Of a DNA stretch of 31,624 nt, positions 1-31,624 are shown in pieces; positions within the stretch are counted from its first letter, which is position 1; every line of letters starts with the position of its first letter. Position numbers and translations under genes: made by a program. Where the stretch lies: positions 1-31,624 of the IMG/VR virus record IMGVR_UViG_3300043411_001726; one strand, 5' to 3'. The stretch comes from a virus. Below the pieces are notes generated by a model. It saw nothing but the letters and a program-made list of their open reading frames with translations, did not search any database and was not told the DNA's origin.

Positions 1-167
1 TAGCTCCGGTTGGAATCCCGCATGACGTAGCGCTTCCCGTCGGGGAGCCGCTCATCCTGGACCCAGAAGCCGCAGGGCGTCGTCTTGAGGACGGGGTATT
101 CGGTCAGGAGCAGGCTCCCGGTATAGTCGACGTCATACCGGTAGAGGACCTGCGGCGCTTCGGTCAT
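1..167 (-). CDS. Hypothetical protein, 3' end cut by the window edge
   Basis: An open frame starts with ATG at 165-167 and runs off the low-coordinate edge, giving 55 full residues without a stop. It begins MTEAPQVLYRYDVDYTG and contains a CGFWVQDE stretch and a KRYVMRDSNRS stretch, which look like a small beta-rich phage protein. The start is fixed by an ATGA overlap with the stop of the upstream gene. I do not recognise the family, and the missing C-terminus limits any call. Confidence 0.7.
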   Translation of the reverse strand, partial: MTEAPQVLYRYDVDYTGSLLLTEYPVLKTTPCGFWVQDERLPDGKRYVMRDSNRS

Positions 168-430
168 GCCAGCCACGTCCCCATGTCGACATCGATAACC
201 GGGATGACCCTTATGGCCGGCGTCAGGGGCAGCATGTTGTTGGCCTTCTTCCAATCGATCTCAGCCAAGACATACAGCAGCGGCGGCTTGAAGGTGCTGC
301 CCAAAGCGACCAGCCGGATGACGTGGAGGAGAGCGCGGGCGTAGTTGTCGGGGGCGGGGTTCTCCTTGCGGATCGCCGCATCCTCGATCTTCATCAGGTC
401 GAGCTTGCTGAAGGTAGGAGGCTGGGTCAT
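164..430 (-). CDS. Hypothetical small protein (88 aa)
   Basis: A complete 88-residue frame whose ATG overlaps the stop of the preceding gene (ATGA) and whose own stop overlaps the next start in the same way. The N-terminal half is polar and probably helical (FSKLDLMKIEDAAIRKENP); the C-terminal half is hydrophobic and beta-like (PLLYVLAEIDW, IRVIPVIDVDMG). No motif, signal peptide or metal site is visible. The gene is supported mainly by its place in a tightly coupled run; function unknown. Confidence 0.75.
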   Translation of the reverse strand: MTQPPTFSKLDLMKIEDAAIRKENPAPDNYARALLHVIRLVALGSTFKPPLLYVLAEIDWKKANNMLPLTPAIRVIPVIDVDMGTWLA

Positions 431-678
431 GTCTTGGGATACCTAATGCTGACTGTGCCATGGTGGCGCGCCCCATCCCGCCTGCGCCAATGGATCTCGC
501 AGGCCGCAAGCTGGTACCCCGCCCGGTCGCGGATCTCGACGAGGTTGACGCTATCCCAGACTACTTCGGGGTCAGCCTTCAGCTTGACCAGCTCGGTCTC
601 TATCAAGCCGAAGTATTGCGCATAGAACTTCGTCTTGAGGTCATCGACCAGTCCGATGTTCAGCATCTCGAGCTTCAT
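427..678 (-). CDS. Hypothetical small protein (83 aa)
   Basis: An 83-residue frame placed directly after the acyl carrier protein gene, with ATGA overlaps at both ends. The protein starts MKLEMLNIGLVDDLKTKFYA, continues with a helical region (YFGLIETELVKLKAD) and ends with a basic, histidine-containing segment (HWRRRDGARHHGTVSIRY). No family is recognised. A partner role for the ACP is conceivable only because the two are adjacent and probably translationally coupled. Confidence 0.75.
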   Translation of the reverse strand: MKLEMLNIGLVDDLKTKFYAQYFGLIETELVKLKADPEVVWDSVNLVEIRDRAGYQLAACEIHWRRRDGARHHGTVSIRYPKT

Positions 679-920
679 CGAGCCAACGCATTCATGACGC
701 AGTCGACCATCTTGCCGACCGTATCAGCCTGCTCCCCGGCGTTATCGTCGATCTCGACGTCGAACTCTATCTCGAGCGCTATGATGAGCTCGACCTGGTC
801 AAGGCTATCGGCACCGAGCTCCTCGAACGTCGCGTCCGGAATGACGTTGTCGACGAAGCAGCCGATATGGCCCGCCACGACCTGCTGGACGATCGCGAAT
901 ACTTCTTCCTTGGTCTTCAT
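675..920 (-). CDS. Acyl carrier protein
   Basis: This 81-residue acidic protein has the size and pattern of a bacterial acyl carrier protein. The phosphopantetheine attachment motif is intact: ELGADSLDQVELIIALE, with the modifiable serine at about residue 39, followed by the usual EFDVEI segment of helix II/III. ACPs carry acyl chains as thioesters on phosphopantetheine after modification by a host transferase. No fatty-acid or polyketide enzyme is nearby; neighbours are unrecognised small genes, and a phosphoribosyltransferase lies two genes upstream. Both ends use ATGA overlaps. The family assignment is firm; the role in phage growth (host lipid metabolism, or a moonlighting interaction) is unknown. 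Confidence 0.9.
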   Translation of the reverse strand: MKTKEEVFAIVQQVVAGHIGCFVDNVIPDATFEELGADSLDQVELIIALEIEFDVEIDDNAGEQADTVGKMVDCVMNALAR

Positions 921-1108
921 CCTACTCCATCCCGCTTCATGATCAGCGTCTCGAGTACATCGCCAAGCACCCCATCCGCATCCCGGACCGCCTGCCGCGC
1001 CTTATGCGGCTGGATGAGCGACAGGTCCAGACTGCGAAAGGTCGTGGCCAGCTTCTCGATGCGATTGATCGCGCGCCTGAGATCGTCGGCGTCGTTGAGG
1101 TCGATCAT
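917..1108 (-). CDS. Hypothetical small helical protein (63 aa)
   Basis: A 63-residue frame beginning MIDLNDADDLRRAINRIEKLATTF with strong helical periodicity throughout and no cysteine. The start overlaps the upstream stop (ATGA) and the stop overlaps the ACP start. No known family is recognised; the composition suggests two or three helices. Confidence 0.72.
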   Translation of the reverse strand: MIDLNDADDLRRAINRIEKLATTFRSLDLSLIQPHKARQAVRDADGVLGDVLETLIMKRDGVG

Positions 1109-1389
1109 AGCAGGCCACCCAGATTTCTAACATGGACGGAAGAGCGCTCCTGGTCCTTGAGCCACTTGTCAAGTTCTTCCTTGGCATCGCGCAGCTTCTG
1201 GGAAGCCATGACCTTCCACATCCCGGGGTACTGCCAGTCGACGGTCCGACCCTGCCAATCCTGTGCGAACTTGGCGGCGAGGGCGTAGTGGCAAGCATCA
1301 TCCAGATAGATGTCGCCGGGCTCGGCGTCTGTCTCGGCGGCGCATAGTGCGATGGTCTGACCTTGGCGGAACCTAATCCTGATGCTCAC
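1105..1389 (-). CDS. Hypothetical protein with IYLDDACHYAL motif (94 aa)
   Basis: The chosen start is GTG at 1387-1389, giving VSIRIRFRQGQTIALCAAET at the N-terminus. A purine-rich ribosome-binding site (GGAGAAG) lies about nine bases upstream, and the gene overlaps the end of the phosphoribosyltransferase gene by 17 bases. An upstream in-frame ATG would add twelve residues that lie deep inside the previous gene. The segment GDIYLDDACHYALAAKFAQDW resembles a small protein common in proteobacterial phages and prophages, whose function I do not know. The C-terminus is a charged helix (LRDAKEELDKWLKDQE). Confidence 0.75.
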   Translation of the reverse strand: MSIRIRFRQGQTIALCAAETDAEPGDIYLDDACHYALAAKFAQDWQGRTVDWQYPGMWKVMASQKLRDAKEELDKWLKDQERSSVHVRNLGGLL

Positions 1390-1924
1390 GCGCCGCTTCT
1401 CCTGCCTTGGGTCTATAGGCGACATACGGAAGGCCGCGCCAGCGCCCATCGACATCATCCATGCCATATCCGTACAGGAACTCGTGGCTGTCCTCGCGCG
1501 CCATCTTGATCAGGCTGGCCGTGCACTTGGTCTTGCAGACGGTCGTGTTCTTGTCGACGGCGACGGCGCTGATGATGCTGGTGGCCCCCATCATGTGCAA
1601 ATATGCCTTGGTCCTGAACAGGGTGTCACCCGAATCGAGGCAGGAATCGACGATCAGGGCGCGGCTGAAGGCGCCGTAGGGGAAGGGGCGCGGGGCGTTG
1701 ACGACCTCAAAGGCCTGCCCCCAACCCTTCCAAGGCTTCACGCTGACGTTGTAGACGGGGAGCGCCGTCAGCAATGGCTCGCGCATCAGGTCGGCCGTAA
1801 AGACCATGGCGGCCATGGGGATCGTCACAATGACCTGGGGTTCGAATTGCACAAGCTCCATGGCCACCGCCCGGACCCGGTGCCTGATCTGCTCGGGGTC
1901 GATCAGGATGACGGGTTTGATCAT
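1373..1924 (-). CDS. Phosphoribosyltransferase, hypoxanthine/xanthine-guanine type
   Basis: A 183-residue protein with the PRPP-binding loop ALIVDSCLDSGDTL (about residues 88-101), matching the type I phosphoribosyltransferase pattern V-V-D-x-x-x-D-T/S-G-x-T. The C-terminal segment FLYGYGMDDVDGRWRGLPYVAY closely follows the HPRT pattern F-x-V-G-Y-G-x-D-Y-x-x-x-x-R-x-L-P-Y. Enzymes of this group join a purine base to PRPP to form a nucleotide and act in the cytoplasm. The start is fixed by an ATGA overlap with the upstream gene. Its place in a phage that also makes a modified purine is suggestive, but it lies about 25 kb from that cluster. Base specificity cannot be read from the sequence. Confidence 0.85.
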   Translation of the reverse strand: MIKPVILIDPEQIRHRVRAVAMELVQFEPQVIVTIPMAAMVFTADLMREPLLTALPVYNVSVKPWKGWGQAFEVVNAPRPFPYGAFSRALIVDSCLDSGDTLFRTKAYLHMMGATSIISAVAVDKNTTVCKTKCTASLIKMAREDSHEFLYGYGMDDVDGRWRGLPYVAYRPKAGEAAREHQD

Positions 1925-2199
1925 TCCGGCACCTCGAACACGTGGAATATCAGCGGCTCCTGGAAGAGCCCGGCCATTTGGTAGGAGCCGATATAGTCGC
2001 CCTTAACGGCAAAGGGAATATCCTGGCCCGTACCGTAGGTCTTGAACAACCGCTCAACCTTCGGAGCTTCCGTATCGACCAAGGCCCATAGGCAGGGCTG
2101 AGGGCCTTGCATGGCGACGTGGAGGACCTGCGCCCCCGCCGGCATCTCGAAACTGTCGACCGGTCCCGAGATCGCGTACTTCCAGATTTGCCTTGTCAT
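1921..2199 (-). CDS. DUF7352-like small phage protein (92 aa)
   Basis: Translation begins MTRQIWKYAISGPVDSFEMP and continues PAGAQVLHVAMQGPQPCLWALVD, then a conserved-looking YGTGQDIP segment and a YIGSYQM segment, ending HVFEVPE. This matches a small protein I recall as widespread in tailed phages and prophages (DUF7352 in current naming), predicted to be a beta-rich domain of unknown function. The start overlaps the upstream stop (ATGA). The longer open frame upstream lies within the previous gene and was not used. Confidence 0.75.
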   Translation of the reverse strand: MTRQIWKYAISGPVDSFEMPAGAQVLHVAMQGPQPCLWALVDTEAPKVERLFKTYGTGQDIPFAVKGDYIGSYQMAGLFQEPLIFHVFEVPE

Positions 2200-2471
2200 T
2201 TCTGCTCCTGTTGCTTCGCTTCCCACTCCACGACCAGCGCCTTGACCGCCGCCTCGGCAGCGGCCGGGTCCCGCTCGGGCTTGAGAAGTTCGTAGTAGTC
2301 GGTCCCCTTCAGGATCGCGAAGGCTTCGGGCCACGAGAGCCCTCCACGTTCGGCCAGCCGGCGCAGGGTCTGCCCATGATTCTTCTCGGCCTGCTTGGCA
2401 CGGGGCTCAAGCATGGCCCACGGGATGGTCTGGGCAGGCTTGCTGCCCAGAATGGGGAATCGATCGTTCAT
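2196..2471 (-). CDS. Hypothetical protein (91 aa)
   Basis: A 91-residue protein starting MNDRFPILGSKPAQTIPWAM, with a central amphipathic region (TLRRLAERGGLSWPEAFAIL) that could be helix-turn-helix-like, and a glutamate/alanine-rich helix at the C-terminus. The opening IPWAMLEPRAKQAEKNHGQTL resembles small phage proteins often found in accessory runs; function unknown. ATGA overlaps join it to both neighbours, and the start was chosen on that basis over an in-frame codon 14 residues upstream. Confidence 0.72.
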   Translation of the reverse strand: MNDRFPILGSKPAQTIPWAMLEPRAKQAEKNHGQTLRRLAERGGLSWPEAFAILKGTDYYELLKPERDPAAAEAAVKALVVEWEAKQQEQK

Positions 2472-2689
2472 GGCAGCCACCAACCCATCCTTCCCCGGAC
2501 CTCGGCCAGCCACGCCCGCATGGCGCTGACCTGCGCCATGTATTCAGCCGCCGTCATTGGCGCGTTGGAGATCACCTCGGCTGACAAGTTGTACTCCAGT
2601 ATCCTGACCGAATGCGACGCCACAAGCGGCGCATCGCGCTCGATCGCGGCGGCTTCCCGGTCCTCAAGAGGGTTGGTGGTCCGCTCCAT
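2468..2689 (-). CDS. Hypothetical helical protein (73 aa)
   Basis: The ATG at 2687-2689 overlaps the upstream stop as TGATG, so it was preferred over the TTG codon just before it. The protein is mostly helical (EDREAAAIERDAPLVASHS, TAAEYMAQVSAMRAWLAEV) and ends with an aromatic GWWLP tail. No family is recognised. Confidence 0.7.
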   Translation of the reverse strand: MERTTNPLEDREAAAIERDAPLVASHSVRILEYNLSAEVISNAPMTAAEYMAQVSAMRAWLAEVRGRMGWWLP

Positions 2690-3036
2690 CAAGCAGGCCC
2701 TCCCTTGCCGGCCAGCCCGGCCCGGAGTTCTGCCAGTTCATTCTCGAGCTCGATGACCCGGTCGCCCAGCCTGTTGCTCCCCGCCTCCATCGCGGCATAG
2801 CGCGCGACGTCGGGCTTGGTGGCGATCAAGGCGCGGAGGCCCTTACAGTCGTCGAAGAACAGCGCCTGCTCGAGATGATCCTGCGCGTAGAAGAGCATGG
2901 GATCCTCGGCTTCGAGGGAGTCGCAATAGGCCAGCGCCGCCATGACGTAGCCGACCGGATTGTCGTAGGGAGCTTGGCCCTCGGCCGCCGCTTCGACCGC
3001 TTGGCGCTCGTTCTGAATGACTTCGTTCTCGCTCAT
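2689..3036 (-). CDS. Hypothetical acidic protein (115 aa)
   Basis: A 115-residue acidic protein beginning MSENEVIQNERQAVEAAAEG. It has a hydrophobic helical middle (YVMAALAYCDSLE, AQDHLEQALFF) and a C-terminal coiled-coil-like helix (DRVIELENELAELRAGLA). The start overlaps the upstream stop (ATGA). It may oligomerise through its last helix; no function is recognised. Confidence 0.72.
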   Translation of the reverse strand: MSENEVIQNERQAVEAAAEGQAPYDNPVGYVMAALAYCDSLEAEDPMLFYAQDHLEQALFFDDCKGLRALIATKPDVARYAAMEAGSNRLGDRVIELENELAELRAGLAGKGGPA

Positions 3037-3320
3037 TTGCCTGCTCCTCTGGAAGACCACCAGGATTGCCCGGTGCCTACGATGACATACGCTGCGCCTT
3101 GGGCAGCCTTTGTACGGTACATGCCGGCTTCGGCCACCTCGGCGCATTGGTTTGCACGAGGATGGAATTGCCCACAGTTTAGGCAAAGCCGGAAGCGGCG
3201 CTGGCGGGCGCGGGGCTGGACCGGGGCGCTTTGGGTGGCTAGGGTAGCCGGGACCGAGCCGGGAGGGGTTCCTGACCCCGCCAGTGTAGAGGGCGGGGGC
3301 GCTTGGGGAGCCAAGATCAC
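3033..3320 (-). CDS. Proline-rich protein with a small CxxC site (95 aa)
   Basis: Starts with GTG in a GTGA overlap with the upstream gene. The first 35 residues are proline/alanine/threonine-rich and probably disordered (APQAPPPSTLAGSGTPPGS). A short cysteine cluster follows (LCLNCGQFHPRANQC), which could hold one zinc ion. The rest is unremarkable. No family is recognised; the overlap structure supports the gene being real. Confidence 0.68.
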   Translation of the reverse strand: MILAPQAPPPSTLAGSGTPPGSVPATLATQSAPVQPRARQRRFRLCLNCGQFHPRANQCAEVAEAGMYRTKAAQGAAYVIVGTGQSWWSSRGAGK

Positions 3321-3625
3321 ACCAACCTCCGAAGCCGCGACGAAATGTTCTGCTTTAGGAGGGCCAGCTCGCTGACCGAGCCACCTGCCCGATCCACCTC
3401 ATCAAGGACTATCTCAAGAACCGCTTCTATAATCTTTTGCGCGGTCTCGAACTCCATCCGCCGCCGCTCAACAGGTCCGGGTGGCTTGCGCTGCGCATCG
3501 GCCTGTTCCAAGTTGGCGGCGCCGTGATAAAAGATACGGCGCACCTTCCCAATAGCGTTCTCGCTGCCCATCAAAGCAACAACCCGGTCGGCAGGCAAAC
3601 CCAACAAGGTCTTTGTCTTTGTCAT
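3317..3625 (-). CDS. Hypothetical protein (102 aa)
   Basis: The ATG at 3623-3625 overlaps the upstream stop (ATGA) and gives MTKTKTLLGLPADRVVALMG. A central helical region (RRRMEFETAQKIIEAVLEIV) and a C-terminal basic helix (LLKQNISSRLRRLV) suggest an all-helical protein. No cysteine cluster, signal peptide or known motif is visible. Function unknown. Confidence 0.72.
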   Translation of the reverse strand: MTKTKTLLGLPADRVVALMGSENAIGKVRRIFYHGAANLEQADAQRKPPGPVERRRMEFETAQKIIEAVLEIVLDEVDRAGGSVSELALLKQNISSRLRRLV

Positions 3626-3882
3626 CTGGGCCACTTCCTTGAGATCATGCCGGGCTTGGCTTCCATGACGGCCGCCACGAACTCGTCCCGGTCCTTGGGC
3701 GTGGGGAAGTAGAGGGCCAGCGGCAGGCTGTTCTCAAGCCGCTTGTCGGCAGCCCGCCCGATCTCTGTAACGACGAAGGCTTCTAGATCGGCGGCCAGTT
3801 CTTCGGAGGGCGTAAGGCCTACGACGTCTGGATCAAGAAAGATGCGGAGCATCCCACGGCAGCGCTGGCGCAGGGTGCTCAT
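3622..3882 (-). CDS. Hypothetical protein (86 aa)
   Basis: An 86-residue frame with ATGA overlaps at both ends, starting MSTLRQRCRGMLRIFLDPDV. The middle is acidic and helical (SEELAADLEAFVVTEIGRAA) and the C-terminus basic (KPGMISRKWPR). The pattern of a helix followed by TPKDRDEFVAAVMEA is unremarkable. Not recognised. Confidence 0.72.
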   Translation of the reverse strand: MSTLRQRCRGMLRIFLDPDVVGLTPSEELAADLEAFVVTEIGRAADKRLENSLPLALYFPTPKDRDEFVAAVMEAKPGMISRKWPR

Positions 3883-4139
3883 AGGACCCCCGCATCTATA
3901 GCGGCCTTGAAGGCCAGCGTATACTCGTCGACCGCATCGAGATAGTCTTCCCGCGCCCGATGCTGGGAAGTGCCATGCTGCGGGATGGTGTAGGGGCTTG
4001 TGCCCTTGATCACACATTCGGCCTGATACATGACCGCGGCATAAGCGTGGCGCTTGGTCGAACGCTCAAGCCGGGCAAGAGCCGCCTCGGCGATCTGTTC
4101 CGGGGTGGCGACGTCGGCAGAGCGGATGCGCGGCGCCAT
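3879..4139 (-). CDS. Hypothetical protein with the shared R-x-R-S leader (86 aa)
   Basis: The start ATG is joined to the upstream stop as TAATG. The protein opens MAPRIRSADVATPEQIAEAA, whose first nine residues resemble the openings of the large terminase, RecA and DpdA encoded elsewhere in the window (M-V-x-R-x-R-S-T). The remainder is helical, with a possible helix-turn (ARLERSTKRHAYAAVMYQAE) and a C-terminal acidic helix (YLDAVDEYTLAFKAAIDAG). No family is recognised. Confidence 0.75.
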   Translation of the reverse strand: MAPRIRSADVATPEQIAEAALARLERSTKRHAYAAVMYQAECVIKGTSPYTIPQHGTSQHRAREDYLDAVDEYTLAFKAAIDAGVL

Positions 4140-4561
4140 TAGAGCACCACCCGAAGGACGATACCCTGCTCCTTGGCGGCTTCGCGCGCCTTAGCGAGGA
4201 TGGTGGTCGCGAAGTCGGCGGCGCCTTGGGGCTGCATGCCGATCCAGATTACATTTGTTCCGAAGTTGACAATGACCTTCCCCTCGTAGACCCCGATGGC
4301 GGTATTCAGAGCGACCTCATCATCCTTGTGCAGCTTGCCATGGGGAAACTCCCCCGTCTTGCCAAGGCCTTCACCTTTGAGATTGGTGGCAAGCATCGCG
4401 GCGTTCGCGTGGGAGAAGCAGCGGTAGGCGCCCTTGGCGGCTGTGCGCTTGGGTAGGGCAGCATGCTCCTCCTCTGTGCAGTCGATGCAGCGCAGGAGGT
4501 AGCCGCCGGGGGCGTAGCCAAAACCGACCAGTTGGGGGTCAAAGGGTTCATCCGCAGGCAT
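4139..4561 (-). CDS. Hypothetical protein with a likely zinc site (140 aa)
   Basis: A 140-residue protein immediately downstream of the large terminase gene (gap of nine bases). Near the N-terminus are CIDC and, about 25 residues later, CFSH, which together could hold a zinc ion. The second half contains a small beta/alpha pattern (NTAIGVYEGKVIVNFGTNV, then FATTILAKAREAAKEQGIVL). No catalytic motif or family is recognised. Confidence 0.75.
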   Translation of the reverse strand: MPADEPFDPQLVGFGYAPGGYLLRCIDCTEEEHAALPKRTAAKGAYRCFSHANAAMLATNLKGEGLGKTGEFPHGKLHKDDEVALNTAIGVYEGKVIVNFGTNVIWIGMQPQGAADFATTILAKAREAAKEQGIVLRVVL

Positions 4562-4570
4562 AGCGCGCTC

Positions 4571-6316
4571 CTAATGCGATCCGTCCCCATTAGCATACCG
4601 GAAGCGGCTATGCCCGACAAGGAATTCGGCATGTACCTTGGTCACGATGAACGTCCCATCAGCTTCAAGCGGTAGCAGCCGGCCCTTCATATCGAACAGC
4701 TGGTTGATATCAGTCGAAGGCGGATAGACCCTGACGCCGCCGGCTGCGAGGGTGGGGATTTGGGCATTGGTCGCGGCCAAGGCTTCCCTGCGCAGCTTCT
4801 CCGCTTCGATCTGCATGTACTCCACAAGGCCGGAGGTCCCATCGAGGAACGCGTTAAAGGCCCGGCTGGTCGCATCGACATCGTCATCCTTGGCTGTCGG
4901 GGCGGGGAAGGACTCGAGCGCTGAGAACCAGCGATTGTTCCATGGCCCTTGCAGGACCTTGACGCGGCCGGCCTGAGCGGTGGCGGAGAAGGCACTGAAG
5001 CGCACGACCTTGTCACCCCGCTCCGGGGTATGTCGGACAGGCACGCCATCAAGCATGACACCGAAGTGCGCGACCTGGTGCTTACCGGCCTGCGCGGGGT
5101 CCTGCGGAATCCACTGCTCCGTCTGCGGTCCATCGCCACCTTCGCCCTTGGCGATAGCCGTCATATGGGCTTCGACGCCGAACGGGGTGGTCATGATATT
5201 GGTGGAGTCTACCACGTAGTAGATCTTCTCCATGATGTCCTTGCCGATCTTGCAGGAGGCGGTCGCATCGGGGTCATTCAGATCATTCTTCTCCGTCGCC
5301 GCGAGGTCCCAGCCGCGCTTGAAGATCAGGCCCGGCGGCAGGCTCTTGACGATCTCGACCCAATTCCTATTGAAGTACAGGCCCGGTGCCGGGCGAATCT
5401 TCCAGTTGCCTTTCAGCAGGCGCTCGCGCTCGACGGTGGGCAGGATAAGCAGCTTGGCCAGATAGTCCGGGTCGTTCTTGAGCAGCTCCTTGTTGTCATA
5501 GATGCTGGCGGCAATGAACGTAGCGCTGATGGGCTTGAGAGGGATCTCCTGCCCATCCGGGGTAAAGCGCGGCAGGCCAAGCTTCTCGTGGTTCAACTCC
5601 TCGGCGCGGTCGGCCCAGACCAGGTCATCGCCGACCCGAACAAAGAACCTGACCTTGCCGCTGCGGTCCATACGGGGGAAGCCGTAGTTCGGGTTGGCCT
5701 TCTCCCCGATGTACTCGCGGTCATCGATCCACCACGCAATGAACTTGGCCACCCAGCTATCGGCATCGGGGTTGCAGGTCGCGCGGAGGTAAGGCCGTAC
5801 GCCGCACTCGGAACGGTTGCGGGACAGCATGTAGAAGAACTGCTTCTCGCTGAACTCGCAAAGCTCGTCGAACTGGAGCAGGGTTATCTGCGAGCCGTGC
5901 CAATCGTAGACCGTCGACTCGTGCTCGAGATGCGCGAACTTGATCTTGCCGGCGCCGGGCCACTCCCACTCCAAACTCGACTGCTTATCGCTGCCCCCGA
6001 TCTCAGGGTACACGAGGTAGCTCTGGTCCCAGATCGAACCGGGGTTGCGGATGCTGGGGATGGAACGGCGGAAGGTGACGCAGTTGTAGCCGGCATACTT
6101 TGGCATGGTACAATAGCGCACGGGCTCGAGCAGGAGCGAGAACGACTTACCGCTGCCGGCCGAACCGCCGTAGATCGCTATATCGGCGCCGCACGAAGCG
6201 AACTTGGTCTGGGGGCCATCCTGCGGCCCAAGCTTGCGGACGCCGGGCGGTAGCTCCAGAGGTGGGGGGTCGCGTTCGGCTTCCAGGACGTCAGTACTAC
6301 GGACCCGCTGCACCAT
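4571..6316 (-). CDS. terL: Terminase large subunit
   Basis: The DNA-packaging motor, 581 residues. The ATPase domain has a Walker A loop GGSAGSGKS (about 50-58), a Walker B strand ending QFDEL (D150, E151) and a coupling motif RATCNPD (about 178-184). The C-terminal nuclease domain starts around GWDLAAT (D337), continues with WIPQDPAQAGKHQ and ends with an acidic cluster KDDDVDATSRAF near residue 480; these acidic residues fit the RNase H-like metal site. It would cleave concatemers and pump DNA into proheads together with the small subunit and portal. The opening M-V-Q-R-V-R-S-T-D resembles the starts of RecA and DpdA here. The gene starts four bases after the preceding stop, behind a short G-run. 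Confidence 0.96.
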   Translation of the reverse strand: MVQRVRSTDVLEAERDPPPLELPPGVRKLGPQDGPQTKFASCGADIAIYGGSAGSGKSFSLLLEPVRYCTMPKYAGYNCVTFRRSIPSIRNPGSIWDQSYLVYPEIGGSDKQSSLEWEWPGAGKIKFAHLEHESTVYDWHGSQITLLQFDELCEFSEKQFFYMLSRNRSECGVRPYLRATCNPDADSWVAKFIAWWIDDREYIGEKANPNYGFPRMDRSGKVRFFVRVGDDLVWADRAEELNHEKLGLPRFTPDGQEIPLKPISATFIAASIYDNKELLKNDPDYLAKLLILPTVERERLLKGNWKIRPAPGLYFNRNWVEIVKSLPPGLIFKRGWDLAATEKNDLNDPDATASCKIGKDIMEKIYYVVDSTNIMTTPFGVEAHMTAIAKGEGGDGPQTEQWIPQDPAQAGKHQVAHFGVMLDGVPVRHTPERGDKVVRFSAFSATAQAGRVKVLQGPWNNRWFSALESFPAPTAKDDDVDATSRAFNAFLDGTSGLVEYMQIEAEKLRREALAATNAQIPTLAAGGVRVYPPSTDINQLFDMKGRLLPLEADGTFIVTKVHAEFLVGHSRFRYANGDGSH

Positions 6317-6319
6317 CCC

Positions 6320-6532
6320 CTATTCCCAGTACCGCTGTTCTTTGTCGACCTCTACCCAGGTCCGATGACAGCGGTCGCACTCCATGCTCCAGACGTTCGC
6401 GATGGGGCCTTCCCGCATGTAGCGGCGGTGCTCGGCATGGAAGGCGGCGCACCACAGCGCCTTGAGGTCTGACCAGAAAAGCCACAGCAAGACCACGACG
6501 ACCAGGATGAAGCCTGTAGCGAATGAGATCAT
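6320..6532 (-). CDS. Small membrane protein with CxxC (70 aa)
   Basis: The N-terminus MISFATGFILVVVVLLWLFW is a clear transmembrane helix, followed by a soluble part with a MECDRCHRTW segment that could bind metal with nearby histidines. ATGA overlap with the upstream gene. It lies between the two terminase genes. An N-anchored protein with a small zinc ribbon is the simplest description; function unknown. Confidence 0.75.
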   Translation of the reverse strand: MISFATGFILVVVVLLWLFWSDLKALWCAAFHAEHRRYMREGPIANVWSMECDRCHRTWVEVDKEQRYWE

Positions 6533-6771
6533 GACTTGCCCTTCCCATAGAGCGACGCGTTGAACTCCTCGCCGCCTTCCTCAAGGTAAGGTGCTACCCG
6601 CCAACCTTCCTGAAGCGCTTCAGCGACCTTCTTCTCGAGCTCGGCCTCAACGGCGAGAATCTCCAGGAAGGCAGGCTGGCCGGCCCACGCCAACTGCATC
6701 GAGCCACCCATGGGGCCGCCGTAGATGATTGTGGTCAGGGGTTCGACCTTGCCGTCGCGCATGCGCTTCAT
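6529..6771 (-). CDS. Hypothetical protein (80 aa)
   Basis: An 80-residue protein starting MKRMRDGKVEPLTTIIYGGP with a glycine-rich stretch, a hydrophobic segment (AFLEILAVEAELEKKV) and an acidic C-terminus (YLEEGGEEFNASLYG). ATGA overlaps connect both ends. No family is recognised. Confidence 0.72.
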   Translation of the reverse strand: MKRMRDGKVEPLTTIIYGGPMGGSMQLAWAGQPAFLEILAVEAELEKKVAEALQEGWRVAPYLEEGGEEFNASLYGKGKS

Positions 6772-7022
6772 TCGTGGAGCTCCCGCTCATTGACGACGTA
6801 TTCGGTATCGCCGAACAAAGCCCGCCAGACCCACTGGCCCCACATCTCACCCGGGCCAAAGGTCCAGCTCGCGCCCGGCGTGGGCCACAGCTGGGTCCAC
6901 TCCAAGGCGCCGATACCCTGCTCCAGAAAAGCTTGGGCCGTAGCGAGGCTGGTAAAGATCTCCCCGGCGTTGATGGTCTCGTGTCCTATCCAGATGCGCC
7001 GGGCGATGTAGAGCTTGGTCAC
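6768..7022 (-). CDS. Hypothetical tryptophan-rich protein (84 aa)
   Basis: Starts with GTG at 7020-7022 in a GTGA overlap with the upstream membrane-protein gene and opens VTKLYIARRIWIGHETINAG. The protein is rich in tryptophan and glycine in its second half (WTQLWPTPGASWTFGPGEMW). It is beta-like and without cysteines. The longer open frame upstream lies inside other genes and was rejected as the start. Function unknown. Confidence 0.7.
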   Translation of the reverse strand: MTKLYIARRIWIGHETINAGEIFTSLATAQAFLEQGIGALEWTQLWPTPGASWTFGPGEMWGQWVWRALFGDTEYVVNERELHE

Positions 7023-7222
7023 GCCTTGGCCTCCCACAACCCGATAAGGCGGATCGAGAGCCCAAGGCTCCGGTAGGGCGACCACCAGCCGGTCAGCGGA
7101 ACGACAGGGCATAGAATGGCCCACGAGACGATCCGGCCGCTGCTGCGCAGGATGACGGCCTTGGACAGCCGGATGAAGAACCACTGGAGCAGGCCGAAGT
7201 TCAGAATGCCCAGCGGGGTCAC
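7019..7222 (-). CDS. Small membrane protein (67 aa)
   Basis: A GTG start in a GTGA overlap gives VTPLGILNFGLLQWFFIRLS, followed by a second hydrophobic stretch (GRIVSWAILCPVVPLTGWW) and a third weaker one. Two membrane helices separated by a short basic loop are likely. It sits between the terminase genes and has no recognised homologue. A holin would fit the size, but nothing else supports that. Confidence 0.7.
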   Translation of the reverse strand: MTPLGILNFGLLQWFFIRLSKAVILRSSGRIVSWAILCPVVPLTGWWSPYRSLGLSIRLIGLWEAKA

Positions 7223-7326
7223 GAATCCTCCTCCTCGCTCTTGCCGCAGTACTTGCAGCGGAGATCGCAAACCTCCACAGAGCAGCGGTCACACCACCAA
7301 GAGCGGATGCGGAGGAGGAGCCTCAT
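7219..7326 (-). CDS. Tiny four-cysteine zinc-ribbon-like protein (35 aa)
   Basis: Only 35 residues: MRLLLRIRSWWCDRCSVEVC followed by DLRCKYCGKSEEEDS. Two CxxC pairs flank a short spacer, a minimal zinc ribbon. ATGA overlap with the upstream stop and GTGA overlap with the next start make it likely to be translated despite its size. Function unknown. Confidence 0.65.
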   Translation of the reverse strand: MRLLLRIRSWWCDRCSVEVCDLRCKYCGKSEEEDS

Positions 7327-7526
7327 GGCTCGAAGACCGGGGCAAGCGTGTAGTCGTCCGGCACGACCTTCCAGAAGCGGGGCGCGTAATCTCCGACGCA
7401 ATGCGCGGCGTTGATCGCGTTGGCCACAGCTTCCGCTTCCACCTTGCTGCGGAAATCCGGCACGTTGACGAAGCTCTCGTTCGGGTAATCCCGACCATAG
7501 TTGTCGGTCTCTACGATCTTGAACAT
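7323..7526 (-). CDS. Hypothetical protein (67 aa)
   Basis: Starts MFKIVETDNYGRDYPNESFV five bases after the small-terminase stop, with a strong GGGGGAGGAG ribosome-binding site overlapping that stop. It then contains SKVEAEAVANAINAAH and ends FWKVVPDDYTLAPVFEP. The layout (strand, charged loop, helix, strand) resembles small phage proteins of unknown role that use the same KVEAEAVANAIN-type helix. Confidence 0.75.
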   Translation of the reverse strand: MFKIVETDNYGRDYPNESFVNVPDFRSKVEAEAVANAINAAHCVGDYAPRFWKVVPDDYTLAPVFEP

Positions 7527-7531
7527 GGGGG

Positions 7532-8191
7532 CTACTCCTCCCCCTTGACATACACGCCATTCGCCTTCTGGATCAGGTCGAGGATGGGCTGGGTATCGTA
7601 ATCGCGCCCATTGGCCGGCAGCACGATGACGGTCCGCTCTATCAGGGGCTGGCCGTTGGCGCCGGTGTGCTCCAGCGTCACGCCCTCCTTGAAGCCCCGC
7701 CGGGTCTTCTCGTACCATATCGCCATGCTTGGCACAGGCGGTACGGGATCGGAAAGCCACGGCCGCTCATCCACCCGGGGCCGACCGCCCGGACCCGGGA
7801 CGAGATTCCCATCCTCATCCTTAAGGGGCAGCATGTAGCGGGGATTCGGGATGCCGGGGACCCCGACGGCCTGACCGAAGATCGACCGGCTGACCTTGTG
7901 GTTGGCTTCATCAAGCCCGATCTCAAGCTCCCTGCCATAATACTTCTGCAGGGTATCTATCGAAATGGGTGCTCCGCTCTGCTCATTGATGATCAGGTTG
8001 GCGATCTTGACCTGGGGAATCCCCGCCGCCACCATTTCCTTCACGACATAGGCTACGCCCTCATCCCGGACATAAGCCGGTTTGCCTACCGGAAGGATGG
8101 GCTCGGAATACCTCGGCCTCTTCGGTGGCTTCTTCCCCGGAATGGGAGTGCTGGTAATCCCCTTCGACGACTGCCTGACCTGGGTACCCAT
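7532..8191 (-). CDS. terS: Probable terminase small subunit
   Basis: A 219-residue protein with a basic, disordered N-terminus (residues 1-35, many K/R/P), then a helix-turn-helix-like region: VVKEMVAAGIPQVKIANLII, continuing to SIDTLQKYYGREL. This arrangement, with a following helical segment (EANHKVSRSIFGQAVGV), is typical of small terminases that bind the packaging site. The C-terminal part contains MAIWYEKTRRGFKEG, like small terminases of this kind. It would recognise phage DNA and regulate the large subunit. Six tiny genes separate it from terL. Motif-level recognition only, so the call is probable; another DNA-binding protein remains possible. Confidence 0.7.
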   Translation of the reverse strand: MGTQVRQSSKGITSTPIPGKKPPKRPRYSEPILPVGKPAYVRDEGVAYVVKEMVAAGIPQVKIANLIINEQSGAPISIDTLQKYYGRELEIGLDEANHKVSRSIFGQAVGVPGIPNPRYMLPLKDEDGNLVPGPGGRPRVDERPWLSDPVPPVPSMAIWYEKTRRGFKEGVTLEHTGANGQPLIERTVIVLPANGRDYDTQPILDLIQKANGVYVKGEE

Positions 8192-8288
8192 CTGACCGCA
8201 TCCTGCTACTAACCTTCAGGCTTTTAGCATCAATCCCCATTTATACAAACAAGACTCTGGGTTATATGCTGTACAAGCAGACGACTCG
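8192..8288. promoter_or_regulatory. AT-rich intergenic region before the packaging genes
   Basis: This is one of few real gaps and is clearly more AT-rich than its surroundings. On the minus strand it carries TATAAC (8261-8266) and TATAAA (8240-8245) as -10-like boxes and a small inverted repeat TGCT-GTACA-AGCA at 8267-8279. No good -35 box sits at the right distance from either. It may hold a promoter or operator for the terS-terL run; this is inference from composition and position. Confidence 0.35.
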
Positions 8289-8549
8289 TCACCGCCCCAC
8301 CGCCTTCCACGCCCGCACCAGGGCGCGCCAGATGATCCCCGGCAGGCCGATGGTCAGCCAGCGCGTGCCTCGGGGGTGGCGGGGGAGGAGATTAGCCATT
8401 GGCCTTATCGTCATATCGCGCCACTCGTATTTTGGCTCTCCGACTGCGGGATGGCGGTTCTCAAACATCCACTCCTCGCGCCCGCAATTGCGGCATCGGC
8501 GTTTGAAGTCGCGCTCCACGAAATCATGTTTCAGGCACTCTCGCGCCAT
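8289..8549 (-). CDS. Hypothetical protein with CxxC near the N-terminus (86 aa)
   Basis: An 86-residue basic protein starting MARECLKHDFVERDFKRRCR, with RCRNCGREEW forming a possible zinc knuckle together with upstream cysteine and histidine. The C-terminal region (WLTIGLPGIIWRALVRAWKA) is amphipathic and could touch membrane. It is the last gene before the 97-base gap. Function unknown. Confidence 0.7.
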   Translation of the reverse strand: MARECLKHDFVERDFKRRCRNCGREEWMFENRHPAVGEPKYEWRDMTIRPMANLLPRHPRGTRWLTIGLPGIIWRALVRAWKAVGR

Positions 8550-8552
8550 CGC

Positions 8553-8888
8553 TCAACCCTCCGACGCGGGCGGGAGGGGGAGTGGTCGAAAGTGCGTGAT
8601 GCCGCTCACCGTGTCGCCGTGGCTGTCGGTCCACTGGCCGGGGTGATCCTCGTCCCACGTCTCAAAACTGACGATGAACTGCCAGCCCATCGGATGATCC
8701 TCATCGCCGGGCACCCAACCGATGACCTCTTTGTCGGTTTCGCGCTTCGCCTCCGCAATCGGCCTCCACTGCCCCGCTTCAAGGGCGGCGAGGAGAAGGC
8801 GGAGGTCGGCGGTGTAGACCACTGCGCATAAGTAACCAGCCGCAATATCATCGCGCGCCCGCTCCACGGCGGCTTTCAGGTCTGTCAT
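8553..8888 (-). CDS. DUF551-like protein (111 aa)
   Basis: The second half, GQWRPIAEAKRETDKEVIGW followed by FETWDEDHPGQWTD and ITHFRPLPLPP, matches the DUF551 pattern (W-x-P-I ... V-x-x-W ... W ... T-H-W/F-x-P-L-P-x-P) common in phages and prophages, with no known biochemical role. The N-terminal 40 residues are helical (LKAAVERARDDIAAGYLCAV). ATGA overlap with the upstream gene fixes the start and removes a long spurious extension. Confidence 0.8.
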   Translation of the reverse strand: MTDLKAAVERARDDIAAGYLCAVVYTADLRLLLAALEAGQWRPIAEAKRETDKEVIGWVPGDEDHPMGWQFIVSFETWDEDHPGQWTDSHGDTVSGITHFRPLPLPPASEG

Positions 8889-9097
8889 GGGGTGGCCTTT
8901 CGGTCGTGATCCGGGTTGTCGCATCGCGTCCCTTTTCGATAGGACCAAGAGCAGCCGGGCTTGGCGCATTTCGTCCAGCAATCGCACTTGGCGGCGCCGC
9001 AGACGGTGCATCTGAGCATCGACGTATCGCCGCGCAAAAAGCGGATTATGTCGGCGTCACTGCCGATAGGCGCCATCGCCTCGATCTCGTCAGCCAT
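8885..9097 (-). CDS. Cysteine-rich zinc-binding small protein (70 aa)
   Basis: Starts MADEIEAMAPIGSDADIIRF behind a GGAGGG ribosome-binding site and overlaps the previous gene by eight bases. The second half is packed with cysteines: LRCTVCGAAKCDCWTKCAKP, then CSWSYRKGTRCDNPDH. At least one, probably two zinc sites are likely. No family is recognised. Confidence 0.72.
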   Translation of the reverse strand: MADEIEAMAPIGSDADIIRFLRGDTSMLRCTVCGAAKCDCWTKCAKPGCSWSYRKGTRCDNPDHDRKATP

Positions 9098-9644
9098 CGG
9101 TCTTGCCCTCCTTGGCGAGCGCGGCGCGGGCGCGTCGGAGGTCTGAAACAAGGACCAATCCGTCGTTGTCGACCGGGCGGGTATCGCCCATCTCTGCCCA
9201 TTCATCAGCGGCCTTCGCAAACGGCCTCAGCGCCTCCCTCGCCGCGTCCCGCTCGGCGGTGAGGGTGGCGAGCTGGGCCAGCAGCCAGTTGACCAGCGCG
9301 ACCAATGCGCCCTTGCTGTGGCGCGCGCTGACCATCTGGCGGGCCTTGTCGTCGAGGTCGAAGCGCTGCGTTTTCGTCGGGTGCGCGGCCTCGATAGCGG
9401 CTGACCACTCATCCTCGCGGTCGTTCCAAGGCTTGCCCCGCTCGGCCTCCAGCGCCGCGATGCGGGCGGATTGGGCGCGGTAGGCAGCCAACATCGCGTT
9501 GATAGCGCCGCGAACGGATTCCTCTCGGGCCGCAAGTTTGCGGCGTGGTTCGGGCAACAGCACGAACTCGCGACACTGCTCGGCAAGAAAGATCAGATCG
9601 TTGTTGGCTTGGTCGATCTTGTCTTGAAGCGCCCGCTCCGTCAT
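9090..9644 (-). CDS. Coiled-coil Ea22-like accessory protein (184 aa)
   Basis: A 184-residue helical protein: MTERALQDKIDQANNDLIFL, then YRAQSARIAALEAERGKPWN and LATLTAERDAAREALRPFAK. The end, DNDGLVLVSDLRRARAALA, resembles the C-terminal part of Ea22-like/ead proteins of temperate phages, a family of unknown function found in accessory runs. The next-but-one gene also carries an Ea22-like signature. ATGA overlap gives the start. Confidence 0.72.
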   Translation of the reverse strand: MTERALQDKIDQANNDLIFLAEQCREFVLLPEPRRKLAAREESVRGAINAMLAAYRAQSARIAALEAERGKPWNDREDEWSAAIEAAHPTKTQRFDLDDKARQMVSARHSKGALVALVNWLLAQLATLTAERDAAREALRPFAKAADEWAEMGDTRPVDNDGLVLVSDLRRARAALAKEGKTDG

Positions 9645-9823
9645 GGGGTTTCCTTCCGCGCCCGCTCTGCGACGACGCCTGTTCCTTCGCAGCGTTCGCA
9701 TCCGTTGTGCGGATAGGTGCCTGCGACAGAGCCAGCACCCTTACATGCGGGGCACTTGCGCTCGCCCGGCCTTGGAACGCCTACGTGCCCGCCGAACTTC
9801 AGTTTGCCAACAGCGTCCGTCAT
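9641..9823 (-). CDS. DnaJ-type zinc-finger small protein (60 aa)
   Basis: Contains KCPACKGAGSVAGTY and CERCEGTGVV, two CxxCxGxG repeats as in the DnaJ cysteine-rich domain, on a 60-residue chain with no J domain. Such stand-alone fingers bind a single zinc ion. ATGA overlaps at both ends. Function in phage unknown. Confidence 0.78.
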   Translation of the reverse strand: MTDAVGKLKFGGHVGVPRPGERKCPACKGAGSVAGTYPHNGCERCEGTGVVAERARKETP

Positions 9824-10254
9824 GGGGCGACCATGGCGGCGAGCGCGGCTCGGAAATCCCCACGCTTGAACTTCGTTGTCGGCATTAATTGGTCGTCGGG
9901 AGCGCTTCGTCTCTCAGTATCTCGCGCATATTCCGCGAACGGTCGCAGCGCCTTCTCCATCGCCGTTGCGCGCTTGGCGGCGGCGAGGAGGGCGGGGAGC
10001 GCGTTGACTGCGGCGACGATGAGGGCGGCGTCGTCATGGGCTTGTTGAAACCACCCATCCCATACAGGATGATAGCCTGTACGCGCTATTAATGCCCCGA
10101 CGCCTTTAGCATCAGGCCATATCGTCATTGTATCGGTAGGGACACCATTGATCCCCTCGCCGGCAAACCAAGGCCCCGGCGTCGCCTTCGCGATCAGCCC
10201 CTCCATCTCCTCTATCTGCGCGGCGGTGGGGGCGGGGGTGTCAGCGGCGGTCAT
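9820..10254 (-). CDS. Ea22-like accessory protein (144 aa)
   Basis: The segment LIAKATPGPWFAGEG and the helix DDAALIVAAVNALPALLAAA, followed by ALRPFAEYA, are signatures I associate with Ea22-like phage proteins. The first 20 residues are proline/alanine/threonine-rich. The start is set by an ATGA overlap. Role unknown; often dispensable genes. Confidence 0.75.
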   Translation of the reverse strand: MTAADTPAPTAAQIEEMEGLIAKATPGPWFAGEGINGVPTDTMTIWPDAKGVGALIARTGYHPVWDGWFQQAHDDAALIVAAVNALPALLAAAKRATAMEKALRPFAEYARDTERRSAPDDQLMPTTKFKRGDFRAALAAMVAP

Positions 10255-10550
10255 CGGGGCATCTCCTGCTCGAGGACGCGGGACTGGATCGAGAAGACCC
10301 GAGCTGAAGGGCCTTCCGCTTTCCACTCGATGTACTTTGGGCCTTCAAGGCGCGAGCTTGGCACGCCGGACCATTCCCAGGTCAGCGGCCGACCGTTCTC
10401 TATTTGGACAGCGCGCGCCTTGGCCTGTTCAAGCCCCGCAGCATAACAGCGGTCGAGATAGGTCCGCAGGTCTTCTGTAACCAACAGCACAAAGACCGGG
10501 GCTGGCAGGACCTTGTAGCTGGGGCGGGTGTGGACTTCCTCTTCGCTCAT
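10251..10550 (-). CDS. Hypothetical protein (99 aa)
   Basis: A 99-residue protein starting MSEEEVHTRPSYKVLPAPVF, with a hydrophobic strand (VFVLLVTED), a helical region (LRTYLDRCYAAGLEQAKARA) and a beta-like C-terminus. ATGA overlaps at both ends. Not recognised. Confidence 0.72.
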   Translation of the reverse strand: MSEEEVHTRPSYKVLPAPVFVLLVTEDLRTYLDRCYAAGLEQAKARAVQIENGRPLTWEWSGVPSSRLEGPKYIEWKAEGPSARVFSIQSRVLEQEMPR

Positions 10551-10849
10551 GGCTTGTTTTCCGCGAAGTAGTCCTTGACCGCACCCATGGCCTTCTCGAA
10601 CGCCGCGTACTCCGCTTCGAGCAGCTCCTTCATCTTGCGTGGCTTGGCTTGCTGGCGCAGGTCCATGATGTGGTTGTAGGAATTGAGCACGACCTCGTCA
10701 CCCTGCCCGTACTTGGTCGTGCAGCGGATCTTGAATTCCGTCGCCGGCAGGGCTGCCCGGAGTTCGACCTCCAGCGGCTTCCACCATGCCTCGAACGCGT
10801 CTTCGGCGCGCTGGCGGATGCGCTCGTCGATGGTCTTGACGTCGATCAT
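10547..10849 (-). CDS. Hypothetical helical protein (100 aa)
   Basis: Starts MIDVKTIDERIRQRAEDAFE and contains AWWKPLEVELRAALPATEF, then a predicted helix rich in lysine and glutamate (RKMKELLEAEYAAFEKAMG). The chosen ATG overlaps the upstream stop (ATGA); the longer open frame is a shadow inside neighbouring genes. No family is recognised. Confidence 0.72.
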   Translation of the reverse strand: MIDVKTIDERIRQRAEDAFEAWWKPLEVELRAALPATEFKIRCTTKYGQGDEVVLNSYNHIMDLRQQAKPRKMKELLEAEYAAFEKAMGAVKDYFAENKP

Positions 10850-11061
10850 AGGGCCGTCTCCCTGTGTTTCGACTTGCGGCGCAATATCGAGCGCGCGTTC
10901 TGCATGGCGCGCGGATCGGAGGAGATGCCCATGAAGACCGGCTCCCCGGTCGGGCTGACCCCCTTGAGGTGCCCGCATTTCGACAGCTCCAGGTCTGTAT
11001 ACCCAAAGCCTTTCATCAGGTTCCTCATTTCGCGGTAGGCTTTGCTCGCATTATGTGCCAT
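10846..11061 (-). CDS. HicA-like small basic protein (71 aa, tentative)
   Basis: A 71-residue basic protein: MAHNASKAYREMRNLMKGFG, then LSKCGHLKGVSPTGEPVFMG and SDPRAMQNARSILRRKSKH. The order helix, GHLK strand, turn, strand, helix with arginines recalls the small double-stranded-RNA-binding-like fold of HicA toxins, and related proteins are frequent in phages. No HicB-like partner is adjacent, so a toxin role is not supported. The ATG lies seven bases after the HNH gene stop with a GGGG run upstream. Confidence 0.65.
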   Translation of the reverse strand: MAHNASKAYREMRNLMKGFGYTDLELSKCGHLKGVSPTGEPVFMGISSDPRAMQNARSILRRKSKHRETAL

Positions 11062-11068
11062 GACCCCA

Positions 11069-11515
11069 TCATACTCCCATCCTGAGTTGCTGCTTGTACG
11101 CACCGAAGCGGTTGGCCCTATTCATCCGGGGCGTCGCCCAGTGCAAATTGCCCCGGCGATTGTTCATGGTATCGCCGTCCTCATGATCCCCTATCGTATG
11201 GAGGGGGCTGGGCGGCGGGCCATAGGCGCGGAAGCATATTTCCTTGTGCAGGAAGGTCGAGATGCGGTTGGGGTTGACCGGGCGTGGCAGCATGGTCACG
11301 ACATAGGGAACCTGCGCCTTGCCCCGGCTGCGGTCGGAGCTCTTCTTCAAGCGCCATAAGAACCGGATGGCCCACTCATAATCAATCTCATCGACCACGG
11401 TTCGCAGGTCGGTATCCCGCTCGTGAAGGTACAGATGATAATCGGTAGGGCGGTCGGCGAAGACGATATTGGGGTCGAAGGGGTCCAGCTCAAGCGGCAG
11501 GGCCAGCGCCGCCAT
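11069..11515 (-). CDS. HNH endonuclease
   Basis: A 148-residue protein with a recognisable HNH_3-type motif: IGDHEDGDTMNNRRGNLHWA, giving the H...N-N...H order of a beta-beta-alpha-metal nuclease, preceded by KEICFRAYGPPPSP. Such free-standing enzymes in phages are usually mobile homing nucleases that nick or cleave DNA. The start MAALALPLELDPFDPNIVF is joined to the upstream stop as TAATG, so it is well embedded in the operon rather than a loose insertion. Target unknown. Confidence 0.85.
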   Translation of the reverse strand: MAALALPLELDPFDPNIVFADRPTDYHLYLHERDTDLRTVVDEIDYEWAIRFLWRLKKSSDRSRGKAQVPYVVTMLPRPVNPNRISTFLHKEICFRAYGPPPSPLHTIGDHEDGDTMNNRRGNLHWATPRMNRANRFGAYKQQLRMGV

Positions 11516-11784
11516 TAGGGAGCCCTCTGGTTCTGGGCAAGCCACGCAGCGCCGGCTTGGTTGCAGCCGTAACCGCTCCCACACGGCCCCGCCTCGTTGT
11601 AAACAGCGGAGTAATCAACCAGCCCCTTACGCTTTAGGGACCGGCAGGCGTGCCGAACGCGTTGCTTGGCGAGACCCGTCTCCTCGGAAATGGAGCTGAA
11701 GAAGCGAAAGGGTTGATCGGTGGTCCGGTAGGTCGCCAGCACCTCGAGCACGCGCCTTTGATTCTGGCTGACCGTCGGGCTCAT
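11515..11784 (-). CDS. Winged-helix DNA-binding protein (89 aa)
   Basis: Begins MSPTVSQNQRRVLEVLATYR and continues SSISEETGLAKQRVRHACRS then LKRKGLVDYSAVY. This is the MarR-like order: first helix, helix-turn-helix with recognition helix KQRVRHACRSLKRKG, then the wing. Likely a small transcription regulator or DNA-binding accessory protein. ATGA overlap with the upstream gene. No operator can be named. Confidence 0.78.
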   Translation of the reverse strand: MSPTVSQNQRRVLEVLATYRTTDQPFRFFSSISEETGLAKQRVRHACRSLKRKGLVDYSAVYNEAGPCGSGYGCNQAGAAWLAQNQRAP

Positions 11785-12284
11785 TTGAGGGGCTCCCCGC
11801 CCTTCCCGAAGATGTAGTCCCGCCACTCGACAAAGGCCGGGGTCGGAGAGCGCAGCCAGAATCCCCACGACTCCATGCGCGGGCCGGTCCAAATCACCAT
11901 CGTCCAGAAACCGCCATTCCTGGTCTGGATAATTGTAGTCCCTCTAGGCACCCTTTTGTCGAACTCGAACTTGGTGACGTAGGTCTCAGACCACCGGCCG
12001 AGCACGCGGTGAGCGAACCGCAATGAGCGGTAATGCCAGCGCCAAGCCTCGACCTTACGAAGGACGACGAGCCCTGTCGCCGGGTGGAAGACCTCTTCGA
12101 CGTAGCTTGAAAAGGGGAAGGTCCAGAAGGCTTGCTTATGCGTATGGAAGTCCAGGTCGATATCGCCACGCAGAAAATGGTGCAGGCAACCCCATGACCA
12201 TTGGTAACGGATCATGTAGGCGGTGGCATTGAGGCCGGCGGACCGGAGGCGCTCGATACGGGGGATCAACCAATTCCAGTTCAT
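11781..12284 (-). CDS. Cupin-like protein of unknown function (167 aa)
   Basis: The pattern CLHHFLRGDIDLDFHTHKQA, then SSYVEEVF, RWHYRSLRFAHRVLG and MESWGFWLRS followed by VEWRDYIFG follows a small RmlC-like cupin family I recall from phages and actinobacteria, in which H-x-H and a later histidine sit in the metal pocket. The metal-binding histidines would be in FHTH and AHRV. Such domains bind small molecules or act as dioxygenases or isomerases; the substrate is unknown. ATGA overlap sets the start. Confidence 0.68.
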   Translation of the reverse strand: MNWNWLIPRIERLRSAGLNATAYMIRYQWSWGCLHHFLRGDIDLDFHTHKQAFWTFPFSSYVEEVFHPATGLVVLRKVEAWRWHYRSLRFAHRVLGRWSETYVTKFEFDKRVPRGTTIIQTRNGGFWTMVIWTGPRMESWGFWLRSPTPAFVEWRDYIFGKGGEPLK

Positions 12285-12475
12285 ATCCGGTACCCCGCTT
12301 CGAGAATTCGCTTGGCGCCCCTGCGCACAGCAGCCAGGTAAACGGCGTTGGCCGGGTCTGGGTTAGGCCAGAACCACGGGACCATGACAGCGACCAAATC
12401 GTCGATCATGGCTTCTGTGATCGGGGCTTTTATGGCCCGCGCCACGGAGAGCATAAGCTCGGCGTGTTTGGTCAT
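12281..12475 (-). CDS. Hypothetical small helical protein (64 aa)
   Basis: A 64-residue protein starting MTKHAELMLSVARAIKAPIT, mostly helical, with a tryptophan/proline loop (PWFWPNPDPANAVYLAAVRR) and a helical end (GAKRILEAGYRI). ATGA overlaps at both ends. The shape resembles small phage proteins of unknown function. Confidence 0.72.
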   Translation of the reverse strand: MTKHAELMLSVARAIKAPITEAMIDDLVAVMVPWFWPNPDPANAVYLAAVRRGAKRILEAGYRI

Positions 12476-12741
12476 CCCGCCGACCTGCCAATAATGGGCA
12501 CAGCCCGCGCCATCAGCGCGGCCAACTCGTCGCTGCTCATCTCGGTGACAGCCCAGTTTGCTTCAAGCTCCCCGACCCGGATCTGGGTAATCCCGAAGGA
12601 GCTCATCTCAAGAATCAGCGCGGCCAGCTTGGGCTCCCCGTAGCAGACATCCCGGTGGACCTCATCGCAGTGCCCGCACAGATGCAGGATCACGAAGACG
12701 CTTTCCTTCCACGCGCAGAAGTTCTCGTCTTTCAATTCCAT
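12472..12741 (-). CDS. Hypothetical protein with CxxC/H cluster (89 aa)
   Basis: The ATG at 12739-12741 gives MELKDENFCAWKESVFVILH and overlaps the end of sbcC by ten bases; an earlier in-frame start would add twelve residues. LCGHCDEVHRDVCYG may form a zinc site. The rest is helical (MSSDELAALMARAVPIIGR). The family is not recognised. It may be translationally coupled to sbcC. Confidence 0.7.
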   Translation of the reverse strand: MELKDENFCAWKESVFVILHLCGHCDEVHRDVCYGEPKLAALILEMSSFGITQIRVGELEANWAVTEMSSDELAALMARAVPIIGRSAG

Positions 12742-14573
12742 GAGAAGGCCGACCTTCCATCCTTCTTCGTCACGCACAGCGTCCCATCGAACAGGCCGTT
12801 CTCGAACGAATGATGATCAACGAGGTAGATAGCCTTGCCCTGCGCCAGCGCCCGCTCTCGTAGCTGCTCGATCAAGATCTCGACCCCTTCGGGCGACATG
12901 CCGCGCGTCGGCTCGTCATAGACCTCGATATTAGGTGACAGCCCCGCCCGCGCCAGCAAAATCTCGGAGAGCGCAAAGGCGACGGCAAGCTGCCACCGCT
13001 GGGCTTCCCCGCCCGAATAGCTGGCCCAGCGCACCGGCTCTTCCTGATCGGGTGGGTAGAGCATGATGGAGAAGCCGACCGAAGTTTCGCCGGCCTTGTT
13101 CTCCCGCTCTGTCGCAAAGCGGATACCCCAGCCGGCCAAGCCCAACGCTTCGGCATAACCCGTTGTAGTCATCTCGAGCTCACGCAGGGCGTCGTCGAGG
13201 CGCTTGAGGCGGATCAGCTTGAAGGTATCCGACCAGTACTCGAAACCCATCTGCAGGGCTTGCGCCTTGGTCAACTCGGCCTTGGCCTTGGCCTGATCCT
13301 CTTCGAGCGCGGTGGCTTGCTTGGCAAGCTGTGCCAGCCGGGCCTTATGGGGGTTGACCTCGGCCTTGATGCGGTCGAGCCCCGCCTGAACAAGACGGAC
13401 GGCGCCTTCGGCCGTAGCGGCCTTGGCATCAGCAGCCTGCCTCTCCCTCTCAGACCTCTCCAGATCGTCCAGCTTGCCCGCCAGCGCCTCTTCTTCGAGC
13501 TTGGCGGCTTCGGCTGCCTCTAGCAGCCGATCCTCCTCTAGCGCCGCGCCGGTGAGAGCCTTGGCGGCGGCCTTGAAAGCGGCCTTGGCCTTGTCGATGT
13601 GCTCCTCGATGTGCTTCTGGGAGACCTTCTGCCCGCACTCCGGGCATTTGCTGCCTTGGAGCGCATCCTTGTAACGCTGCTCGGCGCGGCCGGCGGCATC
13701 TACCTCGTTATTGGCCGCCGTAGCCTTGGCCTTGGCCGTCGAATGCGCCGCATCGGCCCGGCGCCTGTCTTCGCGCGCGGCCCGGAGCTTCGCCTTAGCT
13801 TCCTCAATCGGCGCATTGCTTCCGCTGCCCTTCTTAGGCTTCGGGAACTTGGCCAGCTTGGCCTTGGCATCCTCGAGCGCGGCGGTGGCATCCTCCAATT
13901 CTTCGTCATGCTTATCCGCCCAAGCCCCATCATCGCGCTTGGCCTGCTTGAGACCATCATCGACAACGGTCAGCTTGGCTTCAACAGCAACGAGTTCGCG
14001 TTCGAAGGTTCCGACGTGGCCCTTGGCTTCCTTGGTCCGCGCATCGGCTTCCTTGGCCGCATCCAGCCATACATCAAGGCTCAAGGCTTGGGTGAACATC
14101 TGGCTCTGGGCTTCCGGCTTCAGGTCCATGAACAGGGAGCCGAACTGCCCGAGAACAATGGTCCGACGGAACATCTCCTCGTTCATGCCGAGCGCCTTCT
14201 CAGCCTCGATCTGGTCGACGATGCGCCCATTCAAGCTCAACTTGTTGGGCCGGCGCTGGCGCTCAAGACCATAGCGCTCACCGCCCCGCTCGAATTGAAC
14301 GGCGACTGAGACGGGCAGCTTGCCAGATTCCCACGGCGTGACGGAGTCTGCCGGCCGGCTATCGCGGGTCGTCTTGTCGAAGAAGACCCAGAGCAGAGCG
14401 TCCGTAAGAAGGGTCGACTTGCCGGCGCCGTTCGCCCCGAGCTGCGGGTCGTCCAGGTTGCGGCCGGTCACGTAGTAGAGGCCGGGGTTGCGGTCGAAGG
14501 CGAACAGGTGCTCGCCGCGGAAGGAGCGGAAGTTCTCAAGCGTCAGTTCGCGGATGCGGAGCTGAGCGGTCAT
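12732..14573 (-). CDS. sbcC: SbcC/Rad50-like recombination exonuclease ATPase subunit
   Basis: A 613-residue SMC-type ATPase, the phage gp46/SbcC partner of the SbcD-like nuclease encoded two genes upstream. Walker A is GANGAGKST (about 46-54), the ABC signature SGGEAQRWQ lies at about 520, and Walker B NIEVYDEPTRG at about 548-557. Two alanine/lysine-rich coiled coils flank a zinc hook, CPEC (310-313). The first open-frame methionine is 90 codons upstream, but the true start is MTAQLRIRELTLENFRSF: it gives the canonical N-terminus and an ATGA overlap with the gene before it. The complex resects DNA ends in phage recombination-dependent replication. The coiled coils are much shorter than in bacterial SbcC, as usual for phage versions. 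Confidence 0.95.
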   Translation of the reverse strand: MTAQLRIRELTLENFRSFRGEHLFAFDRNPGLYYVTGRNLDDPQLGANGAGKSTLLTDALLWVFFDKTTRDSRPADSVTPWESGKLPVSVAVQFERGGERYGLERQRRPNKLSLNGRIVDQIEAEKALGMNEEMFRRTIVLGQFGSLFMDLKPEAQSQMFTQALSLDVWLDAAKEADARTKEAKGHVGTFERELVAVEAKLTVVDDGLKQAKRDDGAWADKHDEELEDATAALEDAKAKLAKFPKPKKGSGSNAPIEEAKAKLRAAREDRRRADAAHSTAKAKATAANNEVDAAGRAEQRYKDALQGSKCPECGQKVSQKHIEEHIDKAKAAFKAAAKALTGAALEEDRLLEAAEAAKLEEEALAGKLDDLERSERERQAADAKAATAEGAVRLVQAGLDRIKAEVNPHKARLAQLAKQATALEEDQAKAKAELTKAQALQMGFEYWSDTFKLIRLKRLDDALRELEMTTTGYAEALGLAGWGIRFATERENKAGETSVGFSIMLYPPDQEEPVRWASYSGGEAQRWQLAVAFALSEILLARAGLSPNIEVYDEPTRGMSPEGVEILIEQLRERALAQGKAIYLVDHHSFENGLFDGTLCVTKKDGRSAFSWN

Positions 14574-14752
14574 GGCCACACCGAGTCCAGACAAGCTGCT
14601 AAATGAAGGAAGGCATCCATGAACAACAACCACTTCAGCGCCAGCGCTCCCGCTCGGGCCGCTTGCTCTCCTATTGCCCTGCGCATAATGGGCGACATAT
14701 CCACTGAGCAGGCCAGCGTAATGAACAACAGCGCCTGCTCCGCGTGGGTCAT
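14570..14752 (-). CDS. Hypothetical small protein between sbcD and sbcC (60 aa)
   Basis: Begins MTHAEQALLFITLACSVDMS, with ATGA overlaps to the lipoprotein gene upstream and to sbcC downstream. The two hydrophobic stretches (ALLFITLAC and ALALKWLLFMDAFLHLAA) suggest weak membrane association. Not recognised. Its inclusion is based on coupling and clean boundaries. Confidence 0.65.
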   Translation of the reverse strand: MTHAEQALLFITLACSVDMSPIMRRAIGEQAARAGALALKWLLFMDAFLHLAACLDSVWP

Positions 14753-14922
14753 TTTGTAGCGTTCCACGCTGCGGCGCATTCGGCCGGCTTGGCCTTCTGA
14801 GTACAATCCCGCATGAAAGCCGCTCTATCATCGGAGCAACCATACAGCACCGCTACAAGAAGCGCGAGCAGAATAAGACACCCGCACCCACCACCGCTAT
14901 CAACACTAACCCTGCGCGTCAT
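14749..14922 (-). CDS. Small predicted lipoprotein (57 aa)
   Basis: Starts MTRRVSVDSGGGCGCLILLA and continues LLVAVLYGCSDD, a short positively charged N-terminus, a hydrophobic helix and a lipobox-like L-Y-G-C, so cysteine 29 could be lipid-modified after signal peptidase II cleavage. The mature part is about 29 residues with two more cysteines (DCTQKAKPAECAAAW). The start overlaps the sbcD stop (ATGA). Similar tiny lipoproteins occur in phages as outer spanins or exclusion proteins, but no partner is seen here. Its position inside a recombination operon is odd. Confidence 0.72.
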   Translation of the reverse strand: MTRRVSVDSGGGCGCLILLALLVAVLYGCSDDRAAFMRDCTQKAKPAECAAAWNATK

Positions 14923-15944
14923 AAGACCTTCTCCAGAAGCTTTGTGCCTATGACCCGCAAACCCTTCTCGACCGCGTTCTCCTGGCAATACTCATCGAGT
15001 ACGGCTTTAGGATCGGTCAGGGTCTTGCTGGCGACGCCGACATCGCGGGAGGTCACGCGCTGCTGTTCCGGCTTGATCTTTGGCTCAAGGCCGCAGACGA
15101 CCCAGTCCCGCTTGGCGGCGTAAGCCATGATATCCCGGCGAAGCTCGGGCCATGCCGGGAACTGGGAGCGGCGCAGCGCCACACGAATCTTGACCTGATC
15201 GCCGCTTGTGGCATCCTTGGCCAGCGCCTTGAGATCATCGAGGCTGCTAATATCGAAGGTATGGCGGAACAGCGTATCGAGCGTCAACTCGCTGGGCCTT
15301 AGGTCGTTGTCGAGCAGGATCACACGCGGGTCATAGCTATCGCCGAAGTGGACCCGGTAAGGCGACCCGACGTACTCGATCTGCTTGTTGACCTTTTGCG
15401 GGACGTGGATATCCCCTGACCAGACCTTGCCCTTGAAGCCGAGCTCCTGGAAGATGCCGGGCGGGGTGCCACGCAACTCCATCCCGTTCTCTGACTTCGC
15501 TCCGTCGAAGGTCTGGTGGCAGAAGACGATGTCATACTGATCTAACACCATCCCCCTCCAGTCTTCTTCCGGCGTCCGGGTGTGAGGAAGGAACAGCGCG
15601 CGATGGGCGCCGCCAATGCCCAGCACCGATCTTTCCACGACGAACTTGACGTTAGGCATGTTGCGCAGGAAGCGGAAGAAGGGCCACTCCTCGTCGATGT
15701 AGTCGTGGTTGGCCTTGAGGAGGATCAGCTTGGCGTGCTTGGCGATCTCGGCCATCCCGTCGACAAGCTTGTTGACCAGCGGGGCCGGGTGGCGGTCCTT
15801 GGCATCAGTCAGATCGCCCAGGATCGCCACGGCATCGACCTTGCGGCGCTGCGCTTCCTTAGCCAGCCATGGCAGGAGCTCCCAGCGATAGGCGGCCAGC
15901 GGGGCGTCGCTAAAGTGGACATCCGAAGTGAGGAGCAATGACAT
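14919..15944 (-). CDS. sbcD: SbcD/Mre11-like nuclease subunit
   Basis: A 341-residue calcineurin-like metallophosphoesterase, equivalent to phage gp47. Metal motifs are in the expected order: SDVHF (7-11), ILGDLTDAKD (about 41-50), LLKANHDY with the NHD, and SGDIHVPQ further on. It forms the nuclease of the SbcCD/Mre11-Rad50 complex with the SbcC-like protein. The C-terminal part (residues 230-341) would be the capping and coiled-coil-docking region. It begins five bases after the upstream nuclease gene. The split of sbcD and sbcC by two tiny genes is unusual, as they are commonly adjacent. Confidence 0.94.
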   Translation of the reverse strand: MSLLLTSDVHFSDAPLAAYRWELLPWLAKEAQRRKVDAVAILGDLTDAKDRHPAPLVNKLVDGMAEIAKHAKLILLKANHDYIDEEWPFFRFLRNMPNVKFVVERSVLGIGGAHRALFLPHTRTPEEDWRGMVLDQYDIVFCHQTFDGAKSENGMELRGTPPGIFQELGFKGKVWSGDIHVPQKVNKQIEYVGSPYRVHFGDSYDPRVILLDNDLRPSELTLDTLFRHTFDISSLDDLKALAKDATSGDQVKIRVALRRSQFPAWPELRRDIMAYAAKRDWVVCGLEPKIKPEQQRVTSRDVGVASKTLTDPKAVLDEYCQENAVEKGLRVIGTKLLEKVL

Positions 15945-15949
15945 AGCCT

Positions 15950-16471
15950 TTACATACCGCGGGGGTAGGGTTGGCTTACCATGTGCTCAAACAGCGCGAT
16001 GCTGATCGACCCGCCCTCGACCGGAAAGTGGACCATGGGCTTGGTAATGCCCAGTTCGGCCGCGTGGGCTGTCGGGAAGACGACGAGGACGGGGAAGTGA
16101 TTCTGCCGCGCGATCAACAGCGGGAGCTTGCGCTGCCGGCTGGCATCGAGTTTGGTCTGGCGCCAATACTTCATCAAGGCGCCTTGGCGGTTGAGCATGG
16201 CTTGCATCAAGTCAAGCGTCTTGACGTGCTTACACTCGACACTCCAGCGCTGGATAAGATCGTGCCCAAGCTCCCCGACGGCGGAGATATCCCCGCCTTG
16301 GGTCCGATTCCGCACACCGGCCTTGGCGCCGACGGTGGCCCGGCCGCCGCTCATCGCGCTCCTCCACAAGAGATCACTGTGCTTACCTTCCGAAACCCAC
16401 AGCGACAGGCGCTTGCAGACCTCACGCTCGAAACTAGCGCCCTTCGCCTTTCCCCCGCCCGCCTTCTTCAT
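15950..16471 (-). CDS. PD-(D/E)XK nuclease, Holliday-junction-resolvase-like
   Basis: A 173-residue basic protein: GKAKGASFEREVCKRLSLWV places a conserved glutamate at 15; QGGDISAVG supplies D61 and WSVECKHVK supplies E79 and K81. This E...D...E-x-K order is the PD-(D/E)XK fold of archaeal-type Hjr and VRR-like resolvases. Placed between RecA and SbcCD genes, resolution of branched recombination or packaging intermediates is the likely job. It could instead be another structure-specific endonuclease. ATGA overlap with the upstream zinc-ribbon gene. Confidence 0.8.
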   Translation of the reverse strand: MKKAGGGKAKGASFEREVCKRLSLWVSEGKHSDLLWRSAMSGGRATVGAKAGVRNRTQGGDISAVGELGHDLIQRWSVECKHVKTLDLMQAMLNRQGALMKYWRQTKLDASRQRKLPLLIARQNHFPVLVVFPTAHAAELGITKPMVHFPVEGGSISIALFEHMVSQPYPRGM

Positions 16472-16737
16472 TCGAGATCAAGCCCCTTTGAAATTGAATC
16501 TGCGCGGCTCACGATCTGCGCGGCGGATTCCCGCATATCCCGCACGACCTTACCGACCTTCTCGAGGTAGGCAATACTAGTCGGGTTCGCCGACAGAACT
16601 TCATGCGTCGTAAAACGGTTGTCACATGATGAATGGCAGTGGCGGCGGCGCCGAATTGCCGGGGTCGCCGTAGCCCGACTATCAAGAACCCGAGTGTTGG
16701 GAGCGCCGCAACGAGGGCAGGGGAGGCCGACGCTCAT
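16468..16737 (-). CDS. NrdR-like zinc-ribbon protein without ATP-cone (89 aa)
   Basis: The N-terminal half follows the NrdR zinc ribbon closely: CPRCGAPNTRVLDSR, then AIRRRRHCHSSCDNRFTTHE, with CxxC pairs of the expected type and the R-R-R-R-x-C and R-F-T-T-x-E landmarks. NrdR represses ribonucleotide reductase genes by binding DNA with this ribbon and sensing nucleotides with an ATP-cone. Here only a short helical tail (KVGKVVRDMRESAAQIVSRA) follows, too short for an ATP-cone. A DNA- or RNA-binding regulator lacking the nucleotide sensor is likely. The start is joined to the recA stop as TGATG. Confidence 0.78.
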   Translation of the reverse strand: MSVGLPCPRCGAPNTRVLDSRATATPAIRRRRHCHSSCDNRFTTHEVLSANPTSIAYLEKVGKVVRDMRESAAQIVSRADSISKGLDLE

Positions 16738-17774
16738 CAGCCGTACTTCTTCTTGTTCGGCAGCAAATCCTGGTCGATGGAACGCCAGACCTGCTCGACG
16801 ATGCCGGCGACGCGGTGGGTCTCTTCTAGATATTCCGGGTTCGGAAGGTCGTCGGCATCATCGAGAAAGTCATTGGCCTTCTTGGCCGTCAACAGCTTGA
16901 GCTTCTTTACGGACTCCAGCCACTCGACGCTGGCCGTCAGATCATCGATCCCATAACCAAAGCGCAGCACAAATTCGGCCTCGCGGAAGGGAAGCCCGAT
17001 CTTGTTCTTCTCGCACTTGGCCTTGACCCTGACACCGGTCGCGCGCTTGGTATCCCCGACGCTCTTTACAAGCGTCTTCAGGTGGGCCAGAAGCAGGACA
17101 TGGGACGCGTAGAAGTCCAAGGCCCTGCCGCCGGAGCGGCTGTATTTCTTGCCGTAGGTCCCGCCGATCCTGTCGCGGACCTGGGAAATGATCATCAGGT
17201 GCATCTTGGCTTCTTCGATCATCCGCACCTGTTTGCGGAATAGCTCCCCCAGCATGGTCGGCTTATCGGTCCGGTAGGTCTGCTCGCCGAAGGTGCGGTC
17301 AAGATCGATCTCGGTCGACAGAGCATCAAGGGAATCGACGATATACAAGCACGGCACCTTCTTGGCGACCGCCTTCTTAAGAGCGGCCGTCATATCGGCG
17401 AACAGCTGCTCGACGGTATCGAGCTTGTCGATCTTGTCGTTCAGGGGTTCGAACTCGACCCGGCTGATCGGCATGCCAAGCGCTGACGCGTAGCCCTGAT
17501 CAAAGGCGCTCTCGATCTCGCGGTAGAAGATCAAGCCCTTGGGGAACTGCTGCGCGAAGTTGGCGCAGGCTTCTATCGCGAGGAGCGTTTTGCCCGTCGA
17601 CTTGTCCCCGATCACATTGGAGATGCGCCCCAGCGGCCAACCGCCCCCGAGGGCCAGGTTAAGAATACGGCAACCGGACGAGATGAACTTGATGTCTTTC
17701 TGCCCGGCAAAGTAACTCTGCTCAGGGGCCGCAACCGCGGCGGCCCCCGACGTCGAGCGGATGCGCGCTACCAT
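16737..17774 (-). CDS. recA: RecA-like recombinase
   Basis: 345 residues. Walker A is GDKSTGKT (56-63), Walker B LYIVDSLDAL (about 143-152), and SQVRDRIGGTYGKKYSRSGG near 195-215 covers the L1/L2 DNA-binding region with its arginine and glycine residues. It is shorter at the C-terminus than host RecA and belongs with phage RecA/UvsX-type recombinases. Its operon partners are the gp32-like SSB, a UvsY-like protein, SbcCD and a resolvase-like nuclease, so it would drive strand invasion for repair and recombination-dependent replication. The opening M-V-A-R-I-R-S-T-S resembles the terminase and DpdA N-termini. The start lies nine bases after the SSB stop, with an AAGGGG ribosome-binding site. 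Confidence 0.93.
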   Translation of the reverse strand: MVARIRSTSGAAAVAAPEQSYFAGQKDIKFISSGCRILNLALGGGWPLGRISNVIGDKSTGKTLLAIEACANFAQQFPKGLIFYREIESAFDQGYASALGMPISRVEFEPLNDKIDKLDTVEQLFADMTAALKKAVAKKVPCLYIVDSLDALSTEIDLDRTFGEQTYRTDKPTMLGELFRKQVRMIEEAKMHLMIISQVRDRIGGTYGKKYSRSGGRALDFYASHVLLLAHLKTLVKSVGDTKRATGVRVKAKCEKNKIGLPFREAEFVLRFGYGIDDLTASVEWLESVKKLKLLTAKKANDFLDDADDLPNPEYLEETHRVAGIVEQVWRSIDQDLLPNKKKYG

Positions 17775-17783
17775 GGCGACCCC

Positions 17784-19118
17784 TTAACGGGCGCTGCGCT
17801 TGCGCAGGCGACCGATCTGTTCCTTGGCCTGTTCGACCTCGTCTTCGGCTGCGGCCGACCGGCGGCGTCCCTCGGGCTCTTCCTTGCCCTTGGCGGCGCC
17901 GCCCTTGTCAAAAGGGATTTCGTCGTCCAGATCGGCCTCCGCACTCCGGCTGGAACGGCGACGCGTGGCCGGCGGGTCCTCCTTGGCCGGCTCGTCCCGG
18001 CTGGAACGACGGCGGGAAGTGGTTTCCTCCTCTTCCGGCGCAGACCGCGCAGAACGGCGCGCTGGCGGGTCTTCCCCGGCGGGCTCCCGGCTACCCCGGC
18101 GACCGCCTTCCTCCTCCCCCTTACCTCTGTCATCGCGACCAGACCGGCTTTCAGGCTCGTCCGAACCCCGACTACGGCGGGCCGGGCGCTCTTCCTCCTC
18201 CGGTTCGGCGCTGCGGCCACGCCTGGAAGTGGTTTCCTCCTCGTCACGGGCGCTGCGCCGGCTGCCGCGCTCGTCGTCGCGGTCCCGGCCGCCGCGGCGG
18301 TCTTCGACCTCATCGCCGCCCCGGCCCCGGCCCCGGCCCGAATCGCGGTCGCGACCCGAATCCCGATCACGGCCGCCCCGGCTGCCGCCGCCGCGCTCAT
18401 CCGACTCCTCGCGCTTGCTGGCCTTGCCCGTCACGACCTTCTCGAGATACTCGTACGAGAAATAATGCAGCATATCGGGCAGCGGGTTTTCGACCATGAA
18501 CTCAAGCCAGTCGTCCTGCCGCTTGTTGTTCTCGCAGAGGTAGCTGGGATCGCGGTCGATGTCGACGCCCTTGTACTCCGTCCTCAGGCCGGAGCCTGAC
18601 TTCCGGAACGTGACATCGTAGCCGTCATCCGGATGGTCGATCAGGATCGCGGCGCCGGTCTTGCGGTCGATGGAGCGGTCGAGCAGCTCCGCGACGATAT
18701 CACGCTGGGGCATGGACCACGTCTGCGGTCCGGCCTTCTCCTCACTACGATCGATGATGTAAGCAAGCGTGCGCTTGCTGGCGCGGAGGGCCTTGGCTTC
18801 CTCTTCATCGTGCATGACCTCCTCGCGGGCGTCGCAGATGGCGCACTTGCCATCGCCGCCGGGGGTCTTGGCAGAGCAAAGGTAGGTCGACTTGTCGACG
18901 CCGATGTTCTGGTGGAGGTAGACGGTGATACCCCAGTTGTCGCCCCAGACGTCCTTGTCCCAGGTCGACGTCGCCGGCATGATCCGCACATTGTTCTCGC
19001 CATCACGCGGCTTGAACTTCTGGACGCCGGGCTTCAGCCAGTCATCATAGGACCCGGATGCCGCGCTGGCCTCGCGCTTGACGCTCTCTGCGGAGCGGCC
19101 CTCATATTTGAACGCCAT
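17784..19118 (-). CDS. gp32-like single-stranded DNA-binding protein with a very long charged tail
   Basis: The first about 230 residues fit a T4 gp32-type core: MAFKYEGRSAESVKREASA is the basic N-terminal cooperativity region, and VYLHQ (H69), C81, C92 and C95 in KCAICDAREE reproduce the gp32 zinc pattern H-x11-12-C-x9-10-C-x2-C. The aromatic strands (WGITVYLHQ, YDVTFRK) are as expected for an OB fold. Residues 235-444 are a low-complexity polyampholyte of R, S, D, E, G and P with repeated EEETTSRR units. Instead of the usual acidic tip the end is basic (QIGRLRKRSAR). It would coat single-stranded DNA in replication and load RecA with a mediator. It sits directly upstream of recA. Confidence 0.85.
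   Translation of the reverse strand: MAFKYEGRSAESVKREASAASGSYDDWLKPGVQKFKPRDGENNVRIMPATSTWDKDVWGDNWGITVYLHQNIGVDKSTYLCSAKTPGGDGKCAICDAREEVMHDEEEAKALRASKRTLAYIIDRSEEKAGPQTWSMPQRDIVAELLDRSIDRKTGAAILIDHPDDGYDVTFRKSGSGLRTEYKGVDIDRDPSYLCENNKRQDDWLEFMVENPLPDMLHYFSYEYLEKVVTGKASKREESDERGGGSRGGRDRDSGRDRDSGRGRGRGGDEVEDRRGGRDRDDERGSRRSARDEEETTSRRGRSAEPEEEERPARRSRGSDEPESRSGRDDRGKGEEEGGRRGSREPAGEDPPARRSARSAPEEEETTSRRRSSRDEPAKEDPPATRRRSSRSAEADLDDEIPFDKGGAAKGKEEPEGRRRSAAAEDEVEQAKEQIGRLRKRSAR
17790..18401 (-). repeat. Low-complexity repeat region in the SSB tail
   Basis: The DNA coding for the tail is made of GC-rich imperfect repeats. One exact block, GGAAGTGGTTTCCTCCTC on the plus strand, occurs twice (near 18018 and 18228) and encodes the two EEETTSRR segments about 70 residues apart. 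The composition keeps frames open on both strands, which explains several long spurious open frames here. Confidence 0.7.
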
Positions 19119-19134
19119 ATTCAGTCAGTCTCCT

Positions 19135-19272
19135 TCAGTTGATCTCACCGAGAATGCGCTTATGGTAGCGGAGCTTCTCGGCGAAGTAAGCTCCGATCAG
19201 TAGGCGGGCGAAGCAGTAGGCGACAACAAAGCCGCAGACCGCGGCCAGTGACCACCGGATGGCGTCAACCAT
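19135..19272 (-). CDS. Small membrane protein (45 aa)
   Basis: A short gene hidden between the UvsY-like and SSB genes. The ATG at 19270-19272 is joined to the upstream stop as TAATG and the TGA is at 19135-19137. The product opens MVDAIRWSLAAVCGFVVAYC and continues FARLLIGAYFAEKLRYHKRI. It has one long hydrophobic helix (about residues 8-32) followed by a basic tail, so an inner-membrane N-out/C-in topology is likely. It could anchor the replication proteins or be an unrelated accessory protein. No family is recognised. Confidence 0.68.
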   Translation of the reverse strand: MVDAIRWSLAAVCGFVVAYCFARLLIGAYFAEKLRYHKRILGEIN

Positions 19273-19835
19273 TACTCTGATCTCCTCGAACGGGTGCGGG
19301 GGGATTCGGCCTGCTTCTCCTGCTCCGCAAGCGCCCGGGTGCGGGCGGCGCGGTTCTCTTCCTCGCGGACTTCCCGGGTGACGCGGTGGGCCTTGTTGCC
19401 GACCGCATCGGAGAAGTAGCCGGACGAATAGAGCTGGGTCAGTTCGCGCAGGACGTTGATCCGCTGCGAATAGGCGTCCTTGAGAGCGCGCCAGCGACCC
19501 ATGATCTCGCGCTTGCGCGCAGCGAAGCCTATGGCGGCCCGCATGGTCGGGTCGGCGGCGACGGCTTGCTTGACGGTGTTCTCTGTGACCTTCTCGCCCG
19601 CCTTGGCCATGTCTTCCCGGTAGCTGGCATCCAACTCGGCGTAGGTCTTGTCCTGATCGAGCTTGGCCTGCTCGGCTTCCGCGCTGGCCATCTCATAGGC
19701 GCGGCTGACCCTGTAGAACAGGTCCGGCTGCTGTTCGAGATTGTCATCCAGCGCATACTTGTCGACGCCGACAAGCTTCTCGAACTCCTGAATCTCCTGG
19801 AGGGAGTTATCGCGCGATATCTGCCGGTCGGCCAT
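19272..19835 (-). CDS. UvsY-like recombination mediator (tentative)
   Basis: A 187-residue, almost entirely helical protein. Its layout follows T4 UvsY: an acidic start (QEIQEFEKLVGVDKYALDD), a helix with LFYRVSRAYEMASAEAEQAK, a spacer, TVKQAVAADPTMRAAIG, then RWRALKDAYSQRINVLRELT and LYSSGYFS. UvsY helps RecA/UvsX displace gp32 from single-stranded DNA, and here the gene is coupled to a gp32-like SSB and RecA. Residue identity to UvsY is low, so the call rests on length, helix order and context. A basic RS-rich end (PRTRSRRSE) echoes the SSB tail. Confidence 0.5.
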   Translation of the reverse strand: MADRQISRDNSLQEIQEFEKLVGVDKYALDDNLEQQPDLFYRVSRAYEMASAEAEQAKLDQDKTYAELDASYREDMAKAGEKVTENTVKQAVAADPTMRAAIGFAARKREIMGRWRALKDAYSQRINVLRELTQLYSSGYFSDAVGNKAHRVTREVREEENRAARTRALAEQEKQAESPRTRSRRSE

Positions 19836-19867
19836 TCAAAGGTCCTTTCCCATAAGCCCTCCATACC

Positions 19868-20806
19868 CTAATCCGAGAAGAGGAGGCGGCCGACCGCCAG
19901 AACAATCGGGGTCAGCTGTTCGCCGGGGCCGCAGGGGTCCTTGAAGGCGTCGAGGATGGCCATGCAGCGGTGGGCAGCCTCCTCCTTCTGGGAGCCGACG
20001 GCGACAGCCGTGATGTAAGCCCTGACCACCTGCCGCACGCTTTCTCCGTTGGCGCCAGCCGCCTTGAGGCCTTCAAGGAACACGCGGGCCTTGGCCCAAG
20101 TAGTGCCGGTCAGCAAAGCCTTAGCCAGCTCTATCGCTTCGACCGAATCAACGGCCGACGCCATCAGGTCACTGGCTTCGCCGCGGTCCTTGGCATTGGC
20201 ACATAGGGCCAGGTTGGACAAGGCCTGCCTTGGGGAGCCCCCGGCTTCGGCTGCGCACAGCGCAATGATCGCATCACCCGTCTTGCCGGGCAGGATGTTC
20301 TCCGCATCGGCGACCGTGCCCAGAAGGTCGATCAGATCATTCTTCGCGACCGGCTTCAACTGGTAGCGGGCGCAGCGCGTCATCACCGTCGCCGGGACGC
20401 GCGCGGCATTGGTCGTGCACAGGAACCAGTAGACATGGGCCGGTGGGTCTTCGAGAGCCTTGAGCAGCGAATCCCAAGCCTGTTTCGAGAGCGCGTGGGC
20501 TTCATCCAGGATCAGAGCCTTGACCTCGCCGCCAATAGGGCGGTACATCAGGCCCTTCGTGATCTCGCGCATATCGTCGATGCCGGTAAAGGTCGCGGCG
20601 TCGATCTCCTGAATATCCTTGGACTGACAGCCGATCATCGCGGCGCATATGCGGGCCAAGGTTGTCTTGCCGGTCCCGGTCGGGCCTTCGAAGAGGTAGA
20701 CCTTGGCGGCCTTCTTCTCGATGGAGGACTTGAGGGACGAGACGATGGCGTCCTGCCCGATGACCTTATCGAAGCTGGAAGGTCGATATTTCGTTACGTA
20801 TGACAT
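19868..20806 (-). CDS. Clamp loader ATPase subunit (DnaX/RFC-like)
   Basis: 312 residues in the AAA+ clamp-loader family. The N-terminus MSYVTKYRPSSFDKVIGQD is the typical K-Y-R-P start; Walker A is GPTGTGKTT (about 41-49); Walker B is ILDEAHALS; sensor 1 is LCTTNAARVP; and the arginine finger motif is TRCARYQ in place of SRC. It would open and load the sliding clamp encoded two genes upstream at primed sites for the phage polymerase. It resembles T4 gp44 and bacterial gamma/tau. The gene follows the polymerase by ten bases behind an AGGGGA ribosome-binding site. A separate small clamp-loader subunit (gp62-like) is not apparent. Confidence 0.92.
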   Translation of the reverse strand: MSYVTKYRPSSFDKVIGQDAIVSSLKSSIEKKAAKVYLFEGPTGTGKTTLARICAAMIGCQSKDIQEIDAATFTGIDDMREITKGLMYRPIGGEVKALILDEAHALSKQAWDSLLKALEDPPAHVYWFLCTTNAARVPATVMTRCARYQLKPVAKNDLIDLLGTVADAENILPGKTGDAIIALCAAEAGGSPRQALSNLALCANAKDRGEASDLMASAVDSVEAIELAKALLTGTTWAKARVFLEGLKAAGANGESVRQVVRAYITAVAVGSQKEEAAHRCMAILDAFKDPCGPGEQLTPIVLAVGRLLFSD

Positions 20807-20816
20807 TCAAATTCCC

Positions 20817-23438
20817 CTACCACTGATCCGATGAGAAGTCCCCGGCTTTGTCCAGGTGCTCCCAATCCTTACCGACCGCGACCTCGACCGTAATGGGCAC
20901 GTTGATCCAATCGTAGTGCCTAAAATCTAACATACGGTCTATTACGAACTCGAGGCGCTCGTCCAACTTGTACTTCGGCATGATGAACGTGAGATCGTCA
21001 TGGATCATCAGGCTGGGCTGGGTATCCCAATCATCCGCATCGCGCACGACGCGGGCCATGGCATCCTTGACGAGGCAGGCTTCGTCCGCCTGGATGGGGC
21101 TATTGATGATCTGATTCTGCGTCAGCGGGGCGCGGCGGCGGCGGCCGGAGAGCGCCTCGACATAACCCGTCTTGCGGTAGGAAGCGACGAGGCGCTCCTG
21201 CCATGCCTTGACGCCGGAGAAGATGCGCCAGAAGGCTTCGTACTCCGGCTTGATATAGTTCAGAGGTATCTCGAGATTGTCGGCGACCGAGCCGGCGACG
21301 GAGCCAAAGAACAAGGGGAACGTCCACTTGTTCTTTACGTCCTGCCGCCAGTCCTTCATGATCTTCTTGTCTGTCAGGTTCTGCTTGCCACCGATGCGGC
21401 TGGGGTAAGCATGCGCCAAGCGCTCGGCCCACTCCATGTGCACATCGTACCGTTCCCACAGCGCCTTGACGAAGACAGGGTCCTTGGACTCCATAGCGAT
21501 ATTGCGCGCCTGAATCTGGCCGTAGTCAATGGCGACCATGACGTGCTCGTCCGGCGCTTCGATCTGCGATCTGACTTCCTTCTGCCCCTCATTCCGCTTG
21601 GGCCAATTCTGCCCGTTCGGGTCCTCCATCGACGTCCGGCCGGTCGCTGTAACCGTCGTATTGGTCTGCGGATGCAACATGCCATCATCGTGGAGGTAAG
21701 CACCGCCGACGCGCAAGCCATCATTATACGTCGACTTGACCTTGGTAATCTTGCGCCGGGCCAGGATGTCGTTGGTCAGGGGATTACCGATCAGCTTGAG
21801 GACGTCTTCCTCGACCGAGTAGCTACCGCTTTCCCCGCGCATACCTTCCTTGCGCTTCATCATATCCCTGACGAGGTAGGTCACGTCCGGGTTGTTGGAA
21901 GGGTCGAACCTGGTCCCCTTTAGCCGCTCGAACTCCGCGACCAGCGGGTACTTGGCTATCTTCTCATCGAAGCGACGCAGCTCGGCCGTATACTTGGCGG
22001 ACAGCGCTTCGACCCGATCCTGGTTGACGGGCAAGCCCTTAAGCTGCATCCGGGTCAGCGGTGCGATCTGGTAGAGGTCATCCTCGTACAGGTTCAGGAA
22101 GCCTTCCTTGCGGATGCGGGCCATCTGGATATCGGACAGCATGCAATGGAACTTGGCGTCCATGGCGTTGTAGCGCAGGACGTCGACCAGCGGCTCGTTA
22201 TCGAGATTCTTTGTATCGGTCGTCGACAGGGCCTTAAGCGCCAGCCCGAAATACTGCCGGACGAGGAAATCCAGCGACAACGGCCCCTGCTCATTCTTGC
22301 GCTGGCCTTCGCCGCGCCCTGTGCGCTCGTCGAGGACAGCCGCCTGCGACATGGTATCTTCCCACTCGCTATGGAGCAGGCACCGATCATCAAAATGGGC
22401 AGCCGACCACTCAAGCTCGAACGGGAGATTGTGAACGGCCTTGCGCATACGCGGCTTGTTCAGGAAGGCGGTCCAAATTGTCCGGAGCTGCTTGCGGTGC
22501 TCCAGGCTCCATTTGGCCTGCGAGTGCAAGTAGGGGAAGGCAAGGCTCCGGAGCGGCGTTCCGACCGCGATGGTCAAGACCTTGGCCGTCTTGGCATAAG
22601 GCCGTTTGCTGTTCGTCTCGTAGTCGACGCCGACAACATCGGCTTCCCCGGCCCAGGTCAGAAAGGCTTCGATGCGGGCAAGCCCAGCTTGGGTGCAGTC
22701 TGTCACCCACTCGACGCCTTGCATGGCTTCCTTGGTCGTCACGACCTGGGCCGGGGGCAGGCTGTCTATCTCGGCAAAGGCCCGCGCCAGATCGAAGCGG
22801 AATACCCGCTCGTCTTCCGAGCCCACATCGGAATCCCGCAGGGTGCGCCCCGTGCGCTTCTCGGCCTCGTCACGACTCCGCGTGATATAGGCGGGGTGGT
22901 GGAAGCTGTAGAACCAGCACGTATGGGAGCCGACCTGCACAGGAAGGCGCCGGCCGCGCCAATTGTTCAGGCCCGACTGCCCGGCGGCCCATGAGAGCGG
23001 GATGGCGCCGAAACCGAAGATGGCCTTTGGCTTGGTATGTTCTATGTCCCTAATGATGCTTGGGCGGCAGGACTCCACCTCTACGTAGTCAGGCTCCCGG
23101 TTTTCTGGCGGCCTTGTACGCACTACATTGTTCCACCGGATATCGGGCAGGAACTCGCGCGGGATTTGGGCGCGCAGAAGCTGGCCTGACTTTCCGACGA
23201 AGTGCGCCCGCTCGGCGTCCTCCTGTGCCCCCGGTGCCTCACCGAGGACATAGATCAGCGGCTTGCTGGAACCGGCGGCGGGGATATCGGGGTTCTTGTT
23301 ATTCCATTCCCGGCCCTCGTGCATGGGATGCTTCAGCGGGCAGGCCTTGCACTCCAGCCGATGCAGGAGCTCCAGAGACGGGATTCCGGAGCGCGGTCGA
23401 CTGACGGCGTTCTTACCACCTGAGGCGAAGAAGGACAC
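20817..23438 (-). CDS. polA: DNA polymerase I-type with N-terminal uracil-DNA-glycosylase-like domain
   Basis: 873 residues with three parts. Residues about 20-200 are a family 4-like iron-sulfur UDG domain: C30 and C33 (ECKAC), GEAPGAQED (66-74), C124, C174 and HPAY (181-184). Residues about 260-440 are a 3'-5' exonuclease (VDYETNS 271-277, HNLPFELEW 336-344, YNAMDAKF 423-430). Residues about 450-873 are family A polymerase: TGRTSMEDPNGQNWP, motif A DYGQIQAR (638-645), motif B RQDVKNKWTFPLFFG and motif C MIHDDL (811-816). In motif A the usual steric-gate glutamate is a glutamine, and motif C has HDD instead of HDE. GTG start. The fusion recalls SPO1-type phage polymerases. The UDG part may police uracil or help bind template. 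Confidence 0.93.
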   Translation of the reverse strand: MSFFASGGKNAVSRPRSGIPSLELLHRLECKACPLKHPMHEGREWNNKNPDIPAAGSSKPLIYVLGEAPGAQEDAERAHFVGKSGQLLRAQIPREFLPDIRWNNVVRTRPPENREPDYVEVESCRPSIIRDIEHTKPKAIFGFGAIPLSWAAGQSGLNNWRGRRLPVQVGSHTCWFYSFHHPAYITRSRDEAEKRTGRTLRDSDVGSEDERVFRFDLARAFAEIDSLPPAQVVTTKEAMQGVEWVTDCTQAGLARIEAFLTWAGEADVVGVDYETNSKRPYAKTAKVLTIAVGTPLRSLAFPYLHSQAKWSLEHRKQLRTIWTAFLNKPRMRKAVHNLPFELEWSAAHFDDRCLLHSEWEDTMSQAAVLDERTGRGEGQRKNEQGPLSLDFLVRQYFGLALKALSTTDTKNLDNEPLVDVLRYNAMDAKFHCMLSDIQMARIRKEGFLNLYEDDLYQIAPLTRMQLKGLPVNQDRVEALSAKYTAELRRFDEKIAKYPLVAEFERLKGTRFDPSNNPDVTYLVRDMMKRKEGMRGESGSYSVEEDVLKLIGNPLTNDILARRKITKVKSTYNDGLRVGGAYLHDDGMLHPQTNTTVTATGRTSMEDPNGQNWPKRNEGQKEVRSQIEAPDEHVMVAIDYGQIQARNIAMESKDPVFVKALWERYDVHMEWAERLAHAYPSRIGGKQNLTDKKIMKDWRQDVKNKWTFPLFFGSVAGSVADNLEIPLNYIKPEYEAFWRIFSGVKAWQERLVASYRKTGYVEALSGRRRRAPLTQNQIINSPIQADEACLVKDAMARVVRDADDWDTQPSLMIHDDLTFIMPKYKLDERLEFVIDRMLDFRHYDWINVPITVEVAVGKDWEHLDKAGDFSSDQW

Positions 23439-23445
23439 GGCCGCC

Positions 23446-24507
23446 CTAGGAGGCGGCGATCATATACAGGAACTTCAGGTCCCTGCCCAACAGCGCCAAG
23501 CCCCCTTCCGTGACCAGCATGTGGTCGCAGCGGTCGAGACCCCGCTTGACCAGCACAGGGTCGATCTTGATGGAGACGTCCTTGTGCTTCTTGCCTTCCT
23601 CCAGGTGAATCTCGTCATCGAGTTCACCCAGCGGTGAGACGGCCTTGAGGAACAGGGCGTTGTCGGCGACCTCCATACTGATCGGTTCGGCCAGCTTGCC
23701 GTCGAGGATGACTAGAGCCCGCTCGATAGCCATCTTCATGACGCCGGGGATCTTGACCGCATCCTTGCCGTAACCCTTGGGCAGGACCCTCTCTAGGGCG
23801 CCTGAGAAGTCGCTTGGGTTGGGGGAATCGAGCTGGCGCGCGAAGATACCGACGCCGCCCTTGGTCTCGGCCAGCACGCCGCCCTTGAGAACGGCAAACT
23901 TTGAATCGGCGCCGCAGAGCCGCAGGACCTGCTCGGCGAACGGGGCGGGCACGATCAGGTGCTCTTCGTCATAGCCCTTTGGCACGGCGACGTGCGACCG
24001 GGCGATCGTCTTGGCGTCGGTGGCGTATAAGGTCAGTCCGTCCTCTTCGAGCGCAAAGGTCACGCCGAGCTGATCGGGGTTAGAGACGTCGGAGCCGACG
24101 GCGATCATGACATCGGCCAGCCCCGCCAGGAGCTCCTTGGAGAGTGGCACGAAGTCGGCCGCCTTGACCTTGGGATACTCCCAGACGGCCCGGCTGGCCT
24201 CGAGCAGCGCCAGCTTGGCCTTGGCCTTGGCGGCCTTGAGGTGGGCCTCCTTGCCCTCTGCCGCCGCGTCCAGCTCGATGTTCTTGGCGCCGCTGGCATT
24301 CAGCAGGCCCAAGAGCAAAGCGCCCTTGACGCCGCCCGCCATATCGCCGCACTCGAACGGGGCGCGGATGCCCAGGATATCGTCGTAGGCCGTCAGGTGC
24401 TTCGAACCCAGCCAAATGTGAGTGAGCTCGTCGAGCAGCGCCTTCGACGCGACCGCCGGCTTTATCAGGTCGAGCGCCTTCAGGAATTCCAAACGATCTG
24501 TCTTCAC
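23446..24507 (-). CDS. dnaN: DNA polymerase sliding clamp (DnaN-like)
   Basis: A 353-residue protein with a GTG start, joined as GTGA to the stop of the last small paralogue. The opening MKTDRLEFLKALDLIKPAVA and later ELTHIWLGSKHLTAYDDILG fit the first domain of a beta clamp. Further landmarks are LGVTFALEEDGLTLYATDAK, IARSHVAVP, and GYDEEHLIVPAPFAEQVLRL. The repeated domain pattern is visible though the family is divergent. A processivity ring for the phage polymerase, encoded immediately downstream, is the expected role, with the clamp loader further along. Confidence 0.83.
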   Translation of the reverse strand: MKTDRLEFLKALDLIKPAVASKALLDELTHIWLGSKHLTAYDDILGIRAPFECGDMAGGVKGALLLGLLNASGAKNIELDAAAEGKEAHLKAAKAKAKLALLEASRAVWEYPKVKAADFVPLSKELLAGLADVMIAVGSDVSNPDQLGVTFALEEDGLTLYATDAKTIARSHVAVPKGYDEEHLIVPAPFAEQVLRLCGADSKFAVLKGGVLAETKGGVGIFARQLDSPNPSDFSGALERVLPKGYGKDAVKIPGVMKMAIERALVILDGKLAEPISMEVADNALFLKAVSPLGELDDEIHLEEGKKHKDVSIKIDPVLVKRGLDRCDHMLVTEGGLALLGRDLKFLYMIAAS

Positions 24508-24651
24508 AGCTTATCCCCTTTCAACTGGAGCAGGAGGTCCTGCCCTTTGTGCATGACGTAGAAATAGGAGACGAGGATACTTGCCGCCCCCCCCTTCTAG
24601 CAGAACCCGGATCTTCCACTCGCGCGGGTCGACGGCGAATACGGTCTTCAC
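24504..24651 (-). pseudogene. Fourth small DpdA-array paralogue, frame broken at a C8 run
   Basis: A GTG start (24649-24651) joined as GTGA to the upstream stop opens VKTVFAVDPREWKIRVLLEG. After the G-run (plus-strand C8, 24587-24594) the reading frame must shift by +1 to continue as GAASILVSYFYVMHKG and reach KGDKL with a TGA that overlaps the clamp start as GTGA. Without a shift the frame ends at a TAA at 24511-24513 after 46 residues. The shifted product shows the N-x-L-x-S-Y-like core (S-I-L-V-S-Y) of its three neighbours. One G too many in the run, programmed frameshifting, or natural decay all explain it. Confidence 0.6.
24587..24594. other. C8 homopolymer at the apparent +1 frameshift
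   Basis: Eight Cs on the plus strand (G8 in the mRNA) lie exactly where the paralogue frames break. Seven would restore an uninterrupted reading frame from GTG 24651 to the TGA coupled to the clamp start. Confidence 0.6.
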
Positions 24652-24848
24652 TCGGGGACCCCCTTGAGCCGGCGGCCCTTGACGATGCGGGGGACCTTGG
24701 TTGCGCCGCCCTTGATGTAGGCGACGAACTTGTCATCATCGTTCGGGCACATCCAGTAGGAGAGCAGGACGTTATTCCCGCCCGCGCGCTCGATCGCGTA
24801 GATGAGATGGAAAGCGCTGAGGTTTGGCAAGGCGAACAAAATGCGCAT
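24648..24848 (-). CDS. Third small DpdA-array paralogue (66 aa, intact)
   Basis: Begins MRILFALPNLSAFHLIYAIE, then RAGGNNVLLSYWMCPNDDDK and FVAYIKGGATKV, ending with a basic tail VKGRRLKG. The ATG is joined to the upstream stop as TGATG, so the earlier in-frame start was rejected. The pattern is a short N-terminal strand (R-I-L-F-A), a helix, a strand N-N-V-L-L-S-Y-W and a last helix Y-x-K-G-G. The three adjacent small genes have the same plan. It may be a detached module of the DpdA enzyme encoded upstream. No known family was recognised for the stand-alone form. Confidence 0.8.
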   Translation of the reverse strand: MRILFALPNLSAFHLIYAIERAGGNNVLLSYWMCPNDDDKFVAYIKGGATKVPRIVKGRRLKGVPE

Positions 24849-25005
24849 CAGCCTAGCTCCCCCGTCCGGATATAGTGCCAGAGCCAGTCGGGGTTCCAAC
24901 GCGTGGTGTAGTAATAGCTGAACAGGACGTTAGCCGGGGAGCCCAGCGCTCGCTGATACGGTATGGGGGGCCAAACTTTCCGGAGTTCGCGAAAATGATC
25001 TTCAC
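24848..25005 (-). pseudogene. Second small DpdA-array paralogue, frame broken at a G6 run
   Basis: A GTG at 25003-25005, in GTGA overlap with the upstream stop, gives VKIIFANSGKFGP. Continuing as PIPYQRALGSPANVLFSYYY requires a -1 shift at the C6 run in the mRNA (plus-strand G6, 24965-24970). With it, the N-V-L-x-S-Y core falls at residues 26-31, exactly as in the intact third paralogue. Without a shift the frame ends at a TAG (24853-24855) after 50 residues. An alternative is a continuous 65-residue frame from 25045, but that start lies inside the previous gene and does not resemble the paralogue N-termini. Sequencing miscount, programmed shift or decay are open. Confidence 0.6.
24965..24970. 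other. G6 homopolymer at the apparent -1 frameshift
   Basis: Six Gs on the plus strand (C6 in mRNA, context GGCCCCCCAT) mark the point where the second paralogue changes frame. One additional base would give a single frame from the GTG to the stop. Confidence 0.6.
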
Positions 25006-25274
25006 CGCCGCCCCCGGCGGACGGGGATGACTTCCTCGTCCTCATCCCACTCGGCAGCGGGCGCTTGCATGACCGGCGCCGCTGCGGCGGCCTTGACCCG
25101 CTTCCCCTTGGTCTCGGGCGCGATGCCGGTCCGGCAGTAGGTCTCGAAATCGGCGTCCGTCATATCGCGGGAGAACCAATAGGAGGCCAGCCTGTTGTTG
25201 GCGCCTTCCCGGGTCAGGACGCGGCCCTGATACGCGACCGCCGGCCATTGCGCCAGGAGGAGGGTGAATTTCAC
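25002..25274 (-). CDS. First small DpdA-array paralogue with acidic/basic tail (90 aa, intact)
   Basis: Begins MKFTLLLAQWPAVAYQGRVL, continues TREGANNRLASYWFSRDMTD and FETYCRTGIAPETKGKRVK, and ends with a 35-residue low-complexity tail (AAAAAPVMQAPAAEWDEDEE, then VRRGRR). The core N-N-R-L-A-S-Y-W and Y-C-R-T-G match the other three. The ATG overlaps the dpdA stop (ATGA), so translation is probably coupled to DpdA. A partner or module of DpdA is the working idea; the sequence alone does not give a function. Confidence 0.82.
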   Translation of the reverse strand: MKFTLLLAQWPAVAYQGRVLTREGANNRLASYWFSRDMTDADFETYCRTGIAPETKGKRVKAAAAAPVMQAPAAEWDEDEEVIPVRRGRR

Positions 25275-26131
25275 AGCAGGAAGCCCCCGCCGGTCTGGTG
25301 CTTGAAACGGACCTCGCCGATGGCCGCTTCGAAACGGAGCATGAAATGGACAATGGCGCGGGCGCGGGCTTCATAGTCGGACGCCACCTCGTCGATCGTC
25401 AGCCCGGTCTCGTCCTTGAGGTAGGCGCGGATGCGGGCCTGCACCATAGGCCCCATGGCGTCGTAATGATCGTTTGGCATGCTCTCGCGGTTCTCGTAGC
25501 GGCTGACCGTGACCTTGATGGGCGGCTCGGCATAGTCCGGCTCGCCCGCGCGGTAGATCGGGAAGAAGATTCCGCCATAGGCCGCGGTCAGCGCCCAGCT
25601 TGTCGCATCGCACGTATACCAAGGATAACGGCGCATAAGGTCGAAGCTGGCGACGGCGAAGCCGTGGGTCTTGACCTTTGGGCGGCCTTCCTTGTCACAC
25701 AGCTTGGTGAAGATGGGGTCCAGCCACATGACGGCGCCATCGACGCCCTTGGTGGTGATCGACGGGGCCAGCCCGATATAGTCGGCGCCCGCATCCAGGT
25801 AGCGCTGTACCCATTTGTAGGGCTCCCCGGAGTGCACAACCGGGATCGGGTTCAGGCCGCGCTTGCGCATGTACTCATAGTTCTTGAACGAGGAAGTCGC
25901 CCCGGCTTCGGCCATCGCCCCCGTGCGGACCTGCCCCTTGGTGCCGGGGATCGTATCCAGGTTCACGTAATGGGCGATCAGGTGCTTGTGCTTCTCGATG
26001 TAGTCGCAATACTCATCGATGTCGATGGTAATGCCCTGCGACCATGCGCTGAAGGCACCCGAATCCAACCACAGATTGATGACGGGCTTATCAGCCTTTG
26101 CCGCATCCGTGCTGCGCCTGCGCTCTACCAT
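25271..26131 (-). CDS. dpdA: DpdA-type 7-deazaguanine DNA transglycosylase
   Basis: 286 residues. The core begins INLWLDSGAFSAWSQG with the catalytic-type aspartate D23, then YVNLDTIPG, VVHSGEPYKWVQRYLDAGAD, YIGLAPS and VKTHGFAVASFDLM, and ends the catalytic region with TCDATSW (D175). This is the phage DpdA branch of the tRNA-guanine transglycosylase fold, which swaps guanine in DNA for a 7-deazaguanine base such as preQ0. FolE, QueD and QueC genes surround it. The first 16 residues (M-V-E-R-R-R-S-T-D-A...) match the leader of terminase and RecA; the longer N-terminal region I associate with phage DpdA relatives is absent. Which sub-family (DpdA1-4) is uncertain. Confidence 0.9.
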   Translation of the reverse strand: MVERRRSTDAAKADKPVINLWLDSGAFSAWSQGITIDIDEYCDYIEKHKHLIAHYVNLDTIPGTKGQVRTGAMAEAGATSSFKNYEYMRKRGLNPIPVVHSGEPYKWVQRYLDAGADYIGLAPSITTKGVDGAVMWLDPIFTKLCDKEGRPKVKTHGFAVASFDLMRRYPWYTCDATSWALTAAYGGIFFPIYRAGEPDYAEPPIKVTVSRYENRESMPNDHYDAMGPMVQARIRAYLKDETGLTIDEVASDYEARARAIVHFMLRFEAAIGEVRFKHQTGGGFLL

Positions 26132-26173
26132 TCCCTGCCGAACCCTTTCATTGCCAGCCTGACATACACGCGC

Positions 26174-26749
26174 CTAGATAACGGCATTGCGGCTGCCCAG
26201 CTCCACCAAGCGCAGGAACTCTCCGCGCGCAATGGGCTTGTCCTTGAAGGCCCCCGTCAGGGCGGAGGTCGTCGTGATGGTCCCGCGCGCCCTGACGCCG
26301 CGCGATTCCATGCACATATGCCGGCACTGGATGACGACCCCGACCGCGACCGGCTTGAGGACCTCCTGGATCGTATCGGCGATCTGCCGGGTCATGCGCT
26401 CCTGGACCTGCAAGCGACGTGAGAAGACCTCGACCAGCCGGGCGAACTTTGAAAGGCCCACGACGCGGCCGTTGGGGATGTAGCCGACGTGCGCCAGCCC
26501 CCAGAACGGCGCGAGGTGGTGCTCACAACTCGAGTACACGGGGATATTCGAGACCAGCACGACCTCATCGTAGCTCTCCGCCCCATCGGCGAACGACTTG
26601 AGCAGGGAAGCGGGGTCGGCCTCGTAGCCGGAGGTATACTCGGCCCATGCCTTGACCATGCGCTCCGGGGTCTCGGCCAAGCCTTCGCGCTCGCATTCGG
26701 GGGCCAGCTCCCGCAGGAAGGCCCCCGCCGTCTTAACCGTCAGCGCCAT
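26174..26749 (-). CDS. folE: GTP cyclohydrolase I (FolE)
   Basis: 191 residues in the type I FolE family. Zinc ligands are visible in SSCEHHLAPF (C75, H78) and CRHMCMESRGV (C146); the intervening GYIPNGRVVGLSKFARLVEVF, then RLQVQERMTRQIADTI are canonical. It converts GTP to dihydroneopterin triphosphate, the first step toward 7-deazaguanines via QueD. The chosen start MALTVKTAGAFLRELAPECE lies four bases after the queC stop with a GGAAG ribosome-binding site. The open frame extends 70 codons upstream, but that stretch overlaps queC and has no FolE similarity. Confidence 0.96.
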   Translation of the reverse strand: MALTVKTAGAFLRELAPECEREGLAETPERMVKAWAEYTSGYEADPASLLKSFADGAESYDEVVLVSNIPVYSSCEHHLAPFWGLAHVGYIPNGRVVGLSKFARLVEVFSRRLQVQERMTRQIADTIQEVLKPVAVGVVIQCRHMCMESRGVRARGTITTTSALTGAFKDKPIARGEFLRLVELGSRNAVI

Positions 26750-26753
26750 GGGG

Positions 26754-27560
26754 CTAATACTTCCGAAGCCGTTGTTCGAGATCGACGATCTTCTCGTAGA
26801 CGCTCTCACCGCGCAAGTCTTGGAGAAGCCCGGAGTAGTTGGTGTAATTCCTCTCCTCAGGAAGGGCCATCGCGCCCTCAAGCCACGCCCGGACGACCAG
26901 CGGGTCCGGGGAATTGGCTTCCTCGAATGACTTCTGGCGCAACAGGCTTGCCCGGTCATGCCCCGTCGGCGGGTAGAGGCCGTCGTAAGCCGTATGGGAA
27001 TAGGCCAGCGCCCTGTAGCAGCCGGGCAGGGACCGGGCCAGATCGACGGCTTCCCCCTTGGAGAGGTAGAGCAGCGGGCAGTCGAAGGTGATCTTGCGCT
27101 CCAGCCCGGCCAGGATGGTCGTCTCTAGTGCATGAATGAACGGGGCGCGGCAGTCCGGATAGCCGCCCATGCCATGCGCCAAGCCCAGACTGATTGTATC
27201 GATGCCCTTGACGAAGGCGCGGTTGGCGGCCAGCGTCATGAAGAGCAGGTTGCGGGCCGGCACAAAGGTCTTCTCCAGCCCGCCGGGCAGGACCTTGTGC
27301 GACTCGTATTCCTCCAGCTTCGCATTGGGGTCGGTCAGGGGGCTTGTGCCCTGAAGGATCGAGCCGATCTTGAGGACCTCGTGGTCCTTGATGCCGACCA
27401 TCTTGGCAATGATCAGGGCGGACTCGATCTCGATCGAATTCTTCTGGTTGTAGTCGATAGTCAGGGCGGAGACATTCTCGACGCCCCGGTCGGCGACCGC
27501 TTTATATAGTACAGTCGTCGAATCCTGACCGCCACTGAAGACTACAAGCGTTTTACTCAT
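26754..27560 (-). CDS. queC: QueC-like preQ0 synthase with a degenerate zinc site
   Basis: 268 residues with the PP-loop SGGQDSTT (9-16), DYNQKNSIE, FVPARNLLF and GGYPDCRAPF, all QueC hallmarks. QueC normally turns 7-carboxy-7-deazaguanine, ATP and ammonia into preQ0 and holds zinc with four cysteines in the pattern CYxG...CGxCxxCxLR. Here that stretch reads AYDGLYPPTGHDRASLLR (191-208), with alanine, threonine, aspartate and serine in the four positions. The chain also continues past the usual end by about 50 residues. The protein may be active with a metal-free structure, or may have changed role. It has a GGAGGG ribosome-binding site and lies downstream of a strong hairpin. Confidence 0.9.
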   Translation of the reverse strand: MSKTLVVFSGGQDSTTVLYKAVADRGVENVSALTIDYNQKNSIEIESALIIAKMVGIKDHEVLKIGSILQGTSPLTDPNAKLEEYESHKVLPGGLEKTFVPARNLLFMTLAANRAFVKGIDTISLGLAHGMGGYPDCRAPFIHALETTILAGLERKITFDCPLLYLSKGEAVDLARSLPGCYRALAYSHTAYDGLYPPTGHDRASLLRQKSFEEANSPDPLVVRAWLEGAMALPEERNYTNYSGLLQDLRGESVYEKIVDLEQRLRKY

Positions 27561-27610
27561 TTCTGGAACCCTCCGTTTGCCTTCCTATCATACCGCCGCC
27601 TTACAAAGGA

Positions 27611-27633
27611 GGGGGTCCCAGACCGGGACCCCC
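27611..27633 (-). terminator. Perfect hairpin after the lysine-rich gene
   Basis: A nine-base-pair perfect stem (GGGGGTCCC at 27611-27619, GGGACCCCC at 27625-27633) with a five-base loop lies 29 bases beyond the stop of the lysine-rich gene. In the mRNA direction it is followed by TCCTTTG, a poor U tract. It is likely a partial intrinsic terminator or mRNA 3'-end stabiliser that would set the abundant lysine-rich message apart from queC. Confidence 0.7.
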
Positions 27634-27662
27634 ATTTGCTTTGACGACGCCGGCCGCAGCCC

Positions 27663-28295
27663 TTAGTCGGAAATCGCCTGATACCGACCTTCGAGGAACT
27701 TCTTCGAGTGCTCCTTGGTCAGGTAGCCGAAGGCAGCGGCGACGCGCAGGCTGTTGATGAAGCCCGCCCGGACGGCGGCAGCGCGGGCCGGCGTGACGGC
27801 GACCTTCTTGGCGGCGAGCGCCTTGACCAGGTCCTGCACCTTCATGTCGGGGTCCTTCAGGACCAGCTCCTTGAGCATGAAGACCTTGGTCACCTTCCAG
27901 TCGGCCGGCTCCTTCTTGACCTTTTCCTTCTTCACGCGCGGCGCCTTGGCCGGCTTCGGCTCCTTGGCGGCCTTGGGCGGCTTCTCGGCCTTGGCAACGT
28001 CGCCGGTCTTGGCGACCCCGGTCTTCTCGGCACCCTTCTTCGGCTTGGCCGCCTTTGCGACCTCTTCGCCTTCAGCCGGGAATTCGGGGACCGGGGTCTT
28101 CTTGCCGAGCGCGGCGCATGCCGCGTTGACCCACTTCTGGGTCGGATCGGTCAGCGCGTCGAACTTGGTATCGGGGAACTTCGCGGGGTCGTCGAGGTGG
28201 GCGGCCAGCCGCTCCAGGTAGGTCTGCCGACCCTCGCCCTTCTTCTGCTTCTGGACGGTCGCCTCGACCAGCTCCTTCTCGATTGTACCGGGCAT
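27663..28295 (-). CDS. Lysine-rich protein with histone-H1-like linker (210 aa)
   Basis: Residues 1-75 form a small acidic/basic helical domain (QKQKKGEGRQTYLERLAAHL, DPTQKWVNAACAALGKK). Residues about 76-132 are a disordered K/A/P/E linker (AKAAKPKKGAEKTGVAKTGD, AKEPKPAKAPRVKKEKVKKE) reminiscent of histone H1 or bacterial AlgP-like tails. Residues 135-210 are helical (VFMLKELVLKDPDMKVQDLV, AAAVRAGFINSLRVAAAFGY) with a possible DNA-binding helix-turn-helix. It may be an abundant nucleoid or modification-associated protein; inside the deazaguanine cluster, contact with modified DNA is a guess. Both flanks have gaps of 78 to 102 bases, so it may have its own promoter and terminator. Confidence 0.75.
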   Translation of the reverse strand: MPGTIEKELVEATVQKQKKGEGRQTYLERLAAHLDDPAKFPDTKFDALTDPTQKWVNAACAALGKKTPVPEFPAEGEEVAKAAKPKKGAEKTGVAKTGDVAKAEKPPKAAKEPKPAKAPRVKKEKVKKEPADWKVTKVFMLKELVLKDPDMKVQDLVKALAAKKVAVTPARAAAVRAGFINSLRVAAAFGYLTKEHSKKFLEGRYQAISD

Positions 28296-28373
28296 CTTGC
28301 TACTTCCTTCTTCTTCAGAACCTCCCGAACCGCTCGGGGTTGCGTCCTTGCTCTAGCATACATACCATAGACG
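28296..28373. promoter_or_regulatory. Leader of the lysine-rich gene
   Basis: The 78-base gap carries, on the minus strand, a TTGACG box overlapping the queD stop (28372-28377) and a TATGCT box (28355-28360), but they are only 11 bases apart, too close for a standard sigma70 promoter. A weak hairpin (CCCGA-GCGGT-TCGGG) precedes a long purine-rich GAAGAAGAAGGAAG stretch before the ATG, which should act as a strong ribosome-binding site. Confidence 0.3.
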
Positions 28374-28898
28374 TCAAAACGGATAGTACGCCGCGCAATT
28401 CGGGGTCTCATGTACAACTATCTGCGACAGACGGGCAAGACCTTCTGACCGCTCTACGACGCGTGGGACAAGCCGGTTGAACCAGTGCCGCGCCAGCACC
28501 TCGGCCGTCGGCGTATCCCCGATAAGGTACATCTTATGCTCGATACCGAGAGCCTCGTCCTCGAAGATTCCACCGGAGCAGCCATAGCGCTCTACCGTAT
28601 CCCTTTGATGTTCGATAAGAACGCTTGGAATGAAAAGCGACAGCAGCGGGTCCTTGACATGCAGAATAGTCGCGTGATCGCAGGGCGTATCGATCTCGGC
28701 CATCATCTCCTCTTTCAGAAACCCGAAATCAAGCGTCATGCCTTGCTGCTCCCCCATCACCTGGAGCGGCCCCGAGCAGACGGCTTCGATTGTGTAGCGG
28801 TGCCCGTGCAACCGCCTGCACTTGGAGCCGTGCTGCGCGACCCTATGCGCCGCGTCGATGCCGATCTCCCGGCGGATGGCAAAATCCCTAAGCATCAT
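28374..28898 (-). CDS. queD: QueD (6-carboxy-tetrahydropterin synthase)
   Basis: 174 residues of the PTPS/QueD fold. Zinc histidines are H18 (DAAHRV) and H31/H33 (RLHGHRY), with the catalytic cysteine C27 before them (SKCRRLHGH); TLDFGFLKEEM, PCDHATIL and the end VVHETPNCAAYYPF complete the signature. It converts dihydroneopterin triphosphate into 6-carboxytetrahydropterin, the substrate for QueE. An insertion of about 30 residues follows D74-H75. Two ATG codons are in tandem at the start (28898 and 28895); GGAGAAGT is better spaced for the second. The gene overlaps the DUF1643 gene by 11 bases. Confidence 0.94.
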   Translation of the reverse strand: MMLRDFAIRREIGIDAAHRVAQHGSKCRRLHGHRYTIEAVCSGPLQVMGEQQGMTLDFGFLKEEMMAEIDTPCDHATILHVKDPLLSLFIPSVLIEHQRDTVERYGCSGGIFEDEALGIEHKMYLIGDTPTAEVLARHWFNRLVPRVVERSEGLARLSQIVVHETPNCAAYYPF

Positions 28899-29442
28899 AC
28901 TTCTCCAATTTCTCGCTGTAAGCCAGACGACTCGGGTGCCGGGGGCTTCCGTTGGCCGTCCTGCCCAAGCAGAATATCTTCTTACCGCTGGCCCTGAGGG
29001 TGATCAGCGTCTCGGCGGCGTAGTACTCGAACTTGGGGTCGAGGCGGCCCCATGCCGCAATGATCCGGTCGGCCAGCGCGGCCTGTTCGCGGAGGATATA
29101 CATGTTCTCCGACGACCGCACGTCGGCGCCCAGCTTGAGCAGGTCTTGCGGGTGCGTCGCGCGGTAGTCCATGATGTTGCATTTGGCGTAGTCGTCACCG
29201 CCGCCCTGAATCGTGAACTCGATTTCCTTGCGGATGGTCAGATCATCGGAAATGGCGTTGGCCGTGCTGGGGTTCATGCCGACCCACAACCAGCGGCGCT
29301 TGGGATGCTTGGTCCATGACCGGGTCAGCAAAGGGCGGTAAGCCTTGGTCGGACCGAAGAAGGTAGCATCGCCCCGGCAGCCTTTGAGCATGGGCATGGC
29401 CTTGGCGCCGCCCGGATCGTGCTCAGGCGTCAGCAAGCGCAT
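28888..29442 (-). CDS. DUF1643 family protein (184 aa)
   Basis: The segment RWLWVGMNPSTANAISDDLT, with RKEIEFTIQ, AKCNIMDYRATHPQDLLKLG and KIFCLGRTANGSPRHPSRL, matches DUF1643, a family of unknown function in bacteria and phages. The true start is ATG 29440-29442: a strong GGGAGGT ribosome-binding site lies six bases upstream, and it overlaps the sigma-like gene by 20 bases. The 139 codons upstream of this are a frame shadow; a later ATG at 29397 has no ribosome-binding site. It lies in the deazaguanine cluster, so a link to nucleotide or DNA modification is possible but only from position. Confidence 0.85.
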   Translation of the reverse strand: MRLLTPEHDPGGAKAMPMLKGCRGDATFFGPTKAYRPLLTRSWTKHPKRRWLWVGMNPSTANAISDDLTIRKEIEFTIQGGGDDYAKCNIMDYRATHPQDLLKLGADVRSSENMYILREQAALADRIIAAWGRLDPKFEYYAAETLITLRASGKKIFCLGRTANGSPRHPSRLAYSEKLEKYDA

Positions 29443-29977
29443 TCTTGACCTCCCAAACCATATCGATGGCTTCGGGATCAACACCGGCGACGCGGCACAA
29501 GCGCTCGTTGATCGTCTCCTTGTGGCGGGAGGTCTGCCGGAGCTGGCCTTGCAGGGCGCGGCGGCCGGCTTCTGTCTCGAAGGCTGCCAGGAAGCGCGTG
29601 ACGCAAAGAGGAGCCTGCGCCAACTTGACCGCCAGCGTGCCCTCCTCGGGCACAAGGCCGACGCCGACATCTCCGGTATCGAGGGCTTCACCGTCAGGAG
29701 TAACGACGGCATCGAAAGAGACCTCGGAGATCGAACGCGTGCGCTTGTTCGCGAGATTGTGGATGCGGTTGATGTAGGAGATTTTGAAGAGGGCGACGAA
29801 TTGCGCCATTTGGAGGTCTGGGTATTTTGCGCGGACGCGCGCCCAGACGATATACCCATCCTGAATCAGATCATCAAGATCATACCAGGATGCGACCCGC
29901 CAGAAATTCCGCTTTGCTGTCCGGGCAATCCAGACCTGTAATCCCTTGTCGAGATACCGGTCGTTTCGTTGTACCAT
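29423..29977 (-). CDS. Sigma-factor-like protein (region 2 recognisable)
   Basis: 184 residues. The first 90 follow sigma70 region 2: VWIARTAKRNFWRVASWYDL, then DDLIQDGYIVWARVRAKYPD, LFKISYINRIHNLANKRTRS. The D-L-x-Q-x-G-Y-I pattern with a following arginine helix fits regions 2.1-2.3. The C-terminal 80 residues have two helical segments (AGRRALQGQLRQTSRHKETI, GVDPEAIDMVWEVKNALA) where region 4 would be, without a clear helix-turn-helix. Phage sigma-like proteins redirect host RNA polymerase to phage promoters. It is preceded by a 148-base gap, so it may start a transcription unit. Confidence 0.7.
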   Translation of the reverse strand: MVQRNDRYLDKGLQVWIARTAKRNFWRVASWYDLDDLIQDGYIVWARVRAKYPDLQMAQFVALFKISYINRIHNLANKRTRSISEVSFDAVVTPDGEALDTGDVGVGLVPEEGTLAVKLAQAPLCVTRFLAAFETEAGRRALQGQLRQTSRHKETINERLCRVAGVDPEAIDMVWEVKNALADA

Positions 29978-30125
29978 TTGGAACCCCCTTTTGGACCCCG
30001 CCTCCTAAGCGGGATGGGCGACCGAGTGCGCCTGTCCCGGCTCGGTCAACTCGGGTAGGAGGGACAGCGGGGCTAGAGACGGGGGGTCTCCAATGGCTGT
30101 TCCGCGAGGCGCTCGCCCTTCCCAT
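29978..30125. promoter_or_regulatory. Gap before the sigma-like gene, with small hairpins
   Basis: No supported gene lies in these 148 bases, although an 81-codon frame is open across it. The minus strand contains a GAGAC-cccc-GTCTC mini hairpin and an ACCGAG...CTCGGT pair, and TTGACC without a good -10 box. A terminator-like or promoter element is possible; evidence is weak. Confidence 0.3.
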
Positions 30126-31160
30126 TTATGCCTTGAGAGCCCCGTGCGCAAGCTCCCTGATCTCATTTGGCGTCATGGCGCCCGGATCTTTGTTGGTCTG
30201 ACTGGTCATCGTCCTAAAGCCGAAGGGTCGAAGTCGTTCGGCCATGGTCAGCGCAGCAATGCCTTCGCCCTTATCCAACAGGAGCAGTCGATGCTCGAAG
30301 CGGTCGACGATGCCGGCCAGCGCGTCAAGCTGCTTATCATGAACGGCCAAGCCAAATAGGCAGGTCCCACGCATGCCGACCTCGTAGCCGAAGTAGTCGA
30401 GCGACAGCGCATCGAAGGGGCCTTCAGCCACGATCAGCAGCGGCCAGCTTTTGTCGACCGTCTCGAGTTCGACCTGGTTGAAGAGGCAGTGGTTGATCGC
30501 CTTGAGCGCCACCGGCATGAAGTCGGCGGCGGCCTTCTCGGGGTCCGGCGACAGCGAGCGGTAGCGGACGGGATGGCTGCCGATATGCCGGCCGGTCCAC
30601 GAAACGAGACCTTCCTCCTTGGTCTCGACCGGGATGACAACGCGGCGATCAAAGACCCCGGAGGTCGCATAGCGCAGGCCGTACAGCTGCGCCATGTCGT
30701 CGATCTCTGAGAAGGTATATCCCCGATCGTACAGGTACTCATAGTAGAAGGTGCTATCTCGGGCGCGCACAAGCGGCTTGATGGCGCGGGGCCATTGCAG
30801 GCTGCCGGGCTTGGGCTGGACCGGGGGCGGCCCCATACCCAGGAGCTTCCCGACCTCATCGCCAAAGCCATGCCTCTCCGGTAGTTCTGCGCGGGTCTGG
30901 ACGCCTCTGACGATTTCATGGGCCTCGTGCCACGAGATGCGCAGCAACGCCGCGACGAGCCTCTCTGGTGCCCGCCCGCGATGCCTTGCGCTACGCCAGC
31001 ACCCCCACCCCTTCCCACTTTCTGAAAGGCCCATGTGACCAGACTCATCGGCGGTGCCGCAGAAGGGGCAGCGGATGTTGATATTGCCGCGCGCCACATT
31101 GGCACCGGTCTCGATGTACTCGATGCGGTTACGCCCCAGGAAGGTACGCCAGTTGAACAT
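30126..31160 (-). CDS. DnaG-like DNA primase
   Basis: 344 residues. A CHC2-like zinc ribbon lies near the N-terminus: IRCPFCGTADESGHMGL and GWGCWRSARHRGR (C31, C34, C54, H60). The TOPRIM domain has LLIVAEGPFDALSLDYFG (E246) and LLLLDKGEGIAALT (D296, E299) in place of the usual D-x-D. No helicase domain follows, so this is a primase without the DnaB-like half found in T7 gp4. It would make RNA primers for the phage polymerase. The gene starts directly after the zinc-protein stop (TAGATG). The end faces the gap before the sigma-like gene. A replicative helicase is not seen in the window. Confidence 0.88.
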   Translation of the reverse strand: MFNWRTFLGRNRIEYIETGANVARGNINIRCPFCGTADESGHMGLSESGKGWGCWRSARHRGRAPERLVAALLRISWHEAHEIVRGVQTRAELPERHGFGDEVGKLLGMGPPPVQPKPGSLQWPRAIKPLVRARDSTFYYEYLYDRGYTFSEIDDMAQLYGLRYATSGVFDRRVVIPVETKEEGLVSWTGRHIGSHPVRYRSLSPDPEKAAADFMPVALKAINHCLFNQVELETVDKSWPLLIVAEGPFDALSLDYFGYEVGMRGTCLFGLAVHDKQLDALAGIVDRFEHRLLLLDKGEGIAALTMAERLRPFGFRTMTSQTNKDPGAMTPNEIRELAHGALKA

Positions 31161-31364
31161 CTAGAGCACACCCGAATAGTATTCGGCCCAGCGCTCAGCC
31201 CAATAGGCTTCGTTGTCCTCGTGGCAGGCAAGGCAGCCGATGAACCAATTCATGGATTCGTCGACATAGAGCGTATTCTGGGGGCGGCGCTCTATCGTGG
31301 TCGACAGCTCCCCGCAACAAGGACAGAACCCGAAGCGGCCGATGCGCCAGCTAAAGCCGCTCAC
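31161..31364 (-). CDS. Small zinc-binding protein (67 aa)
   Basis: The GTG at 31362-31364 forms a GTGA overlap with the HAD-like gene and gives VSGFSWRIGRFGFCPCCGEL, followed by ALYVDESMNWF-like residues (TLYVDESMNWF) and IGCLACHEDNEAYWAER. Two CxxC pairs (CPCC, CLAC) around a strand are a standard zinc ribbon. The larger open frame upstream overlaps the HAD-like gene and was not used. Function unknown; it sits immediately before primase. Confidence 0.75.
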   Translation of the reverse strand: MSGFSWRIGRFGFCPCCGELSTTIERRPQNTLYVDESMNWFIGCLACHEDNEAYWAERWAEYYSGVL

Positions 31365-31624
31365 GGCTTCGCCAGCGGGAACCAAGAAACCATGTAGTCG
31401 CTGGAGCCGCCAAAGATGACCTTGAATAGCCCCGAGATCGTCTGCTGTGCGCTTTGATGGGTGACCCAGAAGCCGCCCATATTCAACCAGCGCTGGCGGT
31501 ATTTGTCCCAATCGTCGATCAGGATGTCGCCGCGCTGGCCGTGCAGGCATTTGTCCTTGGAGGCGCACGCGATCATTGGGACATCGGCGCCAAGGTTCCG
31601 GTCAAGCCATGCGCGCTTGTTGGC
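31361..31624 (-). CDS. HAD-like 5'-nucleotidase, C-terminal part only
   Basis: The reading frame is open to the high-coordinate edge, so the N-terminus is outside the window; 87 residues remain. The visible part fits the end of a deoxynucleotidase of the HAD superfamily: SKDKCLHGQRGDILIDDWDK (lysine of motif III and the D-D of motif IV), then NMGGFWVTHQSAQQTISGL. Such enzymes dephosphorylate nucleoside monophosphates. In a phage with a modified-base pathway it might deplete a competing nucleotide, but this is inference. The catalytic D-x-D of motif I is not in the window. Confidence 0.7.
   Translation of the reverse strand, partial: ANKRAWLDRNLGADVPMIACASKDKCLHGQRGDILIDDWDKYRQRWLNMGGFWVTHQSAQQTISGLFKVIFGGSSDYMVSWFPLAKP

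Follow-up and report, generated by a model that had tools for sequence, protein, structure and literature searches.

The DpdA proteins of phages 9g and CAjan and the structurally solved preQ0 insertase DpdA (PDB 7ui4) share a common core with DSGAFS and HGF motifs, and their genes are linked to folE, queC, and queD. The His residue of the HGF motif has been described as conserved in DpdA (PMC6884629). In 9g and CAjan DpdA and in 7ui4, the whole TIM barrel is one chain that carries the first quarter at its N terminus. Bacterial TGT has the same (beta-alpha)8 fold as DpdA and is also a single chain, which acts on tRNA and has no detached parts. TIM barrels are thought to have arisen from smaller beta-alpha units. 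In bacterial phasevarions (the restriction-modification subunits Mod and HsdS), simple repeats in an ORF turn single subunits of a DNA-modifying enzyme on or off. The chains of S. pneumoniae TrpA swap a helix0-beta1-alpha1-beta2 segment, and two chains together re-form the active site (PMC7008512); because TrpA exchanges such a piece, a TIM barrel appears to tolerate a quarter supplied in trans.

The DNA analyzed here (the window) is the whole 31,624-nucleotide stretch of IMG/VR virus record IMGVR_UViG_3300043411_001726. In the window, unlike in the DpdA proteins named above, the barrel quarter is detached from the DpdA core and multiplied. Similar rows of small genes occur in many other uncultured phages, with short DNA repeats that seem to act as on-off switches for the parts. 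The arrangement resembles TrpA in that beta1-alpha1-beta2 would be contributed by a second chain and the active site would combine two chains, whereas the TrpA swap takes place between identical full-length chains, with no separate gene and no paralogue array (PMC7008512). Phasevarions concern bacterial methyltransferases, whereas the present family comprises phage quarter-barrel modules beside a base-exchange enzyme, with a putative role in specificity.

A short dpdA gene linked to folE, queC, and queD

On the minus strand of the window, queD, queC, and folE are followed by a short dpdA gene, four small sequences, a clamp-like gene without a Pfam match, and a gene for DNA polymerase A (Table 1). 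The short protein is recognizably a DpdA: in addition to its match to phrog_887, it shows about 39% identity with the DpdA of Edwardsiella phage ZHS, and its KTHGFAVAS segment contains the His of the HGF motif, which is invariant in both DpdA alignments. In Foldseek, the fold modelled for relatives of this protein matches DpdA and TGT, and all three linked genes were identified by Pfam matches. However, the chain does not comprise a complete (beta-alpha)8 barrel. As the earlier note had observed, it starts about 20 residues ahead of LDSGAFS; the first 54 columns of phrog_887 are missing, and the alignment places the start just before beta3. On sequence grounds, we class the protein as a putative split variant of DpdA rather than a standard DpdA.

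Table 1. Features of the window discussed in the text
Feature	Position	Strand	Remarks
dpdA core	25271-26131	-	TIM-barrel strands beta3-beta8 only; phrog_887 E 2.1e-44 from column 55
P1	25002-25274	-	Intact detached module, ATWL class; GTG start overlaps dpdA stop; basic C-terminal tail
P2	24848-25005	-	Frame-broken; beta1 KIIFANSGK in GTG 25005 frame, beta2 NVLFSYYY in frame ending at 24848
C6 run (minus strand)	24965-24970	-	In P2 between beta1 and beta2
P3	24648-24848	-	Intact detached module; ATG start overlaps stop of P2 second frame
P4	24504-24651	-	Frame-broken; beta1 KTVFAVDPR in GTG 24651 frame, beta2 SILVSYFYV in frame ending at 24504
G8 run (minus strand)	24587-24594	-	At P4 frame break; sole homopolymer of at least 7 in the 31.6-kb window
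Clamp-like gene	23446-24507	-	Closes the array; named by position and annotated gene order in Edwardsiella phage ZHS
DNA polymerase A	20817-23438	-	After clamp-like gene; Pfam UDG 1e-15, exonuclease, pol A
folE	26174-26959	-	preQ0 pathway; Pfam GTP_cyclohydroI 5e-66
queC	26754-27560	-	preQ0 pathway; Pfam QueC 9e-39
queD	28374-28898	-	preQ0 pathway; Pfam PTPS 8e-28
DUF1643 gene	28888-29859	-	Adjoins queD; Pfam 7e-27

Four small sequences between dpdA and the clamp-like gene

The stretch between dpdA and the clamp-like gene (24504-25274, minus strand) holds four similar small sequences, P1 to P4, which follow dpdA without a gap and are chained through overlapping stops and starts. A profile hidden Markov model (HMM), built from hand-picked seeds and trained on 230 modules from other phages with the window sequences removed, was run on the 794 ORFs of the six window frames, and its top four matches were exactly the four modules: P1 (20.8 bits, E 1.4e-5), the second half of P4 (16.3 bits, E 3.5e-4), P3 (13.9 bits, E 1.9e-3), and the second half of P2 (9.9 bits, E 0.033). 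The fifth-ranked ORF scored 3.5 bits (E 3.4). All residues that are invariant in the ATWL class are retained in P1.

The earlier note had described four tandem paralogous genes here; four similar sequences are indeed present, but only P1 and P3 are intact genes. In three-frame translation, the opening of P2 at GTG 25005 reads KIIFANSGKFGPP, and its second strand (NVLFSYYYTTR...YIRTGELG) lies in another frame, which ends at 24848. Likewise, the opening of P4 at GTG 24651 reads KTVFAVDPREWKIRVLLEGG, with SILVSYFYVMHKG in the other frame, which ends at 24504. P2 and P4 had evidently been read across frames as single genes.

Homology of the modules to the first quarter of the DpdA barrel

Canonical phage DpdAs open with MKIYLAA...ILESYHYV...VFLDSGAFSA. 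In an AlphaFold2 model of one of them (L005; pLDDT 87, pTM 0.83), which has eight barrel strands, the strands at residues 2-6 and 37-40 precede the LDSGAFS strand (60-63), and five strands follow it. Because the first two of the eight modelled strands precede LDSGAFS, the N-terminal segment is predicted to be beta1-alpha1-beta2-alpha2, in keeping with the earlier suggestion that full-length DpdAs carry a comparable segment. Foldseek with the canonical model found TGTs and other TIM barrels; no TGT was among the PDB sequences retrieved with the canonical profile.

The detached modules of the ZHS-like group align in register with the fused N-terminal segments of environmental DpdAs (hhalign 88%, P 3e-6, 35 columns), and these fused segments in turn match canonical DpdA in profile-profile comparison (78 to 91%). 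Direct comparison of the detached modules with canonical DpdA is weak (hhalign 4 to 15%), as are the individual single-HMM cross-matches between the detached and fused sets, so that profile-profile comparison was required. By this profile homology, the four small sequences are homologues of the N-terminal segment that the window DpdA lacks, and the earlier proposal of detached N-terminal modules is borne out. Pfam, PHROGs, and NCBIfam hold no family for them, and recognition of the module family allows many very small phage genes that had lacked annotation to be identified. An origin of the modules from nucleoside 2-deoxyribosyltransferase was considered and rejected: hhalign spans only 9 columns (detached) or 17 columns (fused), versus 35 with the DpdA segments, and homology does not extend beyond the first strand.

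Three arrangements of the barrel quarter among relatives

In relatives of the window locus, the barrel quarter is (i) fused to the N terminus of DpdA, (ii) fused to its C terminus, as in a circular permutation, or (iii) detached in arrays around dpdA. The N-terminal fusion is found in canonical DpdAs and in many environmental DpdAs, including those of L025 and L026, which are relatives of ZHS DpdA. In phage ZHS itself (L006), the space downstream of folE (2881-2995) is occupied by an in-frame module, MILWPGGSPDYMKAL..., and the annotated dpdA start (MIDPSEF) is probably too late. In ZHS-like phages, the modules are separated from the clamp gene by a nucleoside 2-deoxyribosyltransferase-like gene (L006, 4736-5146).

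In the C-terminally fused DpdAs (L002, L004, L029, L030, L128, L130, L143, L154, and L161), the core opens with beta3, and beyond beta8 and the C-terminal helices a linker leads to the module. An AlphaFold2 model of the L161 protein (pLDDT 83.6, pTM 0.81) shows the six core strands, a low-confidence linker near residues 270-290, and then a beta-alpha-beta-alpha block at 296-340 with pLDDT up to 96. Core and module make up about 0.82 of the chain, so that the pTM of 0.81 suggests that the module is positioned relative to the core. Foldseek TM scores against TGTs, calculated by query length, are mostly 0.33 to 0.39 for L161 versus 0.47 to 0.57 for the unpermuted model; in models of this kind, the lower scores are what a permutation would be expected to give, not proof of one. 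From the strand count, confidence, and pTM of the single-chain models, we infer that the barrel would be closed.

Detached modules, encoded by genes for about 55 to 65 amino acids before as well as after dpdA, are present in 81 of 111 noncanonical loci versus 1 of 76 canonical ones (187 distinct dpdA loci), and the split that the earlier note had posited is thus shared by related phages. At least three detached modules occur in 39 of the 187 loci, and the first downstream module starts within 60 nucleotides of the dpdA stop in 51 of 77 loci. At a threshold of 10 bits, the family profile gave 351 matches near dpdA and none in shuffled ORFs or on the opposite strand, although array counts are slightly inflated, since each half of a broken module may be counted as a match. 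Two members of the same class rarely share an array (2 pairs versus 8.8 expected).

An N-terminally fused module is present in 44 of the 111 noncanonical loci, many of which also have detached modules; not every module, therefore, can be a missing quarter. The persistence of modules beside DpdAs that already have one fused agrees with an alternative in which they are separate accessory proteins, derived from DpdA but acting apart from the barrel (e.g., in DNA binding or anti-restriction), and in which the basic tails after Y-x-R-T-G that P1, P3, and the C-terminally fused modules carry would bind DNA. We consider this alternative unlikely as a whole. When scans were started from the modules (TPGT and ATWL classes, with some contigs retrieved by both), a DpdA core was found within 10 kb in 57 of 57 loci and was mostly adjacent, in line with the association first noticed in the window; moreover, several phages have a DpdA with a module of the same class at its C terminus, and the short DpdAs would otherwise be two barrel strands short.

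A tblastn search of cultured phages with P3 and the TPGT and ATWL consensuses returned nothing relevant, and this route thus led to no cultured phage beyond the ZHS-like group. In a genome collection, the TPGT class had no match and the ATWL class matched one contig of a Spirochaetes MAG (L265, MWCI01000084.1). This 6.3-kb contig, binned as Spirochaetes, carries dpdA and three module-like ORFs and is probably a phage fragment. Two more modules are located upstream of dpdA in L028 (4642-5831); the frame break of one of them coincides with a (TC)12 repeat.

Frame breaks at short repeats

The two strands beta1 and beta2 lie in different frames in 31 of 273 module matches, while 219 modules are intact. 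None of the DpdA cores in 121 loci is split over frames, which argues against general sequencing error. Breaks always fall between beta1 and beta2, and most have a repeat, (GA)n, G8-9, C7-9, (TA)n, or (TC)12, at that position. With A/T homopolymers excluded, repeats number 2.07 per kb in modules versus 0.042 per kb elsewhere in these loci (about 50-fold; p 4e-83), and none was found in 10.4 kb of canonical fused modules. They cluster 30 to 60 nucleotides into the gene, after beta1. Modules with repeats occur in 31 of 106 loci; they are uncommon among ZHS-like phages, at 2 of 35 modules.

Tract length decides whether the ORF is intact in related contigs of about 90% identity, as in a contingency locus. 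For the module NTPDRVKEEK, the C8 tract of L224 leaves the ORF intact, and C9 (L226) or C7 (L247) breaks it; for the module GVPGG, the intact copy has G9 (L226) and the broken copies have G8 (L224 and L247). Between contig pairs of more than 97% identity, no change in module tracts was seen. We regard live phase variation in the module family as very likely from these sequence patterns. In the window, repeat tracts likewise lie inside the ORFs but are modest (G8 in P4 and only C6 in P2), and two of the five runs of at least 6 fall within the 0.77-kb array; such runs are predicted by composition alone, yet they are scarce elsewhere in the window genome. No close relative of the window was found in which the tract lengths could be compared. 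The signs of switching in the window itself are suggestive only, and live phase variation in this phage is, on balance, probable.

Two other explanations of the breaks were weighed. In the first, the modules would be decaying remnants of duplicated dpdA 5' ends, the broken ones being pseudogenes or assembly errors. Two of the four window modules are broken, sequencing errors are common in homopolymers, and one detached module (L163, 2635-2805) continues into a vestigial LDSGAF followed by a stop, and so looks like a severed 5' end of dpdA. Nevertheless, decay is very improbable: the median dN/dS for orthologous modules is 0.16 (27 pairs, including a few fused segments), which shows purifying selection; classes are conserved over 10 to 37 loci (ATWL, 37; TPGT, 17; APGNE, 10); and the number of intact modules, the unbroken DpdA cores, and the constant position of the breaks, at dinucleotide tracts as well as homopolymers, all speak against it. 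In the second, programmed ribosomal or transcriptional slippage at the runs would yield full P2 and P4 without switching of the DNA. Slippage is possible at the G8 and C6 runs, and the second-half frames of P2 and P4 each run precisely up to where the next gene starts. However, classic slippery sites do not include tracts such as (GA)n, (TA)n, or (TC)12, and because the length of a tract varies among orthologues, the frame is kept in some copies and lost in others; we thus consider frameshifting very improbable.

Proposed split, switchable DpdA

The reading that we favor, and consider moderately likely as a whole, is that of a split, circularly permutable TIM barrel with detached quarter-barrel modules that are switched by repeats. 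The window DpdA chain would supply beta3 to beta8, and the missing quarter would come from a separate chain, most likely P1, which is the best candidate because its start overlaps the dpdA stop and it resembles the C-terminally fused modules of related DpdAs. Assembly of a module with the DpdA core in trans is likely on this evidence. The other modules would be alternative partners for the core. Slipped-strand mispairing at the short repeats between beta1 and beta2 would bring single modules into or out of frame, so that phages of one population would have DpdA with differing sets of partners; in the state captured in the window, P1 and P3 would be "on" and P2 and P4 "off." The earlier note's module idea stands in this reading, although it had missed the frame breaks, the apparent phase variation, and the circular permutation by C-terminal fusion.

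CAjan DpdA modifies GA and GGC sites, as cited in PMC8306585, and modules might conceivably shift the target context. An effect of the modules on which guanines are replaced is possible but falls short of probable. More doubtful is the further proposal that the modules are phase-variable libraries of interchangeable quarter-barrel subunits for one split DpdA core, which would redirect 7-deazaguanine contexts and diversify the modification against host restriction. If it were true, this would be a combinatorial, multichain TIM-barrel enzyme without earlier description. Phase-variable switching of the partners, if it occurs, would amount to a phage equivalent of the bacterial phasevarions, with DNA base replacement as its target. 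The occurrence of the same quarter barrel in N-terminal, C-terminal, and detached positions is in any case a natural test of TIM-barrel assembly from smaller units. The core is a DpdA, and its organization is new as far as accessible sources show: neither a split DpdA nor phage repeats of this kind are described in the accessible literature.

A search of IMG/VR for relatives of the window DNA polymerase returned one distant contig only. This polymerase has a uracil-DNA-glycosylase-superfamily domain fused N-terminally, in front of the exonuclease and pol A domains, and its cysteine-rich N terminus is also present in ZHS-like relatives.

Follow-up and report, generated by a model that had tools for sequence, protein, structure and literature searches.

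The four small genes that separate dpdA from the sliding clamp gene in the virus record IMGVR_UViG_3300043411_001726 are, by profile comparison, homologues of the opening beta-alpha-beta unit of the DpdA barrel that stand as separate genes, and we consider it likely that together they are a phase-variable array supplying a split DpdA with interchangeable front units. In the window (the whole of this record, 31,624 bases) the main genes are encoded by the minus strand. The dpdA core (25271–26131, minus strand) stands in an operon with genes of the preQ0 pathway as identified with Pfam, all on the minus strand and upstream of it: folE, encoding GTP cyclohydrolase I (26174–26959; PF01227, E 5e-66), queC (26754–27560; PF06508, E 9e-39), and queD (28374–28898; PF01242, E 8e-28). 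No match to QueE was found among the window genes tested. This deazaguanine operon also includes a gene for 210 residues (27663–28295) with no match in Pfam or PHROGs. The sliding clamp gene (23446–24507, minus strand; phrog_947, E 6e-32) lies 3' of the array, and at 20817–23438 the window encodes a family A DNA polymerase with an N-terminal domain resembling uracil-DNA-glycosylase (PF03167, E 1e-15). A clamp-based search returned no near relatives of the window. The 7-deazaguanine derivatives inserted by DpdA shield phage DNA from restriction (PMC6884629).

The assignment of the core gene to the DpdA family as a TGT-like DNA transglycosylase is based on its match to the phage queuine/DpdA profile phrog_887 (E 2e-44) and on its predicted fold (pLDDT 87.5), for which the best PDB matches found with Foldseek were all TGT. 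The profile match begins only at position 55, and comparison of N-termini shows that the window DpdA begins just before the motif LDSGAFSAW, whereas in full-length DpdA about 60 residues of the form MKxYLA...ILESYHY...RIRxxG precede LDSGAFSA. In the predicted structure the window core has six barrel strands, from the third on, compared with eight in the predicted structure of a fused protein, so that a complete eight-stranded barrel is not predicted within the single window chain. The window dpdA has lost its first beta-alpha-beta unit and encodes six of the eight strands. In core sequence, TGT-like fold, and operon context (folE, queC, queD, clamp, and polymerase), it resembles known DpdA (Hutinet et al. 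2019, PMC6884629); it differs in that the first two barrel strands are encoded by several separate genes. The words "split," "truncated," and "N-terminal" do not occur in the text of that article.

The sequence form missing from the window DpdA is found in the small proteins, for example as MRILFALP...NVLLSYW...YIKGG. All four genes are encoded on the minus strand. Unit 1 (25002–25274) is intact, and its beta1-alpha1-beta2 segment (VKFTLLLA...RLASYW) is followed by a C-terminal tail. Unit 2 (24848–25005), whose start overlaps the stop of unit 1, is broken, with its two strands VKIIFA and VLFSYYY in different frames. Unit 3 (24648–24848; MRILFALP...NVLLSYW) is an intact match to the unit profile, and unit 4 (24504–24651), which overlaps both the stop of unit 3 and the start of the clamp gene, is again broken, with VKTVFAVD and ILVSYFY in different frames. 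Because an earlier profile used for the broken units contained two window copies, we built an independent one that comprises 190 units from other phages and excludes the window. This profile placed the four copies ahead of every other window ORF (E 1e-5 for unit 1, and 0.007, 0.007, and 0.014), with the next best ORF at E 3.2. The free-unit profile also matched the N-termini of fused DpdA proteins (E 3e-10) and that of the classical 9g-type DpdA (E 5e-7), whereas a core-only control gave just a weak match, located at the C-terminal unit of circularly permuted members.

Direct searches with single copies recovered no relatives because the units are too short and too divergent; neighborhood and profile searches were therefore needed. 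No family for the units exists in Pfam or in PHROGs, and against PDB sequences the unit profile gave only a weak hit, to the DNA-guanine transglycosylase 7ui4 (E 0.27). A resemblance to the start of nucleoside 2-deoxyribosyltransferases (MKIYLAG) was set aside, as DpdA is what both the fusions and the second strand resemble. Foldseek searches with the model of the fused protein likewise gave only weak barrel matches, the best entry being titled Cap10-CdnD complex containing NDG modification, and the strands were therefore counted from the secondary structure of the model itself, in which the unit supplies strands 1 and 2 of eight.

Phage contigs carry the unit in three arrangements: fused to the N-terminus of DpdA, fused to its C-terminus as a circular permutation (L002, L004, L079, and others; loci are numbered with the prefix L), or as at least one separate gene around dpdA. 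Free units are present in 45 of 55 loci with a truncated dpdA but in only 1 of 13 with a circularly permuted one. This complementary distribution is the main argument for completion of the barrel in trans, by which a free unit would dock onto the core; in the remaining 10 of the 55 truncated loci no free unit was detected, some of these being cut contigs or cases below threshold. The units might instead be independent small proteins of DpdA origin, such as inhibitors or regulators, with no part in completing the enzyme. In favor of this, they are short and very divergent, several carry extra tails, and their complex with the core is a proposal; we nevertheless regard it as rather unlikely, given that the units adjoin dpdA (in a search covering dpdA neighborhoods), that relatives carry the same unit fused in frame at either end of the protein, and that free units are common with truncated and rare with permuted dpdA. 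Several loci show further arrangements: L102, L103, and L104 have two tandem units fused ahead of a single DpdA, possibly an intermediate of unit duplication, and L034 (1975–3863) has a tandem pair of DpdA-like genes, each apparently with its own front unit. The 7.8-kb dpdA locus of L209, labeled as a Candidatus Thorarchaeota metagenome-assembled genome (MAG), is probably a virus contig binned into an archaeal MAG, because it is 100% identical to the viral contig L062.

The preliminary description of the window had proposed that the second and fourth copies change frame exactly at homopolymer runs. Both runs are present, a G6 on the plus strand at 24965–24970 (C6 in the coding sense of unit 2) and a C8 on the plus strand at 24587–24594 (G8 in unit 4), and copies 1 and 3 are indeed open frames, whereas in copies 2 and 4 the two conserved halves do not share a frame. 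We located the frame switches with a codon-usage model built from the other genes of the window; a window-wide count of switches (66) was not used, as it is dominated by gene boundaries. For copy 4 the switch falls at 24608–24580 and spans the G8 run, with strong coding signal in both halves, and the run, which we propose as the slippage tract of unit 4, lies between its two strands. For copy 2 the frame change itself stands, but not its exact position at the C6 run: the best codon-usage switch is at about 24946, some 20 nt downstream, giving a frame-change interval of 24946–24970 with the run at its 5' side, and the unit profile barely favors a shift (28.4 vs. 27.4 bits), so the attribution of this break to the C6 tract is weak. 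It was also correctly noted that the shifted proteins end at the next start, but this is not diagnostic: the unshifted readings also stop within 4–7 nt of the next start (at 24853 and 24511), and the end points therefore do not favor the shifted model. The alternation of intact and broken copies has no special meaning when relatives are considered.

One explanation for both breaks is that homopolymer runs were miscounted or the assembly is in error, and that the phage itself has four unbroken genes. Both broken copies contain runs of at least six bases, although the window has just five of these, the C8 being the sole run longer than six in 31.6 kb, and the full coding signal in both halves of copy 4 is what a fresh or an artificial shift would leave. 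Against this, the switch in copy 2 is not at its run, and the rest of the family contains about 45 broken units in nonredundant loci, where related arrays break at dinucleotide repeats, which is not the typical homopolymer error, and where intact copies retain their tracts through unusual codon choice. A run miscount is possible in this one record but cannot explain the family-wide pattern, and as an account of the two breaks we judge it unlikely.

In the second set of loci, a frame-tolerant scan (threshold of at least 28 bits) gave 252 units on the coding strand and none on the opposite strand. The tract pattern was quantified over 173 nonredundant loci. Dinucleotide tracts of at least 9 bases occur at 1.26 per kb in units, compared with 0.026 elsewhere and 0.008 in the dpdA core, and G/C runs of at least 7 at 0.41 per kb in units versus 0.008 per kb, an enrichment of about 50-fold for dinucleotide tracts (mostly AG) and such runs. 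Between the unit strands of many unrelated phage contigs we found (AG)n, (TA)n, (CT)n, and G/C7–9 tracts. Almost all strong tracts (60/62) lie between the two strands of the unit, the placement also seen in unit 4 of the window, and slippage there would cut the second strand off from the start codon. Codon choice points in the same direction: RER or ERE tripeptides in intact units are encoded by pure (AG)n in 33 of 57 cases, where 2.5 would be expected from codon usage, and in dpdA cores in 0 of 22. Tracts are concentrated in loci with several units (63 of 229 units, vs. 2 of 62 in single-unit loci). The dpdA cores of the 28 comparable tract-bearing loci are all less than 70% identical to one another, and the pattern is therefore not one lineage counted many times.

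Roughly one unit in six has lost its frame, and the loss coincides with a tract significantly often: tracts are present in 27 of 45 broken but 52 of 244 intact units (P = 6e-7). Of the 45 breaks, 17 lie no more than 9 nt from a tract, where 6% would be expected. A different reading of such breaks is that redundant duplicates are decaying by ordinary pseudogenization, with no role for switching. Some unit copies are indeed plain pseudogenes or alignment noise, since a tract is missing from 18 of the 45 broken units, and stop codons interrupt two more units. As the general explanation, decay is nonetheless quite improbable in our view, as it leaves unaccounted for the roughly 50-fold tract enrichment, the siting of tracts between the strands, the (AG)n codon choice in intact copies, the coding signal retained by downstream halves, and the reversal of frame state between relatives described below. 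The units also change by larger indels, because the 98.5% identical contigs L169 and L190 differ near 4590 by a single 29-base indel, within a unit and beside a TATATATTATAT stretch.

Tract length and frame state vary together between the loci L172 and L173, which are relatives of about 87% identity and not members of one population: one orthologous unit is in frame with C8 in L172 and out of frame with C9 in L173, whereas the states are reversed for the unit after it, which is out of frame with G8 in L172 and in frame with G9 in L173. The unit immediately preceding dpdA in L041 and L063 has lost its frame at a G9 or (AG)n tract while its second half is in frame with dpdA, and in L028 a (CT)8 tract lies between the second strand of a unit and the dpdA start. 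Programmed ribosomal frameshifting or transcriptional slippage could in principle yield the shifted proteins without any change in the DNA; the G8 run might permit polymerase slippage, and shifted and unshifted readings both end at the next start. Yet (AG)n of varying length makes up most of the family's tracts and is ill suited to ribosomal slippage, tract length and frame state are not the same in orthologues, and no Rfam element was found within 24400–25400, making such a mechanism very improbable. Neither miscounts nor programmed frameshifting explain dinucleotide tracts together with biased codons in intact copies. Of the options raised in the preliminary description (phase-variable or programmed switching, or miscounts), phase variation at the DNA level is thus the one favored, on comparative rather than on window-internal grounds. 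That the length of a repeat tract sets the frame fits copy 4 with its G8 and many relatives; in the window, unit 4 agrees well with the family pattern and unit 2 only in part.

Under phase variation of this kind, one or another free unit would probably dock onto the truncated DpdA core and complete the barrel near the active site. Tracts between the unit strands would slip while the DNA is replicated, bringing the second strand into frame or taking it out, such that different members of a phage population make different sets of units. The phage sequenced here would have units 1 and 3 ON, unit 4 OFF at its G8 tract, and unit 2 OFF, less certainly because of its C6 tract. Unit variants could change the substrate or site preference of the enzyme, because the unit adjoins the LDSGAF strand, which corresponds to the TGT active-site DSGGF. 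Switching of units may thereby alter the modified sites or bases in the DNA, and hence the escape from restriction or other defenses. More tentatively, the units might serve as a bank of interchangeable, phase-variable barrel segments that gives each virion lineage a different DpdA and a different modification pattern, a proposal that we hold open without leaning toward it. If true, this would be a randomized DNA disguise, a viral counterpart of phasevarions.

Phasevarions and hsdS shuffling are known forms of phase-variable restriction-modification specificity, and random switching of DNA modification specificity would be an analogous outcome here; the parts switched would be barrel strands and not target-recognition domains, and for the array a change in specificity is only hypothesized. 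Slipped-strand phase variation is a classic bet-hedging device of bacteria, and phage arrays aimed at a DNA-hiding enzyme would mean that phages randomize their own DNA chemistry within a population. Bacterial simple-sequence-repeat contingency loci (PMC11868660) resemble the array in having mono- or dinucleotide tracts inside coding sequence, whose length loses or regains the frame, and in occurring as several loci per genome. The array differs from them in being found in phage genomes and in acting on short, apparently detachable parts of one enzyme; in the passages found there on bacteriophages, phages appear as selective agents and not as carriers. No such arrays were found in searches of the open-licence literature for splitting, frameshifts, or phase variation of DpdA and for phase variation by repeats in phages. 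These loci would also offer barrels that are split or circularly permuted in nature, with several candidate partner fragments for each core, and so allow direct tests of how barrels evolve and how enzymes are complemented.

A cultured phage with a comparable organization is Edwardsiella phage vB_EpM_ZHS (OM621816; L006). It shares with the window the order dpdA, small genes, clamp, and polymerase, the small unit proteins (ZHS_62 and ZHS_63), and an annotated dpdA that lacks a front unit and starts right before LDSGAFSA. Unlike the window, ZHS has an additional unit that immediately precedes dpdA, is in frame with it, and contains an (AG)6 tract. This front unit (L006, 3880–3995) is omitted by the annotated dpdA start, and annotation pipelines can thus miss front units and miscall the starts of dpdA genes.
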